From Ktedonosporobacter rubrisoli (GTDB lineage: Bacteria; Chloroflexota; Ktedonobacteria; Ktedonobacterales; Ktedonobacteraceae): 64,000 bases of DNA. The stretch spans positions 8,432,001 through 8,496,000 of the forward strand of contig NZ_CP035758.1 of assembly GCF_004208415.1 (NCBI RefSeq). The letters are read 5' to 3'. A program made the position numbers and the translations under genes. Under the pieces are notes generated by a model. It was not told where the DNA came from, did no database searches, and was given only the letters and a program-made list of their open reading frames with translations. Shown one piece after another: positions 1-64,000 of this stretch; the first letter of the stretch is position 1, and each line of letters starts with the position of its first letter.

Positions 1-3
1 GCT

Positions 4-30
4 AAAAAGAGAGAGGTGGAAAGCCCCACC
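4..30 (-). terminator. Putative intrinsic terminator downstream of the VOC gene
   Basis: Read on the minus strand, a GGTGG/CCACC stem (15-19 and 26-30) is followed by TCTCTC and then five T residues (the A-run at 4-8). It lies about 100 bases past the stop codon of the VOC gene and would end the RHH-VOC transcript. The stem is only 5 bp, so this is a moderate call. Confidence 0.45.
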
Positions 31-125
31 AATCCTCCCCCAACAATGAGCACAGACACGTGTTCCTGCGCTGTGTGTTGATCCGAAGGCATGTTCTTCT
101 TCCTTTCAAGACCAGAGCTTGTGCA

Positions 126-488
126 TTAGGTGTACAATTCGGGGTCATGCTGATTGATCTGGATAGGCAGGCCATCAGGATCGCGGACGATGAGCGAGGA
201 GCCAAAGGCTTCATCTGCGACAAAACGTTCAAACGGAACTCCGGCTTCGATCAGGCGCTCCTGCAAGAGATCAAGCGGCTCTTGACTTTCCATTGCCAGT
301 TCGACGCGTGGCTGCTCCTTGAGTTGTGGCAGATCGGCGGACGTGTGCAGGCCCAGCTTGGCATCACCCAGACGTAATTCTGCCCAGCGGCCCTTGCGAT
401 GTTTTCTGAGCAGTTCAAACCCCAATACCACATAGAACAGCAGCGAGTGCTCAATATCACGCACATACACAATAGGCATGACTAGCAT
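126..488 (-). CDS. VOC-superfamily (glyoxalase/bleomycin-resistance-like) protein
   Basis: 120 residues, the usual size for a one-module vicinal-oxygen-chelate protein. The N-terminus reads [20 protein letters not shown], the typical first beta-alpha unit with a xxVxDxxxSxxFYxxxLGF pattern. The C-terminal [17 protein letters not shown] is the family's closing strand with the DPDG turn. Such proteins dimerise and either bind a metal for isomerase or dioxygenase chemistry or sequester toxic compounds; the substrate cannot be told here. The start codon lies within a few bases of the stop of the upstream RHH gene, so the two are one operon and probably translationally coupled. An alternative start is Met4 at 479. 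It is followed by a probable terminator at 4-30. Confidence 0.8.
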
Positions 489-673
489 GGAGCATCTCCT
501 TTCTCTGAGAGGTGAGCGTGTTGAAGCTGTTGCAAATAGGCACGCAACGCCTGCTCAACGAGAACCGAGAGCGAGAGGCTCTGGTCAACCGCTGTATGCT
601 TCACCTCGCGAATTAACTCTGGCGGGAGATAGACGTTAAATTGTTGTTTTTTTTCATTCTCGTCGGGAGACAT
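482..673 (-). CDS. Ribbon-helix-helix (CopG/Arc-type) DNA-binding protein
   Basis: 63 residues from the ATG at 673, chosen because AAGGAGGAAA sits just upstream; a longer reading to 703 lacks a comparable ribosome site. The segment [20 protein letters not shown] is the beta-strand and first helix of an RHH fold, and the second helix ([18 protein letters not shown]) follows. Proteins of this class bind palindromic DNA as dimers. Here two perfect palindromes lie in the promoter 80 bases upstream, so autorepression is the likely mode. RHH proteins are often antitoxins, but the partner here is a VOC protein, not a recognisable toxin. The inferred role is control of the RHH-VOC operon. Confidence 0.75.
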
Positions 674-740
674 GATTTTCCTCCTTTTCAGCCCGGCTCT
701 CACAAAGGAGATGTCAAAGAGACGAGGATCATTTGTTCAT

Positions 741-778
741 TATGCTAGCATATTAATATACTAGCATGCTAGTGTCAA
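741..778 (-). promoter_or_regulatory. Consensus promoter with two palindromic operators for the RHH-VOC operon
   Basis: On the minus strand TTGACA (773-778) and TAATAT (750-755) are separated by exactly 17 bases. A perfect 14-bp palindrome, ACTAGCATGCTAGT (760-773), fills most of the spacer and touches the -35 box. A perfect 12-bp palindrome, TATGCTAGCATA (741-752), covers the end of the -10 box and the start site. Both share the core GCTAGCAT / CTAGCATGCTAG, so both are likely bound by the same dimeric repressor, most simply the RHH protein encoded directly downstream. Confidence 0.75.
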
Positions 779-1164
779 GTGGATCGAGCAAAGGAAGAGA
801 AGATAAAGCTGGGAAGAAAGAGCCTTGAAAAGATACCTCAACAATCTCTGTCACAGAAGGAGTGGCATGCTTTGCATGTCCAAAAAGACTTTACGGCGTG
901 AAGATTTGCCTCAGCAAGAGGGGCCTTCTCAGGAGTATTTTGCCCTCTTCTTTCCTTATTACACTTACAACTGTAGGACTAGCCTGTTTTCCAGGCTTGC
1001 AGGTGGAAAGGTGCCTCAACTTCCGCCCTGACTTTCCTCCCTATCTCTAAAATTCTGCTAGAATTTCCGGCGATTCTACCTGAGAATGTGTTACAATTGG
1101 GGTATGTAAAAGCGAGATGCAAAGCAATGGATATGCAGAGATTAGCACAGAAAGGACAGTACTG
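779..1164. other. Intergenic region, one doubtful mini-ORF
   Basis: The 386 bases between the RHH promoter and the next gene contain no clear gene. The only candidate is a 54-codon plus-strand frame, 867-1031 (ATG after AAGGAG with a 4-base spacer). It resembles no family I know and may be chance. Confidence 0.4.
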
Positions 1165-1578
1165 ATGAAGGATGCAATGCACAGAAGTGGCTCTGTCGTT
1201 GCGGCTCGTCGAGAAGGACCGCGCCGCTTCAGGAGGCGGCCTGCTACGTGCTGTTCGATTTGTTCGCGGCGCGTCTGGTTTCGTCCCGTGCGTCTGAGTG
1301 AGCCCGACGGAGTTCCCGAGCCGCGCCTCTCCTGGGTGTTGTGCCGGCAGTGCTACGGGTTGCTGCTGGAAGAGATGGAACGCTCTCCTGTGCGCTCTCC
1401 ACTGCGCCTGCGCATTGCTATGGGCATAGTAGCTTCTGAGCGCTGGTCTGAGGCCTATCCCACCCAATCCAGAGGTTATCTGAGCGATCGGCGCTGGATT
1501 ATATTTATGGCGGTTGGTTTCTTTGTTGCCTTGATCCTACACCTGGTCCTGATTGTCATGGTGGCCAGTGGCAGATAA
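1165..1578 (+). CDS. Small membrane-anchored protein with two CxxC pairs
   Basis: 137 residues from the ATG at 1165, which has AAAGGA eight bases upstream; a longer start at 1117 is less supported. The N-terminal third is rich in Arg, followed by a CSIC pair and, about 35 residues later, a CRQC pair. Together these could hold one zinc ion as a ribbon. A single C-terminal hydrophobic helix (IIFMAVGFFVALILHLVLIV) ends four residues before the C-terminus, so this is a tail-anchored protein with a cytoplasmic zinc-ribbon-like head. I do not recognise the family. It stands alone between two intergenic gaps. Confidence 0.55.
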   Translation: MKDAMHRSGSVVAARREGPRRFRRRPATCCSICSRRVWFRPVRLSEPDGVPEPRLSWVLCRQCYGLLLEEMERSPVRSPLRLRIAMGIVASERWSEAYPTQSRGYLSDRRWIIFMAVGFFVALILHLVLIVMVASGR

Positions 1579-1931
1579 AGGGCTTGGCCTGGCAGGTTGG
1601 TAATTAAGTAGCGGCGGTATCAAACTATTTTCTTCCTCCCATCTATTCTTGTATCCCGTGACTTTCAGTTACTAAACACGCATAGCATCTTCATCTCACC
1701 TGGCACGCTTCAGCGGATACTGGCCTCCATATATGCTTACTTGCTCAGTTTCTCCAGCAATTTTGCCAGCAGTTATTCCGCTCGGCAGAGCTAAGCTGCC
1801 TTCGCAGAAGGCTTTACACACGCTGCCCGCTAGCTTTCCAAGCGGAGCAGGGCCATGAGCGCTGCTGGGGCCCTCTTAATGTGGGCTACCAGATGGCCTG
1901 GAGAGATGAAAGATGCATACGCGAAACATTG
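1579..1931. other. Intergenic region with a short hairpin
   Basis: 353 bases without a convincing reading frame on either strand. GCCTTC-gca-GAAGGC at 1798-1812, followed by TTT, could act as a weak terminator for the upstream plus-strand gene. Nothing else is apparent. Confidence 0.4.
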
Positions 1932-2354
1932 CTAATGCCCTGCCAGCATTTTTTCTGGATGGATCACGATGATTACGCGATCGGGATCGCCGCCGCGCCA
2001 CTGTTTGCGCTGTTCGGCGGTCATATATTTTTCAAGCAGGGGAATCACGAGTTCATCGTGGTTCTGCTCAATAATCTCAGCTTGCCCGTAAACCACAACG
2101 TACCAGTTCTCGGCAAAATTATTAATAAGCAGCGAGATGGCAGGGTCTCGTCTCAGGTTAAAGTACTTGGCGCGCTTCTTTGTCGTTGAGAAGTAAAAGG
2201 TTTTTCCGTCCCAGATATACCACGTCACTGTGAGCTGAGGAGCTTCGTGTGCCCGGTTGGTGCCAACCGCCGCGTGATTTGGTTTGGCCAGAAACGCCTC
2301 GATCTCTTCACGGGTCACTCCGTTGATTCTCCACTCTATCTTTTCTGTTGTCAT
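1932..2354 (-). CDS. PPOX-class F420/FMN-dependent oxidoreductase family protein
   Basis: 140 residues with the split-beta-barrel pattern of pyridoxamine-5'-phosphate-oxidase-like proteins. The stretch FLAKPNHAAVGTNRAHEAPQ is the first strand pair, followed by LTVTWYIWDGKTFYFSTTKK and RRDPAISLLIN, all hallmark positions of this family. In actinobacteria and Chloroflexota such short proteins usually bind F420 or FMN and reduce small substrates; the substrate is unknown. A GGAGC site lies nine bases before the ATG. The gene is single, with no operon partner on its strand. Confidence 0.75.
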   Translation of the reverse strand: MTTEKIEWRINGVTREEIEAFLAKPNHAAVGTNRAHEAPQLTVTWYIWDGKTFYFSTTKKRAKYFNLRRDPAISLLINNFAENWYVVVYGQAEIIEQNHDELVIPLLEKYMTAEQRKQWRGGDPDRVIIVIHPEKMLAGH

Positions 2355-2407
2355 AGCGTTTATGCTCCATTCTATCTATGAGGTAAGGAATAGTAGTGTT
2401 TTGTATT

Positions 2408-2614
2408 CTAAGCGCTAAATTGCTCAAACATGAGCTTGTCGAGCATCTCACCAGTTGCTATTCTCACATGGGTTTGACGCAGCATACTTGTGGTGATCGG
2501 TGAGAGACGAGCGGTAAGCGTGCTCTTGATTCCTCCTGCATCGACCAATGTGGCAACCTGAGAGAGGACATGATGTAGCGTCAACATGTCTGCTGTTATC
2601 TTCTCATGCTTCCT
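2408..2614 (-). pseudogene. C-terminal remnant of a zinc-type alcohol dehydrogenase (MDR family)
   Basis: Reading straight on from the MerR stop codon in the same frame gives about 67 codons. Key pieces are LHHVLSQVATLVDAG, IKSTLTARLSPI and a closing KLMFEQF. This resembles the last 60-70 residues of zinc-dependent MDR dehydrogenases (pattern VAxLVDAGxIxTTLxxxLSPIxxxNLRxAH...GKIVLEGF). The nucleotide-binding and catalytic parts are absent, and no ribosome site precedes the fragment. The probable history is a MerR-dehydrogenase gene pair in which a deletion removed most of the dehydrogenase. This is recognition by eye; a protein search should settle it. Confidence 0.55.
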
Positions 2615-3469
2615 TCATCGATTGCTCAAGAGAAGAGGATTTCTGCGCGCTCCCTGGCTTTGATACACCGGAATCTGTACCTCGGCGATGGGAGGATCAT
2701 CACCTTCCTGCGTGAGATAGACCTCGCGCCGTGGCTGCTTCTCGACTATCTGATAGTGGTTAGTCTCGATCCATTCAGCCAGGGCCACGCTTGCGCTGCA
2801 CATGCTCTGCATCTGGCATGGATGCAATATGCTTGCCATCGCCTGCTGCGCTGGTAAGATCTTGACATGAGCTCGCTCGCTCTCCGGAATGCTTTGTGTG
2901 ATAGGACGTGCCACTTCCAGATCAGTCGCGTCATCGCATTCCTCACAGCCATGCCACAACACAAGATAGGGTAGTGTGCGCGTGGCCACCCCACTGTGTC
3001 GCTTGAGATGCTGATCCAGCTCTTCAAGCAATGAGGGGAGCGCTGCGGGAGCCGTCTGTTCGCGAATGGAGATGATCATTTGTGGCTCAACAAACTTGAG
3101 CACAACATCATGCGCAGTAAGTGTTTCTTGTTCGCGTTCAATCTGGTGCAAACGCCCTTCGAGACGGGTTAGCCGGCGCTGCTCATCCTCGATCAACGCC
3201 TGAATCTCCGCCTGTTTGAGCCGGAACATTCCACGAATCTGCTCAGCGGAAATCTGTTCGTCAAGCAGTTGTACAATCTGCTCCAATGTGAAACCAAGCT
3301 CTTTAAAGGCAAGGATGCGGTTAAGCTGGAACAATTGCTTAGCCGTATAGTAGCGATATCCAGTACAAGGATCGGTCCTGGCTGGTTTCAACACACCAAG
3401 CTGGTCATAATAACGCAGCGTTTTCACTGAAACCTGCCCTAATTGAGAAAACTCACGAATCTTGAACAT
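2615..3469 (-). CDS. MerR-family regulator with GyrI-like effector domain
   Basis: 284 residues. Residues 1-70 are a MerR winged helix-turn-helix: MFKIREFSQLGQVSVKTLRY, then LGVLKPARTDPCTGYRYYTA with the conserved GYRYY wing. Residues 75-120 form a long coiled coil for dimerisation. Residues 125-275 fit a GyrI-like/BmrR-type ligand-binding domain (MIISIREQTAP is the usual first strand), which in relatives binds bulky cationic drugs. MerR dimers bind promoters with a long spacer and twist them on ligand binding. Its natural target may have been the dehydrogenase whose remnant follows directly. The start is a plain ATG without a strong ribosome site. Confidence 0.85.
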   Translation of the reverse strand: MFKIREFSQLGQVSVKTLRYYDQLGVLKPARTDPCTGYRYYTAKQLFQLNRILAFKELGFTLEQIVQLLDEQISAEQIRGMFRLKQAEIQALIEDEQRRLTRLEGRLHQIEREQETLTAHDVVLKFVEPQMIISIREQTAPAALPSLLEELDQHLKRHSGVATRTLPYLVLWHGCEECDDATDLEVARPITQSIPESERAHVKILPAQQAMASILHPCQMQSMCSASVALAEWIETNHYQIVEKQPRREVYLTQEGDDPPIAEVQIPVYQSQGARRNPLLLSNR

Positions 3470-3564
3470 CGACTATGCTTTCTTTTATTTGTCATTGTTG
3501 CTGTGAAACGTCTCACCGCTCACACATATACCATACACGCTCCAGTCGAGGGGAGAGTCAAGAG

Positions 3565-3695
3565 GCAAGAGAAAAGCGGGAATGCAAGGAGCAATTCGCT
3601 AGATCGCGACGCGGCTGCTCCTTGACTGGGACCCAGCTTCTCTCCCTGCGTGGGGGAGGAGTAAAAAGGAGAAAGTGCAGGCTCAACTAGTACTC
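3565..3695. repeat. Tandem intergenic repeat, copy 1
   Basis: Begins GCAAGAGAAAAGCGGG and ends TAGTACTC. It contains an inverted repeat AAGGAGCA ... TGCTCCTT around a 20-odd-base loop, then a conserved block with CAGCTTCTCTCCCTGCGTGG and GGAGGAGTAAAAAGGAGAAAG. The copy at 3714-3837 matches it along its length. Confidence 0.8.
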
Positions 3696-3713
3696 AGTCA
3701 AGGTGGAAGTGGC

Positions 3714-3837
3714 GCAAGAGAAAAGCGGGGATGCAAGGGGCGGCCGCCCCTTGACTGGGGCCAGGGGCTGTGCCCCAGCTTCTCTCCCTGCGTGGGGGAG
3801 GAGCAAAAAGGAGAAAGGGCAGGTCCAAGTAGTACTC
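3714..3837. repeat. Tandem intergenic repeat, copy 2
   Basis: Same start and end as copy 1. Here the first stem is the perfect palindrome AAGGGGCGGCCGCCCCTT, and a second small hairpin (GGGGC-tgt-GCCCC) is present. The first-stem arms differ from copy 1 at paired positions (A-T replaced by G-C), so base pairing has been kept. Confidence 0.8.
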
Positions 3838-3917
3838 TTTTCTAAAGTTGACGTGTTTTGCTAAAATAAGAACGATCGCAGTTAATTGATTGTCAGGCGG
3901 GAAAGGGTTGTTTTTGG

Positions 3918-5879
3918 ATGAGCTCCAACGCAGGAAACAGTGCAGATAGGACCAATGACGCTTGGGAGAGCGAGGGCAAGAATAAATCCATGGAAAATAT
4001 AGATATCATACCTGCAGGTTTTACGCGCGAATACCGCGTGCTTGCTGAGGTCTGCGCCAGCATGAGCAGCGGGTTTGTGCTGCTCAATCAGCAGGAACAT
4101 ATGGTTTATTCTAATCCGAGCGCGCAGCGCCTGCTAGGTCTCTATCAGGGAAATCAGGCCACGGCTGAAGATTTTGATATACGTCAGCATTTGCTCTCGC
4201 TGGTAGCCGATCCGCGTCAGGCGCGCTCCGAGCTGGAACTGGCCTGGTCGCATTCTGAGCGTGAGTATGCGACGGATCTGGCCCTGGCCGATGTGGCTGT
4301 GCGCTGGCTGCGTGTGCGCGTCTTCCCGGTGCATAGCGAGCGTGGGTACATGCTGGGCCGTGGCGTGATCTTTGATGATATTACGCTGGAGCGTTCGGCC
4401 CTGGAGACGCGCCGCGAGACGCTAGCCCTGGCTGCCCATGAACTGAAGACGCCACTGGCGATTATTAAAGGCTGCGCCACGACGCTGCTGGGCGGCTCAG
4501 CGCGTTGGGACCCGGCGATGCAGCGCGAGATGCTGCAGATGATCGATGCCCAGTCAGACCGTCTCTATGATGTTCTAAACACTTTGCTAGATATGTGGCG
4601 CCTGGATACTGGCGCGCAGCCCTTACGTCTGACTCAGGTCCACATTCCCGAGCTGCTGCAACAATTGGTCAAGCGCTGGCATTTGCAGGCCGGCAGCCAT
4701 CGTTTTGTGCTGGATGTATATCCATCTCTGCCAATGGTGACCTGCGATGTGGTCCGCGTTGAGCAGGCCTTAAACCATTTATTGGAGAACGCGGTTACCT
4801 ATTCAAGCTCAGGATCGGTGGTGACGATTCGCGCTGAGGCCAATGATGTTGAGGTGCGCATCGGGGTCTCCGATGAGGGCGTTGGCATTGCGGCTGAACA
4901 ACTTGACCGGATCTTCGACCGCTTCTATCGAGGCAAGCAACAGGAGGAGCATTCAGATGGCAGCGGGCTTGGTCTGGCGGCGGCGCGGGCAACAGTTGAG
5001 GCGCATGGAGGGCGGATTTGGGCGGATTCGCTTGGCGTGGGCCAGGGCGCGACCTTCTATTTTACGCTGCCCTTTATGCCCCGGGCTCTTACTACAGCTG
5101 CGCCACCCGCAGCCTTAGTTGCGGGGACCGCTGAGGTGCCTGCGTTGCCCAAACAGAGCGGCAGGCCGGCTCTCTTCAGACGTGATCGACGCGTGCGCGT
5201 GCTGCTGGCGGAAAGCGATTCGCGCCTGACGCGCTATTTGCGGGCGAACCTGGAGGAGCAACAGTACCGCGTGCAGACGGTGAGCCACGGCGTCCAGTTC
5301 TTGCGCCAGCTGGATCTTGAAGAGCCCGATGTCATTTTGCTCTCGACCCGCCTTGCCGATATGAGCGGCGTTGAGCTGCTGCAACGGCTGCGCGAGTTCT
5401 CGCGGACCCCGGTGATTATGCTCGCCGATGAGTGCGATGAGGATGAGCGGGTGCAGATCTTCGATCTGGGCAGCGACGATCTGGTTGTGAAACCCTTTGG
5501 CATGAAAGAATTGCTGGCCCGCGTGCGTGCTCTGCTGCGCCGCCAACCCTCGAATACCGAGCCGACGAATAATCAGACGAATTTCTCGACAGGTGAGCTA
5601 ACTATCGATTATGCGCAACACCTCGTGACGGTCAAGGGGCGCACAGTTCAGCTGAGCAAGATAGAGTATAAGCTATTGAGCGTGCTGGCCCAGAATGTCG
5701 GCATGGTTGTAACGCATGAGCTCCTGCTTGAGAAGGTCTGGGGCCCTGAATACAATCGCGATGTCGATTTCATCTGGGTCTATATCAGCCGTTTGCGCCG
5801 CAAGCTTGAAGAGGATTCGCGCCGTCCCAAATATATTGTCACGGTCCCCGACGTAGGCTACAAGCTGGTTAAGCTGTAA
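3918..5879 (+). CDS. Hybrid sensor histidine kinase - pseudo-receiver - OmpR-type winged helix
   Basis: 653 residues, soluble, no membrane segment. Order: PAS-like sensor (about 40-160), HisKA with AHELKTP and the phospho-His at 174, HATPase (N box NHLLENAV, G1 DEGVGIA, F box FDRFYRG, G2 GSGLGLA), receiver (about 425-540), and OmpR/PhoB winged helix (550-650, ending in the family's VRGVGYxL-like motif). In the receiver the phospho-acceptor position reads LLSTRL instead of LLDxxL, giving Ser476. The N-terminal acidic pair is altered to ES and the switch Thr is Ala; only the KPF lysine stays. The kinase half looks active, but its own receiver cannot be phosphorylated in the usual way. Output is presumably transcriptional through the winged helix. 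The next gene encodes a receiver with an Asp, a possible true phosphate target. Confidence 0.9.
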   Translation: MSSNAGNSADRTNDAWESEGKNKSMENIDIIPAGFTREYRVLAEVCASMSSGFVLLNQQEHMVYSNPSAQRLLGLYQGNQATAEDFDIRQHLLSLVADPRQARSELELAWSHSEREYATDLALADVAVRWLRVRVFPVHSERGYMLGRGVIFDDITLERSALETRRETLALAAHELKTPLAIIKGCATTLLGGSARWDPAMQREMLQMIDAQSDRLYDVLNTLLDMWRLDTGAQPLRLTQVHIPELLQQLVKRWHLQAGSHRFVLDVYPSLPMVTCDVVRVEQALNHLLENAVTYSSSGSVVTIRAEANDVEVRIGVSDEGVGIAAEQLDRIFDRFYRGKQQEEHSDGSGLGLAAARATVEAHGGRIWADSLGVGQGATFYFTLPFMPRALTTAAPPAALVAGTAEVPALPKQSGRPALFRRDRRVRVLLAESDSRLTRYLRANLEEQQYRVQTVSHGVQFLRQLDLEEPDVILLSTRLADMSGVELLQRLREFSRTPVIMLADECDEDERVQIFDLGSDDLVVKPFGMKELLARVRALLRRQPSNTEPTNNQTNFSTGELTIDYAQHLVTVKGRTVQLSKIEYKLLSVLAQNVGMVVTHELLLEKVWGPEYNRDVDFIWVYISRLRRKLEEDSRRPKYIVTVPDVGYKLVKL

Positions 5880-5994
5880 GCCTGCGTTTATCCTTAACGC
5901 CAACGAGCAAGACCTTGCAGTTTCCCAAAGGTGGGATTGCCAGGGCTCTATGTGGGCCTGCACCTTAGGGCGTTTCCCTTATATTTTCAGGTAT

Positions 5995-6013
5995 TTGTAA
6001 GGTATAATCCTTA
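5995..6013 (+). promoter_or_regulatory. TATAAT flanked by inverted repeat, upstream of the receiver gene
   Basis: TTGTAAGG (5995-6002), TATAAT (6003-6008) and CCTTA (6009-6013) form TAAGG-tataat-CCTTA, an inverted repeat with a perfect -10 box as its loop. No good -35 is seen, which fits an activator-dependent promoter. The TTGTAAGG word recurs at 6957-6964 and, inverted, at 6911-6918. Confidence 0.45.
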
Positions 6014-6133
6014 GTACGTAATGAATCTTTCGGGTCTATGCGTGTATACTTCTAGCAAAGAGATAGAAGGCATAGGACATAGCCGGCATGGCTGTCCTTT
6101 CTCTGAACGAGGATAGGAAAAGGATATACCTCC

Positions 6134-6796
6134 ATGTTACAAGGGAACATGCAAACGATGCTCACTGCCTCCACTACGGCTACCGTGTTGCTTATAGAAG
6201 CTGATAGCTCGCTGCGCCGCCTGATTGCGCTTGGTTTGCAGCATCAAGGAATGCAGGTTATCGAGGCCAGTTCTCCGTTGAATGCAACTGCCGCCGAAAT
6301 GCAGACGGTAGATCTGCTTGTCCTCGATGTAGACTATGGCGTGGCCAGGGATTGGTCCGCGCTTGAGGCCGTGCGCTTGCATCCCCAGTTCTCGACGTTG
6401 CCGATTGTCGTGCTGGCCTGGGACGAAGATCTCGTGCTGGAAAATGCTGGATTGGGTTCAGCTGGCAGCGCTACAGATAAGCTTATCTGCCTGGCCAAGC
6501 CTTTTGACGCGCGTATCCTGCACCAGGCGATAGGACAATTACTGCAGGCCCAGGCGCAAGAGCAGGCGGAGCGCGAGGCCCAGGTCGAAGCTGTGCTGCT
6601 TGCCAGCTATGCTCAGCAATCGCCGCCAAGCTTCTGGCCGCTGGTCACGGCGGTTGGAGTCTTGCTGGCCTTTATCGGCATGATGCTGCAGGTCGCGGTG
6701 GCTGTGGTCGGGCTGCTGATAGTGGCTCTGGCTTTACTGTTGTGGACGCTGGATGCAAAGTCGGGGCATGAAACCGTTGCCGCTGTAAGTATGTGA
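6134..6796 (+). CDS. Membrane-anchored receiver-domain protein
   Basis: 220 residues. Residues 15-140 form a CheY-like receiver: VLLIEADSSLRRLI start, LLVLDVDYG with the phospho-acceptor Asp, and CLAKPF with the conserved Lys. The acidic pocket is reduced (EAD for DDD) and the switch Thr is Ala. A Gln/Glu-rich linker follows (LLQAQAQEQAEREAQ). Two closely spaced hydrophobic helices (PLVTAVGVLLAFIGMMLQV and VVGLLIVALALLLW) then form a membrane hairpin. No DNA-binding or enzymatic output domain is present. AAGGA lies nine bases before the ATG. It sits 255 bases after the hybrid kinase gene on the same strand and 258 before the Ccm operon. It may be the kinase's phosphate acceptor or sink, held at the membrane; this is inference. 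Confidence 0.75.
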   Translation: MLQGNMQTMLTASTTATVLLIEADSSLRRLIALGLQHQGMQVIEASSPLNATAAEMQTVDLLVLDVDYGVARDWSALEAVRLHPQFSTLPIVVLAWDEDLVLENAGLGSAGSATDKLICLAKPFDARILHQAIGQLLQAQAQEQAEREAQVEAVLLASYAQQSPPSFWPLVTAVGVLLAFIGMMLQVAVAVVGLLIVALALLLWTLDAKSGHETVAAVSM

Positions 6797-6910
6797 GCGC
6801 GGCTATAAGCGTGCCTCGGGCTTAAAGGACTCGCTCGTCTTCAAGGGGGATACGGCCAAAGGCCGCGATCCTTACTGCTGCGTTATCTCTTTGCCGCCTC
6901 CACTCGATTT

Positions 6911-6984
6911 CCTTACAAAAACCTGCAAGGAAAATAAATTCCAAACGTTCAGGTCATTGTAAGGTCCGCTTAATTACCTGCAAG
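6911..6984 (+). promoter_or_regulatory. Candidate regulator-binding region of the Ccm operon
   Basis: CCTTACAA (6911-6918) and TTGTAAGG (6957-6964) are exact inverse copies, and ACCTGCAAG occurs twice (6921-6929, 6976-6984), 55 bases apart. The second copy abuts the -35 box of the Ccm promoter. TTGTAAGG also occurs in front of the receiver gene. Paired short repeats next to a -35 box are typical of activator sites, for example of OmpR-type proteins; the protein involved is not shown by the sequence. Confidence 0.4.
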
Positions 6985-7013
6985 TTGACTATCAGGCTCA
7001 GGCACCATAATCT
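6985..7013 (+). promoter_or_regulatory. Sigma70-type promoter of the Ccm operon
   Basis: TTGACT (6985-6990), 17-base spacer, TAATCT (7008-7013). Transcription would start near 7020, about 35 bases before the ccmG ATG. No other convincing promoter is seen inside the 8.7-kb gene train that follows. Confidence 0.65.
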
Positions 7014-7054
7014 CTCTAAATGTAATTTGTTACGCATATCTCAGAGATATTTTT

Positions 7055-7708
7055 ATGGATAGTATTGTACCAGAAACGCTACAAAGTACAGAGCCAGCGG
7101 AGCCCGAGATTGGTAAGAAGCGCTCGCGTAAGCGCAGTATTATCATATTTGCAGTTGTAAGCGTGCTGAACGCTGGACTATTGATCTTGCTCTGGACTCA
7201 ATTGCTCACCCCGGCAGCGAATTTGCCCACCAATAATTCGGCGGGGAGCGCTAGCGACGTCGGGGCCGTTAACAGTCCGCTGCTTGGCAAGCAGGCGCCA
7301 GATTTCAAGCTGTCTGCCCTCAATCAGAGCAAGGGCGATATCCGCCTGTCGGATTTTAAGGGCAAGCCTGTCATCGTCAATTTCTGGGCCTCATGGTGCG
7401 AGCCATGTAAGCGGGAGGCGCCTTTCCTCCAGAAGGCCTGGACGCAACAGCTCAAGGCCAAGGGCGTAGTCTTGCTGGGAGTGGATGGTCCCGAGAATTC
7501 CAAGGCAGCGCTCAACTTTATGCAAAGTCAGGGCATGACCTATCTAAACGTGCAGGATACTGTAGATGGCTCGACGGCGATAAGCTTTGGCACAACCAAA
7601 TTTCCTGAGACATACTTTATTGATCGCAATGGTGTGGTCGTTGGCAAGTGGCTGGGTGAGCTGAATGAGCAAGCCTTGCAGCATGAGATGGCCAAACTCG
7701 TGCCATAG
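7055..7708 (+). CDS. ccmG: CcmG/ResA-type membrane-anchored thioredoxin
   Basis: 217 residues. Residues 1-28 are a cytoplasmic, basic N-terminus. Residues 29-52 are a membrane anchor (SIIIFAVVSVLNAGLLILLW). From about 75 on there is an extracytoplasmic AhpC/TlpA-like thioredoxin domain starting GKQAPDFKLSAL. The redox centre is WCEPC (Cys115, Cys118), and the cis-proline loop is FGTTKFPETYFID. Members of this family keep apocytochrome CxxCH cysteines reduced so that heme can be attached; in Ccm systems the partner is CcmH, encoded four genes downstream. First gene of the operon, 40 bases behind the promoter. ResA of System II looks similar, but the company of ccmABCEFH decides for CcmG. Confidence 0.88.
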   Translation: MDSIVPETLQSTEPAEPEIGKKRSRKRSIIIFAVVSVLNAGLLILLWTQLLTPAANLPTNNSAGSASDVGAVNSPLLGKQAPDFKLSALNQSKGDIRLSDFKGKPVIVNFWASWCEPCKREAPFLQKAWTQQLKAKGVVLLGVDGPENSKAALNFMQSQGMTYLNVQDTVDGSTAISFGTTKFPETYFIDRNGVVVGKWLGELNEQALQHEMAKLVP

Positions 7709-7725
7709 AATGGGATGACGGGGCC

Positions 7726-8184
7726 ATGCTGGAGATACTCTGGATCGTGCGCGCTGTGCATATTCTGTCAGCGACAGCCTGGGTTGGCGGCAGCATCATG
7801 TATCAAATCGTGATTGGGCCGGCCTTACGAGAGGGCGGTCCTGCTCCCAAAGTTGCGGCCGGTATCGCTGATGGCTTCAAGCGCATGATCAACCTTTGCA
7901 TGGGATTGTTATTCCTGAGCGGGGGCTATCTCGTTTTTGAGCGCCTGAGCCGAACGACGCTGGGCTTGTCTTATATTGTAGTATTGGTGTTGAAAGTAGC
8001 GGGAGCAATTGGCTTATTTGTCCTGGCGCTCTATTTAGCACAGAGCAATATTCGCCGTTTGGCAAAACGTTCAACGCGCCTCTCAAGAGTGGCCCCGCAA
8101 CTCATGCTAGCTCTGGGCATATTGGTATTTGTACTCGGCGCGCTCCTCAACGCTCTGTTTGAGGCAGCCATCGCGCCGCATTAA
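7726..8184 (+). CDS. CopD/DUF2269-like four-helix membrane protein
   Basis: 152 residues with four predicted membrane helices. The first carries RAVHILSATAWVGGSIMYQI, the His/Trp-Gly-Gly signature of CopD-like and DUF2269 proteins, which in better-known relatives binds copper or heme. The last helix is LMLALGILVFVLGALLNALF. It lies 17 bases after ccmG and 13 before ccmE, inside the Ccm operon, so a role in heme or copper handling for cytochrome c or oxidase assembly is likely but unproven. It is not a standard Ccm component. Start ATG after ACGGGG. Confidence 0.65.
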   Translation: MLEILWIVRAVHILSATAWVGGSIMYQIVIGPALREGGPAPKVAAGIADGFKRMINLCMGLLFLSGGYLVFERLSRTTLGLSYIVVLVLKVAGAIGLFVLALYLAQSNIRRLAKRSTRLSRVAPQLMLALGILVFVLGALLNALFEAAIAPH

Positions 8185-8197
8185 TGGAGGTCAAATT

Positions 8198-8650
8198 GTG
8201 CAGTCTGCTATGACTGTGGCGGGTGAGGAACGGAAAATGGCGCCGCGCAAGAGGCGCTTGCCATTGAGCTTTCTCCTTGCCGGGATCGCTATATTAGGCG
8301 CAATAATGTATCTTGTCTATGCCAATACACAGGCCAATGCAGTCTATTATATGACCGTGCCGGAATTGAAGCATTGTACTACCTGCGCTATGCAAAATGT
8401 GCGCGTGGCAGGGGTTGTGCAGGCTGGCTCTGTGCAGCGCAATGATCAGAACCAGACCATCCAATTTACGATGGCCGATAGCCAGCAGTCGATGCGTGTT
8501 ATGTATAGTGGGGTTGTCCCCGATATATTTCGTCCTGGCGTTCAGGTGGTAGTGGAAGGACATTATGCCGGACAGGGGCCATTTCAGGCTCAGACATTGC
8601 TAGCCAAGTGTCCGTCGAAGTTTCAGTCGGCAACGCCTAGCGCTAAGTAA
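8198..8650 (+). CDS. ccmE: Cys-type periplasmic heme chaperone CcmE
   Basis: 150 residues from the GTG at 8198, chosen because GGAGG ends seven bases before it; the open frame extends to 8129 but would overlap the previous gene. There is an N-terminal anchor (LPLSFLLAGIAILGAIMYLV) and an OB-fold domain. Classical CcmE binds heme through the His of LAKHxxxY. Here the same place reads LLAKCPSKFQ, so His is Cys138 and Tyr is Phe142. Cys-type CcmE (CxxxY) is known from archaea and some sulfate reducers, often in systems lacking other parts, yet this operon has ccmG and ccmH. A second oddity is a CTTC motif (Cys60, Cys63) near the first OB strand, not part of normal CcmE. It could be redox-active or bind metal. 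Confidence 0.88.
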   Translation: MQSAMTVAGEERKMAPRKRRLPLSFLLAGIAILGAIMYLVYANTQANAVYYMTVPELKHCTTCAMQNVRVAGVVQAGSVQRNDQNQTIQFTMADSQQSMRVMYSGVVPDIFRPGVQVVVEGHYAGQGPFQAQTLLAKCPSKFQSATPSAK

Positions 8651-8677
8651 GGCCACGATACATTTTTGGCGCTGCGC

Positions 8678-8698
8678 GGGCTGGGATAAGCTCAGCCC
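8678..8698 (+). promoter_or_regulatory. Hairpin between ccmE and ccmF
   Basis: GGGCTGGG-ataag-CTCAGCCC can form an 8-bp stem with one G-U pair and a 5-base loop in the 105-132-base gap between ccmE and ccmF. No U-tract follows, so it may serve mRNA stability or partial attenuation rather than termination. Confidence 0.4.
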
Positions 8699-8755
8699 CT
8701 ACTACTAATACACGAGGAGAGACGCGTAGCAGACATGTAGCCTCAAGGGCTGCTC

Positions 8756-10792
8756 ATGCTGCTTACGCAGAGAGGAAAAGCCGTGTATTTCTCAGATATT
8801 GGTATTATTGCACTTATCCTTGCAACGGGCTTTGCCCTCTATACTGTCGTAATTGCTGTCCTGGGGGCAGTCCGTAATAAGGCACAACTGGTTGCCAGCG
8901 CGAAATTGAGCACGCTGACCGTGGCTTTTTTCCTGCTGCTGGCTGCTGCTGCTCTCGTCGTGTCTTTCCTTACCCATGACTTTGGAGTAAGATATGTTGC
9001 GCAGCATTCGAGCCGTGAGATGCCTTGGTATTTTACAGTGGCCTCCTTCTATGGCGGCCAGGAGGGCTCGCTGCTCTATTGGGCCGTAATGCTGGCAATT
9101 TTTTCGGCTCTTTTTGTTTTCACTTCGCGCCGCGCACCGAAGACCCTGGTGCCCTATACTCTAGCAACTTTAATGGGCATCGAGCTCTTCTTCTTAATTG
9201 TCCTCGCCACCGCCTCCAATCCTTTTGTTCGTGTACCGGTTGCGCCAGATGACGGCAATGGGCTCAATCCCTTGCTGATGGACCCCGGTATGCTGATTCA
9301 CCCTCCTCTCTTGCTGATGGGCTTTATGAGCTTTTCGGTGCCCTATGCCCTGGCCATTGCGGCGATGGTGACCGGCGTGCTAAATAATGAGTGGTTGCGC
9401 TCGATTCGACGCTGGGCGCTGGCTTCCTGGACCATCCAGACGGCCGGTCTGTTGCTGGGGGCCTGGTGGGCGTATCACGTTCTGGGCTGGGGCGGCTATT
9501 GGAGCTGGGACCCGGTAGAAAATGCTGCGCTCTTGCCCTGGTTGACGACAACTGCTTTTCTGCATTCGGCCATGGTGCAGGAGCGACGGGGCATGCTCAA
9601 GGTCTGGAATCTGTTTTTGGTCATTGCCTCCTTTGCTCTTGCCATCTTCGGAACCTACGAAGTGCGCAGCGGCGTGATCAGCTCAGTACACTCGTTTGCC
9701 TATTCGGATATCGGCTCCTATTTCTTTACCTTCCTGGTAATCGTCGTGGCGTTCTCCAGCGGGCTGTTCTTATATCGTTTACCCAGGCTGCAGGCTGAGC
9801 AGGAGTTTGATTCGGTAGTTTCGCGCGAGGGCGTCTTTCTTTTCAATAACTTGCTCCTCATAGGTATTACCTTTGCCACGCTCTGGGGCACAATCTTTCC
9901 GCTGGTTACGGCTCTCTTGCGCGGCCAGACCATGAGCGTTGGGGCGCCATTCTATAACCAGGTCGTGGGTCCGTTGATTGGCGTGCTGGTGCTGGCGATG
10001 GGCGTCGGGCCACTACTGGGCTGGCGGCGTACTTCGCTGGCAGCCCTATGGCGCAATCTGTGCGTCCCGGCCATTGTCACGGCTGTGTGTGCGGCTATCC
10101 TGCCTATTGCCGGGGTAACCAATGTTGTAGCCAACATCGGCTTCTCGATCTGCGCCTTTACGGCGACAGCCATTCTTTATGAGCTCTGGCGTGGTGCGCG
10201 TGTGCGCCATGCTCATGGCGAGCCCTATGTGCTCGCGGTCTACATGCTCTTCCAGCGCTATCGGCAGCGCTATGGCGGCTACCTGGTCCATCTTGGCATG
10301 GTCATGCTCGTTGTGGGCATCATCGGCTCAGCCTTCTTCCAGGTGAAGCATGACGCCGTACTCAAAGCCGGCCAGGATACCAGCATTGGTGGCTATCAGA
10401 TTACCTTCATGGGCAATATCGATATGCAGGAGTCGGATAGAGAGACAGTCACGGCTCAATTGCGCTTGTGGAGCAATGGCCAGTCACAGGGCTATATCTA
10501 TCCTGGACGCATCATCTATCGCAACTATGGGAATCAGCCGGCCAGCATCATACCAATTCTCTCTTCTGGCCTGACCGACCTCTATATTGTGTTCGCCGAT
10601 TATCAGGGAGCCACAGAGGCAACCTTGCAGCTTTTCATCAATCCTTTAGTGCCGCTGGTCTGGTATGGTGGCCTGCTCATGCTTCTGGGCGGCCTGATCT
10701 GCTGGTGGCCTGAGCGACGACGGGTGGCGCGTGTGGCAAGAGAAGCAGCCCCTAAAGCCGCGCAGCCCGAGGCCAAAGGAGTTGTGGCATGA
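8756..10792 (+). CDS. ccmF: CcmF, heme lyase subunit of cytochrome c synthetase
   Basis: 678 residues from ATG 8756. A GTG at 8783 has GAGAGG seven bases upstream and gives a more typical N-terminus (YFSDIGIIALILA), so it may be the true start. There are about 14-15 membrane helices. The WWD heme-handling motif is WGGYWSWDPVENAALLPWLT, followed by FLHS with a likely heme-ligand His. A second His lies in RYGGYLVHLGMVM, also conserved in CcmF. The protein takes heme from holo-CcmE and, with CcmH, ligates it to apocytochrome c on the outer face of the membrane. Length is normal. Its stop overlaps the ccmH start (ATGA), so translation is coupled. Confidence 0.95.
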   Translation: MLLTQRGKAVYFSDIGIIALILATGFALYTVVIAVLGAVRNKAQLVASAKLSTLTVAFFLLLAAAALVVSFLTHDFGVRYVAQHSSREMPWYFTVASFYGGQEGSLLYWAVMLAIFSALFVFTSRRAPKTLVPYTLATLMGIELFFLIVLATASNPFVRVPVAPDDGNGLNPLLMDPGMLIHPPLLLMGFMSFSVPYALAIAAMVTGVLNNEWLRSIRRWALASWTIQTAGLLLGAWWAYHVLGWGGYWSWDPVENAALLPWLTTTAFLHSAMVQERRGMLKVWNLFLVIASFALAIFGTYEVRSGVISSVHSFAYSDIGSYFFTFLVIVVAFSSGLFLYRLPRLQAEQEFDSVVSREGVFLFNNLLLIGITFATLWGTIFPLVTALLRGQTMSVGAPFYNQVVGPLIGVLVLAMGVGPLLGWRRTSLAALWRNLCVPAIVTAVCAAILPIAGVTNVVANIGFSICAFTATAILYELWRGARVRHAHGEPYVLAVYMLFQRYRQRYGGYLVHLGMVMLVVGIIGSAFFQVKHDAVLKAGQDTSIGGYQITFMGNIDMQESDRETVTAQLRLWSNGQSQGYIYPGRIIYRNYGNQPASIIPILSSGLTDLYIVFADYQGATEATLQLFINPLVPLVWYGGLLMLLGGLICWWPERRRVARVAREAAPKAAQPEAKGVVA

Positions 10793-11328
10793 AGCAAAGA
10801 CGTCCGTTCTTTCTAGTGCTGGGAGTTGTCGCCGTGGTGCTGGCGATCTGGTGCTTCATGCTCCTGCGTGCGCCGCAGCAACTTTCGCTCGATCAGCGCG
10901 TGCAGCAAGTGGCTTCACAGCTCAAATGCCCGGTTTGCCAGAACGAATCGGTGGCCGACTCGCCTACATTACTGGCGCACCAGATGCGCGATGTCATACG
11001 TCAGCAGTTGCGCTCCGGCAAGTCAGAGCAGCAAGTTATGCAATCCTTTGTGAGCAGCTACGGGCAAAGCATCATCTGGAGCCCGCCCTGGCAGGGTTTT
11101 GCCCTACTGGCCTGGCTGGCCCCGATTGCTCTCCTGTGCGCTGGTGCCGCCTTGCTCTTCTTTACCTTCCGTGAGTGGAGCACGCCGGCGCCTGCTACGC
11201 GTCTGAGGGAAGAGAAAGAACTTGAAGGCCTTGCTCAATCCGAGCTAGAGCGCTATCGGGCTGAGCTGGAACGCGAACTGGCCTCCGATGATCCGCTCTT
11301 TGAGCGTTACAGAACGGAGGCGCGCTAA
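10789..11328 (+). CDS. ccmH: CcmH-type cytochrome c thiol oxidoreductase
   Basis: 179 residues. A membrane helix (LVLGVVAVVLAIWCFMLL) is followed by the CcmH/NrfF domain with LKCPVCQN (Cys47, Cys50), the signature LRCxxCQ. Then come ADSPTLLAHQMRDVIRQQL, the helix bundle typical of the family, a second membrane helix (LLAWLAPIALLCAGAALLFF) and an acidic cytoplasmic tail ending LERYRTEAR. CcmH reduces the cytochrome CxxCH disulfide with electrons from CcmG and presents it to CcmF. It overlaps ccmF by 4 bases and the next gene by one base (TAATG). Confidence 0.93.
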   Translation: MKQRRPFFLVLGVVAVVLAIWCFMLLRAPQQLSLDQRVQQVASQLKCPVCQNESVADSPTLLAHQMRDVIRQQLRSGKSEQQVMQSFVSSYGQSIIWSPPWQGFALLAWLAPIALLCAGAALLFFTFREWSTPAPATRLREEKELEGLAQSELERYRAELERELASDDPLFERYRTEAR

Positions 11329-11681
11329 TGTCCATTGTCGTGGCTGTAGGCCTGGGTATCCTGGCTCTGGCCTTTGTGCTCTATCCGCTCTATCGCCGCC
11401 CCTCGATCGAGGCTCCTGCGGTAGCCAGTAAAATAGAAGCGCGGGACGCAGACGAGCCGCAGGAGCGTGAGCAAGCGGCGCGCCAGGCTTTGCACGAAGT
11501 TGAGCTGGATTATCAGCTTGGCAATCTTTCCGAAAAGGATTATGGTGTCCTGCGTGAGCGCTATATGCGCCATGCCCTGGTAGCTTTAAAATCGCGCTAT
11601 GATCGCGAACAGGAGCTTGATGAGATGATCGAAGAGCAGTTGAAGCAAATCAAGGAAAAGAGTAGTGATCAAGCCCAATAA
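11328..11681 (+). CDS. Short CcmI-like membrane protein
   Basis: 117 residues. One N-terminal membrane helix (IVVAVGLGILALAFVLYPLY) is followed by a charged helical region with ELDYQLGNLSEKDYGVLRERY. That resembles the motif after the first helix of CcmI/CycH (LxELExDxxxGxLSxxDYxxLRxRY). The TPR part of CcmI, which holds apocytochrome c, is absent, so this would be the membrane and coiled module only. The start codon shares one base with the ccmH stop, and its 3' end overlaps the next gene by 17 bases. A similar motif recurs in the tail of that next protein. Confidence 0.65.
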   Translation: MSIVVAVGLGILALAFVLYPLYRRPSIEAPAVASKIEARDADEPQEREQAARQALHEVELDYQLGNLSEKDYGVLRERYMRHALVALKSRYDREQELDEMIEEQLKQIKEKSSDQAQ

Positions 11682-12906
11682 ATGCCTTAATCTATGCCTT
11701 GCCTTTATCTTTGGCCTGCTGCTGTGTGGCTTGCCCTTGTTTGCCCTCCCAGCCCAGGCGGCAGGTGGAAGCGGGCATATCTCGGGGCAGTTAGTGGATG
11801 GGACTAATAATAACGCGCCGCTGGCAGAACAGAAGGTCACGCTCCAGGTGGCCCAGGGCGATAGTGCGCGCGATCTCAGCACGACCACAACCGATGCGCA
11901 TGGGAACTTTGCCTTCTCTAACTTATCAACGGATAAGACACTGAGCTATGCCGCCTATATCAACTACAAGGGCGCACAGTATATCACCGACCTGGTTGCC
12001 CTTGACAGCAAGCCAGAGCAGCAGCTCAAGCTGACAGTCTATGAGCCGACGCAGGACCCCTCTAAGCTCGCTATCGTGCAGGCCACAGTCTTGATTCATG
12101 AGCCAGATCCGCATACGGGAACCGTGACAGTCTCGCAATTATTCGATTTTAAGAATCTTGATACCCGTAGCTTTGTTGGCTCGCTGGATGCCTCACAGGG
12201 CAAGCCAAAGGCGCTCTTCTTCTCTCTGCCGCAGGGGGCGCGCAATATCTCCTTGAACAAAGGCTTTGGCGGCTATAAAGCCATCGCCATCGATAAGGGT
12301 TTTGCCACTAATGCCGCAGTGCTGCCCGGCGATAACGAGTTCTCGCTCTCGTTCGAGGTGCCGGCTACCTCGCCAACCTATAATTATCGTTATGTAGCGA
12401 TGTATCCGACAGTGGCCCTCTCGTTTCTCGTCGCCCCGGCGCTGCATGCCCAACCAGATAAACTGACGGCTCAGGGCACCGTGACCGCCGATCAGCATCC
12501 CTATCAGCTCTATAGAGCCACCGGTTTGCTGGCCAGGCAAGAAGTTGGCATGAAGCTGGAAGGCCTGGCAGTCTCCACGCCCTCGGCGCAAGTGAACACC
12601 GGCAATATCTGGCTGATCGTCGCACTGCTGGTGGTGGTTGCAGTGCTCTTTGTAGGCTTCTTCCTGTATCGGGCCAGGCGCATGCAAGCGGCGCCAAAGG
12701 CCAAAACGGGGCAGGCTAAAGCCGTCCCAGATGGCAAGAAGACGAAATCGACGGATCGCCGGCAGATCCTATTGAACGAATTGCTCGAACTTGATAAAGA
12801 CTTTGAGGCTGGCAAGTTGAGCAAAGCAGTCTATCAGGAGCGGCGCGCCAAGGCCAAGGCCCGTTTGCGCTCTGTCATGCGAGAAGAGGAGGCGGCTCAG
12901 CGATGA
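11665..12906 (+). CDS. Secreted/TM protein of the Ccm operon with CcmI-like tail
   Basis: 413 residues from a GTG start with AAGGA eight bases upstream. There is a signal peptide (LAFIFGLLLCGLPLFALPAQA, cleaved after AQA), then an Ig-like carboxypeptidase-regulatory-type beta domain (GHISGQLVDGTNNNAPLAEQ, with THGNF-like turn). A beta-rich extracytoplasmic region of about 200 residues follows. Near 315-335 is a membrane helix (IWLIVALLVVVAVLFVGFFL). The basic cytoplasmic tail contains ELLELDKDFEAGKLSKAVYQ and ERR. The tail resembles the coiled motif of the preceding CcmI-like gene. Tight overlaps on both sides (17 bases before, ATGA after) place it firmly in cytochrome c maturation. It may replace the periplasmic half of CcmI in holding apocytochrome; that is inference. 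Confidence 0.7.
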   Translation: MIKPNKCLNLCLAFIFGLLLCGLPLFALPAQAAGGSGHISGQLVDGTNNNAPLAEQKVTLQVAQGDSARDLSTTTTDAHGNFAFSNLSTDKTLSYAAYINYKGAQYITDLVALDSKPEQQLKLTVYEPTQDPSKLAIVQATVLIHEPDPHTGTVTVSQLFDFKNLDTRSFVGSLDASQGKPKALFFSLPQGARNISLNKGFGGYKAIAIDKGFATNAAVLPGDNEFSLSFEVPATSPTYNYRYVAMYPTVALSFLVAPALHAQPDKLTAQGTVTADQHPYQLYRATGLLARQEVGMKLEGLAVSTPSAQVNTGNIWLIVALLVVVAVLFVGFFLYRARRMQAAPKAKTGQAKAVPDGKKTKSTDRRQILLNELLELDKDFEAGKLSKAVYQERRAKAKARLRSVMREEEAAQR

Positions 12907-13673
12907 GAACTCGCTCGGCCCTGGAAGGCGGCGTGGAAGAGCTGAAAGAAGTGACTCAAGAGCAGGCAGGCGAAATTGCCCTTGAAGTCAAGGGCCTCAA
13001 GAAAAGCTATGGCTTCAAGCCAACCCTGCGCGCGGTCAATCTGACTGCCTATCGGGGCGAGCGCCTGGCCCTCCTAGGCGCGAATGGCGCTGGCAAGACG
13101 ACGCTGCTGCGCCTGCTGGCCGGCTTGATGCGACCCGGCAAGGGGACAATCAGGATTGAGGGCCTGGAAATGGAGCGCGATGCGCAGCGCATACGGCAGC
13201 TCATCGGCTTTGTGGCTCATCAGCCATACCTGTATGAGGAATTGACTGCCAACGAAAATCTGCTCTTCTTTGGGCAGATGTATGGCGTCGCCCAGCTTCG
13301 CGAGAGAGCGCAGGCGCTGTTAGAGCGTGTGGGCCTGACAAAGCGCATACACGAGCGCGTCAGTACGTTGTCGCGTGGACAGCTGCAGCGCCTGGCCTGG
13401 GCACGCGCCTTGCTGCATGAGCCGCGCCTGCTTTTGTTGGATGAGCCAGATACGGGCCTGGATCAAGAAGGACATGCGCTGGTCGAAGCCCTACTAAATG
13501 AACATAGACAAGGCGGAGGTACCACGCTTTTTACCTCCCATCAGCTTGAATATGTGCTGCGCTTCAGCGATAATGTGGCGCTCTTAAGTGGCGGGCGCAT
13601 CGTCACGCAAATGCCAACGGCAACCTTAACGCTGGAGAAGCTGCAGCAAATCTATCAGGAGAAGGTGAGATGA
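12903..13673 (+). CDS. ccmA: CcmA, ATP-binding subunit of the CcmABC heme-release transporter
   Basis: 256 residues. Walker A is GANGAGKTT (about 59-67), Q-loop VAHQPYLYEELT, ABC signature LSRGQLQRL, Walker B LLLLDEPDTGLD, and switch His TSHQL. An N-terminal extension of roughly 24 residues (acidic, EELKEVTQEQAGE) precedes the domain. CcmA hydrolyses ATP to free heme-loaded CcmE from the CcmCD complex. It overlaps its neighbours on both sides by ATGA, so expression is coupled with the preceding protein and CcmB. Generic ABC ATPases look alike; the assignment rests on position before ccmB and ccmC. Confidence 0.92.
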   Translation: MRTRSALEGGVEELKEVTQEQAGEIALEVKGLKKSYGFKPTLRAVNLTAYRGERLALLGANGAGKTTLLRLLAGLMRPGKGTIRIEGLEMERDAQRIRQLIGFVAHQPYLYEELTANENLLFFGQMYGVAQLRERAQALLERVGLTKRIHERVSTLSRGQLQRLAWARALLHEPRLLLLDEPDTGLDQEGHALVEALLNEHRQGGGTTLFTSHQLEYVLRFSDNVALLSGGRIVTQMPTATLTLEKLQQIYQEKVR

Positions 13674-14338
13674 GCTTTTTCAGGCAGGTGTTGGCGATTC
13701 TGTGGAAGGATATCCGCTGCGAATTGCGCAGCAAGCAAACCTGGCTGGGCATGGGCATGTTCGCCTTGCTGGTGCTAGTCGTCTTTAATTTCACCTTCGA
13801 TCTACGCGTAGATAACAAGAACGCCGTGGCCCCGGGGGCTTTATGGATCGCCTTTATCTTTGCCAGCCTGCTTGGTCTGGGGCGCACGATAGCCGCCGAG
13901 CGCGAGCAGGGCGGTACGCTTGACCGTTTGTTACTGTGCCCGGTAGATCGAAAAGCTATCTACCTTGCAAAATTGTTAGGAAATTTGCTATTTATCGGTG
14001 TAGTAGAAATTGTGGCCTTGCCAGTATTTGCTATCTTGTTTGATGTGCCGTTGTTGGTTGGTGGGTTGATCCCCATTGTGCTGCTGGGCACGCTAGGTAT
14101 TGCCATTATCGGGACGCTGTTCTCAGTGATGGCGGCGGCCACCAGGGCCCGCGAGCTGCTCTTGCCGATCCTGGTCTTCCCATTGATTGTACCTATAGTG
14201 ATTGCGGCGGTGCGTGCGACCGAAGATCTCATGACGCCCCTGGTCAATGAGCCACCCTGGCTGGGCTTGATCATTGCCTTTGATATCATTTTCTTGAGCG
14301 TTTCGATGCTCACCTTTCAATATGTCATAGAGGAATAA
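13670..14338 (+). CDS. ccmB: CcmB, membrane subunit of the CcmABC transporter
   Basis: 222 residues with six predicted membrane helices. The start FFRQVLAILWKDIRCELRSK and the segment GRTIAAEREQGGTLDRLLLC are the typical CcmB amino-terminal pattern (ExExGTLxxLLLSP). Later helices include LLGTLGIAIIGTLFSVMAAA and LPILVFPLIVPIVIAAVRAT, the latter a strongly conserved CcmB helix. It pairs with CcmA to form the ABC transporter that acts on the CcmCDE heme complex. The ATG lies inside the ccmA stop region (4-base overlap). Confidence 0.93.
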   Translation: MSFFRQVLAILWKDIRCELRSKQTWLGMGMFALLVLVVFNFTFDLRVDNKNAVAPGALWIAFIFASLLGLGRTIAAEREQGGTLDRLLLCPVDRKAIYLAKLLGNLLFIGVVEIVALPVFAILFDVPLLVGGLIPIVLLGTLGIAIIGTLFSVMAAATRARELLLPILVFPLIVPIVIAAVRATEDLMTPLVNEPPWLGLIIAFDIIFLSVSMLTFQYVIEE

Positions 14339-14381
14339 TTGCGGGCACAAGTTGCGTGCCCTGACGTATAGGAGCAGACAT

Positions 14382-15122
14382 ATGGCCCTGGCAAAACGCG
14401 AAACAGGCGTTGAGCTACACAGCAAAGCACCATCCGGGCAGCAAGCCGCGGGACTGCCTATTGCTTCCCTGATTCTTGGCGGGCTGGCCCTGATCGGTAT
14501 CCTGATCGCTATCTTTATGGCTTTTCTGTACGCGCCAACCGATGCAGTACAGGGACAGTCCCAGCGTATCTTCTACTTTCATATCTCCGTTTCGCTGGTA
14601 GGTATGCTTGCCTTTGGCGTAGTGACTGCGGGCGGCATTGGCTATATTCTAAAAAGGGATGAGCGTTGGGACTGGCTAGCGCGCGCTTCGGCCGAGATCG
14701 GCGCCATCTTCATCTCGCTGGGCTTGATTACTGGCTCGATTTGGGGTAGAACAACATGGGGTACCTGGTGGGTCTGGGACCCCAAGTTAACGGCAACCCT
14801 GATCCTCTGGTTTATGTTTGTAGGCTATTTGATGTTGCGCAGCTATATGGGACGGACGACGGCGAGCGCCTATGCTGGTGCTGTACTGGCTATCGTGGGG
14901 GTCTTCGACGTGCCTATTATCTATCTATCAGTACAATGGTGGCGCGGCATGCATCCCCAGGCCGAGGTTGGCCCAAAGGGAGCGTTGCCACCAGAGGTGC
15001 TCATTACTATGCTGGTGGCCCTGGTAAGCTTTTTGCTGTTGTATAGTTTTCTAATGATCCAGATCTATCAGTTACAGAGGTTGCAGGCTCGGGCCCAGGC
15101 TTTGCGAGCCAGCGTTGAATAA
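14382..15122 (+). CDS. ccmC: CcmC, heme-loading protein for CcmE
   Basis: 246 residues from the ATG at 14382, preceded by AGGAGC; an upstream TTG at 14352 has no ribosome site. Six membrane helices. The WWD motif is WGTWWVWDPKLTATLILW, and FYFHISVSL supplies the first conserved heme-ligand His; a second His falls in GMHPQAE. CcmC delivers heme to CcmE on the outer membrane face. Relatives also include CcsA/ResC of System II, but the surrounding genes fit CcmC. A 43-base gap after ccmB is the only break between ccmH and ccmC larger than a few bases. Confidence 0.93.
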   Translation: MALAKRETGVELHSKAPSGQQAAGLPIASLILGGLALIGILIAIFMAFLYAPTDAVQGQSQRIFYFHISVSLVGMLAFGVVTAGGIGYILKRDERWDWLARASAEIGAIFISLGLITGSIWGRTTWGTWWVWDPKLTATLILWFMFVGYLMLRSYMGRTTASAYAGAVLAIVGVFDVPIIYLSVQWWRGMHPQAEVGPKGALPPEVLITMLVALVSFLLLYSFLMIQIYQLQRLQARAQALRASVE

Positions 15123-15138
15123 GAAAGAAGAGCTATCT

Positions 15139-15297
15139 ATGCAAGGCGTTACTTATCTCGTCGCTGCCTATGCTATCGTGTGGGTTGTACTGTTTGCGTA
15201 TCTAGCCGTGGTGATGATGCGCATTCGTGGCGTACGCACTGAGCTCGCGGCTGTAGAGGAACTTGTGCGCGAGCAGAGCGGACAAGAAGAGCAGTAA
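15139..15297 (+). CDS. ccmD: CcmD-like small membrane protein
   Basis: 52 residues from the ATG at 15139. One membrane helix (YLVAAYAIVWVVLFAYLAVV) starts a few residues after the N-terminus, then a basic turn (MRIRGVRTEL) and an acidic end. Size, topology and position directly after ccmC match CcmD, which binds CcmC and CcmE and is needed for release of holo-CcmE. CcmD sequences are poorly conserved, so the name rests on topology and context. An in-frame TTG at 15115 overlapping the ccmC stop is a less likely start. Confidence 0.75.
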   Translation: MQGVTYLVAAYAIVWVVLFAYLAVVMMRIRGVRTELAAVEELVREQSGQEEQ

Positions 15298-15323
15298 AAA
15301 GGGAGCTGAAAGAAAAAATATAT

Positions 15324-15779
15324 ATGACGACAAAAAATAAGACGGCAGGAACGGTTGCAACAACGACGAAATCGAATCTGGGACGCCTGATTAATCTGGT
15401 GATCGGAGACGCGCTGGTATTCCTCATATTTGCCGCGCTGGGACGGCGCAGCCATGGCGAGGCGGCTGGCTTAGATGCCTTGCTCCAAATCGCTTTAACT
15501 GCGCTCCCGTTTGCGCTTGCCTGGTTTGTGGTCGCGCCCTTCCTGAAGGTATATCGCCGCGACGTGGATACCGACCCGCTGAGGATGGTGAAACGTACTC
15601 TCCTGGCCTGGGTCTGTGCCTGGCCGGTCGCCCTGATTCTGCGTAGCGTTTTTGTGGATCATGCTATTGTGCCCTTGACATTTGCCCTGATCTCACTGCT
15701 GGCCAATGCCCTGCTCTTGCTCATCTGGCGCTGGCCATTTTCGCTTATGCAGCGTATGCGCCAAAAGGAGGGTCGCTAG
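15324..15779 (+). CDS. DUF3054-like membrane protein
   Basis: 151 residues with four hydrophobic helices: LVIGDALVFLIFAALGRRSH, then ALTALPFALAWFVVAPFL, LAWVCAWPVALILRSVF and LTFALISLLANALLLLIWRW. The GDALVFLIFAxxGRxSHG opening and the WFxxAPFLGxY-like segment are typical of the DUF3054 family, which has no proven role. It is the last gene of the Ccm train, 26 bases after ccmD. Heme- or respiration-related function is suggested only by that position. Confidence 0.7.
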   Translation: MTTKNKTAGTVATTTKSNLGRLINLVIGDALVFLIFAALGRRSHGEAAGLDALLQIALTALPFALAWFVVAPFLKVYRRDVDTDPLRMVKRTLLAWVCAWPVALILRSVFVDHAIVPLTFALISLLANALLLLIWRWPFSLMQRMRQKEGR

Positions 15780-15814
15780 AGGGTGACAAGCCTGTGGAGA
15801 TGCCCCTGTCAGAA

Positions 15815-15843
15815 TTGACATAGCTCGGTAGGTACTGTATGAT
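15815..15843 (+). promoter_or_regulatory. Strong sigma70-type promoter
   Basis: TTGACA (15815-15820), 17-base spacer, TATGAT (15838-15843): five of six or better at both boxes. It drives the membrane-protein gene at 16009 after a leader of about 160 bases. The leader holds a possible 22-codon frame (15868-15936) without a good ribosome site. Confidence 0.75.
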
Positions 15844-16008
15844 CTTTGCGAGGTGAATAGGCGTACTATGTTCTATGCCTTTGGGCTTATTATGTCTGAT
15901 TTGATATCTACAGCCCGTATTCGTATAGTAGAGTAAGCGTTGATACATCTTCGCTCAGTCTGAAGCTAGTTTTCTGATACAGAGCGTGCTACTCTGCAGG
16001 GGGTGTTA

Positions 16009-16575
16009 ATGAGAAACCGTAATGTCTGGGGCGGTGCCGGCGGCGGCTTTTTTCTTGTGTTTTTAGCAATTGCTTTCATGGCGGGCAAAGGAAATTCGCA
16101 TTTATTCCTACCGCTATTATTCGTAGGTATTGCCTGCGTATCCTTCCTTGGTTCGCTCAGTTCACGCAAGCCGGGAGCGATCTATGGCGGCCTGCAAGCG
16201 GCGCTCTGGATGCTGGGCCTGGCTTACTGTTTCGCCTTTGGCTTCTTTCCCGCGATTCTCGTTGTCGTCGGCCTTTCGATAATTCTTGGCGCCTTTACGC
16301 GCCAGATCATGGCAGGTATCGCAGGGATGACAGGAAGCTCGTATGGGCAGCAGCCCAACTATCAGCAACCCTATGAGCGGCAGAACTCGTACCAGGAGCC
16401 GTACAGGCCTCCCCAGGGAGAGCCTTCTCCCCAGTCCTATGAGCAGGGCTATCAGGCCGCGCCCCCGCAGGCGCAGGAGACCTATCACGAGGGAGGCAAA
16501 CAGTACAACTATCCCGCGCAGTATGATCAGCCACAGGCACAATATCCTCAAGAGATGCCTCCGCAGCAGCAGTAG
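16009..16575 (+). CDS. Membrane protein with Gln/Pro/Tyr-rich tail
   Basis: 188 residues from the ATG at 16009 (AGGGGGT just upstream; a GTG two codons earlier is possible). The first 100 residues hold four short hydrophobic helices, including GGFFLVFLAIAFMAG, LFLPLLFVGIACVSFLGSL, LQAALWMLGLAYCFAFGF and FPAILVVVGLSIILGAF. The remaining 85 residues are a low-complexity tail of Gln, Pro, Tyr, Glu and Ser with repeated YQEPY / YQQPY / PQAQ units. The helical part is reminiscent of LiaI/LiaF-type envelope-stress proteins, and the next gene is a DUF4097 protein that often accompanies those. This is a tentative link; I do not recognise the family with confidence. Confidence 0.6.
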   Translation: MRNRNVWGGAGGGFFLVFLAIAFMAGKGNSHLFLPLLFVGIACVSFLGSLSSRKPGAIYGGLQAALWMLGLAYCFAFGFFPAILVVVGLSIILGAFTRQIMAGIAGMTGSSYGQQPNYQQPYERQNSYQEPYRPPQGEPSPQSYEQGYQAAPPQAQETYHEGGKQYNYPAQYDQPQAQYPQEMPPQQQ

Positions 16576-16741
16576 GGAATAATAGCAGGGGTCGGAATGC
16601 GCTAGAGCTACACGGCGCATTCCGATATCATCATAGGCCCTGATGCAACTTCTCATTCAGTCTTTTCGTACATCATATAGTTACCACTTCACTTGCTAAT
16701 GTTGCTGTTAGCTAGATTTCGTGGAGAACGAGGAGCCATTC

Positions 16742-17854
16742 ATGGGAAACCAGGAGGGGATGTTTGCCGAGCAGGGGAAGCAGGCCCAAAGCGAGAGCAG
16801 GCACAATACAGACCCGAGAGAGCAGCGCTTCGCGCCTGAACCCCATCAAGGCGAAGCAGAGCATGCATATGGTGAATACGAGGAGGGCTATGAGGGCTAT
16901 CGCGGGCCGTCCTCGGAAACGTATCGTGGCTATGAAAGAAATATAGATCCCGGCCAACTGCAGCAAGGCGGCGGGAAGATCCAGCCACAGCGAAAATCTC
17001 CAGGTGTGGGTTTGCGTGCTCTTGGCGTCGTTCTCCTGGTCGTCTTTATTGGAATAGGGCTTAGCTTTTTATTTGGCTGGCAGTTCTCCAAGGACAAGCC
17101 TATCGCCCTGAATGCCGTTACGTCTACCCGCAGCTTTGTGGTAAGCAATAGCCCTGTTCTGGCAGTTAAGAGCACGAATAGTGATATCATGGTCCATAGA
17201 GGCGATGTTGGCAAGATAGTCGTCAACGCCCGCACTTCCAAACCAGATAAGGGTAATTCTGTGCCCGTGAGCTATAGTCAGGATGGTAGCACGCTTACTG
17301 TTCAGGTAAATGGCGCGTCACCCTCGTTCTTTAATACCTCTACCAGGCTTGATATTACGGTGCCCGATACGACAAATGTACAGATTGAGGAAAACGGCGG
17401 GGATGTGTCCATCAACAATTTTAATGGGCAGATAAGCACTAATAGCGTGCATGGAGATATTCAGCTGGGCAATGTTGAGGGAAAGGCTGACCTGGTGACA
17501 AACGGTGGTGGCGATATCAGGGTTATACATTTCAAGGGCCAGATGAGCGCCAAAATACAGTACGGCGATATCGCGTTTAAAGACAGTACTTTGAGCGGTC
17601 AGTCGCACTTAGAGGCGGCCAGTGGCGATGTCAGTTTCGGCGGCTCTTTAAATCCCAGTGGCACTTACAGTATGAGCACTAGCTCTGGTGATATTAACGT
17701 ATCGCTTCCCCAGGATGCGGCAGTGCAGATCACTCATTCGACATCTGGCGACTATCACAATAAGTTTGATAGCGACACGCTTGGAAATAGCCCGCGCGCT
17801 TCCTTGCAGCTGATCTCAAAGAGCGGTGGGGACATAACTGTAGGCAAGCAGTAA
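16742..17854 (+). CDS. DUF4097-like membrane-anchored beta-helix protein
   Basis: 370 residues from ATG 16742 (GAGGAG six bases before; an in-frame GTG at 16721 is weaker). The N-terminal 85 residues are hydrophilic, with EYEEGYEGYRG-like Tyr/Glu/Gly repeats. A membrane helix follows (ALGVVLLVVFIGIGLSFLFG). The external part is a right-handed ladder of short strands: SNSPVLAVKSTNSDIMVHRG, NGGDVSINNFNGQISTNSVH, GDIQLGNVEGKADL, GDIRVIHFKGQMSAKI, ASGDVSFGGSL, SSGDINVSLP and SGGDITVGKQ. That xxGDIxxxxxxG ladder is the DUF4097 pattern, considered adhesin-like or envelope-stress related. A strong terminator follows. Confidence 0.8.
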   Translation: MGNQEGMFAEQGKQAQSESRHNTDPREQRFAPEPHQGEAEHAYGEYEEGYEGYRGPSSETYRGYERNIDPGQLQQGGGKIQPQRKSPGVGLRALGVVLLVVFIGIGLSFLFGWQFSKDKPIALNAVTSTRSFVVSNSPVLAVKSTNSDIMVHRGDVGKIVVNARTSKPDKGNSVPVSYSQDGSTLTVQVNGASPSFFNTSTRLDITVPDTTNVQIEENGGDVSINNFNGQISTNSVHGDIQLGNVEGKADLVTNGGGDIRVIHFKGQMSAKIQYGDIAFKDSTLSGQSHLEAASGDVSFGGSLNPSGTYSMSTSSGDINVSLPQDAAVQITHSTSGDYHNKFDSDTLGNSPRASLQLISKSGGDITVGKQ

Positions 17855-17903
17855 TAATATACTGTACCCAGACAATTGCTCTTTGTCACCGCGCTCGTAC
17901 AAG

Positions 17904-17936
17904 GCTACCGGAGGAATACCCTCCGGTAGCTTTTTT
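17904..17936 (+). terminator. Rho-independent terminator
   Basis: An 11-bp perfect stem, GCTACCGGAGG (17904-17914) with CCTCCGGTAGC (17920-17930), has a 5-base loop and is followed directly by TTTTTT. It ends the DUF4097 transcript, 50 bases past the stop codon, and separates it from the convergent cyclase gene. Confidence 0.93.
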
Positions 17937-17963
17937 GTCTACATGTTAGCAAAGCAAGGCTGC

Positions 17964-20900
17964 CTATTCAGTGGGAGAGACAGGCAGCTTCGCCGCCACG
18001 GCCTCCAGGCGGCGCAAGTACTGGCGATCCTGCAACTGCTCAAGGATGGGGCGAGCGCGGGCAAGCTGCTTGCTATCGCCTGTGCGCTGGGCCAGCACAA
18101 TGCGCGAGCGGGCCGCGAGAACAGGCAAATTGTGGCTTTCGGCCTCATCGATAGCCTTAGCGAATTGCTCCATATTCTCATCTGCCAGGGCTTGCGCGAG
18201 AGCCAGGCTTATGGTATCCAGCTCGCCAACGCCGAGAAGATTTTTTGGCCGCAATAAGGCCTTTGGGATGGGCCAGCCGCGCTCGATAAACAGGAATCTG
18301 TGCAAGATTATATCCTCACCAAAAGGGATATCTGCAGTGGGAGGGCTATCCGTCTGGAGCATGGTCAGAAACGTGGAGAGGGCAAAACCGTGTGGCAGAG
18401 AGATACGGGAGAGGATGGCCGACATTCGCTCTATGCTGGCCTGATCTTCGCGGGCCAGCGCTATCATCAACAGGGCCAGATAGCCGGAGATTGCAAAGCG
18501 CAGCAAGGTTTTATCGTGCTGAGCCTGATAATGCCAGGTCTCCAGGGCCGCTTGTAGCTTGCCGTTGTCGTTCCAGTGTCCAGAGATATAGGCAACGATA
18601 AGTGCGTCAGCGATCCCCGAGCCAAGATGAAGTAAGGATTGGCCGGGACCGATACGCGCCAGCTCCTCTTCTAGTGTAGCAATCCCAAGATCATAATGGC
18701 CGTCAAGCATACTGGCAGTGGCAACCATATGCACGGCATCGCCGCGCTCCATCGCCGTTAGCTCGGGGGCCGCAAGACGCCTCTGCGAGGCTTCGAGGAC
18801 CGCCTGATACTTGCCAAGGCGTAGCGAGAGCGACGCATAGCCGTCAAGCGCCTCGCTGAAGTCGCTCCAGCTCTGTTTACGCTCGAAATACTCAGCAGCC
18901 TGTAGACCGACGTCCCGCAGTTCCTCCCAGCGCCCCGGATCAGTCTGTGGCGTATGGCTAACAAGAAAGATTTTGGCAACGCGACTATGCCAGAGCTCGT
19001 CTTCGTCGTTAGCTACCTCGGCCAGTTCCTTCATCTTCTGAGATATTGCTAACAGCTCCTCCTGGCTGTATTCGAGTGAGGAGCCACCACGGGTGAGCTG
19101 GATCAATAGCTTGCGCAAAAGGCGTGCGCCTGTCAGCGGATCGGCTTGCGTGGTCTCGCCGGTCTGGCGCCATAGCTCCAGAGCCTTAGCGTAAGCATCG
19201 ACAGCAACTGAGCCCCAGCCGGCACAATCGCCAAGGAACTCTAATAGCTCGATCTGCGCAGGCGCGGAGGCGATGTCAACGGCGCCCTTAAGATAGTTCT
19301 GTGCCTCGGCAAAAGCTCCAGCGTTGCTGGCCAGTCTCCCGGCCCGTTTTAGGGCGCTAAGGATGGTCTCCTCGGGAACTGGTAGTTTCAGGGCAATGGC
19401 CGATTGGCGTGAGAGCTTGACCGCCTCAAGATAGTGATAGGCGATGGATTCCGCCTGTAGATTGGCAGGTTGATCCGTCTGGCTTTCTAGCCACGTTGCA
19501 ATGCAGGCATGCAGGCGAATGCGCTCGGCGCGCGAGAGCGTGCTATAAATCACATCGCGAATCGTCACATGCGAGAAGGCAAAGGCTGCACCCTCATCGA
19601 GCACAAGCAGCCCGCGTAAGAGCAGTTCATCAAGGGCCGCCTCGATTTCGGGCTGACTGTACTCGGCCTGCACGGCCTGCAGCATTTCGGCGCGAAAGGT
19701 CCGGGTCGCCACTGAAGCTGTTTGCAGGATGCGGCGTTCGCGAGTGGCTAAGAGGTCGCAGCGGGCCAGGATCGCGGCATGAATGGTATCGGGCAGCGTA
19801 ATTGCGCTTATGTCAGCCGGAGTGTGTTCCGACAGGCCACGGATAAGCTCAAGGGCGAAGAAAGGATTGCCGGCCGAGCGCGTAATAATTTGCGCGCAAG
19901 CGGCCTCCGCAGCATCGGGCAGCAGATGCCTGGCTAGTTCGCCTATATGGGCATCGGGCAGCGGTGGCAGGGCCAGCGAGAGAAAGTTCGGGCGCCCGCC
20001 TCCCCATTGTGGGCGACGGTCAAAGAGCTCGGCCCGTGTGGTAGTAATCAGTAAAACCGGAGCCTGGATGCGCATATCGATGGTGCGCTCGATAAAATCA
20101 AGCTGGCTATCGGTAGCCCAGTGAAGATCTTCGATGACGATAATATGCGGAACATGCTGAGCCAGGGACTCAATGAGGAGGCGCCAGGCAATGAATGAGC
20201 CTTCCTGATCAACCTTGCCAGCATTTTCCAGACCCAGCGAGGCCAGGATGGTATCCGTCAGCTGGATGGCATCCCTCTCCCGATGGCTGTTATCTCTAAA
20301 GGCCTGGATGAGCTGAGCACGCTTCGTCTCCTCCCCGAGCAAGCCATTGAGCAGGGCGCGACTGCTGCCCATGGTCTGGCCAAAGGGCTGATTATGCTGT
20401 ATCGTCACGTGGCATTGTGTGGTGGGAGAGAGCCGTTTGAGGAACTCCTCGATCAGCCGGGTCTTTCCCAATCCGGCAGGCGCCAGCAGGCAAACTATCT
20501 GCGGACGGCGTTCTTCCTGCACGCGCCTCCAGAGGAGATCAAGCTGTTGCAAATCGTATGTGCGGCCCATGAAGGGCGGGCTTTCATCCAGCGGCGTCAG
20601 GCGTCGGCTGGCTAGAGGAAAGATACGTAATGGCTGGCGTTTCCCTTTTACCTCAATCTGGCGCGCTTCCTTAAACAGAAAATTTCTGCGTGTGGCTCCC
20701 CTTGTGCGCTCGCTGGCAACGATCTCGCCCGGAGCTGCGTGCTGCTGCAAGCGGGCAGCAGTATTTACGGCGTCTCCGGTAACCAGAAAGTCGCCGCGTG
20801 AGACATCGCTTGTCGCGATCACCTCACCTGTGTTGACCCCGATACGCAACTGAAAGTCCTCGCCCAGCACATTATCTTGCTCGACAGCCTGGCACAGCGC

Positions 20901-21146
20901 CAGGGCCGCGGCCAGCGCTCGCTCGGCATCATCTTCATGGGCGTATGGCAGGCCGAAAACTGCCATCACGGCGTCCCCAATGAACTTTTCTAGCGTGCCT
21001 CCATGGCTGGATATAACCTCGCGAGCGTGGTCATAATAGCGGCTCATTAAAGCGCGTACGTCCTCGGGATCAAGCGTTTCGCCAAGGGCTGTTGAACCGG
21101 TCACATCGGCAAAGAAAATAGTAACGAGTTTTCTCTCTTCTTGCAT
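17964..21146 (-). CDS. Class III nucleotidyl cyclase - AAA ATPase - TPR protein
   Basis: 1060 residues. Residues 1-165 are a class III adenylate/guanylate cyclase homology domain. FFADVTGSTAL and KFIGDAVMAVFG carry the two metal-binding Asp, and VNTAARLQ holds the Asn/Arg of the active site, so it should be catalytically competent as a homodimer. About 185-560 is an AAA_16-type STAND-like ATPase (PFMGR entry, Walker A PAGLGKTRL near 222, Walker B IVIEDLHW near 335). The remaining 500 residues are helical repeats of TPR type. Such giant proteins are abundant in Chloroflexota and actinobacteria and are thought to couple ligand- or partner-binding to second-messenger production. Single gene, GGGGAAG before the ATG. 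Confidence 0.9.
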   Translation of the reverse strand: MQEERKLVTIFFADVTGSTALGETLDPEDVRALMSRYYDHAREVISSHGGTLEKFIGDAVMAVFGLPYAHEDDAERALAAALALCQAVEQDNVLGEDFQLRIGVNTGEVIATSDVSRGDFLVTGDAVNTAARLQQHAAPGEIVASERTRGATRRNFLFKEARQIEVKGKRQPLRIFPLASRRLTPLDESPPFMGRTYDLQQLDLLWRRVQEERRPQIVCLLAPAGLGKTRLIEEFLKRLSPTTQCHVTIQHNQPFGQTMGSSRALLNGLLGEETKRAQLIQAFRDNSHRERDAIQLTDTILASLGLENAGKVDQEGSFIAWRLLIESLAQHVPHIIVIEDLHWATDSQLDFIERTIDMRIQAPVLLITTTRAELFDRRPQWGGGRPNFLSLALPPLPDAHIGELARHLLPDAAEAACAQIITRSAGNPFFALELIRGLSEHTPADISAITLPDTIHAAILARCDLLATRERRILQTASVATRTFRAEMLQAVQAEYSQPEIEAALDELLLRGLLVLDEGAAFAFSHVTIRDVIYSTLSRAERIRLHACIATWLESQTDQPANLQAESIAYHYLEAVKLSRQSAIALKLPVPEETILSALKRAGRLASNAGAFAEAQNYLKGAVDIASAPAQIELLEFLGDCAGWGSVAVDAYAKALELWRQTGETTQADPLTGARLLRKLLIQLTRGGSSLEYSQEELLAISQKMKELAEVANDEDELWHSRVAKIFLVSHTPQTDPGRWEELRDVGLQAAEYFERKQSWSDFSEALDGYASLSLRLGKYQAVLEASQRRLAAPELTAMERGDAVHMVATASMLDGHYDLGIATLEEELARIGPGQSLLHLGSGIADALIVAYISGHWNDNGKLQAALETWHYQAQHDKTLLRFAISGYLALLMIALAREDQASIERMSAILSRISLPHGFALSTFLTMLQTDSPPTADIPFGEDIILHRFLFIERGWPIPKALLRPKNLLGVGELDTISLALAQALADENMEQFAKAIDEAESHNLPVLAARSRIVLAQRTGDSKQLARARPILEQLQDRQYLRRLEAVAAKLPVSPTE

Positions 21147-21284
21147 TCTGATCTTCCCCGAGTAGCAAACTCATACGTCATCTGTCGCGTATGTGCTTGT
21201 GGCATAAATAGCTGAAGCGCTTTCATTATAACAAAAAGAGGAGCAGAATAGAATATAGATTATCGATCGGAGAAAAGCAGAGAA

Positions 21285-21776
21285 CTAAGGGGAAAGGTGC
21301 ATATGCCGTTTCCCAATCATTCCCCCGATGGTTCCCCCTGCTACGGCAAAGATAATACCAACCAGATTGATGAGCGTGATATAAGAGATGACGGCGAGCA
21401 CGAGAACGTTGAGCGGGAGTAATAGCGATTCGGTAGGTAGATCTCCGCTGGTCCAGATATGCAGGCCGGTGATTATGGCCAGAAGCAGCGTACTGGAAAC
21501 GCCAATAGCCAGGCCTATCCGACTTCCCATCGTAATGCGCTGCGTGTGTAGTGAGGCCTGTAGGCCAGGCAAGACGGGAGCCAGCAAGTAGAGGACAAAA
21601 GAGAGAATCACCCATTTGGAGGAAAATAGATTGTTGTCGTTTAGAAAGATAAGAGCGTACTGAATAATACTCAGTGGGATACCAAATAGTCCAGCCCAGA
21701 GCCAGGATTTATTCTTTGAAGCTCCCGCTTTATCCTGGTTTTCCATATATCTTAATAGCATGTATCTCTTACCCAT
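21285..21776 (-). CDS. Four-helix membrane protein, unknown family
   Basis: 163 residues from ATG 21776 (GAGG seven bases upstream); Met at 21761 and 21746 are alternatives. Hydrophobic helices: LWAGLFGIPLSIIQYALIFL, WVILSFVLYLLAPVLPGL, IGLAIGVSSTLLLAIITGL, and a long C-terminal stretch VLVLAVISYITLINLVGIIF with AVAGGTIGGMIGKR. The last GGxIGGxIGK segment resembles glycine-rich helix ends of small carriers, but no family is recognised. Isolated on the minus strand between the cyclase gene and a 330-base gap. Confidence 0.6.
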   Translation of the reverse strand: MGKRYMLLRYMENQDKAGASKNKSWLWAGLFGIPLSIIQYALIFLNDNNLFSSKWVILSFVLYLLAPVLPGLQASLHTQRITMGSRIGLAIGVSSTLLLAIITGLHIWTSGDLPTESLLLPLNVLVLAVISYITLINLVGIIFAVAGGTIGGMIGKRHMHLSP

Positions 21777-22110
21777 CTATTTGCCTCGCTTAATTAATTG
21801 GAGCCGTTAGCATGATAATAGTGTGAATTTATTATCATTGTAGCAGAAAACAGGCAAAATAGATAGTGGTAATTGCTGTTGAAAACGCATATAGTAGTGC
21901 AAAACAGTAGAAAAGCCTCTAAACATGAGCTCTATTGCGCGGTGTAGGAAATAAAAATGCATCTTATACAGCTAAAATGATAAGAAAATATCCATAATGG
22001 TACGTATGGGTAGGTACAAATAGCTAATATGGTGAGGTATGACGAGCAGGGGATATGATAGTACTATAGAGCGGTTAATGGTAGAGTATAGTCTGCGAAA
22101 AGGAAAAAAC
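21777..22110. other. AT-rich divergent intergenic region
   Basis: 334 bases between the divergently read membrane protein and GNAT genes. It is clearly AT-richer than the flanking genes and should contain both promoters. I see no convincingly spaced -35/-10 pair and no gene. Confidence 0.5.
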
Positions 22111-22665
22111 ATGAGTATCGTTTCGGCAAAGCAAGTCAGATTGAAGACGGGAAAAACTATCGATATTCGTTCTGCACAGACTGAGGATGCCAGGCAGGTG
22201 CTTATGCTCGCACATTCTGTAATGGCGGAGAGCGCGTTTCTGCTCACGACCCCTGAGGAGTTTCGCTACACGATTGAGGATGAGAAGCTCTGGATTCAAA
22301 ATGTCTGTGCTTCGCTGGCTGATGTGATCATTCTTGCCGAGAATGATCATCAACTGATTGGGATGCTCAATTTTATGCATGGCGTACGCAAGCGTATAGC
22401 TCATCAAGGGGAACTGGGCATGAGCGTTGCCGCGCAATGGCGTGGGCAAGGAGTAGGTAAGGCCTTGCTTCAAAGCTTAATTGAATGGGGAGAGGCGCAC
22501 CCTCTCATCGAGAAGCTCTGTTTGCAGGTCTTCGCCAGCAACACGCGAGCTATCGCGCTTTATACCTCGTTAGGCTTTGAGCAAGAAGGCAGGCTTAAAC
22601 GCCAGATAAAATTGTTGGATGGCACATATGTCGATCTCCTGGCGATGGCCAGATTTGTCAAATGA
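22111..22665 (+). CDS. GNAT-family N-acetyltransferase
   Basis: 184 residues from ATG 22111, where AAAAGGA precedes the codon by about seven bases; the frame is open from 22039. The fold markers are IDIRSAQTEDARQVLML (first strand and helix), motif A LGMSVAAQWRGQGVGKALLQ with the acetyl-CoA pyrophosphate loop RGQGVGKA, motif B KLCLQVFASNTRAIALYTSL, and GFEQEGRLKRQIKL. That arrangement is like RimJ/PhnO-type protein or small-molecule acetyltransferases; the substrate is unknown. Single gene. Confidence 0.85.
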   Translation: MSIVSAKQVRLKTGKTIDIRSAQTEDARQVLMLAHSVMAESAFLLTTPEEFRYTIEDEKLWIQNVCASLADVIILAENDHQLIGMLNFMHGVRKRIAHQGELGMSVAAQWRGQGVGKALLQSLIEWGEAHPLIEKLCLQVFASNTRAIALYTSLGFEQEGRLKRQIKLLDGTYVDLLAMARFVK

Positions 22666-22680
22666 GCTATCTTTCAGCTT

Positions 22681-24194
22681 GTACTCGATTTAGCTTTATC
22701 TTCTCCTGTCCTGGACCAAAAACACGCCCTGAAAGAATCTCATTCTAGCCCCGCTCGCTCAAAGAAGCGGAGCAAAGACAAAATTGGAAAAGACTGCCGA
22801 ACCGGAACCTCCCTTATCCTGTGAGGAAAAGAGTGTAACATACCCATAAGGATTGTTGGAATCGCTGGTGGAAGCGACCTGCTTTCCATTCAAAATAAGG
22901 CTCTGCTGTTTGTCTTTGGCTGTAACGGTCATCGTATATTTATCGCTGTGAGGAATCGTGCCTGAGCTCAGAGTAGAAATTTTGCTTGGGCTATCATAGC
23001 GATCTACTTCCCAATGATCCGGCTGATGCGTGTCGCTCGGGCGGCAGATGAAAAAGCGGTAACCAGAGTTATCGCCTCTGAATATATGAGCTCCAAGGCC
23101 TGCGCAGCCATCACTGCCGAGCTGGCTGGTATCGATTTGAACGGAAACGCTGTAATCGTTAGGCATGTTATCGTCATACAGATGGAAGAACTCTTCATAG
23201 AGGAACCCTGAGCTGTTATTGATCATAAAGAGTTGCCCGTTATCCTGGCATCTCAGGCTAAGATTATTTCCTGCACTAAGAACGCGAGGTGGGTCCCACA
23301 TGGCTCCTCCTTTATCACAATCGAAGCCGGGGACACGCGCCTCGTATGGCATCTGGGCTTTGTCGATGGCTTGAGCGATATTTGGAGGTGTAATTTGCGC
23401 GGTGAGTGGTGCCAGGCTGCTCTTGTCGGGCAATGGAACGTAGCTGAAATGCGAGAAAAGCGCGGAGACCGGCTGTTGATCACTTCCGTTGGACATCCAG
23501 AAGCCTACGGCAAAGTTGTTGGCGAAGGTAGGGTCCGTGGCTGTCGTGACCGGGCGACCATTGACGCTAAAGCGCATAAGAGCGCCTTCTACCTCGGCGG
23601 TGAGCGTGAAGGCTTTGAGGGACTCAGGGAGGTAGCCCCCGGCTAGATGGTACTCGAAATTCTCTTTGTCGTTCCCATAGCGCTCTACTATCCAGCTCCC
23701 CATAGCAGAGACAGCGAAAACATCATAGCCATAAGCTGGGTATTGAGTATGCACGATAAGGCCGGCCCAGGCATAATCCTGGGGAGAGCTAATGCGTGCG
23801 TCAACTTGCACGCGGTAATTTTTGGGAAACTTTGTGCTCTTGTCAGCATTGGGACCGAGAAAGTAAACCTTGCTGGGCTCATAATAGTCGCCGCTGCGCG
23901 TTAGCTGCGTACCATCCATCTGGCAGGAGAGCGTGGTGTATTTATCCTGCACAATATTTTTTTTGTCCTGCGTGTAGTATTGCTTCGCAACGTCCCATTG
24001 GCCGGACCCGTGATCGCATTGTGGCCCTGGTGCGTTCGTTGTATAACCGGGATGGGGAATCTGGGCAGGTGCAGTCGGAGACTCGTTGCAGGCCGGGAGA
24101 AACAGGCTCAGCACGAAGGTCAGAGCAATAAGGCTGGCTAATTGCACAGGGCTGCAGTGTTGTATAGATTTCATCAGCAAATCCTCATTTATTG
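22681..24194. repeat. Tandem duplication unit, downstream copy
   Basis: Runs from GTACTCGATTTAGCTTT to CAAATCCTCATTTATTG and matches 24253-25772 base for base over most of its length. It includes the whole lipoprotein gene, about 70 bases of 3' flank and 20 bases of 5' leader. A 6-base indel lies in the 3' flank. Confidence 0.9.
22759..24174 (-). CDS. Two-domain LamG-like lipoprotein, copy A
   Basis: 471 residues from the ATG at 24174 (GAGG eight bases before; an upstream TTG adds two residues). There is a signal peptide with lipobox LFLPAC-N, so it is lipid-anchored outside the membrane. The rest is two related halves: CDHGSGQWDV...YTTLSCQ...NYRVQVDARI...GLIVH, and FDCDKGGAMWDPPRVLSAGN...LSLRCQ...DYSVSVQIDT...GLGAH. 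Both end in a RFSVNGRPV / LILNGKQV strand, as in concanavalin/LamG or 3-keto-disaccharide-hydrolase-like beta-sandwich domains that bind or cut carbohydrate. No catalytic residues are recognised, so glycan binding is a guess. It is the second of two tandem paralogs, most likely transcribed from the promoter of copy B. Confidence 0.75.
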   Translation of the reverse strand: MKSIQHCSPVQLASLIALTFVLSLFLPACNESPTAPAQIPHPGYTTNAPGPQCDHGSGQWDVAKQYYTQDKKNIVQDKYTTLSCQMDGTQLTRSGDYYEPSKVYFLGPNADKSTKFPKNYRVQVDARISSPQDYAWAGLIVHTQYPAYGYDVFAVSAMGSWIVERYGNDKENFEYHLAGGYLPESLKAFTLTAEVEGALMRFSVNGRPVTTATDPTFANNFAVGFWMSNGSDQQPVSALFSHFSYVPLPDKSSLAPLTAQITPPNIAQAIDKAQMPYEARVPGFDCDKGGAMWDPPRVLSAGNNLSLRCQDNGQLFMINNSSGFLYEEFFHLYDDNMPNDYSVSVQIDTSQLGSDGCAGLGAHIFRGDNSGYRFFICRPSDTHQPDHWEVDRYDSPSKISTLSSGTIPHSDKYTMTVTAKDKQQSLILNGKQVASTSDSNNPYGYVTLFSSQDKGGSGSAVFSNFVFAPLL

Positions 24195-24252
24195 ATAAAA
24201 GAGCGGGAGCCAGGGACGGCAGGCTAGCTGCCTGCGCATAGCCTCGCAGCCC

Positions 24253-25772
24253 GTACTCGACTTCGCCTGAGCTTTATCTTCTCCTGTCCTGGGCCAAAGA
24301 CACGCCTTGAAAGAGATTCTTCCTGGCTGTGCTCGCTCAAAGAAGCGGGGCAAAGACAAAATTGGAAAAGATCACAGAACCGGAACTTCCCTTACCTTGA
24401 TTCAAAAAGAGTTCAACATAGCCGGAAGGGTCGTTAGGATCGTTTGTAGAGGCTACCTGCTTTCCATTTAAACTATAGGTTTCCTGATTTCCCTTGAGCA
24501 GGATATTCATAGTGATTACGTCACTATGAGGAAACGTGCCTGTAGCCAGTTGTGAATTTTTCGTTGGAGCATCGTAGCGGACAACCTTCCAATTGTCCGG
24601 CTGAGTGGCATCGCTTGCTCGGCAGATGGAAAAGAGGTAACCTGTGCTGCCGTTTCTGTAAACATGAGCTCCCAGGCCCGCACAGCCATTGCCGCCTAGC
24701 TGGCTTGTATCGAGCTGAACGGAAACGCTGTAATCGTTAGGCAGATTGCCGTCGAACCCATAGAAGTATTCTTCATCAAAGAAACCACTGCTATTATTAT
24801 CCATAAAGAGTTGCCCGTTATCCTGGCATCTCAGGCTAAGGTTATTTTCTGCACTAAGAACGCGAGGTGGGTCCCACTCGGCTCCTCCTTTGTCACAATC
24901 GAAGCCGGGAGCGCGCGCCTCGTATGGTATTTGCCAGTGCTGGATAGATTGAGCGATATTCGGAGGTGTAATTTGCGCGGTGAGTGGTGCCAGGCTGCTC
25001 TTGTCGGGCAAAGGAACGTAGCTGAAATGCGAGAAATGCACGGAGATCGGCTGCTGATCACTCCCATTGTACATCCAGAAGCCCATGGCAAAGTTGTTGG
25101 CGAAGGTAGGGTCCGTGACTGTCGTGACCGGGCGACCATTGACACTAAAGCGCATAAGAGCACCTTCTACTTGGGCAGTGAGCGTGAAGGCTTTGAGGGG
25201 TTGAGAAAGGAAGCCTCCAGCTAAACCTTGTTCGAAATTCTCTGCGGCGCTTCCATAGCGCTCTACGGACCATTCTCCTATAGCAGAGACAGCGAAAACA
25301 TCGTAGCCGTAGGATGGATATTGGGCGTGCACGATAAGGCCAGCCCAGGCATAATCCTGGGGCGAGGTGATGCGCGCATCGACTTGCAGGCGGTAATTAT
25401 TGGGAAACTTTGTGCTTTTGTCAGCATTGGGACCGAGAAAGTAAACCTTGCTGGGCTCGAAATAGTCGCCGCTGCGCATTATCTGCAGGCCATCTTTCTG
25501 GCAGGAGAGCGTTGTGTATTTGTCCTGCACAACATTTTTTTTGTCCTGCGTATAGTATTGCTTAGCAACATCCCACTGGCCGGACCCGTGATCGCATTGT
25601 GGCCCTGGTGAGCTGGCTGTGTAACCGGGATGAGGAACCTGGGCAGGCGTAGCCGGGGCCTCGTCGCAGGCCGGGAAGAACAGGCTCAACACGAAGGTCA
25701 GTGTGAGAAGGCCAGCTAAGTGCACAGGGCTATAGCGTTGTGTAGGTTTCATCAGCAAATCCTCATTTATTG
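24253..25772. repeat. Tandem duplication unit, upstream copy
   Basis: Counterpart of 22681-24194, offset by 1578 bases over the gene. The shared 5' leader (CAGCAAATCCTCATTTATTG) and 3' flank show that the whole gene with its borders was duplicated, not just the coding region. Confidence 0.9.
24337..25752 (-). CDS. Two-domain LamG-like lipoprotein, copy B
   Basis: 471 residues, same layout as copy A and identical at most positions. Lipobox LFFPAC-D, N-half CDHGSGQWDVAKQYYTQDKK, C-half FDCDKGGAEWDPPRVLSAEN. Differences cluster in surface-type stretches. In the N-half YGNDKENFEYHLAGGYLPES becomes YGSAAENFEQGLAGGFLSQP, and in the C-half the NSSGFLYEEFFHLYDDNMPN and DNWKVVRYDAPTKNSQLA regions differ. 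That is compatible with divergence in ligand preference. It is the promoter-proximal copy, with a candidate promoter at 25869-25897. Function unknown; external, lipid-anchored. Confidence 0.75.
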   Translation of the reverse strand: MKPTQRYSPVHLAGLLTLTFVLSLFFPACDEAPATPAQVPHPGYTASSPGPQCDHGSGQWDVAKQYYTQDKKNVVQDKYTTLSCQKDGLQIMRSGDYFEPSKVYFLGPNADKSTKFPNNYRLQVDARITSPQDYAWAGLIVHAQYPSYGYDVFAVSAIGEWSVERYGSAAENFEQGLAGGFLSQPLKAFTLTAQVEGALMRFSVNGRPVTTVTDPTFANNFAMGFWMYNGSDQQPISVHFSHFSYVPLPDKSSLAPLTAQITPPNIAQSIQHWQIPYEARAPGFDCDKGGAEWDPPRVLSAENNLSLRCQDNGQLFMDNNSSGFFDEEYFYGFDGNLPNDYSVSVQLDTSQLGGNGCAGLGAHVYRNGSTGYLFSICRASDATQPDNWKVVRYDAPTKNSQLATGTFPHSDVITMNILLKGNQETYSLNGKQVASTNDPNDPSGYVELFLNQGKGSSGSVIFSNFVFAPLL

Positions 25773-26559
25773 GAAGCAGAGTTTTTATGCAGTTAGTAAT
25801 GTGATATATGCTTTGAGCCGAATAGTAAGAGTCTGAATAGATAAGCTTATAAATACCCTCAATGTCCTATTCTAATCAGTATGAGAGCTTTATACAAGTG
25901 CTTTTGGATATGAAAATTTAAGCGTGCTAAGCTAGCGAGTATAGTTTTTCGCAGCAAGGAGCTCCTCTTTTGAAGCAAGCTCCTTGCCATGGAAGAAAGG
26001 TTTATGTTGGATGTCCTCTGCTACTTTAGCCCCGTAAGTCGGGCTTAGCAGGAAGAGAGCCGCATGCCTGGAAAAGCATACACAAGTAGCAGTGCTGGTC
26101 TCGTTTCTTTCAAGCCCCGTTCCAGCAGGACGCAATCTTCTTGTGAAAAGATTTAGTCCTTTATCTGGATCGCTTTGCTCTCTTTCGCTATTGTAGCATA
26201 TCAGGAGAATAATATGCAAGGTATATTTTATCTTGTATAACGTGCAAAAAATTTAACGTCATCCTCTTAACCTCCTGATGAGAAGAAGTTGGGCTCATAA
26301 ACGTTTGCTTACTTGAACTCATTCTAGCGGGCCATGATGAAGGTATGAGCCTGATAAGTATCTCTGAAGCTCCTGTTATTGAAGGCAAAAAGCTGGTATC
26401 TCTTAAGAGAGTCCGGTGGGGAAGAAAAGAGCCGGAGGGCTACAAGAGTGCAGGACAGCTTAACTAAGTTTGATCAGGAGACCCCTTGCGCTAGCTGTAA
26501 TAGATAGAATTTGAACAGAAAGTTGGCAAACAGCCTGCTATATAGCAGCCTTTTCTATG
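25753..26559. other. 807-base gap without a recognised gene
   Basis: Contains the candidate promoter for the lipoprotein pair (25869-25897). A minus-strand open frame at 25932-26219 (95 codons) has a plausible-looking C-terminal part (SPTYGAKVAEDIQHKPFFHG) but no ribosome site and no family I recognise. It may be the relic of a lost gene. The rest is AT-rich with no clear signal. Confidence 0.4.
25869..25897 (-). promoter_or_regulatory. Candidate promoter of the duplicated lipoprotein genes
   Basis: On the minus strand TTGTAT (25892-25897), 17-base spacer, TAGAAT (25869-25874). The -10 is good, the -35 weak. It lies about 115 bases before the copy B start codon. Confidence 0.4.
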
Positions 26560-27267
26560 TTAGAGCGATAGCAAGTGCTTAACGAGATCCTGGGGGGCAG
26601 AATAAAAGGGTGCGTGTCCCGTATTAAGAGATAGGATTTTATGACAGGGGACAGTGGTATAGAAGCGCTTCTGCGAAGAAAGTGGCAACATCTGGTCACG
26701 TAGTGTCTGAATATAAATGCGCGGCATGCTGCCAAAGTTGGCCACGGTGATATGGATAGGCGTGAGCATAGGGGCAAAGGGTTCGGGCGTAATATGTCTG
26801 CGGGCATCTTCGATGTCTGAGGGGCAGCAATCGTTGTAGAGCATGTCGATAAGTTTGTCTTCGGGCAAAGTAAGGAATGTGCCCGTCGCGTCCATAACTC
26901 CTGGAGGTGGCACATGTGGGTCGCGAGCAACGGATTCGAGAAAGCTGTGGCCATTTGGTAAGAGAAAGGCCGAGAGATAAACCAGCGTTTTGATTTTTTG
27001 CGGACACGCTTCAGCAACCTCTGAAAGGACCAGGCCGGCCATTCCATGCCCAACCAGAATCACAGGCCCGCTTTGAGCTTCTACTACCTGGCACGCGCGC
27101 CTGATATATGATTCGAGCGTGACATCGAGCAGTGAAGTTTTATCTTGCCCATGTCCGGGGAGATCGAAGGCGACAGCTTTATGACCCGCCTGGCTGAGCA
27201 AGGGAACAACTTTATGCCAGCACCAACCCCCGTGCCATTCGCCATGGACGAACACGTAAGTATTCAT
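26560..27267 (-). CDS. Alpha/beta-hydrolase-fold protein lacking the nucleophile Ser
   Basis: 235 residues, the normal size for the esterase group that includes salicylate and pyrethroid esterases (YVFVHGEWHGGWCWHKVVPL opening with the HG oxyanion loop, VAFDLPGHG). At the nucleophile elbow, where active enzymes read GHSMGG, this protein reads VGHGMAG: the Ser codon is GGA. The acid (RDQMLP) and the His (NTGHAPF) are in place. It is therefore probably not a classical hydrolase; it may bind a ligand or act through another residue. AAGGAG sits six bases before the ATG. Single gene. Confidence 0.8.
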   Translation of the reverse strand: MNTYVFVHGEWHGGWCWHKVVPLLSQAGHKAVAFDLPGHGQDKTSLLDVTLESYIRRACQVVEAQSGPVILVGHGMAGLVLSEVAEACPQKIKTLVYLSAFLLPNGHSFLESVARDPHVPPPGVMDATGTFLTLPEDKLIDMLYNDCCPSDIEDARRHITPEPFAPMLTPIHITVANFGSMPRIYIQTLRDQMLPLSSQKRFYTTVPCHKILSLNTGHAPFYSAPQDLVKHLLSL

Positions 27268-27586
27268 GAACTACTCCTTATATATACTTTGCGAACAATA
27301 CCTATGTTCTATTTCAAATATGATAACAAATTTTCTAATGTTTTTTGTTAGATTTGCATTAAGATTGGTCTCTTTGCCTTCAGTGCATGAAAAAGAAAAG
27401 GCGAGGGAACGCAGTAAAGGTGAGGAATGAGAAAATGAGCAAGCACTGGGGAATTGCCTAAAATAGGTTATCTAACGTAGCTTCCAGGCAAAGAAATGGG
27501 CAGAAGCAGCCTGCGCGAGAGCAAGCCACTTCTGCCTGTTATAGAGAATTATCTATCCTAAAATAGCCTCTAAATGTTTGTAAAAC
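27268..27586. other. Intergenic region, nothing recognised
   Basis: 319 bases, AT-rich near the hydrolase start, where its promoter must lie. No gene, repeat or clear terminator is seen. Confidence 0.4.
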
Positions 27587-27820
27587 TTAGTCCCATACCC
27601 AGGAGAGAGTCTGAGCTTCCGACTGGCCTCTGGCAATCAATGTTCCGCTGGGATGTCCTGTAGTAGATACATTTGCTCTAGAGAGATCGTTATACTGGTT
27701 TGCCGTAAATGGACCCGCTGTATTGGTAGCAGAAGATAGTGCTGTCAGGCCTAGCAAGAAGGCGGCGGATAGACAGATAAGCAATGCACATAATACGAAA
27801 AATCGAGAAAAGATTTTCAT
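27587..27820 (-). CDS. Small secreted protein, unknown
   Basis: 77 residues from the ATG at 27820, chosen because AAGGGG lies five bases upstream; the frame is open 15 codons further. The N-terminus is a clear signal peptide (MKIFSRFFVLCALLICLSAA, continuing to a cleavage site after LSSA). The mature part of about 45 residues is polar (FTANQYNDLSRANV ... GHPSGTLIARGQSEAQTL) with no Cys. No family recognised. Isolated gene in a gene-poor stretch. Confidence 0.5.
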   Translation of the reverse strand: MKIFSRFFVLCALLICLSAAFLLGLTALSSATNTAGPFTANQYNDLSRANVSTTGHPSGTLIARGQSEAQTLSWVWD

Positions 27821-28437
27821 TTTGACCCCTTTCTTATTGCTCTTCATGAGCAAAGCACCATACATTATTATTTTCTGCTTGCTCTTAAGAGGGAGAAAGC
27901 TTCTCGGAAGAAGCTCTTCTCACAAAGCGAGATCTGCCTCTGAAAAGTAAGCCCTGCTCATGGATCTACGAACACAGAGTGGTACGATGAAAATGCTTCT
28001 TGATAGAGAGGGACACCGCCAATGTCGTGAAAAAAAATCCTGACGGCGACGGCTACGCAGAAAAATCCTGATAGCGCCCGGTAAGACTTTTCCGGAGTAG
28101 AACCACCACTACTCCGTTGAGCATCTTGTTCGGCCCGCTTAAGGTCTCCATGACGACCCTGTTCTGCCGAAACTAAGGTGTACCACCTATCTATGCAATT
28201 ACCCCCCTTTACATAATAAGGTCTCGCGCTGCAGATAGCTACTGTTTGTTACTCAAAATAGGTAAAATAGGATATGCTTTTGCCCATTTGAGTCCCTCTA
28301 AAATGGTAACATACCAATAGATGTATTGCAATATGTCTGGGATAGTATAGGTGAAATAGGCTTTAATTGTAGCTGTCATTTAAACAGTAGCATATTATAG
28401 AATAAGCGAGTTGTGTTGGAAGAGACAGAAATGGCAG
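27821..28437. other. Gene-poor region with short repeats and a hairpin
   Basis: 617 bases without a convincing gene. The motif AAAAATCCTGA-(C/T)-(A/G)-GCG occurs twice in close succession (about 28030-28075). A perfect 8-bp hairpin CGGAGTAG-aaccacca-CTACTCCG follows at 28093-28116. Together they look like the remains of a mobile or repeated element, but no transposase fragment is recognisable. Confidence 0.4.
28093..28116. repeat. Perfect 8-bp inverted repeat
   Basis: CGGAGTAG and CTACTCCG around an 8-base loop in a gap of more than 600 bases. No U-tract follows on either strand. Possible remnant of a mobile element or a structured RNA. Confidence 0.5.
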
Positions 28438-28766
28438 CTACTCCAACAAGAACTGGCCCTGGCCTTTGGGATGGCGCTCGCGTAAGGTGCCGCTGGGAGC
28501 GTAGTCCATAACGAGGTAGAGCGTATTGTCTGCCGAGCCGAGGTCAAAGACTCGTATGATATTTGGATGGACCAGGTGTGCAATTGTGCAGGCTTCCTGT
28601 TCAAACTTGGTAAGATCTTCGCTTAAGAGGTGCCTGGAGAGTACTTTGATGGTGGCTCGTGTGCCGAGATGAATATGCTTACCAAGATAGGCTTCGGCGA
28701 AGCATCCCCGACTAAGTTGACTCATTAAGCGATAATACCGAACTGCTGCTCGGCGTGATCTGACAT
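28438..28766 (-). pseudogene. Frameshifted, truncated Ser/Thr protein kinase
   Basis: A strong ribosome site (AGGAGG) precedes ATG 28766, which starts MSDHAEQQFG and then runs into a stop. One base away, the frame continues as YRLMSQLSRGCFAEAYLGKH, IKVLSRHLLSEDLTKFEQEA, IAHLVHPNIIRVFDLGSADN and YLVMDYAPSGTLRERHPKG, a textbook kinase N-lobe with the IKVL lysine. One base has been lost near 28735-28740. The gene then ends after the hinge: catalytic loop, DFG and the rest are absent. The glycine loop is also degraded (SRGCFAEAY). Intact paralogs in related genomes continue after HPKG, so this is a dead 5' relic. Confidence 0.75.
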
Positions 28767-29053
28767 GGCGATCTCCTCCTGATTCCACACATCCTGCATC
28801 CCCGTACGTGCGGCCTGTCCCACGCCGCGCGTAGCGTTTTCGCGATCTTGATCGTGTGACTGCTTAACTGATTATGTATTATACAGCCGGAAGAGCTTGA
28901 AGTACAGTAGCTTAGAAACGTTAGGGGGAGCTCTTGCGAAGGCAAAAAAAGTTGCTGGTGGGGCATAGCTATATTTCGGGCCAACGTGAAATATTCTGGC
29001 TATATACTGGGGATGATTAAATTGTTAACACTGTAAAAGGGTTAAAGGAAAGT

Positions 29054-30490
29054 ATGAAATCGAGCTCTGAAATGGTAGCTGACAAACAAGCTAAGCGAGG
29101 TGGAACGCTGGCACTGATTGCGCTCTGCCTTGGCTACTTTATGGTTATTCTGGATTCGACGATTGTGAATGTCGTAGCGCCCGTCCTCGAAACGCAACTC
29201 AACACGACACATATAGCCGTCCAATGGGTGATCGATAGCTACCTGTTGGTCTTTGCCAGCCTCTTGCTCACGGTCGGGGCGCTGGGCGATCGTCTGGGCA
29301 ATAAAGGCATCTTCTTGCTAGGGCTCATCGTGTTTACCGTGGCTTCGGCCCTCTGTGGCCTTGCCGCTTCTGTGGAGATATTGATAGCAGCGCGTGTGTT
29401 TCAGGGAATTGGGGCCGCGCTGCTTGTTCCTCCCTCCCTGGCCTTGCTCAACCACACCTTTGAGACGCCACAGGAGCGCGTACGCGCTATCGGGGTCTGG
29501 GGCGGCGTGGCTGGAATTGCCGCCGCGACAGGGCCGGTTGTGGGAGGCCTGCTGATCAACTGGCTGGGCTGGCGAAGCACCTTCCTGGTTAATGTGCCGG
29601 TTGGCTTGCTGGGTTTTCTGCTGACCGCGCGCTTTGTCGGAACATCGCCACGTTTAGCGCAGAGAGGCTTTGATATTCCGGCCCAGCTGGCAGGAATCGT
29701 GGCGCTGGGAACCCTTACCTTTGCCTTTAATGAGGGCAGTCATCTGGGTTGGCAGGCCTGGCCGATCTGGTCAAGCTTGCTAGTTTGTGGGCTGGCGATC
29801 GTTGCCTTTTTGCTCATCGAGCGGCGGGCAAGCAGCCCGATGCTCCCGCTGGGCCTCTTCTCTTCGGCCTCGTTCTCGGCTGCCAATATTGTTGGCGTCC
29901 TGCTCAATTTTGGCTTTTATGGTCAGCTCTTTATTATCAACCTCTTCTTTCAGCAGATCAAGGGCTATTCTCCACTGCTGACCGGCCTGGCGCTTCTGCC
30001 AGAGTCAGGGTTAGTCTGGTTTGCCTCATGGCTCTCGGGACGAGTCTCAGCGCGAGTGGGTCCGCGCGTACCAATGGTGATCGGATCGCTGATAGGGGCT
30101 GCAGGTTTTATGGTTATGTGCATAGTAGATCGCAATACGCCCTTTCTCATCACCTGTATCGCGCTGATGGGGATTGGCTTTGGGATGTCCTTTAATATGC
30201 CGGCTATGACGACAACTTGTATCGAATCGGCTCCGCGCGAGCGCTCATCGATTGCCTCGGCGGTCCTCAATGCCGGGCGCCAGGCTGGTAGCGCGCTGGG
30301 TGTAGCGCTGCTGGGCTCGCTGGTTGGTAGCATTAGCGCTTTCATTCCGGGGATGCGTGTAGCGATGATTATTGCCGGGCTGGTTTTCCTGATCGCCGCT
30401 GGGCTTTCGTTCTTTGCTGTGCGTAAAATCGAGCCTGCGAGGTCTTTTGTTGTGCAGGTAGACAAACATCCTGTTGAGCTAAAGTCATAA
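29054..30490 (+). CDS. MFS drug transporter, DHA2 (EmrB/QacA-like) family
   Basis: 478 residues with about 14 membrane helices, the size of the 14-helix DHA2 group. Helix 1 carries FMVILDSTIVNVVAPVLETQ (the DSTIVNVALP motif D1). The loop between helices 2 and 3 has GALGDRLGNKGIFLLGL (motif A), and helix 5 has GPVVGGLLINWLGWRSTFLV (motif C, antiporter signature with NVP following). It exports hydrophobic or cationic compounds in exchange for protons; substrates unknown. AAAGGAA lies just before the ATG. No regulator is adjacent on the same strand. The convergent HxlR gene downstream could be unrelated. Confidence 0.9.
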   Translation: MKSSSEMVADKQAKRGGTLALIALCLGYFMVILDSTIVNVVAPVLETQLNTTHIAVQWVIDSYLLVFASLLLTVGALGDRLGNKGIFLLGLIVFTVASALCGLAASVEILIAARVFQGIGAALLVPPSLALLNHTFETPQERVRAIGVWGGVAGIAAATGPVVGGLLINWLGWRSTFLVNVPVGLLGFLLTARFVGTSPRLAQRGFDIPAQLAGIVALGTLTFAFNEGSHLGWQAWPIWSSLLVCGLAIVAFLLIERRASSPMLPLGLFSSASFSAANIVGVLLNFGFYGQLFIINLFFQQIKGYSPLLTGLALLPESGLVWFASWLSGRVSARVGPRVPMVIGSLIGAAGFMVMCIVDRNTPFLITCIALMGIGFGMSFNMPAMTTTCIESAPRERSSIASAVLNAGRQAGSALGVALLGSLVGSISAFIPGMRVAMIIAGLVFLIAAGLSFFAVRKIEPARSFVVQVDKHPVELKS

Positions 30491-30558
30491 TGTAGCCTTC
30501 GGTCGGAGGGGCCTGTCTGGCCTATCCGGCCGCTGGTGATGGCGGAAAAGCTATGTTT

Positions 30559-30945
30559 TTAGACATCCTTCTCCTGCTTTGCTGCTTGTAACCTTATATC
30601 ATCAATCCTGTCTTTGTAAGTCTCTCCCCAATTTCTCATAGACAGAATTATCGGCTTCAATGTGGCGCCAAATTCGGTCAGCGAATATTCCACTTTCGGT
30701 GGAACCTGTTTGTAAACTTCGCGGTGTACGATACAGTCCCGTTCAAGCTCGCGGAGCTGCAAGGTAAGCATGAATTGTGTCAGTTCTGGATAAAGGCGCC
30801 GAAATTCATTGAATCTCTTTGGTCCATCTATAAGATGGTAAAGAATGATACTTTTCCATTTTCCCCCGATGACAGCCAAAGTTGTTTTGACCGGACACCC
30901 TTCCGTGGTCAGATCCACATCGTACTTGTTCCTTCGATTTCCCAA
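30559..30945 (-). CDS. HxlR-family winged-helix regulator
   Basis: 128 residues if read from the TTG at 30945 (GGGGA seven bases before). The frame is open to 31020, but that lies at or beyond the predicted transcription start. The core is [20 protein letters not shown], then [40 protein letters not shown] and [16 protein letters not shown], the full HxlR pattern. The single N-terminal Cys before the first helix corresponds to the redox-active Cys of quinone- and aldehyde-sensing relatives (YodB, HypR, HxlR). Divergent from a quinone-reductase-like gene, which it probably represses. Confidence 0.85.
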
Positions 30946-30999
30946 AGCTTTGTCCCCAATAGTTTGATTTTTAAGACTATGTAATAAAATTCTGCGTAC

Positions 31000-31028
31000 T
31001 TTGCAGATCGCAATATACACAATAATAT
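31000..31028 (+). promoter_or_regulatory. Candidate promoter of the quinone-reductase gene
   Basis: TTTGCA (31000-31005), 17 bases, TAATAT (31023-31028). Its -10 box overlaps the -10 of the divergent promoter on the other strand, so the two genes would share one control region. Confidence 0.4.
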
Positions 31029-31050
31029 AGCATCATACTACATTTTTCAA
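31022..31050 (-). promoter_or_regulatory. Promoter of the HxlR gene with imperfect palindrome in the spacer
   Basis: On the minus strand TTGAAA (31045-31050), 17 bases, TATTAT (31022-31027). The spacer contains TAGCATCATACTA (31028-31040), an imperfect palindrome TAG-n-AT-n-AT-n-CTA that would suit a dimeric winged-helix repressor. Confidence 0.55.
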
Positions 31051-31086
31051 AGTGCTGTAAGCAAAAAACAGATAGAGAGTGAAATC

Positions 31087-31893
31087 ATGAAGAAGAATGT
31101 GCTGATCGTTTATGCGCACCCCGAACCCACGTCGTTGACCCGCCAGCTCGTTGAGGTGGCTGTGCAGACTCTTCAGGAGCAAGGGCACAGAGTTATGTCG
31201 TCCGACCTCTACGGCATGGGCTGGAAGGCAGTGTTCGATGAGCGCGACTTCCCATGCCGTGCCAATCTCGACCGACTGGCGCTTATAACAGAATCGGGGC
31301 ATGCCTACTCGACTGGCCAGCAAACAGCAGACGTGGTAGCCGAGCAACAGAAGCTGCATGATGCCGACGCCTTGATACTGCAGTTTCCACTCTGGTGGTT
31401 TAGCATGCCAGCCATCCTCAAGGGTTGGGTGGAGCGGGTGTTCGCCTTTGGCCTCGCTTATGGCTACAAGGGCGAAGGTAATCGCTATCGCTACGGCGAG
31501 GGCGGCTTCGCGGGCAAGAGGGCAATTCTGGCAGTTACCGTTGGGGGACCGGAGAAAGACTATTCGCCGCGAGGCATTGACGGACCGCTAGAGCAACTGC
31601 TGTTCCATGTCACTCACGGCATGCTCTTCTTCTCAGGCATGGATGTGCTGCCTACTCATGCGACCTATGGAGCTGATCGCGCGACTGCGGCAGACGTAGA
31701 CGCGGCGAAGATAGCCTGGCGCTTACGTGTCGAGCAGCTCTTCGAGGAGGCACCTATCCCCTTCCGAAGTCAAAACGGTGGGGACTATCCAGACCGACAC
31801 ATCCTTGCAAGCGATATCGCCGTTGGGCAGAGCGGATTGATGGCCCACATTGGAGAAAAGCGCGGCGCCCGGCGTGACAAGAGCTTGATATGA
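31087..31893 (+). CDS. NAD(P)H:quinone-oxidoreductase-like flavoprotein
   Basis: 268 residues with the flavodoxin-like NQO1/KefF/MdaB fold. KKNVLIVYAHPEPTSLTRQL is the FMN/FAD phosphate-binding first loop, ADALILQFPLWWFSMPAILK is the conserved PLxWxxxPAxLKGWxDRV motif, and VFAFGLAYGY with a GGP loop follows. It is expected to reduce quinones or azo compounds by two electrons, avoiding radical formation. It lies divergent from an HxlR regulator with a Cys sensor, a known arrangement for electrophile defence. The C-terminal 60 residues (RSQNGGDYPDRHILASDIAV) extend beyond the minimal fold. Confidence 0.88.
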   Translation: MKKNVLIVYAHPEPTSLTRQLVEVAVQTLQEQGHRVMSSDLYGMGWKAVFDERDFPCRANLDRLALITESGHAYSTGQQTADVVAEQQKLHDADALILQFPLWWFSMPAILKGWVERVFAFGLAYGYKGEGNRYRYGEGGFAGKRAILAVTVGGPEKDYSPRGIDGPLEQLLFHVTHGMLFFSGMDVLPTHATYGADRATAADVDAAKIAWRLRVEQLFEEAPIPFRSQNGGDYPDRHILASDIAVGQSGLMAHIGEKRGARRDKSLI

Positions 31894-32199
31894 GGAAAAA
31901 TGAGCATGACCCACTTAGGGCCATGCTTCATTCCTTTGGCGTATTCTTTGGAGCTGGTCACTGCGTGTTCTTTGAGACGGGCACTCCATCACACATCTTA
32001 TCTTTTACGAAGATCAAAGATATAGCTCACCTGTCGAGGGCGTAAGAATGAGCTCGGGAAGCTATCCTATCGCTTAGCGTTGTTTTCGTTTCGTTCCTAC
32101 TCAAGGGCCTGGTAGCAGCTTTTTGGCCGATACATGCGTGTGAGAAGTGTAGAATCTTGTATGTCCAGGCCGTTTCAACTCAAGGCAAAGGAAGAATGT
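31894..32199. other. Intergenic region, nothing recognised
   Basis: 306 bases between two plus-strand genes, without a convincing open frame, repeat or terminator. Confidence 0.4.
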
Positions 32200-32712
32200 A
32201 TGTCACAGGATCAAAAAGATGCCGCGGGACAGGCTCTCATAAATGGTGCCCTGGCCGGCTTTGTCGCCACTATTCCAATGACTATTTTTATGCTGACCAC
32301 GCAACGCTTTCTGCCCCACGGCCAGCGCTATGAGCTGCCGCCCGAGATTATTACCAAAGACCTGGCGCGGCGCGCTGATGTGGAGCAACATATGGATAAG
32401 GGACAGATCTTAGGCGCGACCACGCTTTCGCATTTTGGCTATGGCGCAGCAATGGGCGCACTCTATGGCCTGTTGACGAAGCGTGCGTCCTCTCCTCTCG
32501 TGGGAACGCTGCGCGGCGTGCTCTTTGGCCTCGGCGTCTGGGTTGCCAGTTACCTCGGCCTGCTCCCACTGCTGCGAATGGCGGCCTCAGGTCATCGTGA
32601 GCCCGGACAGCGCAATCTCATGATGATTGTGGCTCATATTGTGTGGGGGGCTACGCTGGGCCTGGCTACTGATGGCTTGCTGCAACGAGAGGAAAGCCAC
32701 ATCCAGGGCTAA
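32200..32712 (+). CDS. DUF1440/YagU-like inner-membrane protein
   Basis: 170 residues from ATG 32200, preceded by AAGGAAG; the frame is open from 32134 but has no ribosome site there. Helices include INGALAGFVATIPMTIFMLT, FGYGAAMGALYGLL, VLFGLGVWVASYLGLLPLL and IVAHIVWGATLGLATDGLL. The pattern GxxAGxxAxxxMTxxM at the start and the HxxYGxxxGxxYG and HxxWGxxLG motifs are like DUF1440 and related small membrane proteins. Biochemical role unknown. It converges with the solute-binding lipoprotein gene across a hairpin. Confidence 0.6.
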   Translation: MSQDQKDAAGQALINGALAGFVATIPMTIFMLTTQRFLPHGQRYELPPEIITKDLARRADVEQHMDKGQILGATTLSHFGYGAAMGALYGLLTKRASSPLVGTLRGVLFGLGVWVASYLGLLPLLRMAASGHREPGQRNLMMIVAHIVWGATLGLATDGLLQREESHIQG

Positions 32713-32738
32713 TGGCATCATTGGCGCAAGCTATATCG

Positions 32739-32764
32739 GGTGCCTACCCGCAAAGGTAGGCGCC
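32739..32764. terminator. Hairpin between convergent genes
   Basis: GGTGCCTACC (32739-32748) and GGTAGGCGCC (32755-32764) pair over 10 bp with one G-U, loop CGCAAA. It sits in the 63-base gap between two convergent stop codons and could stop both transcripts, though neither strand has a U-tract. Confidence 0.5.
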
Positions 32765-32775
32765 TGGCACAAAAA

Positions 32776-34173
32776 TTAACTGGTATTATCTGCAGTATAG
32801 GCTTGCTGTGCGGCGTCCTCGATCTGCTGCAAGACAGTATCGAGCTGCTTTTGATCCTCGATAAAGGCGAGCATGCCCTTCCAGAAAGCTTGCTGAACGA
32901 GGGGAGGCATCAGATCGCCGGCTCCAAACTTGATTGTATCGGCCTCGACCAGCATGCTAGCTGAGGCGCGAGCTACCGCGTTGGGATAGGCCTTGAGATC
33001 TAAGGACTTGTTAAGCGAGGTAAAGCCTCCACGCTTGACCCAGATCGTCTGAGCCTGGGCCGTCGCCAGATATTTGATGAGCTCACGGACCGCTTGCGTA
33101 TCTTTCATCGCTATGACCATATCCACACCGACAGTGATCGCGCCCTGATAGTGCGGGTTGAGCGTGGGAAAAGGGAAAAAGTCAAAATCGACCCCAGCTT
33201 TGGCACCGGGAAACTGGCTGGTGATAAAGCCGGCAGTAAAGTCGCCAAGATAATACATGTAGGCCTGCGGCGGTGTAGAGAACGGGGCAAAGCAGGCCTC
33301 CCGATAATCGGTGTTCAAGATAGTTTGGGGCGCGCCAGCGATATAATGCTTTCCGCCAACAATCTGGCCAAAGAGCTCAAAGGCCTGCTTAAGGCTTTTA
33401 TGTGTCCAGGGTATTTTGTGGGCCACCCACTGATCGTACATATCTGGACCAAATTGATTGAGGTAAATCTCGGCGATCCAATCGCTGGCAGGCCAACCGG
33501 TAGTCGTGGCGCTCGCAACGCCCATCGACCAGGGATATTTATTGCTGCTGGCGATGCTATCGGAAAGGGCAATAAGTTCGGGCCAGGTATGGGGGATAGT
33601 AGCATTAAGCGCCCGAAACTGCTGCGGATTATACCAGACCGTAGCCTTGTTGGCAGCCTTGAAGAGAAGCGCATAGAGACCACCCTTATAGCTGCCTAGC
33701 TCGATCCAGGCTCGTGCGTAATCCTTGCGAAACTGCTTCATATCAAGAAAGGTATCCAGGCGGATAAGATTATTCTGGCTGGCAAGCTGCTGTAATTTGC
33801 CGGGATTAGGGAGAATAGCGATATCTGGGGGACTATTGCCTTTGAGGCTGGTAGTCAGGGCAGAATCCAGATCGCGGGTTACTTCAAGGTTGACGGCAAT
33901 TTTTGTTCTGCTGGTAAAGGGCTCAACCACCGCGCGGAATGAAGCTTGCTCCTCTCCGCTCCAAACGTTGAGAACATCTACCGTATGGTCAGAGGCACTT
34001 GAGGAGCCGGTGTTATCCCCACATGCCACCAGTAAAGCTGAGGCGGAGCTGAAGGTCAAGCCCAACATAAGAGCGCGCTGCAGAAATTCGCGGCGACCGA
34101 ACGGATGCCTACTATAGTTCATAACCAGGCGGTCCAACTCATCCCGCTGACCGCGATCAGGTAATAGCATCAT
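32776..34173 (-). CDS. ABC-type extracellular solute-binding lipoprotein (family 1, sugar-like)
   Basis: 465 residues from ATG 34173, with GGAGGAGGG just before it. The cytoplasmic start of about 30 residues precedes RREFLQRALMLGLTFSSASA, a twin-arginine-like signal, and the lipobox LLVAC-G. The mature part has the Cluster B/family 1 pattern: VDVLNVWSGEEQASFRAVVE, NSPPDIAILPNPGKL, KATVWYNPQQFRALN, PHTWPELIALSDSI, GFITSQFP. Such proteins catch oligosaccharides or polyols for an importer. No permease or ATPase gene is adjacent, so the transporter must be elsewhere or the protein serves as a sensor. Divergent from the XRE/NB-ARC gene. Confidence 0.87.
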   Translation of the reverse strand: MMLLPDRGQRDELDRLVMNYSRHPFGRREFLQRALMLGLTFSSASALLVACGDNTGSSSASDHTVDVLNVWSGEEQASFRAVVEPFTSRTKIAVNLEVTRDLDSALTTSLKGNSPPDIAILPNPGKLQQLASQNNLIRLDTFLDMKQFRKDYARAWIELGSYKGGLYALLFKAANKATVWYNPQQFRALNATIPHTWPELIALSDSIASSNKYPWSMGVASATTTGWPASDWIAEIYLNQFGPDMYDQWVAHKIPWTHKSLKQAFELFGQIVGGKHYIAGAPQTILNTDYREACFAPFSTPPQAYMYYLGDFTAGFITSQFPGAKAGVDFDFFPFPTLNPHYQGAITVGVDMVIAMKDTQAVRELIKYLATAQAQTIWVKRGGFTSLNKSLDLKAYPNAVARASASMLVEADTIKFGAGDLMPPLVQQAFWKGMLAFIEDQKQLDTVLQQIEDAAQQAYTADNTS

Positions 34174-34633
34174 GACGCCCTCCTCCAATGCTCGTTTTTT
34201 GATCAGGTAGGTGCCACCCGCTGTTTCTAGGACTGATTACTATCCACAGTGTACAGGGAAATATTTTCTTGTCAAACATGTATTTTATTTTTTGCATCAG
34301 AGGAAATAATTTCGTCTGCTTCTCAGGAGAATTGCTGTCAGTTTTCGCTTCCTTCACCTGTCCTAAGTAATGGAGGGGATGAAGAAGACCAGAGGATAGC
34401 GCTCTCGGCTGCGACATATCCCTGTAATTATGCATGAGAAGCAAGCTCTCTGGCAATACTCTCATGAAAAGGCAAGGTTTTCCAGGACTCAGCAGCGCGG
34501 CTGGGCTCCAATTTTTCTCCTCTCTGCCAGGTGGCAAAAGCGCAAGGAGGAAAAGCCCGCTAGTGAAGAGTGCGTTTCACTATTTGCAGCGTGATCACGA
34601 TGATGGAACAGACGCGAAGAAAGGATGTACGAA
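34174..34633. other. Divergent control region
   Basis: 460 bases between the solute-binding protein and XRE/NB-ARC genes. Holds the minus-strand promoter at 34248-34275. No gene seen; the promoter of the plus-strand gene was not identified. Confidence 0.45.
34248..34275 (-). promoter_or_regulatory. Candidate promoter of the solute-binding protein gene
   Basis: On the minus strand TTGACA (34270-34275), 16-base AT-rich spacer, TACACT (34248-34253). Leader of about 70 bases to the ATG. Confidence 0.5.
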
Positions 34634-36355
34634 GTGAGAAAAGCTGCTCAGGCCGTTCCCAATGAACAATTGAAGAGGGAACGCTTACGACGTGGTTGGT
34701 CGCGGGAATATATTGCGGAACAGATAGGCATTGCCGATCCAAAGACGATCGGGCGTTGGGAGCGTGGCGTTGCCTTGCCAAGTTCGTATTTTCTTCAGAG
34801 GCTCTGTGAGCTCTTTGCCCTGACAGCACAGGATCTGGGGCTCTACCAGGAGCAAGAGCCGGGCAGGCACGAGCCAGTGTGTATGGCCATGACGTCTGAT
34901 ATGGCGGGTGAGCCAGTGAGGGCATTGTATGATCCTGAGCTCCCTATGCCGCTCTCCGATATAGGAGGCCTTGCGGGGCGTGAAGAGCAATTCTATGTCC
35001 TGAAGCAGCGCTTAGGTACTGAGAAAAGTCCGGTCGTCGCTGCTCTTAGCGGCCTACCCGGAGTGGGCAAGACTGCCCTTGCTGTAGAGCTAGCGCATGA
35101 CCAGGATATACAACAATATTTTAATGGCGGCATCCTGTGGGTCAGCCCTGGCCCCAGGCCCGACATACCGCGCTTGCTCGCCAGGTGGGGAGCGTTATTG
35201 GGAATTGATGAGCCGTCAGCCAGGGACAATATTGAGGCCTGGGCGAGAGCACTTCACGCGGCCATTGGCCTACGGCGCATGCTCCTGATCATCGATGATG
35301 CCTGGAAATGTGCCGATGCTCTGGCTTTTAAGGTCGGCGGACCAAATTGTGCCTATATCCTTACTACGCGCATTCCCTCGGTTGCCCTCCAGTTTGCCAA
35401 TGGCGGGACGATAAGGCTGGATGGGCTTGCGGAAAGGGATGGGCTAGAACTGCTGGCCCGTTTCATACCCGAGGTGGTAGCCAGCGAGCCCCGGATCGCC
35501 AGAGACCTGGTAAGGCTGGTAGCTGGCTTACCGCTGGGATTGGTAGTGATGGGCAAGTATCTGCAAACCCAGGCTTATAGCCGGCAGCGGCGCCGCCTGC
35601 AAGCAGCTTTAGAGCGCCTCTATCATCAAGAGGAGATCCTGCAGCTGAATATGCTACAGGCTCCATTTGAGGCATCTGCAGGTCCAGCGCTCTCGGTGCA
35701 GAGCGCGCTAGAGAGCAGCTACAGAGAGCTTGGCGGCCAAGCTCGCTCTGTACTTGCTCGCCTCGCTGCATTTCCGGCCAGCCCGCATAGCTTTGCGGAG
35801 GCCGCAGCCTTGAGCATCTGTTGTGCTCCAGCCGAGGCACTGGATGAGCTGGTTGATAGCGGCTTGCTAGAGTGCACGCCCGCCGGTCGCTATACGCTCC
35901 ATCCGTTGATCGCTGAGTATGCACGCCTGGCCCATGCTGAGCGAGGAATGGAAGAGCACGTCGTCAACTATTATCTTAACTATACGGAAAAATATGCCAC
36001 GGACTATGAAGCCCTTGCTCAGGAGATTGATAACATCCTGGCCTGCCTGCAGATGGCGTTTGAACGTGGGATGCGCGCCTCTCTGATACGTGGAGCTCTG
36101 GCTATCGCCCCCTTTTTGCAGGAGCAAGGCTTGTGCGAAATTGCACAAGCGCAGCTGGCGCGCGCAGAACAGGCGGCACGACTTGCCAGCGATAGCCACA
36201 GCCAGAAAAAAATAGTGTATTATCTGGAGAGAATAGTATCTGCGCGAAAAAATATTATGCAGGGGCCAGGGCGCTATCAAAAGGAGCTTACGTGTAAACA
36301 AGGGCTGGAGCGACTTTCACCTGTTGTCAGCCTATTGTCTGCCCAACTGTCTTAA
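34634..36355 (+). CDS. XRE helix-turn-helix / NB-ARC STAND ATPase
   Basis: 573 residues from the GTG at 34634 (AAGGA eight bases upstream); the ATG at 34625 follows AAAGG with no spacer and is less likely. Residues 10-70 are a Cro/CI helix-turn-helix (LKRERLRRGWSREYIAEQIG, KTIGRWERGVALPS). From about 110 on there is an NB-ARC module: Walker A GLPGVGKTALA (140-147), Walker B MLLIIDDAW (near 217), sensor LTTR, GLPLG motif, then a winged helix (LDELVDSGLLECTPAGRYTL) and a short helical tail. Full-length STAND regulators end in long TPR or WD40 arrays; this one has only about 100 residues, so it is compact. Typical of Ktedonobacteria; ligand unknown. The ECF sigma gene starts 40 bases downstream. 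Confidence 0.88.
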   Translation: MRKAAQAVPNEQLKRERLRRGWSREYIAEQIGIADPKTIGRWERGVALPSSYFLQRLCELFALTAQDLGLYQEQEPGRHEPVCMAMTSDMAGEPVRALYDPELPMPLSDIGGLAGREEQFYVLKQRLGTEKSPVVAALSGLPGVGKTALAVELAHDQDIQQYFNGGILWVSPGPRPDIPRLLARWGALLGIDEPSARDNIEAWARALHAAIGLRRMLLIIDDAWKCADALAFKVGGPNCAYILTTRIPSVALQFANGGTIRLDGLAERDGLELLARFIPEVVASEPRIARDLVRLVAGLPLGLVVMGKYLQTQAYSRQRRRLQAALERLYHQEEILQLNMLQAPFEASAGPALSVQSALESSYRELGGQARSVLARLAAFPASPHSFAEAAALSICCAPAEALDELVDSGLLECTPAGRYTLHPLIAEYARLAHAERGMEEHVVNYYLNYTEKYATDYEALAQEIDNILACLQMAFERGMRASLIRGALAIAPFLQEQGLCEIAQAQLARAEQAARLASDSHSQKKIVYYLERIVSARKNIMQGPGRYQKELTCKQGLERLSPVVSLLSAQLS

Positions 36356-36394
36356 CTAGAAAAGGGTCCTGCTGGATGTTGTAAGGAGACAGTG

Positions 36395-36985
36395 ATGTCT
36401 TTGGCACATGGATCTGGAACCGATGGTCCTGCAGACGAGCGTATTCTTGTAATACGAGCTCAGAGGGGAAATCAAAGGGCCTTTGAAATACTCTATGAGC
36501 GTTATAATGATCGCATATGCCGCTATTTAATCCGTATGATAGGAAATGATGGCGTTGGTTGTGAGTTAGCCCAAGAGGCATTTATTAAAGCCTGGAAATC
36601 AATATTGAGCCTGCGCGATCCTGCCCGCTTTGGGAGCTGGCTCTATCGTATTGCCACTAATTGTGCCTATAACTACCATGAGCATGAGAAGAAGCGATTG
36701 CGCAATGTTTCATGGGAAGAATACGAGAAAGAGGGCAAAGGACCCGTTGCTGAGGGACCAGAGAGACAGGTGGAGGAGAGCGAGCTGATGAAGCAAGTCC
36801 TGGCGCAAGTATCGCCTACATATCGCCCTTGCCTTATTTTATATGTTGTGGAAAGGTTGCCACAGCGTCAGATAGCTGACCTGTTAGGAATAAAGGAATC
36901 GTCTGTGAGTCAGTATGTGAGTCGGGGAAAAGAAGAGTTTCGGCGGATCTATTACCGAATGAGCGGGAAGGGGCAAGGCAAATGA
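36395..36985 (+). CDS. ECF-type RNA polymerase sigma factor
   Basis: 196 residues from ATG 36395 (AAGGAG before it; a GTG one codon earlier is possible). Region 2 is GNQRAFEILYERYNDRICRY with AQEAFIKAWKSILSLRDPAR and WLYRIATNCAYNYHEHEKKR. Region 4 is LILYVVERLPQRQIADLLGI with KESSVSQYVSRGKEEFRRIY. Length and layout are those of ordinary group 4 sigma factors. Its stop overlaps the start of the next gene (ATGA), which encodes a zinc-finger anti-sigma factor, so the two are made together. An autoregulated promoter would be expected upstream, but its consensus cannot be read from one copy. Confidence 0.92.
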   Translation: MSLAHGSGTDGPADERILVIRAQRGNQRAFEILYERYNDRICRYLIRMIGNDGVGCELAQEAFIKAWKSILSLRDPARFGSWLYRIATNCAYNYHEHEKKRLRNVSWEEYEKEGKGPVAEGPERQVEESELMKQVLAQVSPTYRPCLILYVVERLPQRQIADLLGIKESSVSQYVSRGKEEFRRIYYRMSGKGQGK

Positions 36986-38328
36986 GACATCAACCCCCTT
37001 GCACGCAGTGGGCCGAGAAACTGGCTCTGCGTCCCGAGGATCTTTCTCCCGAAGATCAAGCCGCGCTTGAGGCCCATGTCAAAATATGCCCGCATTGCAC
37101 GGAGGCGCTTGCCGATTATCAATATTTTGATGCGCGTCTATCTGCCTTGCCTCCACCAACAATGAAGCCCTTGCCGCGCCTCTCCCCACAATTTTTCCTG
37201 GATGGCCAGATCATGGATGAAGAGCAAATCGAGGAAGATCTTCTCCCGGCTTCGGCTTTAGAGCGCAGCGCGGAAGCTAGCAGGGCGGCCAGGCGTCCAA
37301 GCCGCGTTGGCGCGTTCTTCAAGCGCGCTATCCCGAGTGCTATCGTTGCCTGCCTGCTTGTGGCTGTCCTTGTGCTCTTTACCAATGGAGGCCTGCGCAA
37401 TGCTGTTACCGGTAGCTCTTATGCTCCCGGCTCAAACGTTCTCACACTGAGCAACCATACGCAGGTGGCCGCAGTGGCCTGGTCACCCAATGGAGCCTAC
37501 CTTGCTACCAGCGATTGGGATCACACGGTCAGTATATGGGATGCGCATAAGGGTTCATTGCTGTATGTCTATAACGGACAGAGCGATATTGTCGATGCCC
37601 TGGCCTGGTCGCCGGATAGTAAATATCTGGCCTGTGGAAGCTGGGATAAGACGGTTCAGATCATAGAAGCCAGTTCGGGCAATCTCATCACGACGTACCG
37701 CGAGCATACAAGTAAAGTCGTCTCGGTCTCCTGGTCGCCTGACGGAAAATACATTGTTTCGGGAAGCTGGGATGATACTGCCCGCGTGTGGGATTCTGCC
37801 AATGGCCATACCGTGCAGGTCTATCGGGGCAGCGATATCGTCGATAGCGTGGCCTGGTCACCCAATGGCAAATATATTGCTTTAGGCAGTTGGGATGAGA
37901 CCGTGAAGATATGGTCCCCCTTCACAGGAGCCATTATACGAACCTATATGGGCCATACCGATCAGGTAAATGCGGTAGCCTGGTCGCCTAACGGAGAATA
38001 TATTGCCTCGGCGGGTCGCGATCAGACAGTCCAGGTCTGGAAAGTAAGCAATGGAGAACTGCTTACCACCTATAAAGAGCATAAATTTAACGGTTATGGA
38101 CGGGCAGTAGATAGCGTGGCCTGGTCGCCGGATGGAGAATACATTGCCTCTGGTGGCCATGACGATACCGTACGCGTCTGGAATGCGCTTAACGGCACAA
38201 CAGCCATGGTCTTTAAGGGCCATACAGATCTAGTAGATAGCGTGGCCTGGTCGCCGGATGGGCACAGGCTGATCTCGGGAAGCTGGGATGATACTGCCCG
38301 CATCTGGCAGGTGCTGAATGGCAACTAG
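36982..38328 (+). CDS. Transmembrane anti-sigma factor with extracytoplasmic WD40 propeller
   Basis: 448 residues. The N-terminus carries a zinc-finger anti-sigma (ZAS) motif H32-x3-C36-x2-C39 (AHVKICPHC). A basic linker follows, then one membrane helix at about 116-136 (IPSAIVACLLVAVLVLF). Residues 150-448 are seven WD40 repeats, each with VAWSPxGxY and GSWDxTVxIW-type blades, enough for one closed propeller. With N-terminus inside, the propeller is outside. The known part is ZAS sequestration of ECF sigma factors. The unusual part is a seven-bladed propeller as sensor. It overlaps the sigma gene by 4 bases. The signal could be a ligand, polymer or protein bound by the propeller. Confidence 0.9.
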   Translation: MRHQPPCTQWAEKLALRPEDLSPEDQAALEAHVKICPHCTEALADYQYFDARLSALPPPTMKPLPRLSPQFFLDGQIMDEEQIEEDLLPASALERSAEASRAARRPSRVGAFFKRAIPSAIVACLLVAVLVLFTNGGLRNAVTGSSYAPGSNVLTLSNHTQVAAVAWSPNGAYLATSDWDHTVSIWDAHKGSLLYVYNGQSDIVDALAWSPDSKYLACGSWDKTVQIIEASSGNLITTYREHTSKVVSVSWSPDGKYIVSGSWDDTARVWDSANGHTVQVYRGSDIVDSVAWSPNGKYIALGSWDETVKIWSPFTGAIIRTYMGHTDQVNAVAWSPNGEYIASAGRDQTVQVWKVSNGELLTTYKEHKFNGYGRAVDSVAWSPDGEYIASGGHDDTVRVWNALNGTTAMVFKGHTDLVDSVAWSPDGHRLISGSWDDTARIWQVLNGN

Positions 38329-38441
38329 TAGATTTTAGGGAAGCATAGCCGGTCTTGATGCTTGCTATTCCTCTCATATGATATACTACAGCAGCAATTT
38401 GGAATATTCACGGCTTTAAGTTAAGATCTGGAGGAGTGTTC

Positions 38442-39092
38442 ATGCGTTGTCCATTTTGTGGAATGTTTAATCGCGACGATGCAGCATATTGCACTCGCTG
38501 TGGGAGAGATCTAGTACCCGGATATCCTCCTGGCCAGACAACACAAGGGCAGCCACCCCGCCGGCCTGCTGGACCAAACTACGCGCCGCCAGCGAATCGC
38601 CAGCAAGCACCAAGGCCGCCTTCTGTGCCTCCCATCCAGGCCGGGCCAGTGCGCAGCGGCCCGGGATCACGGGCTAAAACAGTCCCCGAGCCACCCAGGG
38701 CCTTCAAAGGGCAGGAGGCACCACAATCCTTTCCACCTCATACAACTGCTCAGCTGAAGGAGCTAGAATCACTGGCCCTCCCCTATACGCGCATCAGCGA
38801 TGAAGAGAGTAATGGGCATAAAAAAATTGTACGCATTCAGTATCAGGCCTGCCCTGCCTGGAACCAGGTGGCGACTCTCTGGAAGGCTTTAAATGACGTT
38901 AAGGACGATAACTTTGCCACCACGCTTATTCAGGGCTTTACGCAGCCTGGTAGGGCTCTCTATAGCTTCAATAACGGACAGCTTCAGTTCGATCATGGCG
39001 TGTTGCTAGGCAGCCAAAGAATCAATCGCTATATATTTGATACTGGTTCTGGCTTCGAGGGTGACGCTGTGCGCATCGTCTTGTCCGAATAG
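38442..39092 (+). CDS. Zinc-ribbon protein with Pro-rich linker and C-terminal domain of unknown type
   Basis: 216 residues from ATG 38442 (GGAGGA six bases before; GTG 38436 also possible). Residues 1-22 are a zinc ribbon, CPFCGMFNRDDAAYCTRCGR. About 75 Pro/Gln/Arg-rich residues follow, then a folded domain of roughly 110 residues starting LKELESLALPYTRISDEESN and ending INRYIFDTGSGFEGDAVRIV. No membrane helix. Many Chloroflexota proteins share this ribbon-linker layout with kinase, FHA or WD40 domains. I do not recognise this C-terminal domain. It follows the sigma/anti-sigma pair by 113 bases and may belong to the same regulatory group. Confidence 0.65.
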   Translation: MRCPFCGMFNRDDAAYCTRCGRDLVPGYPPGQTTQGQPPRRPAGPNYAPPANRQQAPRPPSVPPIQAGPVRSGPGSRAKTVPEPPRAFKGQEAPQSFPPHTTAQLKELESLALPYTRISDEESNGHKKIVRIQYQACPAWNQVATLWKALNDVKDDNFATTLIQGFTQPGRALYSFNNGQLQFDHGVLLGSQRINRYIFDTGSGFEGDAVRIVLSE

Positions 39093-39101
39093 CATGTGAG
39101 A

Positions 39102-39182
39102 TCATCAAGTAGGCGTGTAGAGGTTGGCGTTTTGCAATTTTCGCCAGCTCTAGCTCTTTGCTGCTCTCTACACGCCTGATGA
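39102..39182. ncRNA. Large potential RNA hairpin between two genes
   Basis: AGGCGTGTAGAG (39111-39122) and CTCTACACGCCT (39166-39177) are perfect 12-base inverse copies, and CATCA/TGATG extend the stem across a 3-base bulge. Inside, TGGCG-(12 bases)-CGCCA forms a second stem. It lies ten bases after the zinc-ribbon gene and 120 before the phosphorylase gene. No U-tract follows. Could be a processed terminator structure or a leader element; no known riboswitch class is recognised. Confidence 0.35.
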
Positions 39183-39301
39183 GAGCGGCTTTGCTGCTGA
39201 AAGCTGTATTGAGTCTCTGATCGTATGGGGCATTTTTGCCCTTCACTCCTGACTGAGTGAAGATTTTCAGCGCTCATTTGAGATGGAGAGTAGATAGATA
39301 T

Positions 39302-40609
39302 ATGCAAGCCATTGAATTAATTCGCAAGCAGCGAAATGCGCAGCCTCTCAGCACTGCCGAGATTGACTGGCTGGTAGAACAATATACGCGTGAGCAGATC
39401 CCCGATTATCAAATGTCGGCCTGGCTGATGGCGGTTTGCCTGCGTGGTTTGGATGCACGGGCCACCAGCGACTTAACCCTGGCTATGGCTCGCTCGGGTC
39501 TGGAACTGCACGTGCGCGAGACCATTTCGCCGGTTGTCGATAAGCATAGCACCGGCGGCGTTGGCGACAAAGTGACCCTGGCGGTAGCGCCTCTTGTGGC
39601 GGCCTGTGGCATCGCTGTGGGCAAGATGACGGGGCGCGGTCTGGGCCATACCGGAGGGACTGTCGATAAGCTGGAGTCGGTGCGTGGCTTTCGTTCCGAG
39701 CTTTCGCGCGAGGAGTTTATGCAAACCCTGCTCCAACACCACATCGTCCTGGCCGGTCAATCGCCTGAGCTTGCGCCGGCTGATGGCAAGATGTACGCCT
39801 TGCGCGATGTCACGGCGACAGTTGAGAGCATTCCGTTGATCGCGGCAAGTATCATGAGCAAGAAACTGGCGATTGGAGGCTCGCATCTTCTCCTGGATGT
39901 CAAATTTGGCAAGGGCGCCTTTATGAAGAATGTTGAGCAGGCCCGCGAACTGGCTACGCTCATGGTTGAGATTGGGCGCGCGGCTGGCATTCATACTGTT
40001 GCGGCCATTACTGCTATGGAACAGCCGCTCGGGCGGGCCGTGGGCAATGCCCTGGAGATGGCGGAGGCTATCGCTATTCTGCGCGGCGAGGGGCCGGCAG
40101 ATGTTGGCTATCTCTGCTATCACGAGGCTGCGGAACTGCTGATGATGACGGGCAAGGCGGCGAATGAGCAGGCGGCCGAGCAGCTTGTTGAGCAGGCTGT
40201 GCGTTCGGGAGCGGCTGTGGCCAAACTTGCCGAGGTGATTGCCGCGCAGGGAGGCGATGCGCGCCAGATTGAGCAGCCGGAGCTCTTGCCAACCGCGCCG
40301 GTACGCGCATTGCTAATGGCGCCGCGCAGTGGCTACCTCGCGGGGATTCAGGCTGAACAGCTTGGCCTGGCCAGCATGCGGCTGGGGGCAGGACGCTTTA
40401 AGAAGGGCGAAGCTATTGACCATCGTACGGGCTTTATCTTGCAGGCCAAAGTTGGCGATAAGCTTGAGGCTGGCCAGGCTCTGGTTGAGATCCATGCGCG
40501 CAATGAAGGTGAGGCCGAGGCGGTGCGCGAGGAGCTGCTGCGCTGCTTTAGCTGGAGCGATAGTCCCGTCAAGCCCGGCGCGCTGATTTACGACGTAATT
40601 CGTCCCTGA
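39302..40609 (+). CDS. pdp: Pyrimidine-nucleoside phosphorylase
   Basis: 435 residues from ATG 39302, the standard length. The order matches thymidine/pyrimidine-nucleoside phosphorylases. The N-terminal helical part is IELIRKQRNAQPLSTAEIDW and YQMSAWLMAV. The phosphate-binding signature is DKHSTGGVGDKVTLAVAPLV, the pyrimidine site is KMTGRGLGHTGGTVDKLES, then KKLAIGGSHLLLDVKFGKGA, and the C-terminal alpha/beta hammerhead domain is ILQAKVGDKLEAGQALVEIH. It cleaves uridine and thymidine with phosphate into base and (deoxy)ribose-1-phosphate in the cytosol. The Lys/Ser/His set looks intact. It stands alone, without the usual deoC, cdd or nucleoside transporter neighbours. Confidence 0.94.
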   Translation: MQAIELIRKQRNAQPLSTAEIDWLVEQYTREQIPDYQMSAWLMAVCLRGLDARATSDLTLAMARSGLELHVRETISPVVDKHSTGGVGDKVTLAVAPLVAACGIAVGKMTGRGLGHTGGTVDKLESVRGFRSELSREEFMQTLLQHHIVLAGQSPELAPADGKMYALRDVTATVESIPLIAASIMSKKLAIGGSHLLLDVKFGKGAFMKNVEQARELATLMVEIGRAAGIHTVAAITAMEQPLGRAVGNALEMAEAIAILRGEGPADVGYLCYHEAAELLMMTGKAANEQAAEQLVEQAVRSGAAVAKLAEVIAAQGGDARQIEQPELLPTAPVRALLMAPRSGYLAGIQAEQLGLASMRLGAGRFKKGEAIDHRTGFILQAKVGDKLEAGQALVEIHARNEGEAEAVREELLRCFSWSDSPVKPGALIYDVIRP

Positions 40610-40640
40610 TCACTCCCAAAACGTTGAGCAAGATTTTAGC

Positions 40641-40670
40641 TTGACATCACATTTCGGCCCATGTTAAAAT
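40641..40670 (+). promoter_or_regulatory. Promoter of the Cys-rich peptide / DoxX unit
   Basis: TTGACA (40641-40646), 18 bases, TAAAAT (40665-40670); TTAAAA at 17 bases is an alternative -10. Transcription would start near 40678, some 25 bases before the mini-gene ATG. Confidence 0.65.
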
Positions 40671-40702
40671 AACAGTGTTAACTTGGAAACAGGAGTTGAT
40701 AT

Positions 40703-40810
40703 ATGCCGAAAAGGGCGCGGATGTATGGGTTAGATCATCCCGGCTTCTATGGCTGTTTGGCAAATGATCCTTGCGAAAACAAAGCTTGCATAAAAAAATT
40801 TTGTACTTAA
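40703..40810 (+). CDS. 35-residue cysteine-rich mini-protein
   Basis: ATG 40703 is preceded by CAGGAG with a seven-base spacer, and a consensus promoter lies 35-60 bases upstream, so this short frame has every mark of a translated gene. The product has 35 residues, a basic start (MPKRARMYGLDH) and four cysteines at 18, 24, 29 and 34 (spacing C-x5-C-x4-C-x4-C) in FYGCLANDPCENKACIKKFC. No signal peptide. Four regularly spaced Cys suggest metal binding or two disulfides. The DoxX gene follows 52 bases later with no obvious promoter between, so the two are likely co-transcribed. I know no family like this. Confidence 0.6.
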   Translation: MPKRARMYGLDHPGFYGCLANDPCENKACIKKFCT

Positions 40811-40862
40811 GTTAATGGTGTTAAGTAAGAGTACAGATATATGTAGAAGGAAGGTACAACTT

Positions 40863-41363
40863 ATGGTTTCGTTTATCAGCATGTTTATGACGCTACTTAT
40901 CATGGGGATTGCCTTTAGTATCATGGCGATCCTGGGACGGCTTGGCATCTCTGCATTTATTGATTTGAAAAAGTGTGCTGCATATGCGATGGCGGCCCTT
41001 TTTGTCTTTACTTCTGTGAGCCATTTTATCTCGCCCGTAAGGGATGACTTAATCAGGATGGTGCCGGATTTTGTACCATTTCCGGCGCAGATAGTCTTTA
41101 TTACTGGCATCCTGGAACTATTGGGGGCCATAGGCTTGCTTATTCCTGCCATGAGACGCGCTGCCGCGATATGCTTGATCCTCCTGCTCATCGGGATGTT
41201 TCCCGCCAATGTTTATGCTGCCCTTAGAGACATTTCGCTCCTTGGGGAGCCGGCAACTCCCCTCTGGCTGCGCGTTCCTGAGCAAATTGTTTACATAGGC
41301 ATGCTCCTGTGGTCGATCTCAGCCACAAAAATCGTCGGCCTCAGAACTGCAAGTCAATCCTGA
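40863..41363 (+). CDS. DoxX-family membrane protein
   Basis: 166 residues from ATG 40863 (AAGGAAGG eight bases before). Four to five helices: ISMFMTLLIMGIAFSIMAIL, AAYAMAALFVFTSVSHFISP, IVFITGILELLGAIGLLIPA, AAAICLILLLIGMFPANVYA and VYIGMLLWSIS. FTSVSHF-x10-MVP and the GxLELLGAIGLLxP block are the DoxX signature. Family members sit in quinone-linked membrane complexes, for example thiosulfate:quinone oxidoreductase or the mycobacterial DoxX-SseA-SodA oxidative-stress complex. Here the only apparent partner is the Cys-rich mini-protein upstream, which makes a redox link attractive but unproven. Confidence 0.8.
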   Translation: MVSFISMFMTLLIMGIAFSIMAILGRLGISAFIDLKKCAAYAMAALFVFTSVSHFISPVRDDLIRMVPDFVPFPAQIVFITGILELLGAIGLLIPAMRRAAAICLILLLIGMFPANVYAALRDISLLGEPATPLWLRVPEQIVYIGMLLWSISATKIVGLRTASQS

Positions 41364-41674
41364 CCTACCAGAGTGCTTACTGCTTGTGTTGCTCCCTCCT
41401 CGGCGACGCGGCTCTAAAACCTGCCTGCGCACGGATGGGCGCTGAAGAGCGCGAGGAGGAAAGCTTCCCGCCAGGCCTCAAATGGATAGTTTGCGCTGGC
41501 TTGTGTAGTAGCGAGTAGCGTTACGCGGCTTTGTACTATAGTGGGAGTGTACAGCCTTGCCGGAAAAAGCGTTGCGGCCTGGAAATAGAAAAGTGTTGGA
41601 AATGCGTCCTGCTGCTGGCAAGCAGGAAGGTATAGGTCAATAAAACTGGCTTGAGAGAAGATGGGGGTTTGGTG
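41364..41674. other. Intergenic region, small hairpin only
   Basis: 311 bases without a gene. A 6-bp hairpin CCTGCT...AGCAGG lies near 41610-41630. Nothing else is evident. Confidence 0.35.
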
Positions 41675-42279
41675 ATGGCTGCTGACCCACAACGCTGGTT
41701 GAGCGTAGAAGAATATCTGGAATTGGATAGCGCGAGCCTTGATCTAAAATACGAGTATCTGAGCGGACAGATTCGCGCTATGAACGGCGGTACGACTAAC
41801 CATGCCTGGCTGTCGATCAATATGCTCACCCAGCTTAACGAACAACTGCGTTCTGGTCCTTGCTTGGTCTATAACTCAGATATGCGTGTGCAGCTTGCGC
41901 ATAACTGTTACGTCTATCCAGATGTAACGATTAGCTGTGATGTCGCCGATGCCCAGGGCGAGAATGTGATCGTCAGGGCTCCCCATCTGGTTGTTGAGGT
42001 GCTTTTGCCAAGCACCGAAGCCTATGATCGGGGCGAAAAATTTGCGCGCTATCAGTCCTGTGCCAGCGTGCAAGAATATGTGCTGGTAAACTATCGTCAG
42101 CAACTTATCGAAGTCTTCAGGCGTCAAGGGGCGAAATGGAGCTATGCGCCTTTGAGGCCGGTCAGGAAGTCGAGCTAGAGAGCCTGGACCTCCATTTTCC
42201 GCTTGCCGCAGTATATGAGCGCGTGCGTCTGCCGGCCCGAGATGAGCGGGAAGGCATGGATAGAGAGCGCGAGGCTTGA
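41675..42279 (+). pseudogene. Uma2-family (DUF820) nuclease-fold gene with a frameshift
   Basis: From ATG 41675 the frame encodes a Uma2 protein (WLSVEEYLELD, KYEYLSGQIRAMNGGTTNHA, YVYPDVTISCDV, APHLVVEVLLPSTEAYDRGE). That is the PD-(D/E)xK-like core with PDV and VEVL acids. The frame closes at 42178 with an unrelated end (PLRPVRKSS). Shifting by one base at 42151 restores FEAGQEVELESLDLHFPLAA and VYERV, the normal Uma2 C-terminus, to a stop at 42279. One T is probably missing from the CCTTT run. Either the gene is newly broken, a sequencing error is present, or slippage occurs. The catalytic core is upstream of the shift and may still fold. Confidence 0.8.
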
Positions 42280-42354
42280 TGATCTCCACATTTTTGCCGG
42301 CGCGAGAGAAGCAAGCGTTGTAGCGCAAGGGCTCGGGCCGGCAAATCGCCTGAG

Positions 42355-42384
42355 ATCCAGGACAGCTGGCGCGCCGTCCTGGAT
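42355..42384. terminator. Hairpin between convergent Uma2 and kinase genes
   Basis: ATCCAGGAC (42355-42363) and GTCCTGGAT (42376-42384) form a perfect 9-bp stem with a 12-base loop in the 150-base gap between convergent genes. No U-tract; probable bidirectional barrier. Confidence 0.45.
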
Positions 42385-42430
42385 AAGCCCTGTGGAGAGA
42401 GCAGCAAAATTTCTGCTAGCTGGTAGCCCT

Positions 42431-44866
42431 TTAAGCTTTGCGCATGTTGAGCTGCCAGAAGTCGGCGGTGGGATGATTGAGATCGCTGGCTCCGCGTACA
42501 AGAAAGGCATGGCCCTTCCCATCACACACGGCGATGCCCAGAACAGAGCTGCCCGCAGGAAAGGTGGTAAGCGGCGCGTGTTTCAAGGTGCGTAGGTTGA
42601 GCAGCCAGGCCTGGCCCAGAGGAATGTTATGCGATGCCTCATAGCCTCCCACGATGAGGGCCTGCGTATTGGAAAGCTGGCAACTGGCAGCAGCGCTGAG
42701 CGCTCGGGGCAAGGTAAATAGCGCCTGCGACCAGCTATTTTGCGCAAGATCGTAGCGATAGATTCTATCGGTTTGATGCTGCTGCTGAACATCGCCAGCC
42801 CCGCCCAGGAGAAGAATCCCTCCATCGTTATCAAAAGTTAGGAGCATGTAGCCAAGGCGATCGGGCAGGGGTGCCAGCGCGTGCCATTGTCCCTGCTCAA
42901 TATCGTAGCGATACCAGCCCATCCCGGCCTGAGCATGCTCATTGTTGGTGCTCATAAAGCCCTGGGAGACGTAGAGATGGCCCTTTTGATCCGCAAGCAT
43001 GGCAGAGCCAAAGCCTAGCTTTATCTGCTTAGGCGGCACGATCTTGCGTATCGTGTTGTCGTCGAGCTGATACATATAGAGGAGCGAGGGGACGTTAAGA
43101 TCGTTGGCCGAATAGCCGGCCGTAAAAAAGATATGGCCCTGCCCATCCTGAACTGCCGCATTATTTACCATGCCCGGGAACTTTTCAACCACAACTTGCT
43201 CCCAGTGTGCGGCCTGAATATCGTAGCGGTAGAGACTGTTATCGTAGCGTGGAGATGCTGTTGGACCACGATAGCCGCCGCTCATATAGATGTACGCTCG
43301 GCCATGTAGTTCAACATAGACAGCCGTATTATCGGCCTCAGGTGAGGGCAAAGGCGGCAAGGCCTGCCACAGGTCACCCTTTGTTTGCGCCGGCGTGGTC
43401 GGCTGTGGCGTGCTTTGTAGCGGCGCTGTGCCGGGGAGACGATAGCCGAAGCTCACATAAGCCTGGAGGAGAGCCAGGGCCAGAAACAGCAGCAGGGCAA
43501 GAATAAAGCCGAGTTTCACGGCGAGGGGCACGATACGTCGTGGCTGGGCTGGCAGAATCTCGCTCTGCTTAGGAGCCTCAACGCGTGGCAAAGCCACCTG
43601 CGAGAAAGATGTTGTAATTGCCCGACGCTTCAAGCTCTCATCTACAAGATCCAGATGCTCTTGCTCCAGGCGATCCTGGCGGGCAAGATGTAGCGCTTCG
43701 CGAAGCTGTCGGCGCTGTTCTAAATTGCGCACTGGCGGCTCAATAGCGGCAGCTGGCAGGGGCGTGCTGGTGAGCAAAGGAATCTCCTGGGGATGGGTCA
43801 GGCGAGCGCGCAGCAGACGAGATGAGCGCGGCGTCAGGCGTATAGTTTCGTCTGCTTCCTCAAGGCTATCAAGAGCATATGAAGGCTTATCAGCCTCCCC
43901 GGCCCGCTGCCTGTAGAGCTTGTGTTCCTCGATATGATATGCGCGCTCCAGGGCAAGATAGAAGGTGTGGGCCGATTGGAAGCGGTACATAGGTTCCGTG
44001 CGCGTGGCCAGCTTAATCAGTCCACTAAGGACCGCCGAAACGGTAGGATTGTGCATATCCTCAACGCTGCCAATGAAGCCGGGTAGACCGCCAGTGCGCT
44101 TACCGTGCAACATCTCGGCCAGGATCACGCCAAGGCTGAACAGGTCAGAACGTCCATCGGTCTGGCCTTCGCCATGGTACTGCTCGGGCGAAGCGTAGCC
44201 GGGCGAGCCAAAGTCAGTAGTATCGTTAATCTGGCCCTCTTTGAAATAGCGCGCGATGCCAAAGTCGATGAGTACCAGGGAGCCATGAGGCGTAAGCATA
44301 ATGTTGGATGGCTTGAGATCGCGAAAGACAATGGCTGGCGACTGATTATGTAAATAATCGAGGACATCGCACAACTGCATCGCATAGTCCAGTGCTTCCA
44401 GGGGAGGCAAAGGAGAGCGCTGACGTAGATACATACTAAGATTGGTACCGGGTATATAGTCCATCACGAGGTACCAATAGCCATCTTCAAAGAAATAGTC
44501 GTAGAGCGTCGGAATAGCCACGTGCTGGAGGCGCGTGAGCAGCAAGGCCTCGCGTAAGAAGCGGTCAGTATGGATACCGCCGCTAGAAGGAAAATCGGTT
44601 CCTGGCAGCCGACCACCACAGGAACGCTTGCTGCTTTCTCCCCCGTGCAGAATATAATCTAGCTCAGCTATAACACTTTCTGGCAGGGGTTGGTCTGAAC
44701 GTCCCTGTTTGAGCGCTAACGGAATATTGAGCGAAGTATGCATGGCCAGGTAAACATTTCCCATGCCGCCATGCCCCAACACACGCTCAACAATGTATTC
44801 CCCATCATGTAAGGTATGTCCGACGAGGCTCTCCTGTTGCCTCTGCTTCCCTTGCGTACCGGCCAT
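42431..44866 (-). CDS. Transmembrane Ser/Thr kinase with extracytoplasmic Kelch-like propeller
   Basis: 811 residues from ATG 44866 (AAGGGGGAG upstream; a TTG 12 codons earlier is possible). The kinase spans about 15-310: glycine loop LGHGGMGNVY, IPLALKQ lysine, catalytic loop FRDLKPSNIM (His of HRD replaced by Phe, Arg-Asp kept), DFG in LIDFGIARYF, and activation segment GSPGYASPEQY. An unusual insertion of about 45 residues with GGESSKRSCGGRLPGTDFPS lies between the Lys strand and helix C. A 130-residue linker leads to a membrane helix near 448-470 (LGFILALLLFLALALLQAYV). The outer 315 residues show Kelch blades (WQALPPLPSPEADN, YRYDIQAAHWEQV, WHALAPLPDRLGYM, LLLGGAGDV, ALIVGGYEASHN). It acts as a receptor kinase. 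Confidence 0.9.
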   Translation of the reverse strand: MAGTQGKQRQQESLVGHTLHDGEYIVERVLGHGGMGNVYLAMHTSLNIPLALKQGRSDQPLPESVIAELDYILHGGESSKRSCGGRLPGTDFPSSGGIHTDRFLREALLLTRLQHVAIPTLYDYFFEDGYWYLVMDYIPGTNLSMYLRQRSPLPPLEALDYAMQLCDVLDYLHNQSPAIVFRDLKPSNIMLTPHGSLVLIDFGIARYFKEGQINDTTDFGSPGYASPEQYHGEGQTDGRSDLFSLGVILAEMLHGKRTGGLPGFIGSVEDMHNPTVSAVLSGLIKLATRTEPMYRFQSAHTFYLALERAYHIEEHKLYRQRAGEADKPSYALDSLEEADETIRLTPRSSRLLRARLTHPQEIPLLTSTPLPAAAIEPPVRNLEQRRQLREALHLARQDRLEQEHLDLVDESLKRRAITTSFSQVALPRVEAPKQSEILPAQPRRIVPLAVKLGFILALLLFLALALLQAYVSFGYRLPGTAPLQSTPQPTTPAQTKGDLWQALPPLPSPEADNTAVYVELHGRAYIYMSGGYRGPTASPRYDNSLYRYDIQAAHWEQVVVEKFPGMVNNAAVQDGQGHIFFTAGYSANDLNVPSLLYMYQLDDNTIRKIVPPKQIKLGFGSAMLADQKGHLYVSQGFMSTNNEHAQAGMGWYRYDIEQGQWHALAPLPDRLGYMLLTFDNDGGILLLGGAGDVQQQHQTDRIYRYDLAQNSWSQALFTLPRALSAAASCQLSNTQALIVGGYEASHNIPLGQAWLLNLRTLKHAPLTTFPAGSSVLGIAVCDGKGHAFLVRGASDLNHPTADFWQLNMRKA

Positions 44867-45234
44867 AGTACGTCTCCCCCTTCCACTTCCCATGATGCCC
44901 AATAGAATAGAATTGTGCGGCCCTGCCTACATAAAGCTCCGGCTGCACAGGCGGGTAGTGTTATTGATAAAAGTCTGGCGAGAAAAACACGAAGCCTTTA
45001 GCTGCCGTGATAGCTCGCACTTGCTGCCTGCCATTGTACCATCCTGTGATAGTGCCAGAGGCATCTTATTAATAGTAACGAAGGATACCAGCAGAGTCAA
45101 CAAGTAAACAGGACTATATCAATACATACAGTCCTACAGCTCTGCAGCTGAGCATTTTCTCCTTAAGTATAGTATAGCTGAGCTAGTATATCGTGATGCG
45201 TTCTCTGGTTGATATCCACAGCTAAATGGCTGCT
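44867..45234. other. Leader and promoter region of the kinase-Kelch gene
   Basis: 368 bases. Apart from the promoter at 45072-45100 and a leader of about 200 bases, no gene or strong structure is seen. Confidence 0.5.
45072..45100 (-). promoter_or_regulatory. Candidate promoter of the kinase-Kelch gene
   Basis: On the minus strand TTGACT (45095-45100), 17 bases, TACTAT (45072-45077), giving a long leader of about 200 bases before the ATG at 44866. Confidence 0.5.
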
Positions 45235-47721
45235 TCAAGCGTCGGTTTGGCTAAAAACCTGAGCACTGCTGAACTGTTGGCGCTGGCTTTCCAGCATCAG
45301 TTCGGCTAGCTCTATCGTTTGTAAGTAATGCGCTTCAGCCTGGCGCAAGCGCTGCGAGACCTCCTGCTGCCTGGCCAGATTGTTAGAGAGCAAATCAACG
45401 ATAATTCTATTGGTCTGCTCAGCGGTTAGCTCGATTAAGCCGGTCGAGCCGGTATACAGGCGCTCAATCTGCCTTGCCCCAAAGCCGAGGCGCAGATAAT
45501 CGCAGAGATATTCGGGATAAATCTGCGCCGTATTGACCCGAATAATTGTCACATGCCCATCGGCGATCGCCGGGCCGGGCAGCCTGTAGACGCAACATTT
45601 GCCCAGCGTCCCTTCGCCGGTTGAGGCCAGCAGGATATCGCCATAAAACACATGGCTCTCGCTCATCTGCTCATAGATAACTTTCTCAACATAATCGGCA
45701 TTATCCAGCTGCAGAGAACCGAATCTGGAGATATTGCCGGCCTTCACGACAAGCGCATAGCCATCCTTTTCATCAACATACACTTCCTGGGCCGGGCTTT
45801 GTCCCCGCGCTGTAGAGATTGTATTTAGCTCCTTAAGGGCCTGACCGCCGCGTTGCAGCAGATCCTTGATTCCCTGGCGGACAGCCGGTTGCCAGTAGCG
45901 ATAGTCAAGGCGCAGCATAGGATCGGCATACAGCGTCCTGGCGCTCACTCCGTAGGCTTCCCAGCCATAGCCGGTGCGCTGTTCGCCATCCGCCTCGATC
46001 AATAGCCTATTTTCGAATTCAGCTAACTGGCGCGCAAAGTCGAAATCGCGTATGGGCTCGCCAGAGCCGGAATATCCCAGAGATTTGAGCCGGCAAAAAG
46101 TTACAATGTAGTCGCGCTCAAGCGGCAGGTCAGGGCTGGCACTGCGCTGCAGATAAAGCAGACTGGAGCGCACATTGATTTTATTAGGCTTGAACGTCTC
46201 CTCTGGCAGTGCGACAATTGCCTTGAGGCGGCAATGCTGCAGGAGCCAGCGGCGCAGCGCGCAGCCTTTCTCGTTGTTGAGCACACCCTCATCGATAACT
46301 GTGCAGATCTCGCCATATGGGCGGGTCGTCAGCACCATTTTTTGCAAGAACAAATACTGCCCTTTTTTGGGAGCTGGAATGGGAAATTGCTGCAGGCCTT
46401 TAGGCGTCATGGCCTGTAGTTCAAAAGTACCGAATGGGGGATTGGTCAGGATAAAATCGCAGTTAGGTATGTCAATGTTCCAATCTTGCGCTGTGGGGCT
46501 CAAGCTATCGGCGGCAGTAATATTGGCGTGTCCATCGCCGGCAATGATCATATTCATCCTGGCTGCGCAGGCCACACCACGATTCGCGTCGCTACCGAAG
46601 AACATTTGCCCACGGATATAGCGCGCCAGCTGCTCATGGGTCGCGCTATCTATTTCATGTCGGGCGTAGAGAGCCTCTAATTGACGTAGGCATTCCTGCA
46701 TAAGATAAATGAGAAAGCCACCAGTGCCGCAAGCTGGATCGAAGATGCGCGGCTTGTGGCCAGCGCGCAGGCAGGAAAGCAATTTCTGGCGTCCAAGCAG
46801 GCTCACCATCACTTGAATGAGTGGCCTTGGCGTAAAGTACTGGCCAAGGCTGCGCCCCTTCAACGTCGTGCGCACAAAGTACTCAAAAGCTGCCCCCTTC
46901 GAATCGAGCTCGCAGTCGTAGAAGGAAACCGCCTCAAGCTGTTGCACAATCGAGAGAAACGTGCGGGCATGCCTGAGCCTGAGTGGATCGCTGAGCACGT
47001 CGCCATAGCTCGTCTGCGCCGTGAGCTGCTCAATCATGGTCTGGATCGCTGCTCTCACCTCTTCACTCTCGGCCGCCGTCTTGCGCGCCAGCTGATAGAA
47101 GCGGTAGCTATATGGCAGATCCAGGCCTTCCTCGCGTTCAGCCTTCTCTTCCAGCAGACGCAGGAAAAGCAACTTGGAGAAATCGGCAAAGGCATTCTCC
47201 TCATCCTTTTCAAAGTTTCTGATAGTCACATGGCAGCGCCTGAAGAGATTATTGAGCTGCTTGAGTGGCAAGGCTGGCCTGAAGGGCAAAGATTTATCAT
47301 TCGGCAAGCTTATATCGCTGAGGTGAGGGTAGTTTTGCAGCGCTGAGATAACTGCGGGCAGTTGCGCGCGGGTGGGCAATTTGTCTGTAATTTCGCCGTT
47401 CCAACTGACGGGTAACTGATTGAAGGCATTGAAGCAGAGGATTTCTTGGCCGTTAGTCAGGGCGACGAGAGGCAATTGATGCTGCCTGGCGTAGGCAAGA
47501 GCAGCTTTTTTGTCCTGGCTGGTGAGTCGATGTGTATCTTTACGGGCCAGAACTGGCAAGTGGGCATCGCATGCGCTAAGCTGCAGAGCCAGCGCGCAGC
47601 GCAAATGTGAATTATTGGCTTCTGTCCTGGATACTGCCCTCGCCGAGGCCATGCTCAAATCCCGGCTGCTATAGCCTCTACGCTGCAGATATGGCATGAT
47701 TTTCTTGATAACAGTATCCAT
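45235..47721 (-). CDS. Type I-like DNA adenine methylase fused to a specificity domain
   Basis: 828 residues from ATG 47721 (a TTG nine codons earlier is an option; neither has a clear ribosome site). Residues 1-130 resemble the N-terminal domain of type I HsdR enzymes (KKAALAYARQHQLPLVALTN). The catalytic D...ExK is not visible: where VxExK is expected it reads PVLARKD. About 140-560 is an HsdM N6-adenine methylase with motif I FDPACGTGGF (near 326) and motif IV NPPFG (near 424). From about 590 on there is one HsdS-like target-recognition module (YGDILLASTGEGTLGKCCVY, ADGHVTII, YLRLGFGARQIERLYTGSTG) with a coiled end. No HsdR gene is within the window, so this is probably an orphan modification enzyme or a nuclease-dead type IIG relative. 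Confidence 0.88.
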   Translation of the reverse strand: MDTVIKKIMPYLQRRGYSSRDLSMASARAVSRTEANNSHLRCALALQLSACDAHLPVLARKDTHRLTSQDKKAALAYARQHQLPLVALTNGQEILCFNAFNQLPVSWNGEITDKLPTRAQLPAVISALQNYPHLSDISLPNDKSLPFRPALPLKQLNNLFRRCHVTIRNFEKDEENAFADFSKLLFLRLLEEKAEREEGLDLPYSYRFYQLARKTAAESEEVRAAIQTMIEQLTAQTSYGDVLSDPLRLRHARTFLSIVQQLEAVSFYDCELDSKGAAFEYFVRTTLKGRSLGQYFTPRPLIQVMVSLLGRQKLLSCLRAGHKPRIFDPACGTGGFLIYLMQECLRQLEALYARHEIDSATHEQLARYIRGQMFFGSDANRGVACAARMNMIIAGDGHANITAADSLSPTAQDWNIDIPNCDFILTNPPFGTFELQAMTPKGLQQFPIPAPKKGQYLFLQKMVLTTRPYGEICTVIDEGVLNNEKGCALRRWLLQHCRLKAIVALPEETFKPNKINVRSSLLYLQRSASPDLPLERDYIVTFCRLKSLGYSGSGEPIRDFDFARQLAEFENRLLIEADGEQRTGYGWEAYGVSARTLYADPMLRLDYRYWQPAVRQGIKDLLQRGGQALKELNTISTARGQSPAQEVYVDEKDGYALVVKAGNISRFGSLQLDNADYVEKVIYEQMSESHVFYGDILLASTGEGTLGKCCVYRLPGPAIADGHVTIIRVNTAQIYPEYLCDYLRLGFGARQIERLYTGSTGLIELTAEQTNRIIVDLLSNNLARQQEVSQRLRQAEAHYLQTIELAELMLESQRQQFSSAQVFSQTDA

Positions 47722-47837
47722 AATTCTGAACCAGCTACTGCTGAGCAAGCTTTAAGCTGCCGCTTGCCGAAGCAGGAGAGAAGGGGCTGAGGCGAACAGG
47801 GTAGAGCGCTAAAATAAGCTATCTCCAACCCCAGCCC

Positions 47838-47857
47838 CGTTCTACGCTTGTAGAACG
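47838..47857. terminator. Hairpin between the FHA and methylase genes
   Basis: CGTTCTAC-gctt-GTAGAACG, a perfect 8-bp stem with a 4-base loop in the 223-base gap separating the two minus-strand genes. No U-tract, but it may reduce read-through from the FHA gene. Confidence 0.45.
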
Positions 47858-47944
47858 AGGCGGAGCTTGAAGATACCTGAAAATCTATGTAAGGCTGCGC
47901 CTGGCATGAGATTGGCAACAGCCCTTGGTCGCATTGACGATGAG

Positions 47945-49576
47945 CTACAACTTTTTGAAGGTGCACGTTACCTTGCCAAAGGTAAGTGTATCGCCATCAT
48001 TAAGTGGCGTGGCCTTATCGGGTTCCAGGCGCTTACCATTAATGCGCGTCGAATTGGTACTATTTAGATCGGTAAGCGTATATGCGCTTCCGATATGTTC
48101 AAGCACCGCGTGCACGCGTGATATCGTATCAGCGCCACTCGTGCTGGCCAGATCTACCTCGGGATGCAGGCCGCCCAGATCATGGTCGTAGCGTCCAACA
48201 ACTGCACGCTCGCCAGATAGTTGGACTTGCGTTCCATCCTGGAAGGAAAGGCTGCCCCAGGGCGTATTTGGATCAGAAGCAGACTTTGAGGCCGGGCGCG
48301 CCTGAATAGGCTTAGGTGGCGCTGGCTGTTGGGCAGGCGTCTGAACCTTGGGCTTATGGGGCTGGGACTGGGCCGGAGGCGTATAGTATTGCGTGGCCTC
48401 CTGAGAAGCCGACTGGGTTGCATCCTGAGCTGCCGATTGGGCCGCCTGGTTCGATGGAATGTAGTACTGCTTCTCCTGTCGCTTCGGCTCAGACTGAGCA
48501 GTCTGTGGCCTGGGCTCAGCCGGGACAATCGTAACCTTCGGCTGTGGCACAAACGGCGGGTCTTGTGTCTGCGGCGGAGTGTAGACGGGCGGCTCGGGCT
48601 TAGGCGGAGCCGGAGGTGGCGTATACACAGGTGTCTCAGGCCTGGGCGGCGGCGTATAGGTTGGCGCCGGTTGCGTCGGCGGTGGCGTATACGCGGGCGT
48701 CTGTTGGACCGGAGGCGTATAGGTTGGCGTCGCTGGTGGCGTATAGACCGGTGCAGACGGTGCCGGCGGAGTGTAGGCGGGCGGCTCGGGTGGTGCCGGA
48801 GGCGAATACACAATAGTTGGCGACGGCGGCGTAGACGGTTGGGCTGGTGTCTGCTGGGTTGTTGCCAGGGTCTGGTATGTCGAAGTTCCGCATTTTGGGC
48901 AGAACGAAGCATCGGGCTTTAGCTCAAAATGGCAATTGCTGCAATAGAGCTTGGCCGGCGCCAACGAGCGCCCACAGCCAGAGCAGAAAGTGTCTCCGGG
49001 CTCATATGGTGTGTTGCAGTTAGCGCAACGCAAGCGCGACGGTCCGGGTGGCAAGGCCGGCTGTGGCGGCATGGGCATTCCCTTAGGGGGAGGAATATAG
49101 GCAGGCGTGGGCGCGCTGGGTGGAGCACCCCACTGCTGTTGCATTTGGGGCAAAAGCTGATAAGGGACCGGGCCAGCCATAACGCCTGGCCGTTGCTGTC
49201 TTACCAGGCCATCAAGCATATTAAGGGCCTGATTCCCAAGGCTGGCCTGACGTACGGCTCCTACCCCTGCCGTTACGGCGAGTGGCCAGAGGATTGGTAA
49301 TACGATTCCCACAGCTCCAACGGCGGCTTTATCCAACCATCTCTGCTGCCCAATCATCGCCAGTACTCCGCCAGCGGTGCGTTGTAACGTTACGGACAGA
49401 GCGGCCTGCAGGCCAAGAATTGCCTCAAAATCCCCACCCTTCCTCAGCTGCACGAGAATCTGATCTCTACTGCCAACCTTCTGGGCCTGATATCCCTGCG
49501 ATATGTAGGCGTTTACCAGGTCATCTGCGAGTCGCTCGATATCTAGCTCTTCAGAGTTATAAAAGCGAGCATCCAT
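47945..49576 (-). CDS. FHA-domain protein with zinc ribbons and YTPP-repeat linker
   Basis: 543 residues, ATG after GGAGG. Residues 1-130: a helical domain (LDIERLADDLVNAYISQGYQ) and a hydrophobic stretch (AAVGAVGIVLPILWPLAVTA). About 183-235: two zinc ribbons, CANCNTPYEPGDTFCSGCGR and CSNCHFELKPDASFCPKCGT. About 245-430: a low-complexity linker rich in Pro, Thr, Tyr, Gln with roughly ten YTPP units. About 451-543: an FHA domain with VVGRYDHD, SRVHA and NSTRING, the phosphothreonine-binding residues. FHA domains read phospho-Thr made by Ser/Thr kinases, and the linker offers many Thr-Pro sites. With kinase genes 3 kb and 7 kb away, it is a likely adaptor or substrate in that signalling network. 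Confidence 0.88.
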   Translation of the reverse strand: MDARFYNSEELDIERLADDLVNAYISQGYQAQKVGSRDQILVQLRKGGDFEAILGLQAALSVTLQRTAGGVLAMIGQQRWLDKAAVGAVGIVLPILWPLAVTAGVGAVRQASLGNQALNMLDGLVRQQRPGVMAGPVPYQLLPQMQQQWGAPPSAPTPAYIPPPKGMPMPPQPALPPGPSRLRCANCNTPYEPGDTFCSGCGRSLAPAKLYCSNCHFELKPDASFCPKCGTSTYQTLATTQQTPAQPSTPPSPTIVYSPPAPPEPPAYTPPAPSAPVYTPPATPTYTPPVQQTPAYTPPPTQPAPTYTPPPRPETPVYTPPPAPPKPEPPVYTPPQTQDPPFVPQPKVTIVPAEPRPQTAQSEPKRQEKQYYIPSNQAAQSAAQDATQSASQEATQYYTPPAQSQPHKPKVQTPAQQPAPPKPIQARPASKSASDPNTPWGSLSFQDGTQVQLSGERAVVGRYDHDLGGLHPEVDLASTSGADTISRVHAVLEHIGSAYTLTDLNSTNSTRINGKRLEPDKATPLNDGDTLTFGKVTCTFKKL

Positions 49577-49991
49577 CCAATTTCCTCCAACATGGCTCTA
49601 GTTTGGCTTTGTCTGGTTCTACTGGTGATTATTTCTTGGACATTTTGTTGTATATACGATATGCCCGAACTTTCAGCATACTGAATGCGAGGTATATATA
49701 CTCAAATATGCCATCCTGCTTTATCTACGTTTATATACAGCTTAGGTTGGAGTGTATTATACACACTCCACAGAGTATACCATACTAGACGCACCATTAG
49801 CTCTCTCATACAATCAAGAGTAAGGCCTTCCAGCTCGCGTTGTTTGACCGCCTGACGGCGGCGAAGAGGAGAAGGGAAAATAGAGGCACAGCTGGGGATG
49901 TTACACATCCCGGCGAGCCCCCAGGATAGCCAGGGATGAAAAAATCTTCTCCCTGGCCAGGCCATCCTGTGATCTATGCAGTGTGTGCCTG
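49577..49991. other. Intergenic region carrying the FHA gene promoter
   Basis: 415 bases. The part near 49749-49786 holds a -10 box inside inverted repeats (listed separately). The remainder shows no gene. Confidence 0.45.
49749..49786 (-). promoter_or_regulatory. -10 box framed by palindromes, upstream of the FHA gene
   Basis: On the minus strand GGAGTGT-g-TATAAT-ACACTCC: seven-base inverted arms (49749-49755, 49763-49769) surround a perfect TATAAT. A second palindrome AGTAT-acc-ATACT lies at 49774-49786 in the spacer/-35 area. No recognisable -35 box, so an activator or a repressor bound to the arms is likely. Confidence 0.45.
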
Positions 49992-50891
49992 CTACTTCGA
50001 TTGTGCTTCAACGCGTGTGAGAAACGCCCGCATAGTAGCCATGTAGAGACTGCGCTCTTCTACATGGGCCAGATGGGCGCTCTGCTCAAATATAACCCAT
50101 AACGAATCGACGATGCCGCGATGCAATACCTCGTTAATGAGTGGAGTTGATTCATCGTAGCGACCGGAGGTAATGAGGGTGGGGACGCGGATCTCGCCAA
50201 GACGATTGGTACGATCCCAGTCTTTGATAACGCCGATTACATGGAACTCGCTGGGTCCATTCATAATATAGTAGACCTGCCCGGTCTGCTCATTAGCGCG
50301 CTGTACATGCTCCGGTACTGGTTTGAGCCGTAGAACGTGGCGCTCATTGAAGACCTGGGCCGCTTGCTGATAGGCCGGATCATCGGTTGTGCCAGCTTGC
50401 TCATGCCGCAAAAGCGTGGCCTGGACGTCAGGGGGGAGATCCTGGCGTAAGCGATTGGCTTCGGCAACCCAGAGCGGGATGCTAGAAGTGCTGCTGGCTA
50501 AAGTCAGGCTGACAAGGCCCTGAGGCCGCTGAAGGGCATATTCGATGGAGAATAGCCCGCCGAAAGATTGGCCCCATAGATGTACTTTGTCAAGGCCGAG
50601 AGCCTGGCGAACAATGCCTATCTCCCCTACCGAGCGCTCGATGGTCCACAGGGCTGGATTATCAGGGCAGTCCGAGCGTCCGCAGCCCAGCTGATCATAG
50701 AAGATCACACGCCTGGATGCGGAGGCTAAATCAGCCATATCTTCTATATAATCATGGGGAACCCCCGGTCCGCCATGAACTGTCAAAATGGGGATCTGTT
50801 CCTGCTCAGCTCCCCCTCCAACGATTTGATACCAGACCCGATAGCCATCTCCTACAGGAATGAAGCCCTCTTGTTTGCGCAGTGAACTCAC
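49992..50891 (-). CDS. pip: Proline iminopeptidase-type alpha/beta hydrolase
   Basis: 299 residues from a GTG at 50891 with GGAGG seven bases upstream. HGGPGVPHDY is the oxyanion/substrate loop of prolyl aminopeptidases, FYDQLGCGRSD their typical DQxGxGxSD segment, GQSFGG the nucleophile elbow, RYDESTP the acid and SAHLAHVEE the catalytic His. All members of the triad are present. It removes N-terminal proline from peptides, or closely related amide substrates, in the cytosol. No signal peptide. The upstream hydrolase at 26560, by contrast, lacks its Ser. Confidence 0.88.
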   Translation of the reverse strand: MSSLRKQEGFIPVGDGYRVWYQIVGGGAEQEQIPILTVHGGPGVPHDYIEDMADLASASRRVIFYDQLGCGRSDCPDNPALWTIERSVGEIGIVRQALGLDKVHLWGQSFGGLFSIEYALQRPQGLVSLTLASSTSSIPLWVAEANRLRQDLPPDVQATLLRHEQAGTTDDPAYQQAAQVFNERHVLRLKPVPEHVQRANEQTGQVYYIMNGPSEFHVIGVIKDWDRTNRLGEIRVPTLITSGRYDESTPLINEVLHRGIVDSLWVIFEQSAHLAHVEERSLYMATMRAFLTRVEAQSK

Positions 50892-51148
50892 TATTTAGCC
50901 TCCTTGCCAGGCTGATCTGTAGCAAAAAGCGATGTAGAATGGATAAATTAGCATATTTTTCCCTACTAAAGTGGATACGCTCTTTCTAGTACCCAACAGT
51001 ATGTTCATATATTCTACATCGTTCTGGCATGCCATGTCAGGTTTTCTCACATGCTTGCTATAACAGAGGTTGGTCAGGGCCAGGGCGCAGAGATGATTGG
51101 CTGGTGATGAGCTAGTAAGCAAGCTCCGGTGAACGCATAGTTCTGGCC

Positions 51149-52207
51149 TTATACTCCAATTGTGCCCTGGCTTGCTTCGGCGTGCGGGCGTTGATAGGTT
51201 CGCCAGAGCTGACGGAAACCGAGCCGCTGCCAGAATGGATTCGAAAGAGGGTTAGCAGGATTGAACCAGAGTATATAGCCGTCGAGCTTGAACGGGGCCA
51301 AAGATGTAAAGATGGCCTGAACCAGCAGGCGACCAATGCCCTGTCCACGCTGGTCTTTACGCACGCCAAGATTGTTGATATGGCCATAGCGTCCACAGGG
51401 CATAAAATCTGGCTCCTCGCCATCCTCCCAGATATATAACTCGTTTTCCGCCATCGCAACTAGCTCCCCATTCCGTTCAACCACAAGTACGAGAGGCGCC
51501 CCAGCTTCTAGCCGTTTCCCTGCCCACTGCAGCGCTAATCTATCGCGGAAGGCCTGGATGATCGCCGGACTGCAGCGCACGAAGGGCGTGAAGGGTTGAT
51601 GAGCCTGTAACTCTTCTTCGAAGAGCTTTACCAGCACTTCTTCATCCTGGGGCTGGCTGAGACGTACGTGTAATCCTGGATATGCTCTGGGCTCGACGAG
51701 TGCCGCTGCCCGCGCTGGATGGTAGGCGAGTGCGCTGTCGAGAATAAAGCCCTGACCCAGGACTAACGCTTCGAACCAGCTTTCGCAGGCGGGCCAACGC
51801 AGCATATCACTACCCGTTCGCTGAGCTTGCCAGAAGGTACTTAAGGCAGAGAACAGGGCTTCGGTGACCGCGAGCACATCATCGTCGTCAGGGTCCGGCA
51901 AGGTCAGGCTATGCGTAATACCATTGCGCTCTGTAAAAAAGGCAAGTAAGCTATCATAGGACTCTAGCTCCCATAGGGCGGGATGAGCATAGGCGCGTAC
52001 ACGTCCCGCAGTATCGAGCGCTACGAGAGAGGTAGCGGCGTTTTGACAATGCTGGGCCAGCAGCGTGACTATTCTTTCGTAAGAACTAGCAGGCGTCAGT
52101 CGATAGTCAAGGGCATGAAAGCGCTGAGCCTGGGCCTGGTTTAAGGCAATGACTTCAGGTATATGCTTTGTGCTCATCGGCTTGATAGTGATAGGCGACC
52201 TGTTCAC
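51149..52207 (-). CDS. Double-GNAT acetyltransferase
   Basis: 352 residues from a GTG with AAAGGGG seven bases upstream. The N-terminal half (ITIKPMSTKHIPEVIALNQA ... LVALDTAGRVRAYAH) looks like a degenerate GNAT fold without a clear acetyl-CoA loop. The C-terminal half has a complete one, LHVRLSQPQDEEVLVKLFEE and motif A INNLGVRKDQRGQGIGRLLV with RGQGIG, then ILWFNPANPLSNPFWQRLGF. Two-domain GNATs with one active half occur in antibiotic and mycothiol synthesis and in uncharacterised enzymes. Substrate unknown. Divergent from the HAD gene. Confidence 0.83.
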   Translation of the reverse strand: MNRSPITIKPMSTKHIPEVIALNQAQAQRFHALDYRLTPASSYERIVTLLAQHCQNAATSLVALDTAGRVRAYAHPALWELESYDSLLAFFTERNGITHSLTLPDPDDDDVLAVTEALFSALSTFWQAQRTGSDMLRWPACESWFEALVLGQGFILDSALAYHPARAAALVEPRAYPGLHVRLSQPQDEEVLVKLFEEELQAHQPFTPFVRCSPAIIQAFRDRLALQWAGKRLEAGAPLVLVVERNGELVAMAENELYIWEDGEEPDFMPCGRYGHINNLGVRKDQRGQGIGRLLVQAIFTSLAPFKLDGYILWFNPANPLSNPFWQRLGFRQLWRTYQRPHAEASQGTIGV

Positions 52208-52598
52208 AACATTACCCCTTTACTTGCGTTTGCTTTCTTAACCTGGAAAATGGGACTTTACCAGGTACAGACTGATTAGTGAAGATACTCTCTATTTTCC
52301 ACTTCTGTAGGTGAAAGTGTAGCTGCTTGCAGAGGGTTTTGCAAATATTACAGGTAATATATACTTCCTTCTTATTGAGCAGGAAAGCAAGCAAGAGAAA
52401 ATTAAGTGGTAATTATGCGTAAGATGGGAGATGTAAGTTAATCTTCTCTGACATCCACATCAATGGCCAGATAGATATCAGGCGTGTCTTGACAGGATAA
52501 TCCTGGCTGTGTTATCTTCTCTTTCCTCTTATTGTAAAAGATCTTATTGCACATTCTTGCCTTAAAAGGGGCAAGTAGTTTATTGTGGAGTAAAAGCT
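52208..52598. other. Divergent intergenic region
   Basis: 391 bases between the GNAT and HAD genes. Contains the strong plus-strand promoter at 52489-52517. Nothing else identified. Confidence 0.45.
52489..52517 (+). promoter_or_regulatory. Promoter of the HAD gene
   Basis: TTGACA (52489-52494), 17-base spacer, TTATCT (52512-52517); start near 52524, leader of about 75 bases. Confidence 0.65.
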
Positions 52599-53336
52599 AT
52601 GCCACACCCTGTAATCTTTCTTGATGATGGCGGCGTGATGAACGACAATATTCGCCGCGGTTTACGCTGGCAAGAGCTTGTTGGCGAGTTTTTCGCACCC
52701 TTGCTCGGCGGCCCGCCTGAAGCCTGGCAGAAGGCCAACCTCTTGACAAGCGAGGAGCTTTTTGAGCCGGCAAACTGGCAGAGGCGCCTTCAGGCCACCA
52801 GCGATTATGCCAGCTTTGATCGGCTGTTTCTGCATGACTGGCTAAAAAATATGTGCAGGTTTGTGGGCATAACTGCGCCGGCGACTGAAGACTGTATTGC
52901 CCTGGCGGAGCGGGCAACCCGCGCTATTCTTCCACGGGCCCATGCGGCCTTTCCCGGCGCCATAGAGGCGATCCGCACCCTATTTCAGCAGGGCTATACC
53001 CTCTATACCGCTTCGGGAGAGTCCTCTCGTGATCTGGCTGGCTATCTGCAAGGCATGGGAGTACGCGACTGCTTCGCGCCCCGCCTTTACGGGCCGGACC
53101 TCATCAACACATTTAAAGATGGTCCGGAATACTATAGGCGTATTTTCAGCGAAGTTGGGATCGCACCAGCGCGAGCCATTGTCGTAGATGACACTCCGCT
53201 CGTGATTCCCTGGGCCTGCCAGGCTGGAGCACGCACCGTCCTGGTGCGCAAGGCCTCCTCGGAAGTCTCGACCGACGCAACCTGGCAAATTGCTAGCCTG
53301 GCCGAACTGCCAGCCCTGCTGGCGCAACTGAATTGA
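52599..53336 (+). CDS. HAD-superfamily hydrolase
   Basis: 245 residues, GGAG eight bases before the ATG. Motif I is VIFLDDGGVMND (nucleophile Asp; the residue two positions later is Gly, where most phosphatases have Asp). Motif II is LYTASGES, with Lys in NTFKDGPEYY, and motif IV is AIVVDDTP. The helical cap lies between residues 20 and 110. This is a subclass I HAD, similar to phosphoglycolate-phosphatase/haloacid-dehalogenase-like enzymes. The DDGG variant of motif I suggests an unusual specificity or reduced phosphatase activity. Substrate unknown. Confidence 0.8.
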   Translation: MPHPVIFLDDGGVMNDNIRRGLRWQELVGEFFAPLLGGPPEAWQKANLLTSEELFEPANWQRRLQATSDYASFDRLFLHDWLKNMCRFVGITAPATEDCIALAERATRAILPRAHAAFPGAIEAIRTLFQQGYTLYTASGESSRDLAGYLQGMGVRDCFAPRLYGPDLINTFKDGPEYYRRIFSEVGIAPARAIVVDDTPLVIPWACQAGARTVLVRKASSEVSTDATWQIASLAELPALLAQLN

Positions 53337-53539
53337 TGAGCCTACAATCTATTTATCGATGATTTTTCAATATTCATATGGAATACGCTGGCTCTTGTGC
53401 AATAGAATGGCTATACTTACTAGTAAGGGCGAAAGTTAGTGGACAGAAAGTCCTACCGGGTGCCATGTTGGCCTCATCAGGAAGAATAGCTAGCTAAGAC
53501 TAAAGAGAAAAAGCCTGGGCAAGGAGGCGGTAATTCCAT

Positions 53540-55189
53540 ATGGATATTCACCTGGACGCATGCAAAATTGACGAGTTGATAGTACATATTCATGACCCGG
53601 TGTGGCAAGCACGAACGTTAACGATGGCCGAACATGCGACGCCACAGGAAAGTGCTGCCCTTTTATATGAGCTCATCGCGCGTGGAGATCCAGACCCTGA
53701 AAGGCGACCGGTACTGCATTTGTTGGCCCTGGCGTGCTGGCAACTGATGCCTGATGTTTCGAAAACGCTTAGCAAAACTGTGCAGCAGCGTGCGCGCATG
53801 CTTATACCACCCCGCAATATGGCGCAGGTAAAAGCCCTGGCCACCGCAGGCGCCCTGGCCATCAAACCCATCGAGCAATATCTGCTCCAGAAGCAAGGCA
53901 GCATCAGCAGCTCTGCCTGTGCATATTGCATTCGCGCGCTGGCCCTTGTTGGTAATGAGGCGGCCTTCCTGGCCCTTGAGGCCTATGTGCAAGCGATACC
54001 CCAGCCATTCCTAACCTATGATACCCACAATAGGCCCCTGGCCGAGCTGTTGCTGGCCAGAGCGAACTTTGAACAGGCCGAATACGGGCGGCGCGTGCTG
54101 GCTCCCTTGCTACGAACGACGCAAAGATTAGTCCTGGACAGAGATTATTCTCTGGTCGAGTTGCCGGCCCTGGATGCCTTGCAGCATGTCACCTTGCAAG
54201 GAACGTGTAAACCAGAAACGCTTCAACCCCTGACCGCCGCGCCCGGCTTAGGTGGCTTAACCGTCTCCTCTTCTTTCGAATTGAAGCATCTCAAGGGTAT
54301 AGAATGCCTGCACCATCTGCAAGAAGTCTATCTTGATAGCTGTCCCCATCTGACCGACGTTAGCGCCCTGAGCCTGCTGCCCAATCTCAAGAAGTTGAGC
54401 ATAACGCGGGTGAAATTGACGGCCCTCAAGGGCTTACAGGAGATAACCCAGATTGAGCAGCTCATGCTGCATCGCAGTAGCGAGACGCTAAATCTTGATC
54501 GTATCGCGCGCATGAGCAATATACGGGAATTATGTGTCTATGATTACTATGTGCTGAACGATCTAAGGGCCCTGTCCGCCCTAGCGAAGCTACGCGCCTT
54601 GACCCTCGATAAATGCCTTGATTTAGCCCAACTTGATGGACTGCAGGATTTGGCGCAACTGGAAACCTTGAACATCTATCATAACGGCAAGCTTAGCGAC
54701 ATCAGCGCCCTGCGGACCTTAAGCAGCTTGCGCACCCTACGTTTACGCCATTGCTCGCAAGTGCAGCACTTGAATGACTTGCGCGAACTGCACAGGCTGG
54801 AGGCCCTTGACGTGCATTATTGTAGCGCCCTGACCGATATTAGCGCCCTGGCATCTTTGACAAGCCTGCGCTCGCTTGATCTTTCTTTCTGCCCACAGCT
54901 GGAGCACTTGCGCGAATTGCACAAACTTGGCAGGCTGGAACGTCTTAACCTGCGCAACTGCCGAGCGCTCAAAGATATCGGAGCCCTGGCTGGTTTGCCT
55001 GTCAGTGAGCTTGACTTAAGAGATTGTAAGAACCTGCAGGACATAAGTATCTTAAAGACTCTGCAGCATTTAAAGACGCTCCATCTGCCTGCCAGCATAG
55101 CGCGAGAAGATGTGGAAGAGCTGGCTGCTATGCCACATATCAAGCAACTCTATCAGCAGTCAGCTACAACTTTTACTGCTCCCTCGTGA
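53540..55189 (+). CDS. Leucine-rich-repeat protein with N-terminal helical repeats
   Basis: 549 residues, cytosolic (no signal or membrane helix). Residues 1-200 are helical with HEAT-like pieces (AALLYELIARGDPDPERRPV, VQQRARMLIPPRNMAQVKAL). From about 205 to the end there are 12-14 LRR units of 22-24 residues: LQEVYLDSCPHLTDVSALSL, LRALTLDKCLDLAQLDGLQD, LETLNIYHNGKLSDISALRT, LRSLDLSFCPQLEHLRELHK and so on. The 'C-xx-LTDISAL' type resembles LRRs attached to NACHT/STAND proteins in Ktedonobacteria, but no ATPase domain is present here. Protein-protein recognition is the likely role. Confidence 0.85.
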   Translation: MDIHLDACKIDELIVHIHDPVWQARTLTMAEHATPQESAALLYELIARGDPDPERRPVLHLLALACWQLMPDVSKTLSKTVQQRARMLIPPRNMAQVKALATAGALAIKPIEQYLLQKQGSISSSACAYCIRALALVGNEAAFLALEAYVQAIPQPFLTYDTHNRPLAELLLARANFEQAEYGRRVLAPLLRTTQRLVLDRDYSLVELPALDALQHVTLQGTCKPETLQPLTAAPGLGGLTVSSSFELKHLKGIECLHHLQEVYLDSCPHLTDVSALSLLPNLKKLSITRVKLTALKGLQEITQIEQLMLHRSSETLNLDRIARMSNIRELCVYDYYVLNDLRALSALAKLRALTLDKCLDLAQLDGLQDLAQLETLNIYHNGKLSDISALRTLSSLRTLRLRHCSQVQHLNDLRELHRLEALDVHYCSALTDISALASLTSLRSLDLSFCPQLEHLRELHKLGRLERLNLRNCRALKDIGALAGLPVSELDLRDCKNLQDISILKTLQHLKTLHLPASIAREDVEELAAMPHIKQLYQQSATTFTAPS

Positions 55190-55279
55190 TAGTATCCCGT
55201 ACGGATCAGGAAAAGAAAGACTGGCCGCTGTCAGTCTTCTCGTTCTCCCGGATAGATTTGTCTCTATGTGCGGTAATGG

Positions 55280-56056
55280 CTAGGAAGGATAGCCGGCTAA
55301 TTCAAGCCCACCATCAACAGTAATGATCTGACCGGTGATCCAGGTTGAGCGTGGATCGGCCAGCGTTACAATCCACGCTGCAACCTCTTCGGGGGTGCCG
55401 AGCTGCTTGAACGGAATGGCTTCGCGCTCTTTCTGGCGAATGTTCTCGACCTGTGCGCTTGAGAAGCCAGCCTTGACAAGTGCGCCGGTCTCGGTCGGAC
55501 CAGGAGCTACGGCATTAACCCGAATGCCGTGCGGTGCGAGCTCGCGGGCCCAGCAACGCGTAAGATGGTCGAGGGCTGCCTTGCTCGCAGCATAAAAGGT
55601 AACGCCGGTAGTAGGCAGGTGGCCGACCACACTTGAGATATTAACGATGGCTCCCTTGCTGGCAATGAGCGCGGGCAAGGCGGCTTGATTGAGCCAGGTT
55701 GGGGCCAGCACATTTGTCTGTAATATGGAAGTAATTTGAGGAGTTGTAACAGTTTCAAGGGGCGTTGATACCGCTGCCACGGCATTATTGACCACCACAT
55801 CGATGCGTCCCCAGCGTTCCAGCGCCTCCTGCACAATTCCGCCAATCTGCTCCTCCTGGCTAATATCTGCAACCCTACCTACAATGCGTTCCCGCCCCTT
55901 CGAAGCCTGCTCAATAGTTTCCTCATGACGCCCAACGATCAGCACATTGCCGCCAAGGTCGGCAAACTGCTGCGCAGCTGCCAGGCCAATGCCGGAACTG
56001 CCTCCCGTGATAATGATAGCTTTGCCCGAGAAATCTGCTTGCCCTATTGAATACAT
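55280..56056 (-). CDS. Short-chain dehydrogenase/reductase
   Basis: 258 residues of classical SDR type. TGGSSGIG is the nucleotide loop, ADIS follows strand 4, and VVNNAVA stands in place of the usual NNAG. The catalytic Ser is in VNISSVVG, YAASK holds Tyr and Lys, PGPTETG comes after strand 6, and the C-terminal ITGQIITVDGGLE is the family ending. The GRH after strand 2 (LIVGRHEE) favours NADPH. Substrate unknown. Single gene, AGAGG nine bases before the ATG. Confidence 0.9.
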   Translation of the reverse strand: MYSIGQADFSGKAIIITGGSSGIGLAAAQQFADLGGNVLIVGRHEETIEQASKGRERIVGRVADISQEEQIGGIVQEALERWGRIDVVVNNAVAAVSTPLETVTTPQITSILQTNVLAPTWLNQAALPALIASKGAIVNISSVVGHLPTTGVTFYAASKAALDHLTRCWARELAPHGIRVNAVAPGPTETGALVKAGFSSAQVENIRQKEREAIPFKQLGTPEEVAAWIVTLADPRSTWITGQIITVDGGLELAGYPS

Positions 56057-56167
56057 AGAACTAAACCTCTTCTAGCTAAAAAAATGTGAGTAGAGAAACC
56101 TCTTGTTAAAAGTTTAAAGCCTGTCATTGTGTCAATGTCAAGGGGTAAGCTTAGCTTTGCTTCAAGG

Positions 56168-58342
56168 TCATTTTTTCTGTTCGGGAGCCTTTAGAACCTG
56201 GATGGTATAGGCATCCTTATCCTGGAAAAAGTTGACAAGGAAGCGGCTATTGGGGGACCAGAGCAAACCCTCGGGGTACGAGCTTCTATCCCCAAAGGGC
56301 GTATTGCTGGCATCATAGGAGCCGGCCTGTTTGCCTGTAGACGCGTGCCAGAACTGAATTGTATGCTTTGTATCATTCATATAGTGGGCGGCAATATACT
56401 GACCGTCTGGTGACCAGGTGATGCTGCCCAGAGCCGCGTTAGAATCGCCATAGAGCCATTCGCATAGAAAGATGCGCTGCCCACTCTGACTATCTACCAC
56501 CTCGATAGCGATATCTTCCTGGGCCAGCACAGCCAGGCGACTGCCCCCGGGCGACCAGGCGGCCATGGGGGGATAGCTATACCACACGTGGTAATCTTTC
56601 TGGAAAAGCGTATTGCCGTTGCGGGTATCCCAGACGCTAATGTGGCCGCTGTTGCGACCGGAAACTATATATTTGCCATCGGGAGACCAGCTTAACCAGA
56701 GATGGGAATGCTCGGAACTGGGCTGATAAGCCAGGTGAAGTTTCTTCTGGGTGACATCCCATATCTTGATAGATCCGCCATTGTGGGCAGCCGCGAGTTT
56801 CTGGCCATCGGGAGACCAGGCGAGATAAACGATAGAGCTACTTTTACTTGCCTCGTCCTTGGGAGCGCTGTATGTGGCAACAACCTTTTTTGCGCGCATA
56901 CTCCAGACCTGAATATCAATATCATTACTCAAGGCTAGATGATCTCCATCGGGAGACCATGAGAGAGCCTGAGCGCCCAGTTCAGGCAGTTGGTAAGCAT
57001 GGGATTGCTTTTTGCTGGTAGCTGGCTGCAGGATTTTGACTGTAGCATTCATCGCCAGGGCAAGCTTGTTTCCATCAGGAGACCAGGACATTTGATAGAT
57101 GGGGGAAGCGAGCCTATGCTCCTGGACAAGATGCTTGAGCAATAAATTAGCATCATTAGCGTCATTGGAAAGGCTTTCTTTCCACCATTCAACGCCTTGC
57201 TCTAGAACTAGTCCGGCCACGCCGGCGAGCGCGATAGAGGCAATGCCCCGCTTCAAAAAGATTCTGCGCCCTTTTTGTTGCGGGTGGACCATTTGCATCT
57301 GCTGCTGAGCCAGCCCTGGTGCAGAGCCGGAGGGGGTATAGAGAGGAAGATCGCCCCGATCGAGCTGATCTAGAGGAGGCGGTGGCTGCTTTGGGTCCCA
57401 GATACGCTGATTGACGCCCCTGCGTTCTTGCTGAATCTCGCGTAACCTATCGGCGACCTGGGCAATACTTGCCGGACGCTTATCTACCTGTAACTCGACC
57501 ATATGTGAGATAAGTTGCTCAAACGACTTGAGCGATGGGCCAGAAAGAGAAAGCGGCGTAAACTGCAAAGGTGCCTCGGTAGGATCGATGCCGCTGATCA
57601 TCTGGTGCAGAATGACTCCCAGGCTGTAAATATCGGCCCGCGCATCAGTCTGGGCCCTCCCATACTGCTCAGGAGCAGCGTAGCCCGGCGAACCAAAGGG
57701 AATAGTATCACGGCTGCTTGCCCGTTTGAAATGGCGTGCAATGCCAAAATCGACAAGCGCGTAGGAGCTATCATCGCGGCGAATAATATTGCTGGGCTTG
57801 AGGTCGCGAAAGATCACCGGAGGCGTGCGGCTGTGTAAATAATGAAGGATGTCGCAGACCTGCAGTCCCATATGAAGCGCCTCATCTATCACGCTATCAG
57901 AAGCTGATAGGCTATGTTCGCGCTCAAGTAAGTAGTGTTCAAGGGTCTTGCCAGCGAAATAGTCCATAACGAGATACCAGTGCTCGCTATCCTCAAACGT
58001 ATCGCGCAAGTGGGGAAGGCGAGGATAATCCAAGGCGGCAAGCATAACGCGTTCGCGATTAAAGGTTTCGGTTGCTTCAATAATTTGTTGCGTGCTAAGG
58101 CCGCTCAGCTTGATCTGCTTGATAGCTACAAGTTCGTGAGCATTGCTGATATCTTGGGCGCGGTAGACCACTCCGAAACCGCCACCGCCGATCTGTGCGA
58201 GCAGTCGGTAGCGTCCATGAAGCAGCGTTTCCTCGGAGGCCTCTTCTCCGGTCGTTAGCGGATGGTGGCAAACGAAGCAAGTTGTGTGCTCTTGATTATT
58301 TGCGGCCCCGCAAACAGAGCAGTATAACAGATGGCCTGGCAT
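56168..58342 (-). CDS. Zinc-ribbon Ser/Thr kinase with internal Tat-like anchor and WD40 propeller
   Basis: 724 residues. Residues 8-25 hold a zinc ribbon (CSVCGAANNQEHTTCFVC). The kinase covers about 43-300: IGGGGFGVVY, VAIKQIK, IFRDLKPSNI (Phe for His, Arg-Asp kept), ALVDFGIARHF, FGSPGYAAPEQ. After a Pro-rich linker, residues 356-380 read GRRIFLKRGIASIALAGVAG, a near-perfect twin-arginine consensus (RRxFLK) followed by a hydrophobic stretch, in the middle of the protein. Residues 410-724 form seven WD40 blades (SWSPDGNKLAL, AWSPDGQKLAA, SWSPDGKYIVS, TWSPDGQYIAA). The propeller should be outside. Whether it crosses by Sec or, folded, by Tat is open. FHA protein and anti-sigma WD40 share this architectural theme. 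Confidence 0.9.
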   Translation of the reverse strand: MPGHLLYCSVCGAANNQEHTTCFVCHHPLTTGEEASEETLLHGRYRLLAQIGGGGFGVVYRAQDISNAHELVAIKQIKLSGLSTQQIIEATETFNRERVMLAALDYPRLPHLRDTFEDSEHWYLVMDYFAGKTLEHYLLEREHSLSASDSVIDEALHMGLQVCDILHYLHSRTPPVIFRDLKPSNIIRRDDSSYALVDFGIARHFKRASSRDTIPFGSPGYAAPEQYGRAQTDARADIYSLGVILHQMISGIDPTEAPLQFTPLSLSGPSLKSFEQLISHMVELQVDKRPASIAQVADRLREIQQERRGVNQRIWDPKQPPPPLDQLDRGDLPLYTPSGSAPGLAQQQMQMVHPQQKGRRIFLKRGIASIALAGVAGLVLEQGVEWWKESLSNDANDANLLLKHLVQEHRLASPIYQMSWSPDGNKLALAMNATVKILQPATSKKQSHAYQLPELGAQALSWSPDGDHLALSNDIDIQVWSMRAKKVVATYSAPKDEASKSSSIVYLAWSPDGQKLAAAHNGGSIKIWDVTQKKLHLAYQPSSEHSHLWLSWSPDGKYIVSGRNSGHISVWDTRNGNTLFQKDYHVWYSYPPMAAWSPGGSRLAVLAQEDIAIEVVDSQSGQRIFLCEWLYGDSNAALGSITWSPDGQYIAAHYMNDTKHTIQFWHASTGKQAGSYDASNTPFGDRSSYPEGLLWSPNSRFLVNFFQDKDAYTIQVLKAPEQKK

Positions 58343-58678
58343 CTATTGCACATCCTTGTACATGTCATTTACTCCTCTTCTTTTCCGCTCTTATCTCTTA
58401 TGTGGTGAGAGTTATGCAGAGACATCTGAGCTATCTCTCAGGCTACAAGCTCTCTAGTTTTTACTCATTGTCCACGGTGATCGCTGCATCCGGGTAAATT
58501 GTGTTCTGTCAAGTTGGAAGTGCAGGCGGCGCACTCCTCAATCTCTGCTTGGCAGACTCCCAGGTAAATCATATAACAGTGTACCATGAAAAGCGCCGCT
58601 TATTCCTGTGCAAATTCCTCAATGAGAACTGTGTCTCTCTCAAAGCGAGTTTGGGTCACGCTGGCACGGTAGCGAAAC
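58343..58678. other. Intergenic region, nothing recognised
   Basis: 336 bases upstream of the kinase-WD40 gene and downstream of the DnaJ-like gene. It should contain the kinase promoter. No gene or clear hairpin. Confidence 0.4.
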
Positions 58679-59998
58679 CTATAATGGAAGATATTGTATA
58701 GCAGTGAGCGAAATGCAGCTAATTTGTCGATAAAAGTTGCTGAGTGTGGCTAGAAAAAGAACCGAATGGAAGTTCGTGCGCGAGAGATAGTTGAAAAATT
58801 GAAAATCAATCACGTCCTTGAGCTCTCGGTGGGCGCAATCATAGACTGGGCACCAGTAAAGCTCAGCGCTGCCCGCTGTCGCGGAAGATGTGTAGGCGGC
58901 TGACGTGAATTGTTGCGTGCTACCCCAGGCTGGGAAGTTCTGGCTATCGAGCATCTGCGTATCGACTATGTGCCCATTCTCATAAAAAATCGCCTCAATG
59001 TACCCTCGGTTGCCATTGGGCTGGACCACAAATGAAATATAGACAGTGGGATGTGGAAGCTTAATTGAGCGCGTAGATGGGTTACTAATGACCAGAGGGC
59101 GATTGGCCAGCGTCGAGACGATAACAATGATCCCGATGAGCAATATGGCCAGGATAAGAATTGCTACCAGGAGTTGATGATCAGCAAGAAAATACTGAAG
59201 CGCGGACCAGGGCCCCGCGCTGTGCCGAGCTTGTGACGTGGACTGCGCATGCCCCTCAAGCTCGCACCAATCGGGAGCATAGCAATGCGGGCAGCGCGGC
59301 AGCTCATCGTAGATAGATGAGGGAAGAGGCTGCCCGGGATCGGCATGCCATTTTTTGCGCATGGCCTTGTCTTCAAAGATCGCATGGCAATGGCGGCAGT
59401 AGAGGAGCAAATAGTGCTCGCGGTATCCGGTACTACATTTTGGGCAAGCCACATCCTCCTGGGCCGTCTCATTCTCAACGGTCCAACTATGGTGGCAGCT
59501 GCGGCAACTAAACTGCGTTTGTTGCACCCCGGCGGGCCATTTAGTAATAATTACGTTGCGTGCCAAACCACGCAGCATGCCTCTTTTCAAGCGACGTACA
59601 TCATCTGCCGAAAGCACATAAAACAGCGTATCCAATAGGAAGCGGACGGGTTGTCCATCTTGCAAATTATGGATAATGTAGCCTTTGTCCTCTGGCATGG
59701 AGGAGCTTCGGGCCGCTTGCTTTGCACTGGGCCGTGTGGGTGTAAACGCCCATGGATTGATGGTAGTGGTTGTCGCTTGCTTTTGCGTACGTTGCTGATC
59801 GAATGTCTGGCGTTGAGCTGGATTGCTCAGTACTTCGTAAGCAGCCTGCACAGCCATAAAGTGCTTGCTAGCAGTAGGGCTCTTATTGATGTCAGGATGG
59901 TAGCGCTTGGCAAGGCGGCGATACGCGCGCTTGATATCGATCTCGCTCGCCTCTGGCTCTATTCCCAATATCCGATAATAGTCGTTCTGTGGTTCCAT
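58679..59998 (-). CDS. DnaJ-domain membrane protein with zinc ribbons
   Basis: 439 residues from ATG 59998 (AGAGG seven bases before; longer starts exist up to 60058). Residues 5-70 are a J-domain, YYRILGIEPEASEIDIKRAY with HPD at 34-36, so it should stimulate an Hsp70. About 150-260 contain several CxxC pairs (FSCRSCHHSW, VACPKCSTGY, LYCRHCHAIF, PRCPHCYAPDWC), probably two zinc ribbons unlike the classical DnaJ zinc centre. A membrane helix near 285-310 (LLVAILILAILLIGIIVIVS) is followed by an external beta-rich domain of about 130 residues. It starts 61 bases downstream of the short rho gene and is probably co-transcribed with it. Confidence 0.82.
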   Translation of the reverse strand: MEPQNDYYRILGIEPEASEIDIKRAYRRLAKRYHPDINKSPTASKHFMAVQAAYEVLSNPAQRQTFDQQRTQKQATTTTINPWAFTPTRPSAKQAARSSSMPEDKGYIIHNLQDGQPVRFLLDTLFYVLSADDVRRLKRGMLRGLARNVIITKWPAGVQQTQFSCRSCHHSWTVENETAQEDVACPKCSTGYREHYLLLYCRHCHAIFEDKAMRKKWHADPGQPLPSSIYDELPRCPHCYAPDWCELEGHAQSTSQARHSAGPWSALQYFLADHQLLVAILILAILLIGIIVIVSTLANRPLVISNPSTRSIKLPHPTVYISFVVQPNGNRGYIEAIFYENGHIVDTQMLDSQNFPAWGSTQQFTSAAYTSSATAGSAELYWCPVYDCAHRELKDVIDFQFFNYLSRTNFHSVLFLATLSNFYRQISCISLTAIQYLPL

Positions 59999-60058
59999 CC
60001 TCATACCTCTACGTATATACGACATTCTATCGGATTGGTTCAAGTCCCTGAGCTCCAA

Positions 60059-60979
60059 TTATCCTTGCTTTACAATAGCTTCCACCAATTGGGTATTGGA
60101 ACGTGTCTTCTCGAAAAGATTGACAACCTGTTCTGAGCCGGATAAGCGCGGCAGATCTGCCATTTTGCGCCTTACGATGGCCATCGCGCGCAATTCATTT
60201 GGCGAGAGCAAACGCTCCTCTTGCCGCGTGCTGGATGCGCTGACATCGATGGCTGGAAAGACGCGTCGATCCGCCAGCTCACGCGAGAGACGCACTTCGA
60301 GATTGCCCGTCCCCTTAAACTCCTCGTAGACAACCTCATCGAGCCGGCTCCCAGTCTCGACCAGGCAACTGGCAATAATAGTCAGGCTGGAACCTTCTTC
60401 AAGCGCGCGTGCGGCACCAAAGACGCGTCGCCCTACTTCTAGAGCGTGCACATCCAGGCCTCCCGAGAGCGTACGACTTCCGTAGCCGCCGCGCTGGTTG
60501 CGGGGACCACTCCACATCTCGCTGCTCAAGTTATGCGCGCGGGCTAGCCTGGTCAGCGAATCAAGCAAAATGATGACATCGTGTCCCTGCTCGACTTCGC
60601 GCCTGGCGTCCTGTAAGGCACGTTCGACGATACGTCCATGTTTGCTTAAGTGCTGATCGAAGCTAGACGCATAGGTCTTTACATTTGGCCCCTGGACTTC
60701 CATGCGCCATTCGGTCACTTCTTCTGGACGCTCATCGACAAGGCAAAGAAATAGATGCGCTTCTGGATAGTTCTGCTGAATAGAAGCAGCTATCTGGCGT
60801 AGAATCGTCGTCTTGCCAGCCTTAGGAGGCGCAACGACAAGCGCCCGTTGGCCAAATCCCAGGGGTACGAACAGATCGATCAGGCGCGGTGCGATCGGAG
60901 TCGCTCCCGTTTCCAGGGTAATACGCCGATTTGGATGAATTGGTGTTAGCTTCTCAAAGGGAGTATGTGTTGAGGCCAC
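60059..60979 (-). CDS. rho: Rho-type termination factor lacking the N-terminal RNA-binding domain
   Basis: 306 residues; ordinary Rho has about 420. The GTG start at 60979 has its own strong site (GGAGAGAGGAGAGCGA), so the short form is genuine and not a reading error. It begins FEKLTPIHPNRRITLE, where the ATPase part of Rho starts; the N-terminal helix bundle and cold-shock fold are missing. Walker A APPKAGKTT (50-58), DERPEEVTEW, Walker B VIILLDSLTRLARA, GARALEEGSSLTIIA, YEEFKGTGN and the R-loop region DRRVFPAIDVSASSTRQEE are all intact. The Q-loop zone carries about ten extra residues, SGPRNQRGGYGSR (157-169), resembling an RGG box. Function may need a separate RNA-binding partner. Confidence 0.9.
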   Translation of the reverse strand: MASTHTPFEKLTPIHPNRRITLETGATPIAPRLIDLFVPLGFGQRALVVAPPKAGKTTILRQIAASIQQNYPEAHLFLCLVDERPEEVTEWRMEVQGPNVKTYASSFDQHLSKHGRIVERALQDARREVEQGHDVIILLDSLTRLARAHNLSSEMWSGPRNQRGGYGSRTLSGGLDVHALEVGRRVFGAARALEEGSSLTIIASCLVETGSRLDEVVYEEFKGTGNLEVRLSRELADRRVFPAIDVSASSTRQEERLLSPNELRAMAIVRRKMADLPRLSGSEQVVNLFEKTRSNTQLVEAIVKQG

Positions 60980-61415
60980 TCGCTCTCCTCTCTCCTGTTA
61001 GAAATGCTGGTCACAGTCAGTCAGTACGCGCAAACCTGCCGTCCTGAGAAACTCAGGCACGCCCTTATCTCATCTCCTGGACTTTGAGCTCGGCTTCCCT
61101 GGCTCGCGCCTTGCGTGTTCTCGTACTAAAGAATTGAAGCAGTGCTTATGTACTGAACGATTGATGGATAGTCAGAGTAGCACACCGTTATGTAGAGCAG
61201 GCTAAGGAGACGGCAGCTACTTCTGTGCACGTACAGGCGGTTACATGTTCTCTAATACTGTATCACAAAAAGTCGGATAAGTATATCGTGATAATTTCCC
61301 ATAAAAGGCTCAGCAAGCTTCTAGCAAGTCAGATGATTTGGCAACCTGCAATGCTAGCGGCATGTGAGGATAGGATGCCCAGGGCTTCCCGGGCATCCCC
61401 TGGCCATAAGAGCAA
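60980..61415. other. Intergenic region with hairpin near the right end
   Basis: 436 bases between the rho and P-loop kinase genes. No trace of a cold-shock domain could be read upstream of rho in this strand. A strong hairpin is at 61373-61398. The rest shows no gene. Confidence 0.45.
61373..61398. terminator. Hairpin downstream of the P-loop kinase gene
   Basis: GGATGCCC (61373-61380) and GGGCATCC (61391-61398) form an 8-bp stem. The loop contains a further GGG/CCC pairing, giving about 11 paired positions with one bulged A. It lies 18 bases past the stop of the minus-strand gene. No U-tract. Confidence 0.5.
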
Positions 61416-62066
61416 TTACTCTGGGGCCGATATGAGAGCAACGAATTCTCTAATAAAGATTGTTTCTGCAAATTCGCTCACTTTATCAATTAACCCTTGC
61501 AAACTCCCCGTGTTGTAGTAAGCCACCACTTCTTTTTGTAATTGATATTCTTTCTGGAATTCCTCACTCATATATTTCCAGTTATCATTGTTGTAGTAGC
61601 TACGCATAATATATTCAGAGACAAAGTGATGATCAGGTGTGGGAGGCACGGTAACGCGCTGATAGATGCGCTGCATACACGTATCTAGATCCGCTTCCAC
61701 AAAGAAAAAATAGCTGTCCTCCAGAAAGCTGGAAGATAGCTTGCGAAAAGTTTCTTGATAATTATCGCGCGCAAATTCAATAGTAATGATATCGTATTTT
61801 TCTTCCAACGATATCTCTTGCACGTTTTTTTCTAGTCGCTGCAGAGCCACATCATAGACGCTGCCATCAAGAATATCGAACCCTCCATAATTTGTGGCGC
61901 GGAAATATTGCTCGTGGGTGTCTTGCTGAAACATCTTGTAGAGGATATCGTAGTCCTTCATACGTTTTGTCTTATAATTGCGACGCTCGGCCAGTTCGAG
62001 GATATGACGAACTGCCGTTGTTTTCCCACTTCCAGGTCTGCCCAAAACAAATATCGTGACTGACAT
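61416..62066 (-). CDS. P-loop nucleoside/nucleotide kinase-like ATPase
   Basis: 216 residues. The N-terminus TIFVLGRPGSGKTTAVRHIL is a Walker A loop of the adenylate-kinase/dNK/AAA_17-33 type. YDIITIEFARDNYQETF is a Walker B-like strand with a DNA-kinase-like FAR, and MQRIYQRVTVPPTPDHHFVS looks like an Arg-rich lid. The C-terminal helices (WKYMSEEFQKEYQLQKEVVA) are not those of a known kinase I can name. It could phosphorylate a nucleoside, a small molecule or, less likely, act as a zeta-type kinase. AAGGAG lies eleven bases before the ATG. Single gene. Confidence 0.65.
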   Translation of the reverse strand: MSVTIFVLGRPGSGKTTAVRHILELAERRNYKTKRMKDYDILYKMFQQDTHEQYFRATNYGGFDILDGSVYDVALQRLEKNVQEISLEEKYDIITIEFARDNYQETFRKLSSSFLEDSYFFFVEADLDTCMQRIYQRVTVPPTPDHHFVSEYIMRSYYNNDNWKYMSEEFQKEYQLQKEVVAYYNTGSLQGLIDKVSEFAETIFIREFVALISAPE

Positions 62067-62251
62067 ACAAAGATTTACTCCTTATAAAAAACTTTAAAGT
62101 AACAGACATGGGACATCCTTAGTTTATGTGTACCGTTGACTGCGGTGATATGGATGTGAGTAGAGAGGAAGTGGCATTGCCCTGAGGATAACGAAGCTAT
62201 GCACACTTCGCTTACGGGTTTTTCCCTTGCAACCCCTGCTCAAACAATATC

Positions 62252-62268
62252 AGGCATGTCTCATGCCT
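62252..62268 (-). terminator. Short hairpin downstream of the GAF-protein gene
   Basis: AGGCATG-tct-CATGCCT, a perfect 7-bp stem with a 3-base loop, 26 bases past the stop on the minus strand. It is followed there by a moderately T-rich stretch (TGATATTGTTT). Weak intrinsic terminator. Confidence 0.4.
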
Positions 62269-62293
62269 CTGAATTCAAAGATGTAAACGCGCT

Positions 62294-64000
62294 CTATTGC
62301 TCTATCTGTTCTTGCTGAGGTTGCCAGGGAAAATAGCTCCCAAGGCGAGGGTTCCAGGCAACAACAGTATTGCCTCCTTCATCGGTTCCTAACTTTAGAA
62401 CAACGTCAAGGGTCTGGCTAAGCATAGTGCTGATCTCGGTGAGGGAGGCATATTCGGTAAGGAAAGCTCGTAGCTTAGCCTGTGTGTAGGATGTGACTGC
62501 TAGATGAACAGTGATATGCGGTAATATCAGGATATTGTCGGCAAGGTCTGTTTGCTTAATTGCTATGCTACCATCCAGGCTCACGCGTAAGCGCTCAGCT
62601 TTCTCGCGAGCATCTTCAAGAGAGAAGTCGCGCAAAATAAGATAAAATCGGTTCGCGTGCATGTAATAAAGCTGGCAATTGAACGATTTGGTGATCAGCG
62701 GAGCCAGAAGCTCCTGAATGCGATGGCCCAACGTCCGGGTGAGGTTACGCATGATCTGATCGCCATACTGGCTGGCCAGGCTCTCTTGCTCATCGAGATC
62801 CAGGCCGATAAAGGAAATCACCTCAGGAATGGGCTCACTGGCATCTTCCGGCGCCTGGCAGGGATCGTGCGCGCTGGCAAGGCGGGCGAGCAGGGCTTCC
62901 AGATCGTGGAGGAACTCGTTTTCAGAGAGGAATTCGCCAAAGAAGCTATCGACGACGCTGGGAGTGCGCATGAGGCTGCGCAGCTCGCTGCCCATCTGTA
63001 AATGAGCCTGAGAGGTGCGCAGGACATTCTCGATGAGCCGAGCGAAGAGGCGTAAGAGGCGCTGATCCTCCAGAGAGAAGGCCTGGGGCTCATCGGAGGC
63101 CACATAGAGGACAGCGAGGGGATGGCCGGTCTCGCTGCCGATGGGCACGGCGATGTTGGAGCGGATTTCCCCTTCAATTTCGCGATAGACAAAGGTGCGA
63201 TCGTTGGCCACGACCTCCGGCTTATAGATGATGCGCCCGCTTTGAAAGGCGCGAATGCTCAGGCTGGTCTGCAACTTTTGCGGACTGAAGAACGACTGAC
63301 CCTGGATATAAGGGCTGCGCTGGCTCTGAGCACGGGCGATGAGAACCTGTTGCTGCAGGGGCAAGGGATGCAGGGAGGTATCGGGCAAGAGCAGCAGACA
63401 GAAGCGCCAGCGCGGCGTGTCCCGCTCTGTCGAGCCTCCAAGCTCAATGAGCAGATCGGCAAGGCCGGTGAGCAGGAGGTCGTGATAGTTGGCGCTGTTG
63501 GTCAGATCGGTAGCGGGCAAGAGCAGATCGTTCATGGTCGGGCCAAAGCTGTGGACAAGAAGCGCTGCCTGGGTGTAGAGAGGAGCGAGCAGGCGGCGGA
63601 GCAGACTGACCACCAAAGAAGGTAGGGAGAGGGCATGAGAGCGACGGTCGAGGCGTTCGAGGATGAGGAAGGTGTTGTCGCTGGCCGGCTCAAGAGGGGT
63701 TTCCTCGTGCAACGGGACCAGAGGCAGCAAGGTGTAGTCGCTGCTGTACTGAAAGAACGGGGAGAAGGTGAGCAGGGTATGGGAGGAGCGGCTCTTACTG
63801 AGCCAGCCAAGCAGGCTGGTGCCGAGCTGAGGCAGCTGCTGGATGGAGGAGAGGGTCAGGGCGGGAGTGGGATGAGCCAGGGAGAGAATGAGGCCCAGAG
63901 GCAGATTGTTGGGCAGGTACTCGCTGATGAGCAGGAGGGCCAGGCGCAAGCTGTGGGAGGCGAAGAAGCGCCAGAAGAGCAGGCTGCGAGCCTCTTCGAT
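62294..64000 (-). CDS. GAF-domain protein with degenerate GGDEF-like domain (5' end beyond window)
   Basis: At least 568 residues; the frame is open to the last base, so the N-terminus is missing. The first 250 residues are Leu-rich and helical without a clear match. About 255-330 is a GAF domain (IRAFQSGRIIYKPEVVANDR, EIEGEIRSNIAVPIGSETGH, LAVLYVASDEPQAFSLEDQR). After a helical linker, about 390-490 has the fold pattern of a GGDEF domain (ISFIGLDLDEQESLASQYGD ... MRNLTRTLGHRIQE ... DAREKAERLRVSL), but where GGDEF is expected it reads HANRF. It is thus probably not a diguanylate cyclase and may only bind or dimerise. Confidence 0.75.
   Translation of the reverse strand: MEEARSLLFWRFFASHSLRLALLLISEYLPNNLPLGLILSLAHPTPALTLSSIQQLPQLGTSLLGWLSKSRSSHTLLTFSPFFQYSSDYTLLPLVPLHEETPLEPASDNTFLILERLDRRSHALSLPSLVVSLLRRLLAPLYTQAALLVHSFGPTMNDLLLPATDLTNSANYHDLLLTGLADLLIELGGSTERDTPRWRFCLLLLPDTSLHPLPLQQQVLIARAQSQRSPYIQGQSFFSPQKLQTSLSIRAFQSGRIIYKPEVVANDRTFVYREIEGEIRSNIAVPIGSETGHPLAVLYVASDEPQAFSLEDQRLLRLFARLIENVLRTSQAHLQMGSELRSLMRTPSVVDSFFGEFLSENEFLHDLEALLARLASAHDPCQAPEDASEPIPEVISFIGLDLDEQESLASQYGDQIMRNLTRTLGHRIQELLAPLITKSFNCQLYYMHANRFYLILRDFSLEDAREKAERLRVSLDGSIAIKQTDLADNILILPHITVHLAVTSYTQAKLRAFLTEYASLTEISTMLSQTLDVVLKLGTDEGGNTVVAWNPRLGSYFPWQPQQEQIEQ

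Follow-up and report, generated by a model that had tools for sequence, protein, structure and literature searches.

Dual Sec-Tat membrane proteins were reportedly described by Keller in 2012. They include the actinobacterial Rieske protein Sco2149, the MoCo protein Sco3746 and a polyferredoxin (Tooke 2017, PMC5449189). In the Sco2149 type, the twin arginines (RR) follow two or four Sec-inserted transmembrane segments (TMs) and precede a last, weakly hydrophobic and uncleaved TM, the folded C-terminal domain lies outside, and exchange of RR for KK blocks export (PMC5449189). The mid-chain signal of the Streptomyces Rieske protein reaches the TatBC site and carries the C-terminal domain across the membrane (PMC13186574, PMC5449189). 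The 2017 screen required an even number of transmembrane domains before the RR, sorted its candidates by that number and does not mention kinases (PMC5449189). Rieske proteins are established Tat substrates because they receive their cluster while still in the cytoplasm (review PMC7317946), and those with one N-terminal, uncleaved anchor likewise combine RR, a weakly hydrophobic anchor and an exported, folded Rieske domain. The kinase-TM-WD40 architecture is also known, from Planctomycetota, Cyanobacteria and PkwA-type kinases (PMC11032199, PMC5587647), which have a cytoplasmic Hanks kinase, a single TM and a WD40 propeller predicted to lie outside, and for which a Tat signal is unreported.

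The protein described here is encoded in a window of 64,000 nucleotides (the whole stretch of DNA analysed) from Ktedonosporobacter rubrisoli (NZ_CP035758.1). It has the domain order of these WD40 kinases, whereas the non-Ktedonobacterial examples that we compared have ordinary anchors. With the Sco2149 type it shares an internal RR before the last, weakly hydrophobic TM and, as we predict, an external folded C-terminal domain and the lack of cleavage; in contrast to that type, what precedes its RR is a soluble kinase without any TM. The preliminary description had regarded this mode as undescribed for bacterial receptor kinases. This needs qualifying: internal Tat signals are already known from the actinobacterial Rieske protein and related polytopic proteins, but their use behind a soluble cytoplasmic kinase was not found described, and it is this placement that would be new. 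In the literature searched, with preprints and most subscription journals outside its scope, we found no account of an internal Tat signal in a kinase or behind a soluble cytoplasmic domain, and none of this arrangement under Ktedonobacter and Tat or Rieske and kinase.

Anatomy of the kinase and its internal Tat-like segment

The 724-residue reading frame opens with ATG on the minus strand, is uninterrupted between kinase and propeller and encodes, in this order, a zinc ribbon, a Hanks-type kinase, a linker, G-RR-IFLK, an uncharged stretch and a seven-bladed WD40 propeller (Table 1). A related kinase (L270) gives a Pfam match to Zn_ribbon_3 (E 4e-5), which bears on the N-terminal four-cysteine motif of the window protein. 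The Pkinase model matches residues 45-256 (E 1e-38); the catalytic residues VAIK72, FRD178 and DFG198 are intact, and APE is also kept. WD40 and beta-propeller models cover about residues 412-724 (PF00400, E 4e-19 on the C-terminal part), with seven blade motifs of the W-S-P-[DG]-G type at residues 420, 462, 509, 552, 596, 643 and 695.

Table 1. Features of the kinase gene (coordinates within the window).
Feature	Coordinates	Strand	Basis
Whole gene (724 aa): zinc ribbon, Ser/Thr kinase, internal Tat-like anchor, WD40 propeller	56168..58342	-	Sequence and Pfam
N-terminal zinc-ribbon-like four-cysteine motif (C8, C11, C22, C25)	58268..58321	-	Sequence
Hanks-type kinase domain, residues 45-310: G-loop, VAIK (72), FRDLKPSN (178), DFG (198), APE	57413..58210	-	
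Pro/Gln low-complexity linker, residues 311-353	57284..57412	-	Sequence
Twin-arginine motif G-R-R-I-F-L-K, residues 358-364; RR at 57263-57268	57251..57271	-	Sequence; retained by paralogues and relatives
Uncharged hydrophobic stretch GIASIALAGVAGLVL, residues 366-380	57203..57247	-	Sequence
Seven-bladed WD40 propeller, residues about 412-724	56171..57109	-	Pfam and blade motifs

The junction between kinase and propeller reads QQMQMVHPQQKGRRIFLKRGIASIALAGVAGLVLEQGVEWWKES. The preliminary description had noticed a Tat-like motif here, some 356 residues into the chain, and the motif is real: GRRIFLKRG carries the RR at residues 359-360, followed by 15 uncharged residues. G-RR-I-F-L-K and the stretch behind it fit the pattern (S/T/G)-R-R-x-(hydrophobic)-(hydrophobic) plus uncharged stretch. 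Residues 1-357 comprise only the zinc ribbon, the kinase domain and the polar linker, so that no Sec-inserted TM precedes the motif, and the anatomy behind it corresponds to a final TM of the Tat type in an internal position, with a folded domain C-terminal of it. No AxA cleavage site follows residues 366-380 in the window protein. Another Ser/Thr kinase of the window (42431-44902, minus strand) has an ordinary TM anchor, PRRIVPLAVKLGFILALLLFLALALL, and can serve as a control from the same window.

Distribution of the segment among kinases and other proteins

The 11.34-Mb genome, a single contig, contains 124 Pkinase matches in a Pfam search, from which, with the fetched regions, 107 distinct kinase-bearing ORFs were collected and compared by their first hydrophobic segment C-terminal of the kinase; for loci L001-L030 the flank was only 1.5 kb and some C-termini are incomplete. 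Membrane segments were called from Kyte-Doolittle averages without a trained predictor, and the motif rules were 'TATFIND-like'. L028 and L208 counted as TM-bearing by hydropathy and were dropped, as their segments are charged or Pro/Thr-rich linkers. In 13 of 13 kinase-TM-WD40 proteins of the genome, all with a Pfam-confirmed WD40 C-terminus, RR directly precedes a weakly hydrophobic, Ala/Gly-rich segment (for example SRRSLLLAAG, SRRNMLIGAA, TRRYLLVAGT, KRRTVLIGGA and GRRIFLGGLL), and the window kinase is thus one of a set. When these segments are aligned, only one position, an R of the pair, is invariant. Most of the remaining TM kinases have Leu/Ile/Val-rich anchors, and the motif is generally missing from WD40 kinases without a TM. 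The general Tat models TIGR01409 and Pfam TAT_signal (PF10518) each detect 1 of the 13 paralogues, at E about 2, and neither matches the window segment; a match to such models is a detection aid more than a definition of a Tat signal.

TatC is encoded in the genome (E 2e-59) with an adjoining TatA-like ORF. Beside tatA and tatC (L031:2284-3607, minus strand) lie an ORF for an ECF-type sigma factor and one for a 110-residue protein that contains VSRRRVMRLVAMGSVGVGILSAG; this protein may be an anti-sigma factor, and its own Tat-like segment could report Tat activity. The preliminary description had cited the solute-binding protein at 32776 as a sign that this motif type is used in the genome, and rightly so: the protein (32776-34188) carries FGRREFLQRALMLGLTFSSASALLVACGD, an N-terminal Tat signal of the normal lipoprotein type, with LVAC at its end. 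Three stand-alone WD40 lipoproteins (L303, L305, L306) also have N-terminal Tat signals with a lipobox cysteine. All these signals share (S/T/G)RRx(F/L)(L/I) and an Ala/Gly-rich h-region with the kinase segments; they differ in being N-terminal and followed by a lipobox cysteine, whereas the kinase segments are internal and lack a lipobox.

Across the 43 genomes of the class that were searched, with redundant segments removed before counting, the WD40 kinases come from 20 genomes and 10 genera (by locus handles), all in the family of the window's organism. RR stands before 42 of 43 WD40, 21 of 21 Rieske and 2 of 2 PsbP-like segments, compared with 17 of 49 in other TM kinases (Fisher p 3e-11 for WD40 and 7e-8 for Rieske). 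Only one of these 66 cargo-bearing segments departs from RR, and it has an ordinary anchor, which means that KR, RK and KK never substitute for the pair; since lysine makes up 34 of the 86 basic residues just upstream of the segments, the unbroken RR is not simply a matter of two positive charges. The median segment hydropathy is 1.84, whereas other TM kinases reach 2.53 (Mann-Whitney p 5e-13); such low hydrophobicity is typical of Tat signals. A combined criterion of RR position, a hydrophobic residue at +4 and hydropathy below 2.4 is passed by 41 of 43 WD40 segments and 1 of 49 others; only 6 of 21 Rieske segments pass it, since the RRR found there puts the motif out of register. When a weight matrix is derived from 19 N-terminal Tat signals of the K. 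rubrisoli genome and its RR columns are left unscored, it still separates WD40 (p 3e-6) and Rieske segments (p 2e-7) from other TM kinases. RR alone is ruled out as the signal by its presence before 17 of 49 ordinary kinase TMs, so position, hydropathy and cargo are needed as well. Taken with low hydrophobicity and position, RR hardly occurs in kinases other than those that end in a WD40 or Rieske domain, which goes beyond chance.

The relatives are not independent of one another: the kinase tree requires a minimum of eight changes of the Tat label, yet only five well-supported independent pairs differ in cargo, of which about four on average agree with the association of cargo and motif and none disagrees (p about 0.06-0.125); five pairs are too few for significance. 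The pattern may in part reflect descent of a module in which segment and propeller were already joined, and movement of such a module among kinases would inflate the counts, yet leave the fixed RR unexplained.

Three TM kinases of the genome without WD40 repeats (L054, L071, L084) have a C-terminal Rieske [2Fe-2S] domain with intact CxH...CxxH. They are among the few other kinases with a Tat-like segment (GRRRTVAWLAAGG, NRRQAMALLVSGG and RRRTISLLATG). The same arrangement of kinase-like domain, segment and Rieske domain was found with one Rieske member as query in 23 further genomes, most genomes of the family, and every readable relative carries RR ahead of an Ala/Gly-rich segment. They differ from N-terminally anchored Rieske proteins in that a kinase-like domain of about 300 residues and a linker precede the anchor. 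The HRD and DFG aspartates are missing in every Rieske member with readable motifs, unlike in the window kinase, and the kinase-like domains of these proteins (L054, L071, L084, L223-L246) look like pseudokinases; the family has the appearance of an external iron-sulphur redox module with a kinase-like domain attached. In L233 and L242, from two genomes of one genus, the kinase-like and Rieske parts are in different frames, through a frameshift, a split gene or an assembly error.

Further proteins carry comparable segments. L247-L251 are polytopic membrane proteins of the DoxD/DoxX type with an internal SRRNFL or TRRDFI segment and a C-terminal Rieske domain, and are candidates for further dual Sec-Tat proteins. 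Two non-kinase proteins of the genome have a Tat-like segment about 145 residues in, L127 between an N-terminal domain that by eye is ubiquitin-like (YukD-type) and a WD40 domain, and L107 between a helical and a Rieske domain. In the kinase L270, a Tat-like segment is followed by a solute-binding-protein domain (SBP_bac_11, E 2e-6), and in L017 and L072 by a 'PsbP-like' domain, a label rather than an assignment, as the C-terminal domains gave only a sub-threshold Pfam match to PsbP_2 in L072 (E 0.07).

Beyond the class, ordinary anchors occur in the WD40 kinases examined from Nostoc, from Candidatus Chlorohelix and from three further Chloroflexota that are not Ktedonobacteria, a small sample that includes L262, L269, L272 and L276; the segment of the Chlorohelix kinase has RRR and a hydropathy of 2.73. 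L179, a WD40 kinase of the same order but a different family, also has an ordinary anchor. From this comparison, the Tat-type joint looks like a feature of Ktedonobacteraceae. Non-kinase WD40 proteins with ordinary, strongly hydrophobic anchors occur in the K. rubrisoli genome itself (window 36982-38328, L310, L311). With the examples from outside the class, they rule out that WD40 domains must use Tat; the propeller fold does not require Tat. At window 36392-38328 (plus strand), behind an ECF-type sigma factor, lies a membrane protein whose N-terminus is anti-sigma-like and which has an ordinary strong TM and a complete WD40 propeller.

Proposed route of membrane insertion and its alternatives

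We propose, with a probability of roughly 70%, that residues 358-380 act as an uncleaved internal Tat signal-anchor that leaves the kinase inside while the propeller is exported folded by Tat, giving an N-in/C-out receptor. The kinase would require little beyond what the Streptomyces Rieske protein does: hairpin models of Tat signals keep their N-terminal end in the cytoplasm, and a domain attached N-terminally of the signal can for this reason stay inside. According to this hypothetical scenario, (i) the zinc ribbon, kinase and linker would be synthesised in the cytoplasm and remain there; (ii) the propeller would fold in the cytoplasm; (iii) TatC would recognise the twin arginines from the cytoplasmic side; (iv) the hydrophobic stretch would enter the membrane as a hairpin and Tat would move the folded propeller across. 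The product would be a single-span receptor kinase with the propeller as its external sensor. The internal Tat signal suggested in the preliminary description is thus favoured on comparative grounds, namely the near-invariance of RR, the low hydrophobicity, the Rieske analogues, which give the strongest support, the presence of tatA and tatC and the WD40 lipoproteins with Tat signals. On the other side stand the poor detection by general Tat models, the WD40 propellers behind ordinary anchors and the small number of independent pairs on the kinase tree.

An ordinary Sec/YidC signal-anchor, with arginines that follow the positive-inside rule, a propeller that crosses unfolded through Sec and an RR kept as a family heirloom, appears unlikely to us. 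It would fit the RR before about a third of ordinary kinase TM segments (17/49), the WD40 propellers that follow ordinary anchors here and in other genomes, and the Planctomycetota WD40 kinases, whose WD40 domains are predicted to be periplasmic with no mention of Tat (PMC11032199). However, it sits poorly with an RR that persists in 65 of the 66 divergent segments without ever being swapped for a K-containing pair, with a hydropathy below that of typical anchors here, and with the same segment type ahead of Rieske domains. The uncharged stretch of the window protein, only 15 residues and short for a membrane span, counts against a Tat anchor and would suit a peripheral or re-entrant membrane tether that keeps the propeller in the cytoplasm beside the kinase, where WD40 kinases without any TM presumably also reside. 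Such a tether gives the strict RR no reason, though, and both the Rieske relatives and the stand-alone WD40 lipoproteins suggest an outward position; we judge it very improbable.

Hardly to be expected is a third origin, in which the RR segment is a relic of an exported WD40 or Rieske protein fused behind a kinase, or marks a shorter product from an internal ATG. Stand-alone WD40 proteins with N-terminal Tat signals do exist, and two in-frame ATGs (codons 349 and 351) lie 8-10 codons ahead of the window RR. A relic should drift, yet the RR is near-invariant over at least 10 genera, and a separate internal start codon is ruled out as a general explanation, since in 32 of 69 loci the 40 codons ahead of the RR contain no ATG, and in 64 of 69 no start codon is preceded by a ribosome-binding-like site.

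Implications for receptor assembly in the family

The internal Tat anchor may well, by a narrow balance of judgement, serve as an exchangeable joint that links modules in the cytoplasm or membrane to sensors exported in the folded state, defining a class of receptors that Tat assembles post-translationally and that includes external iron-sulphur redox sensors connected to kinase-like domains. Held with the same slight preference, its inner modules would comprise active kinases, Rieske-coupled pseudokinases, a ubiquitin-like module and DoxD/DoxX proteins, and its sensors WD40 propellers and [2Fe-2S] Rieske domains. If the proposed Tat anchor is correct, the topology of Tat substrates would extend to proteins whose N-terminal domain is large, soluble and cytoplasmic, a point of relevance to signal binding by TatC from the cytoplasmic side, and predictors that consider only the N-terminus would miss such substrates. 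The family would also offer a natural set of constructs for asking why propellers use Tat or Sec. Tat, and not Sec, would then insert an entire class of bacterial receptor kinases, whose ectodomains would be folded, and in the Rieske form also metallated, ahead of export.
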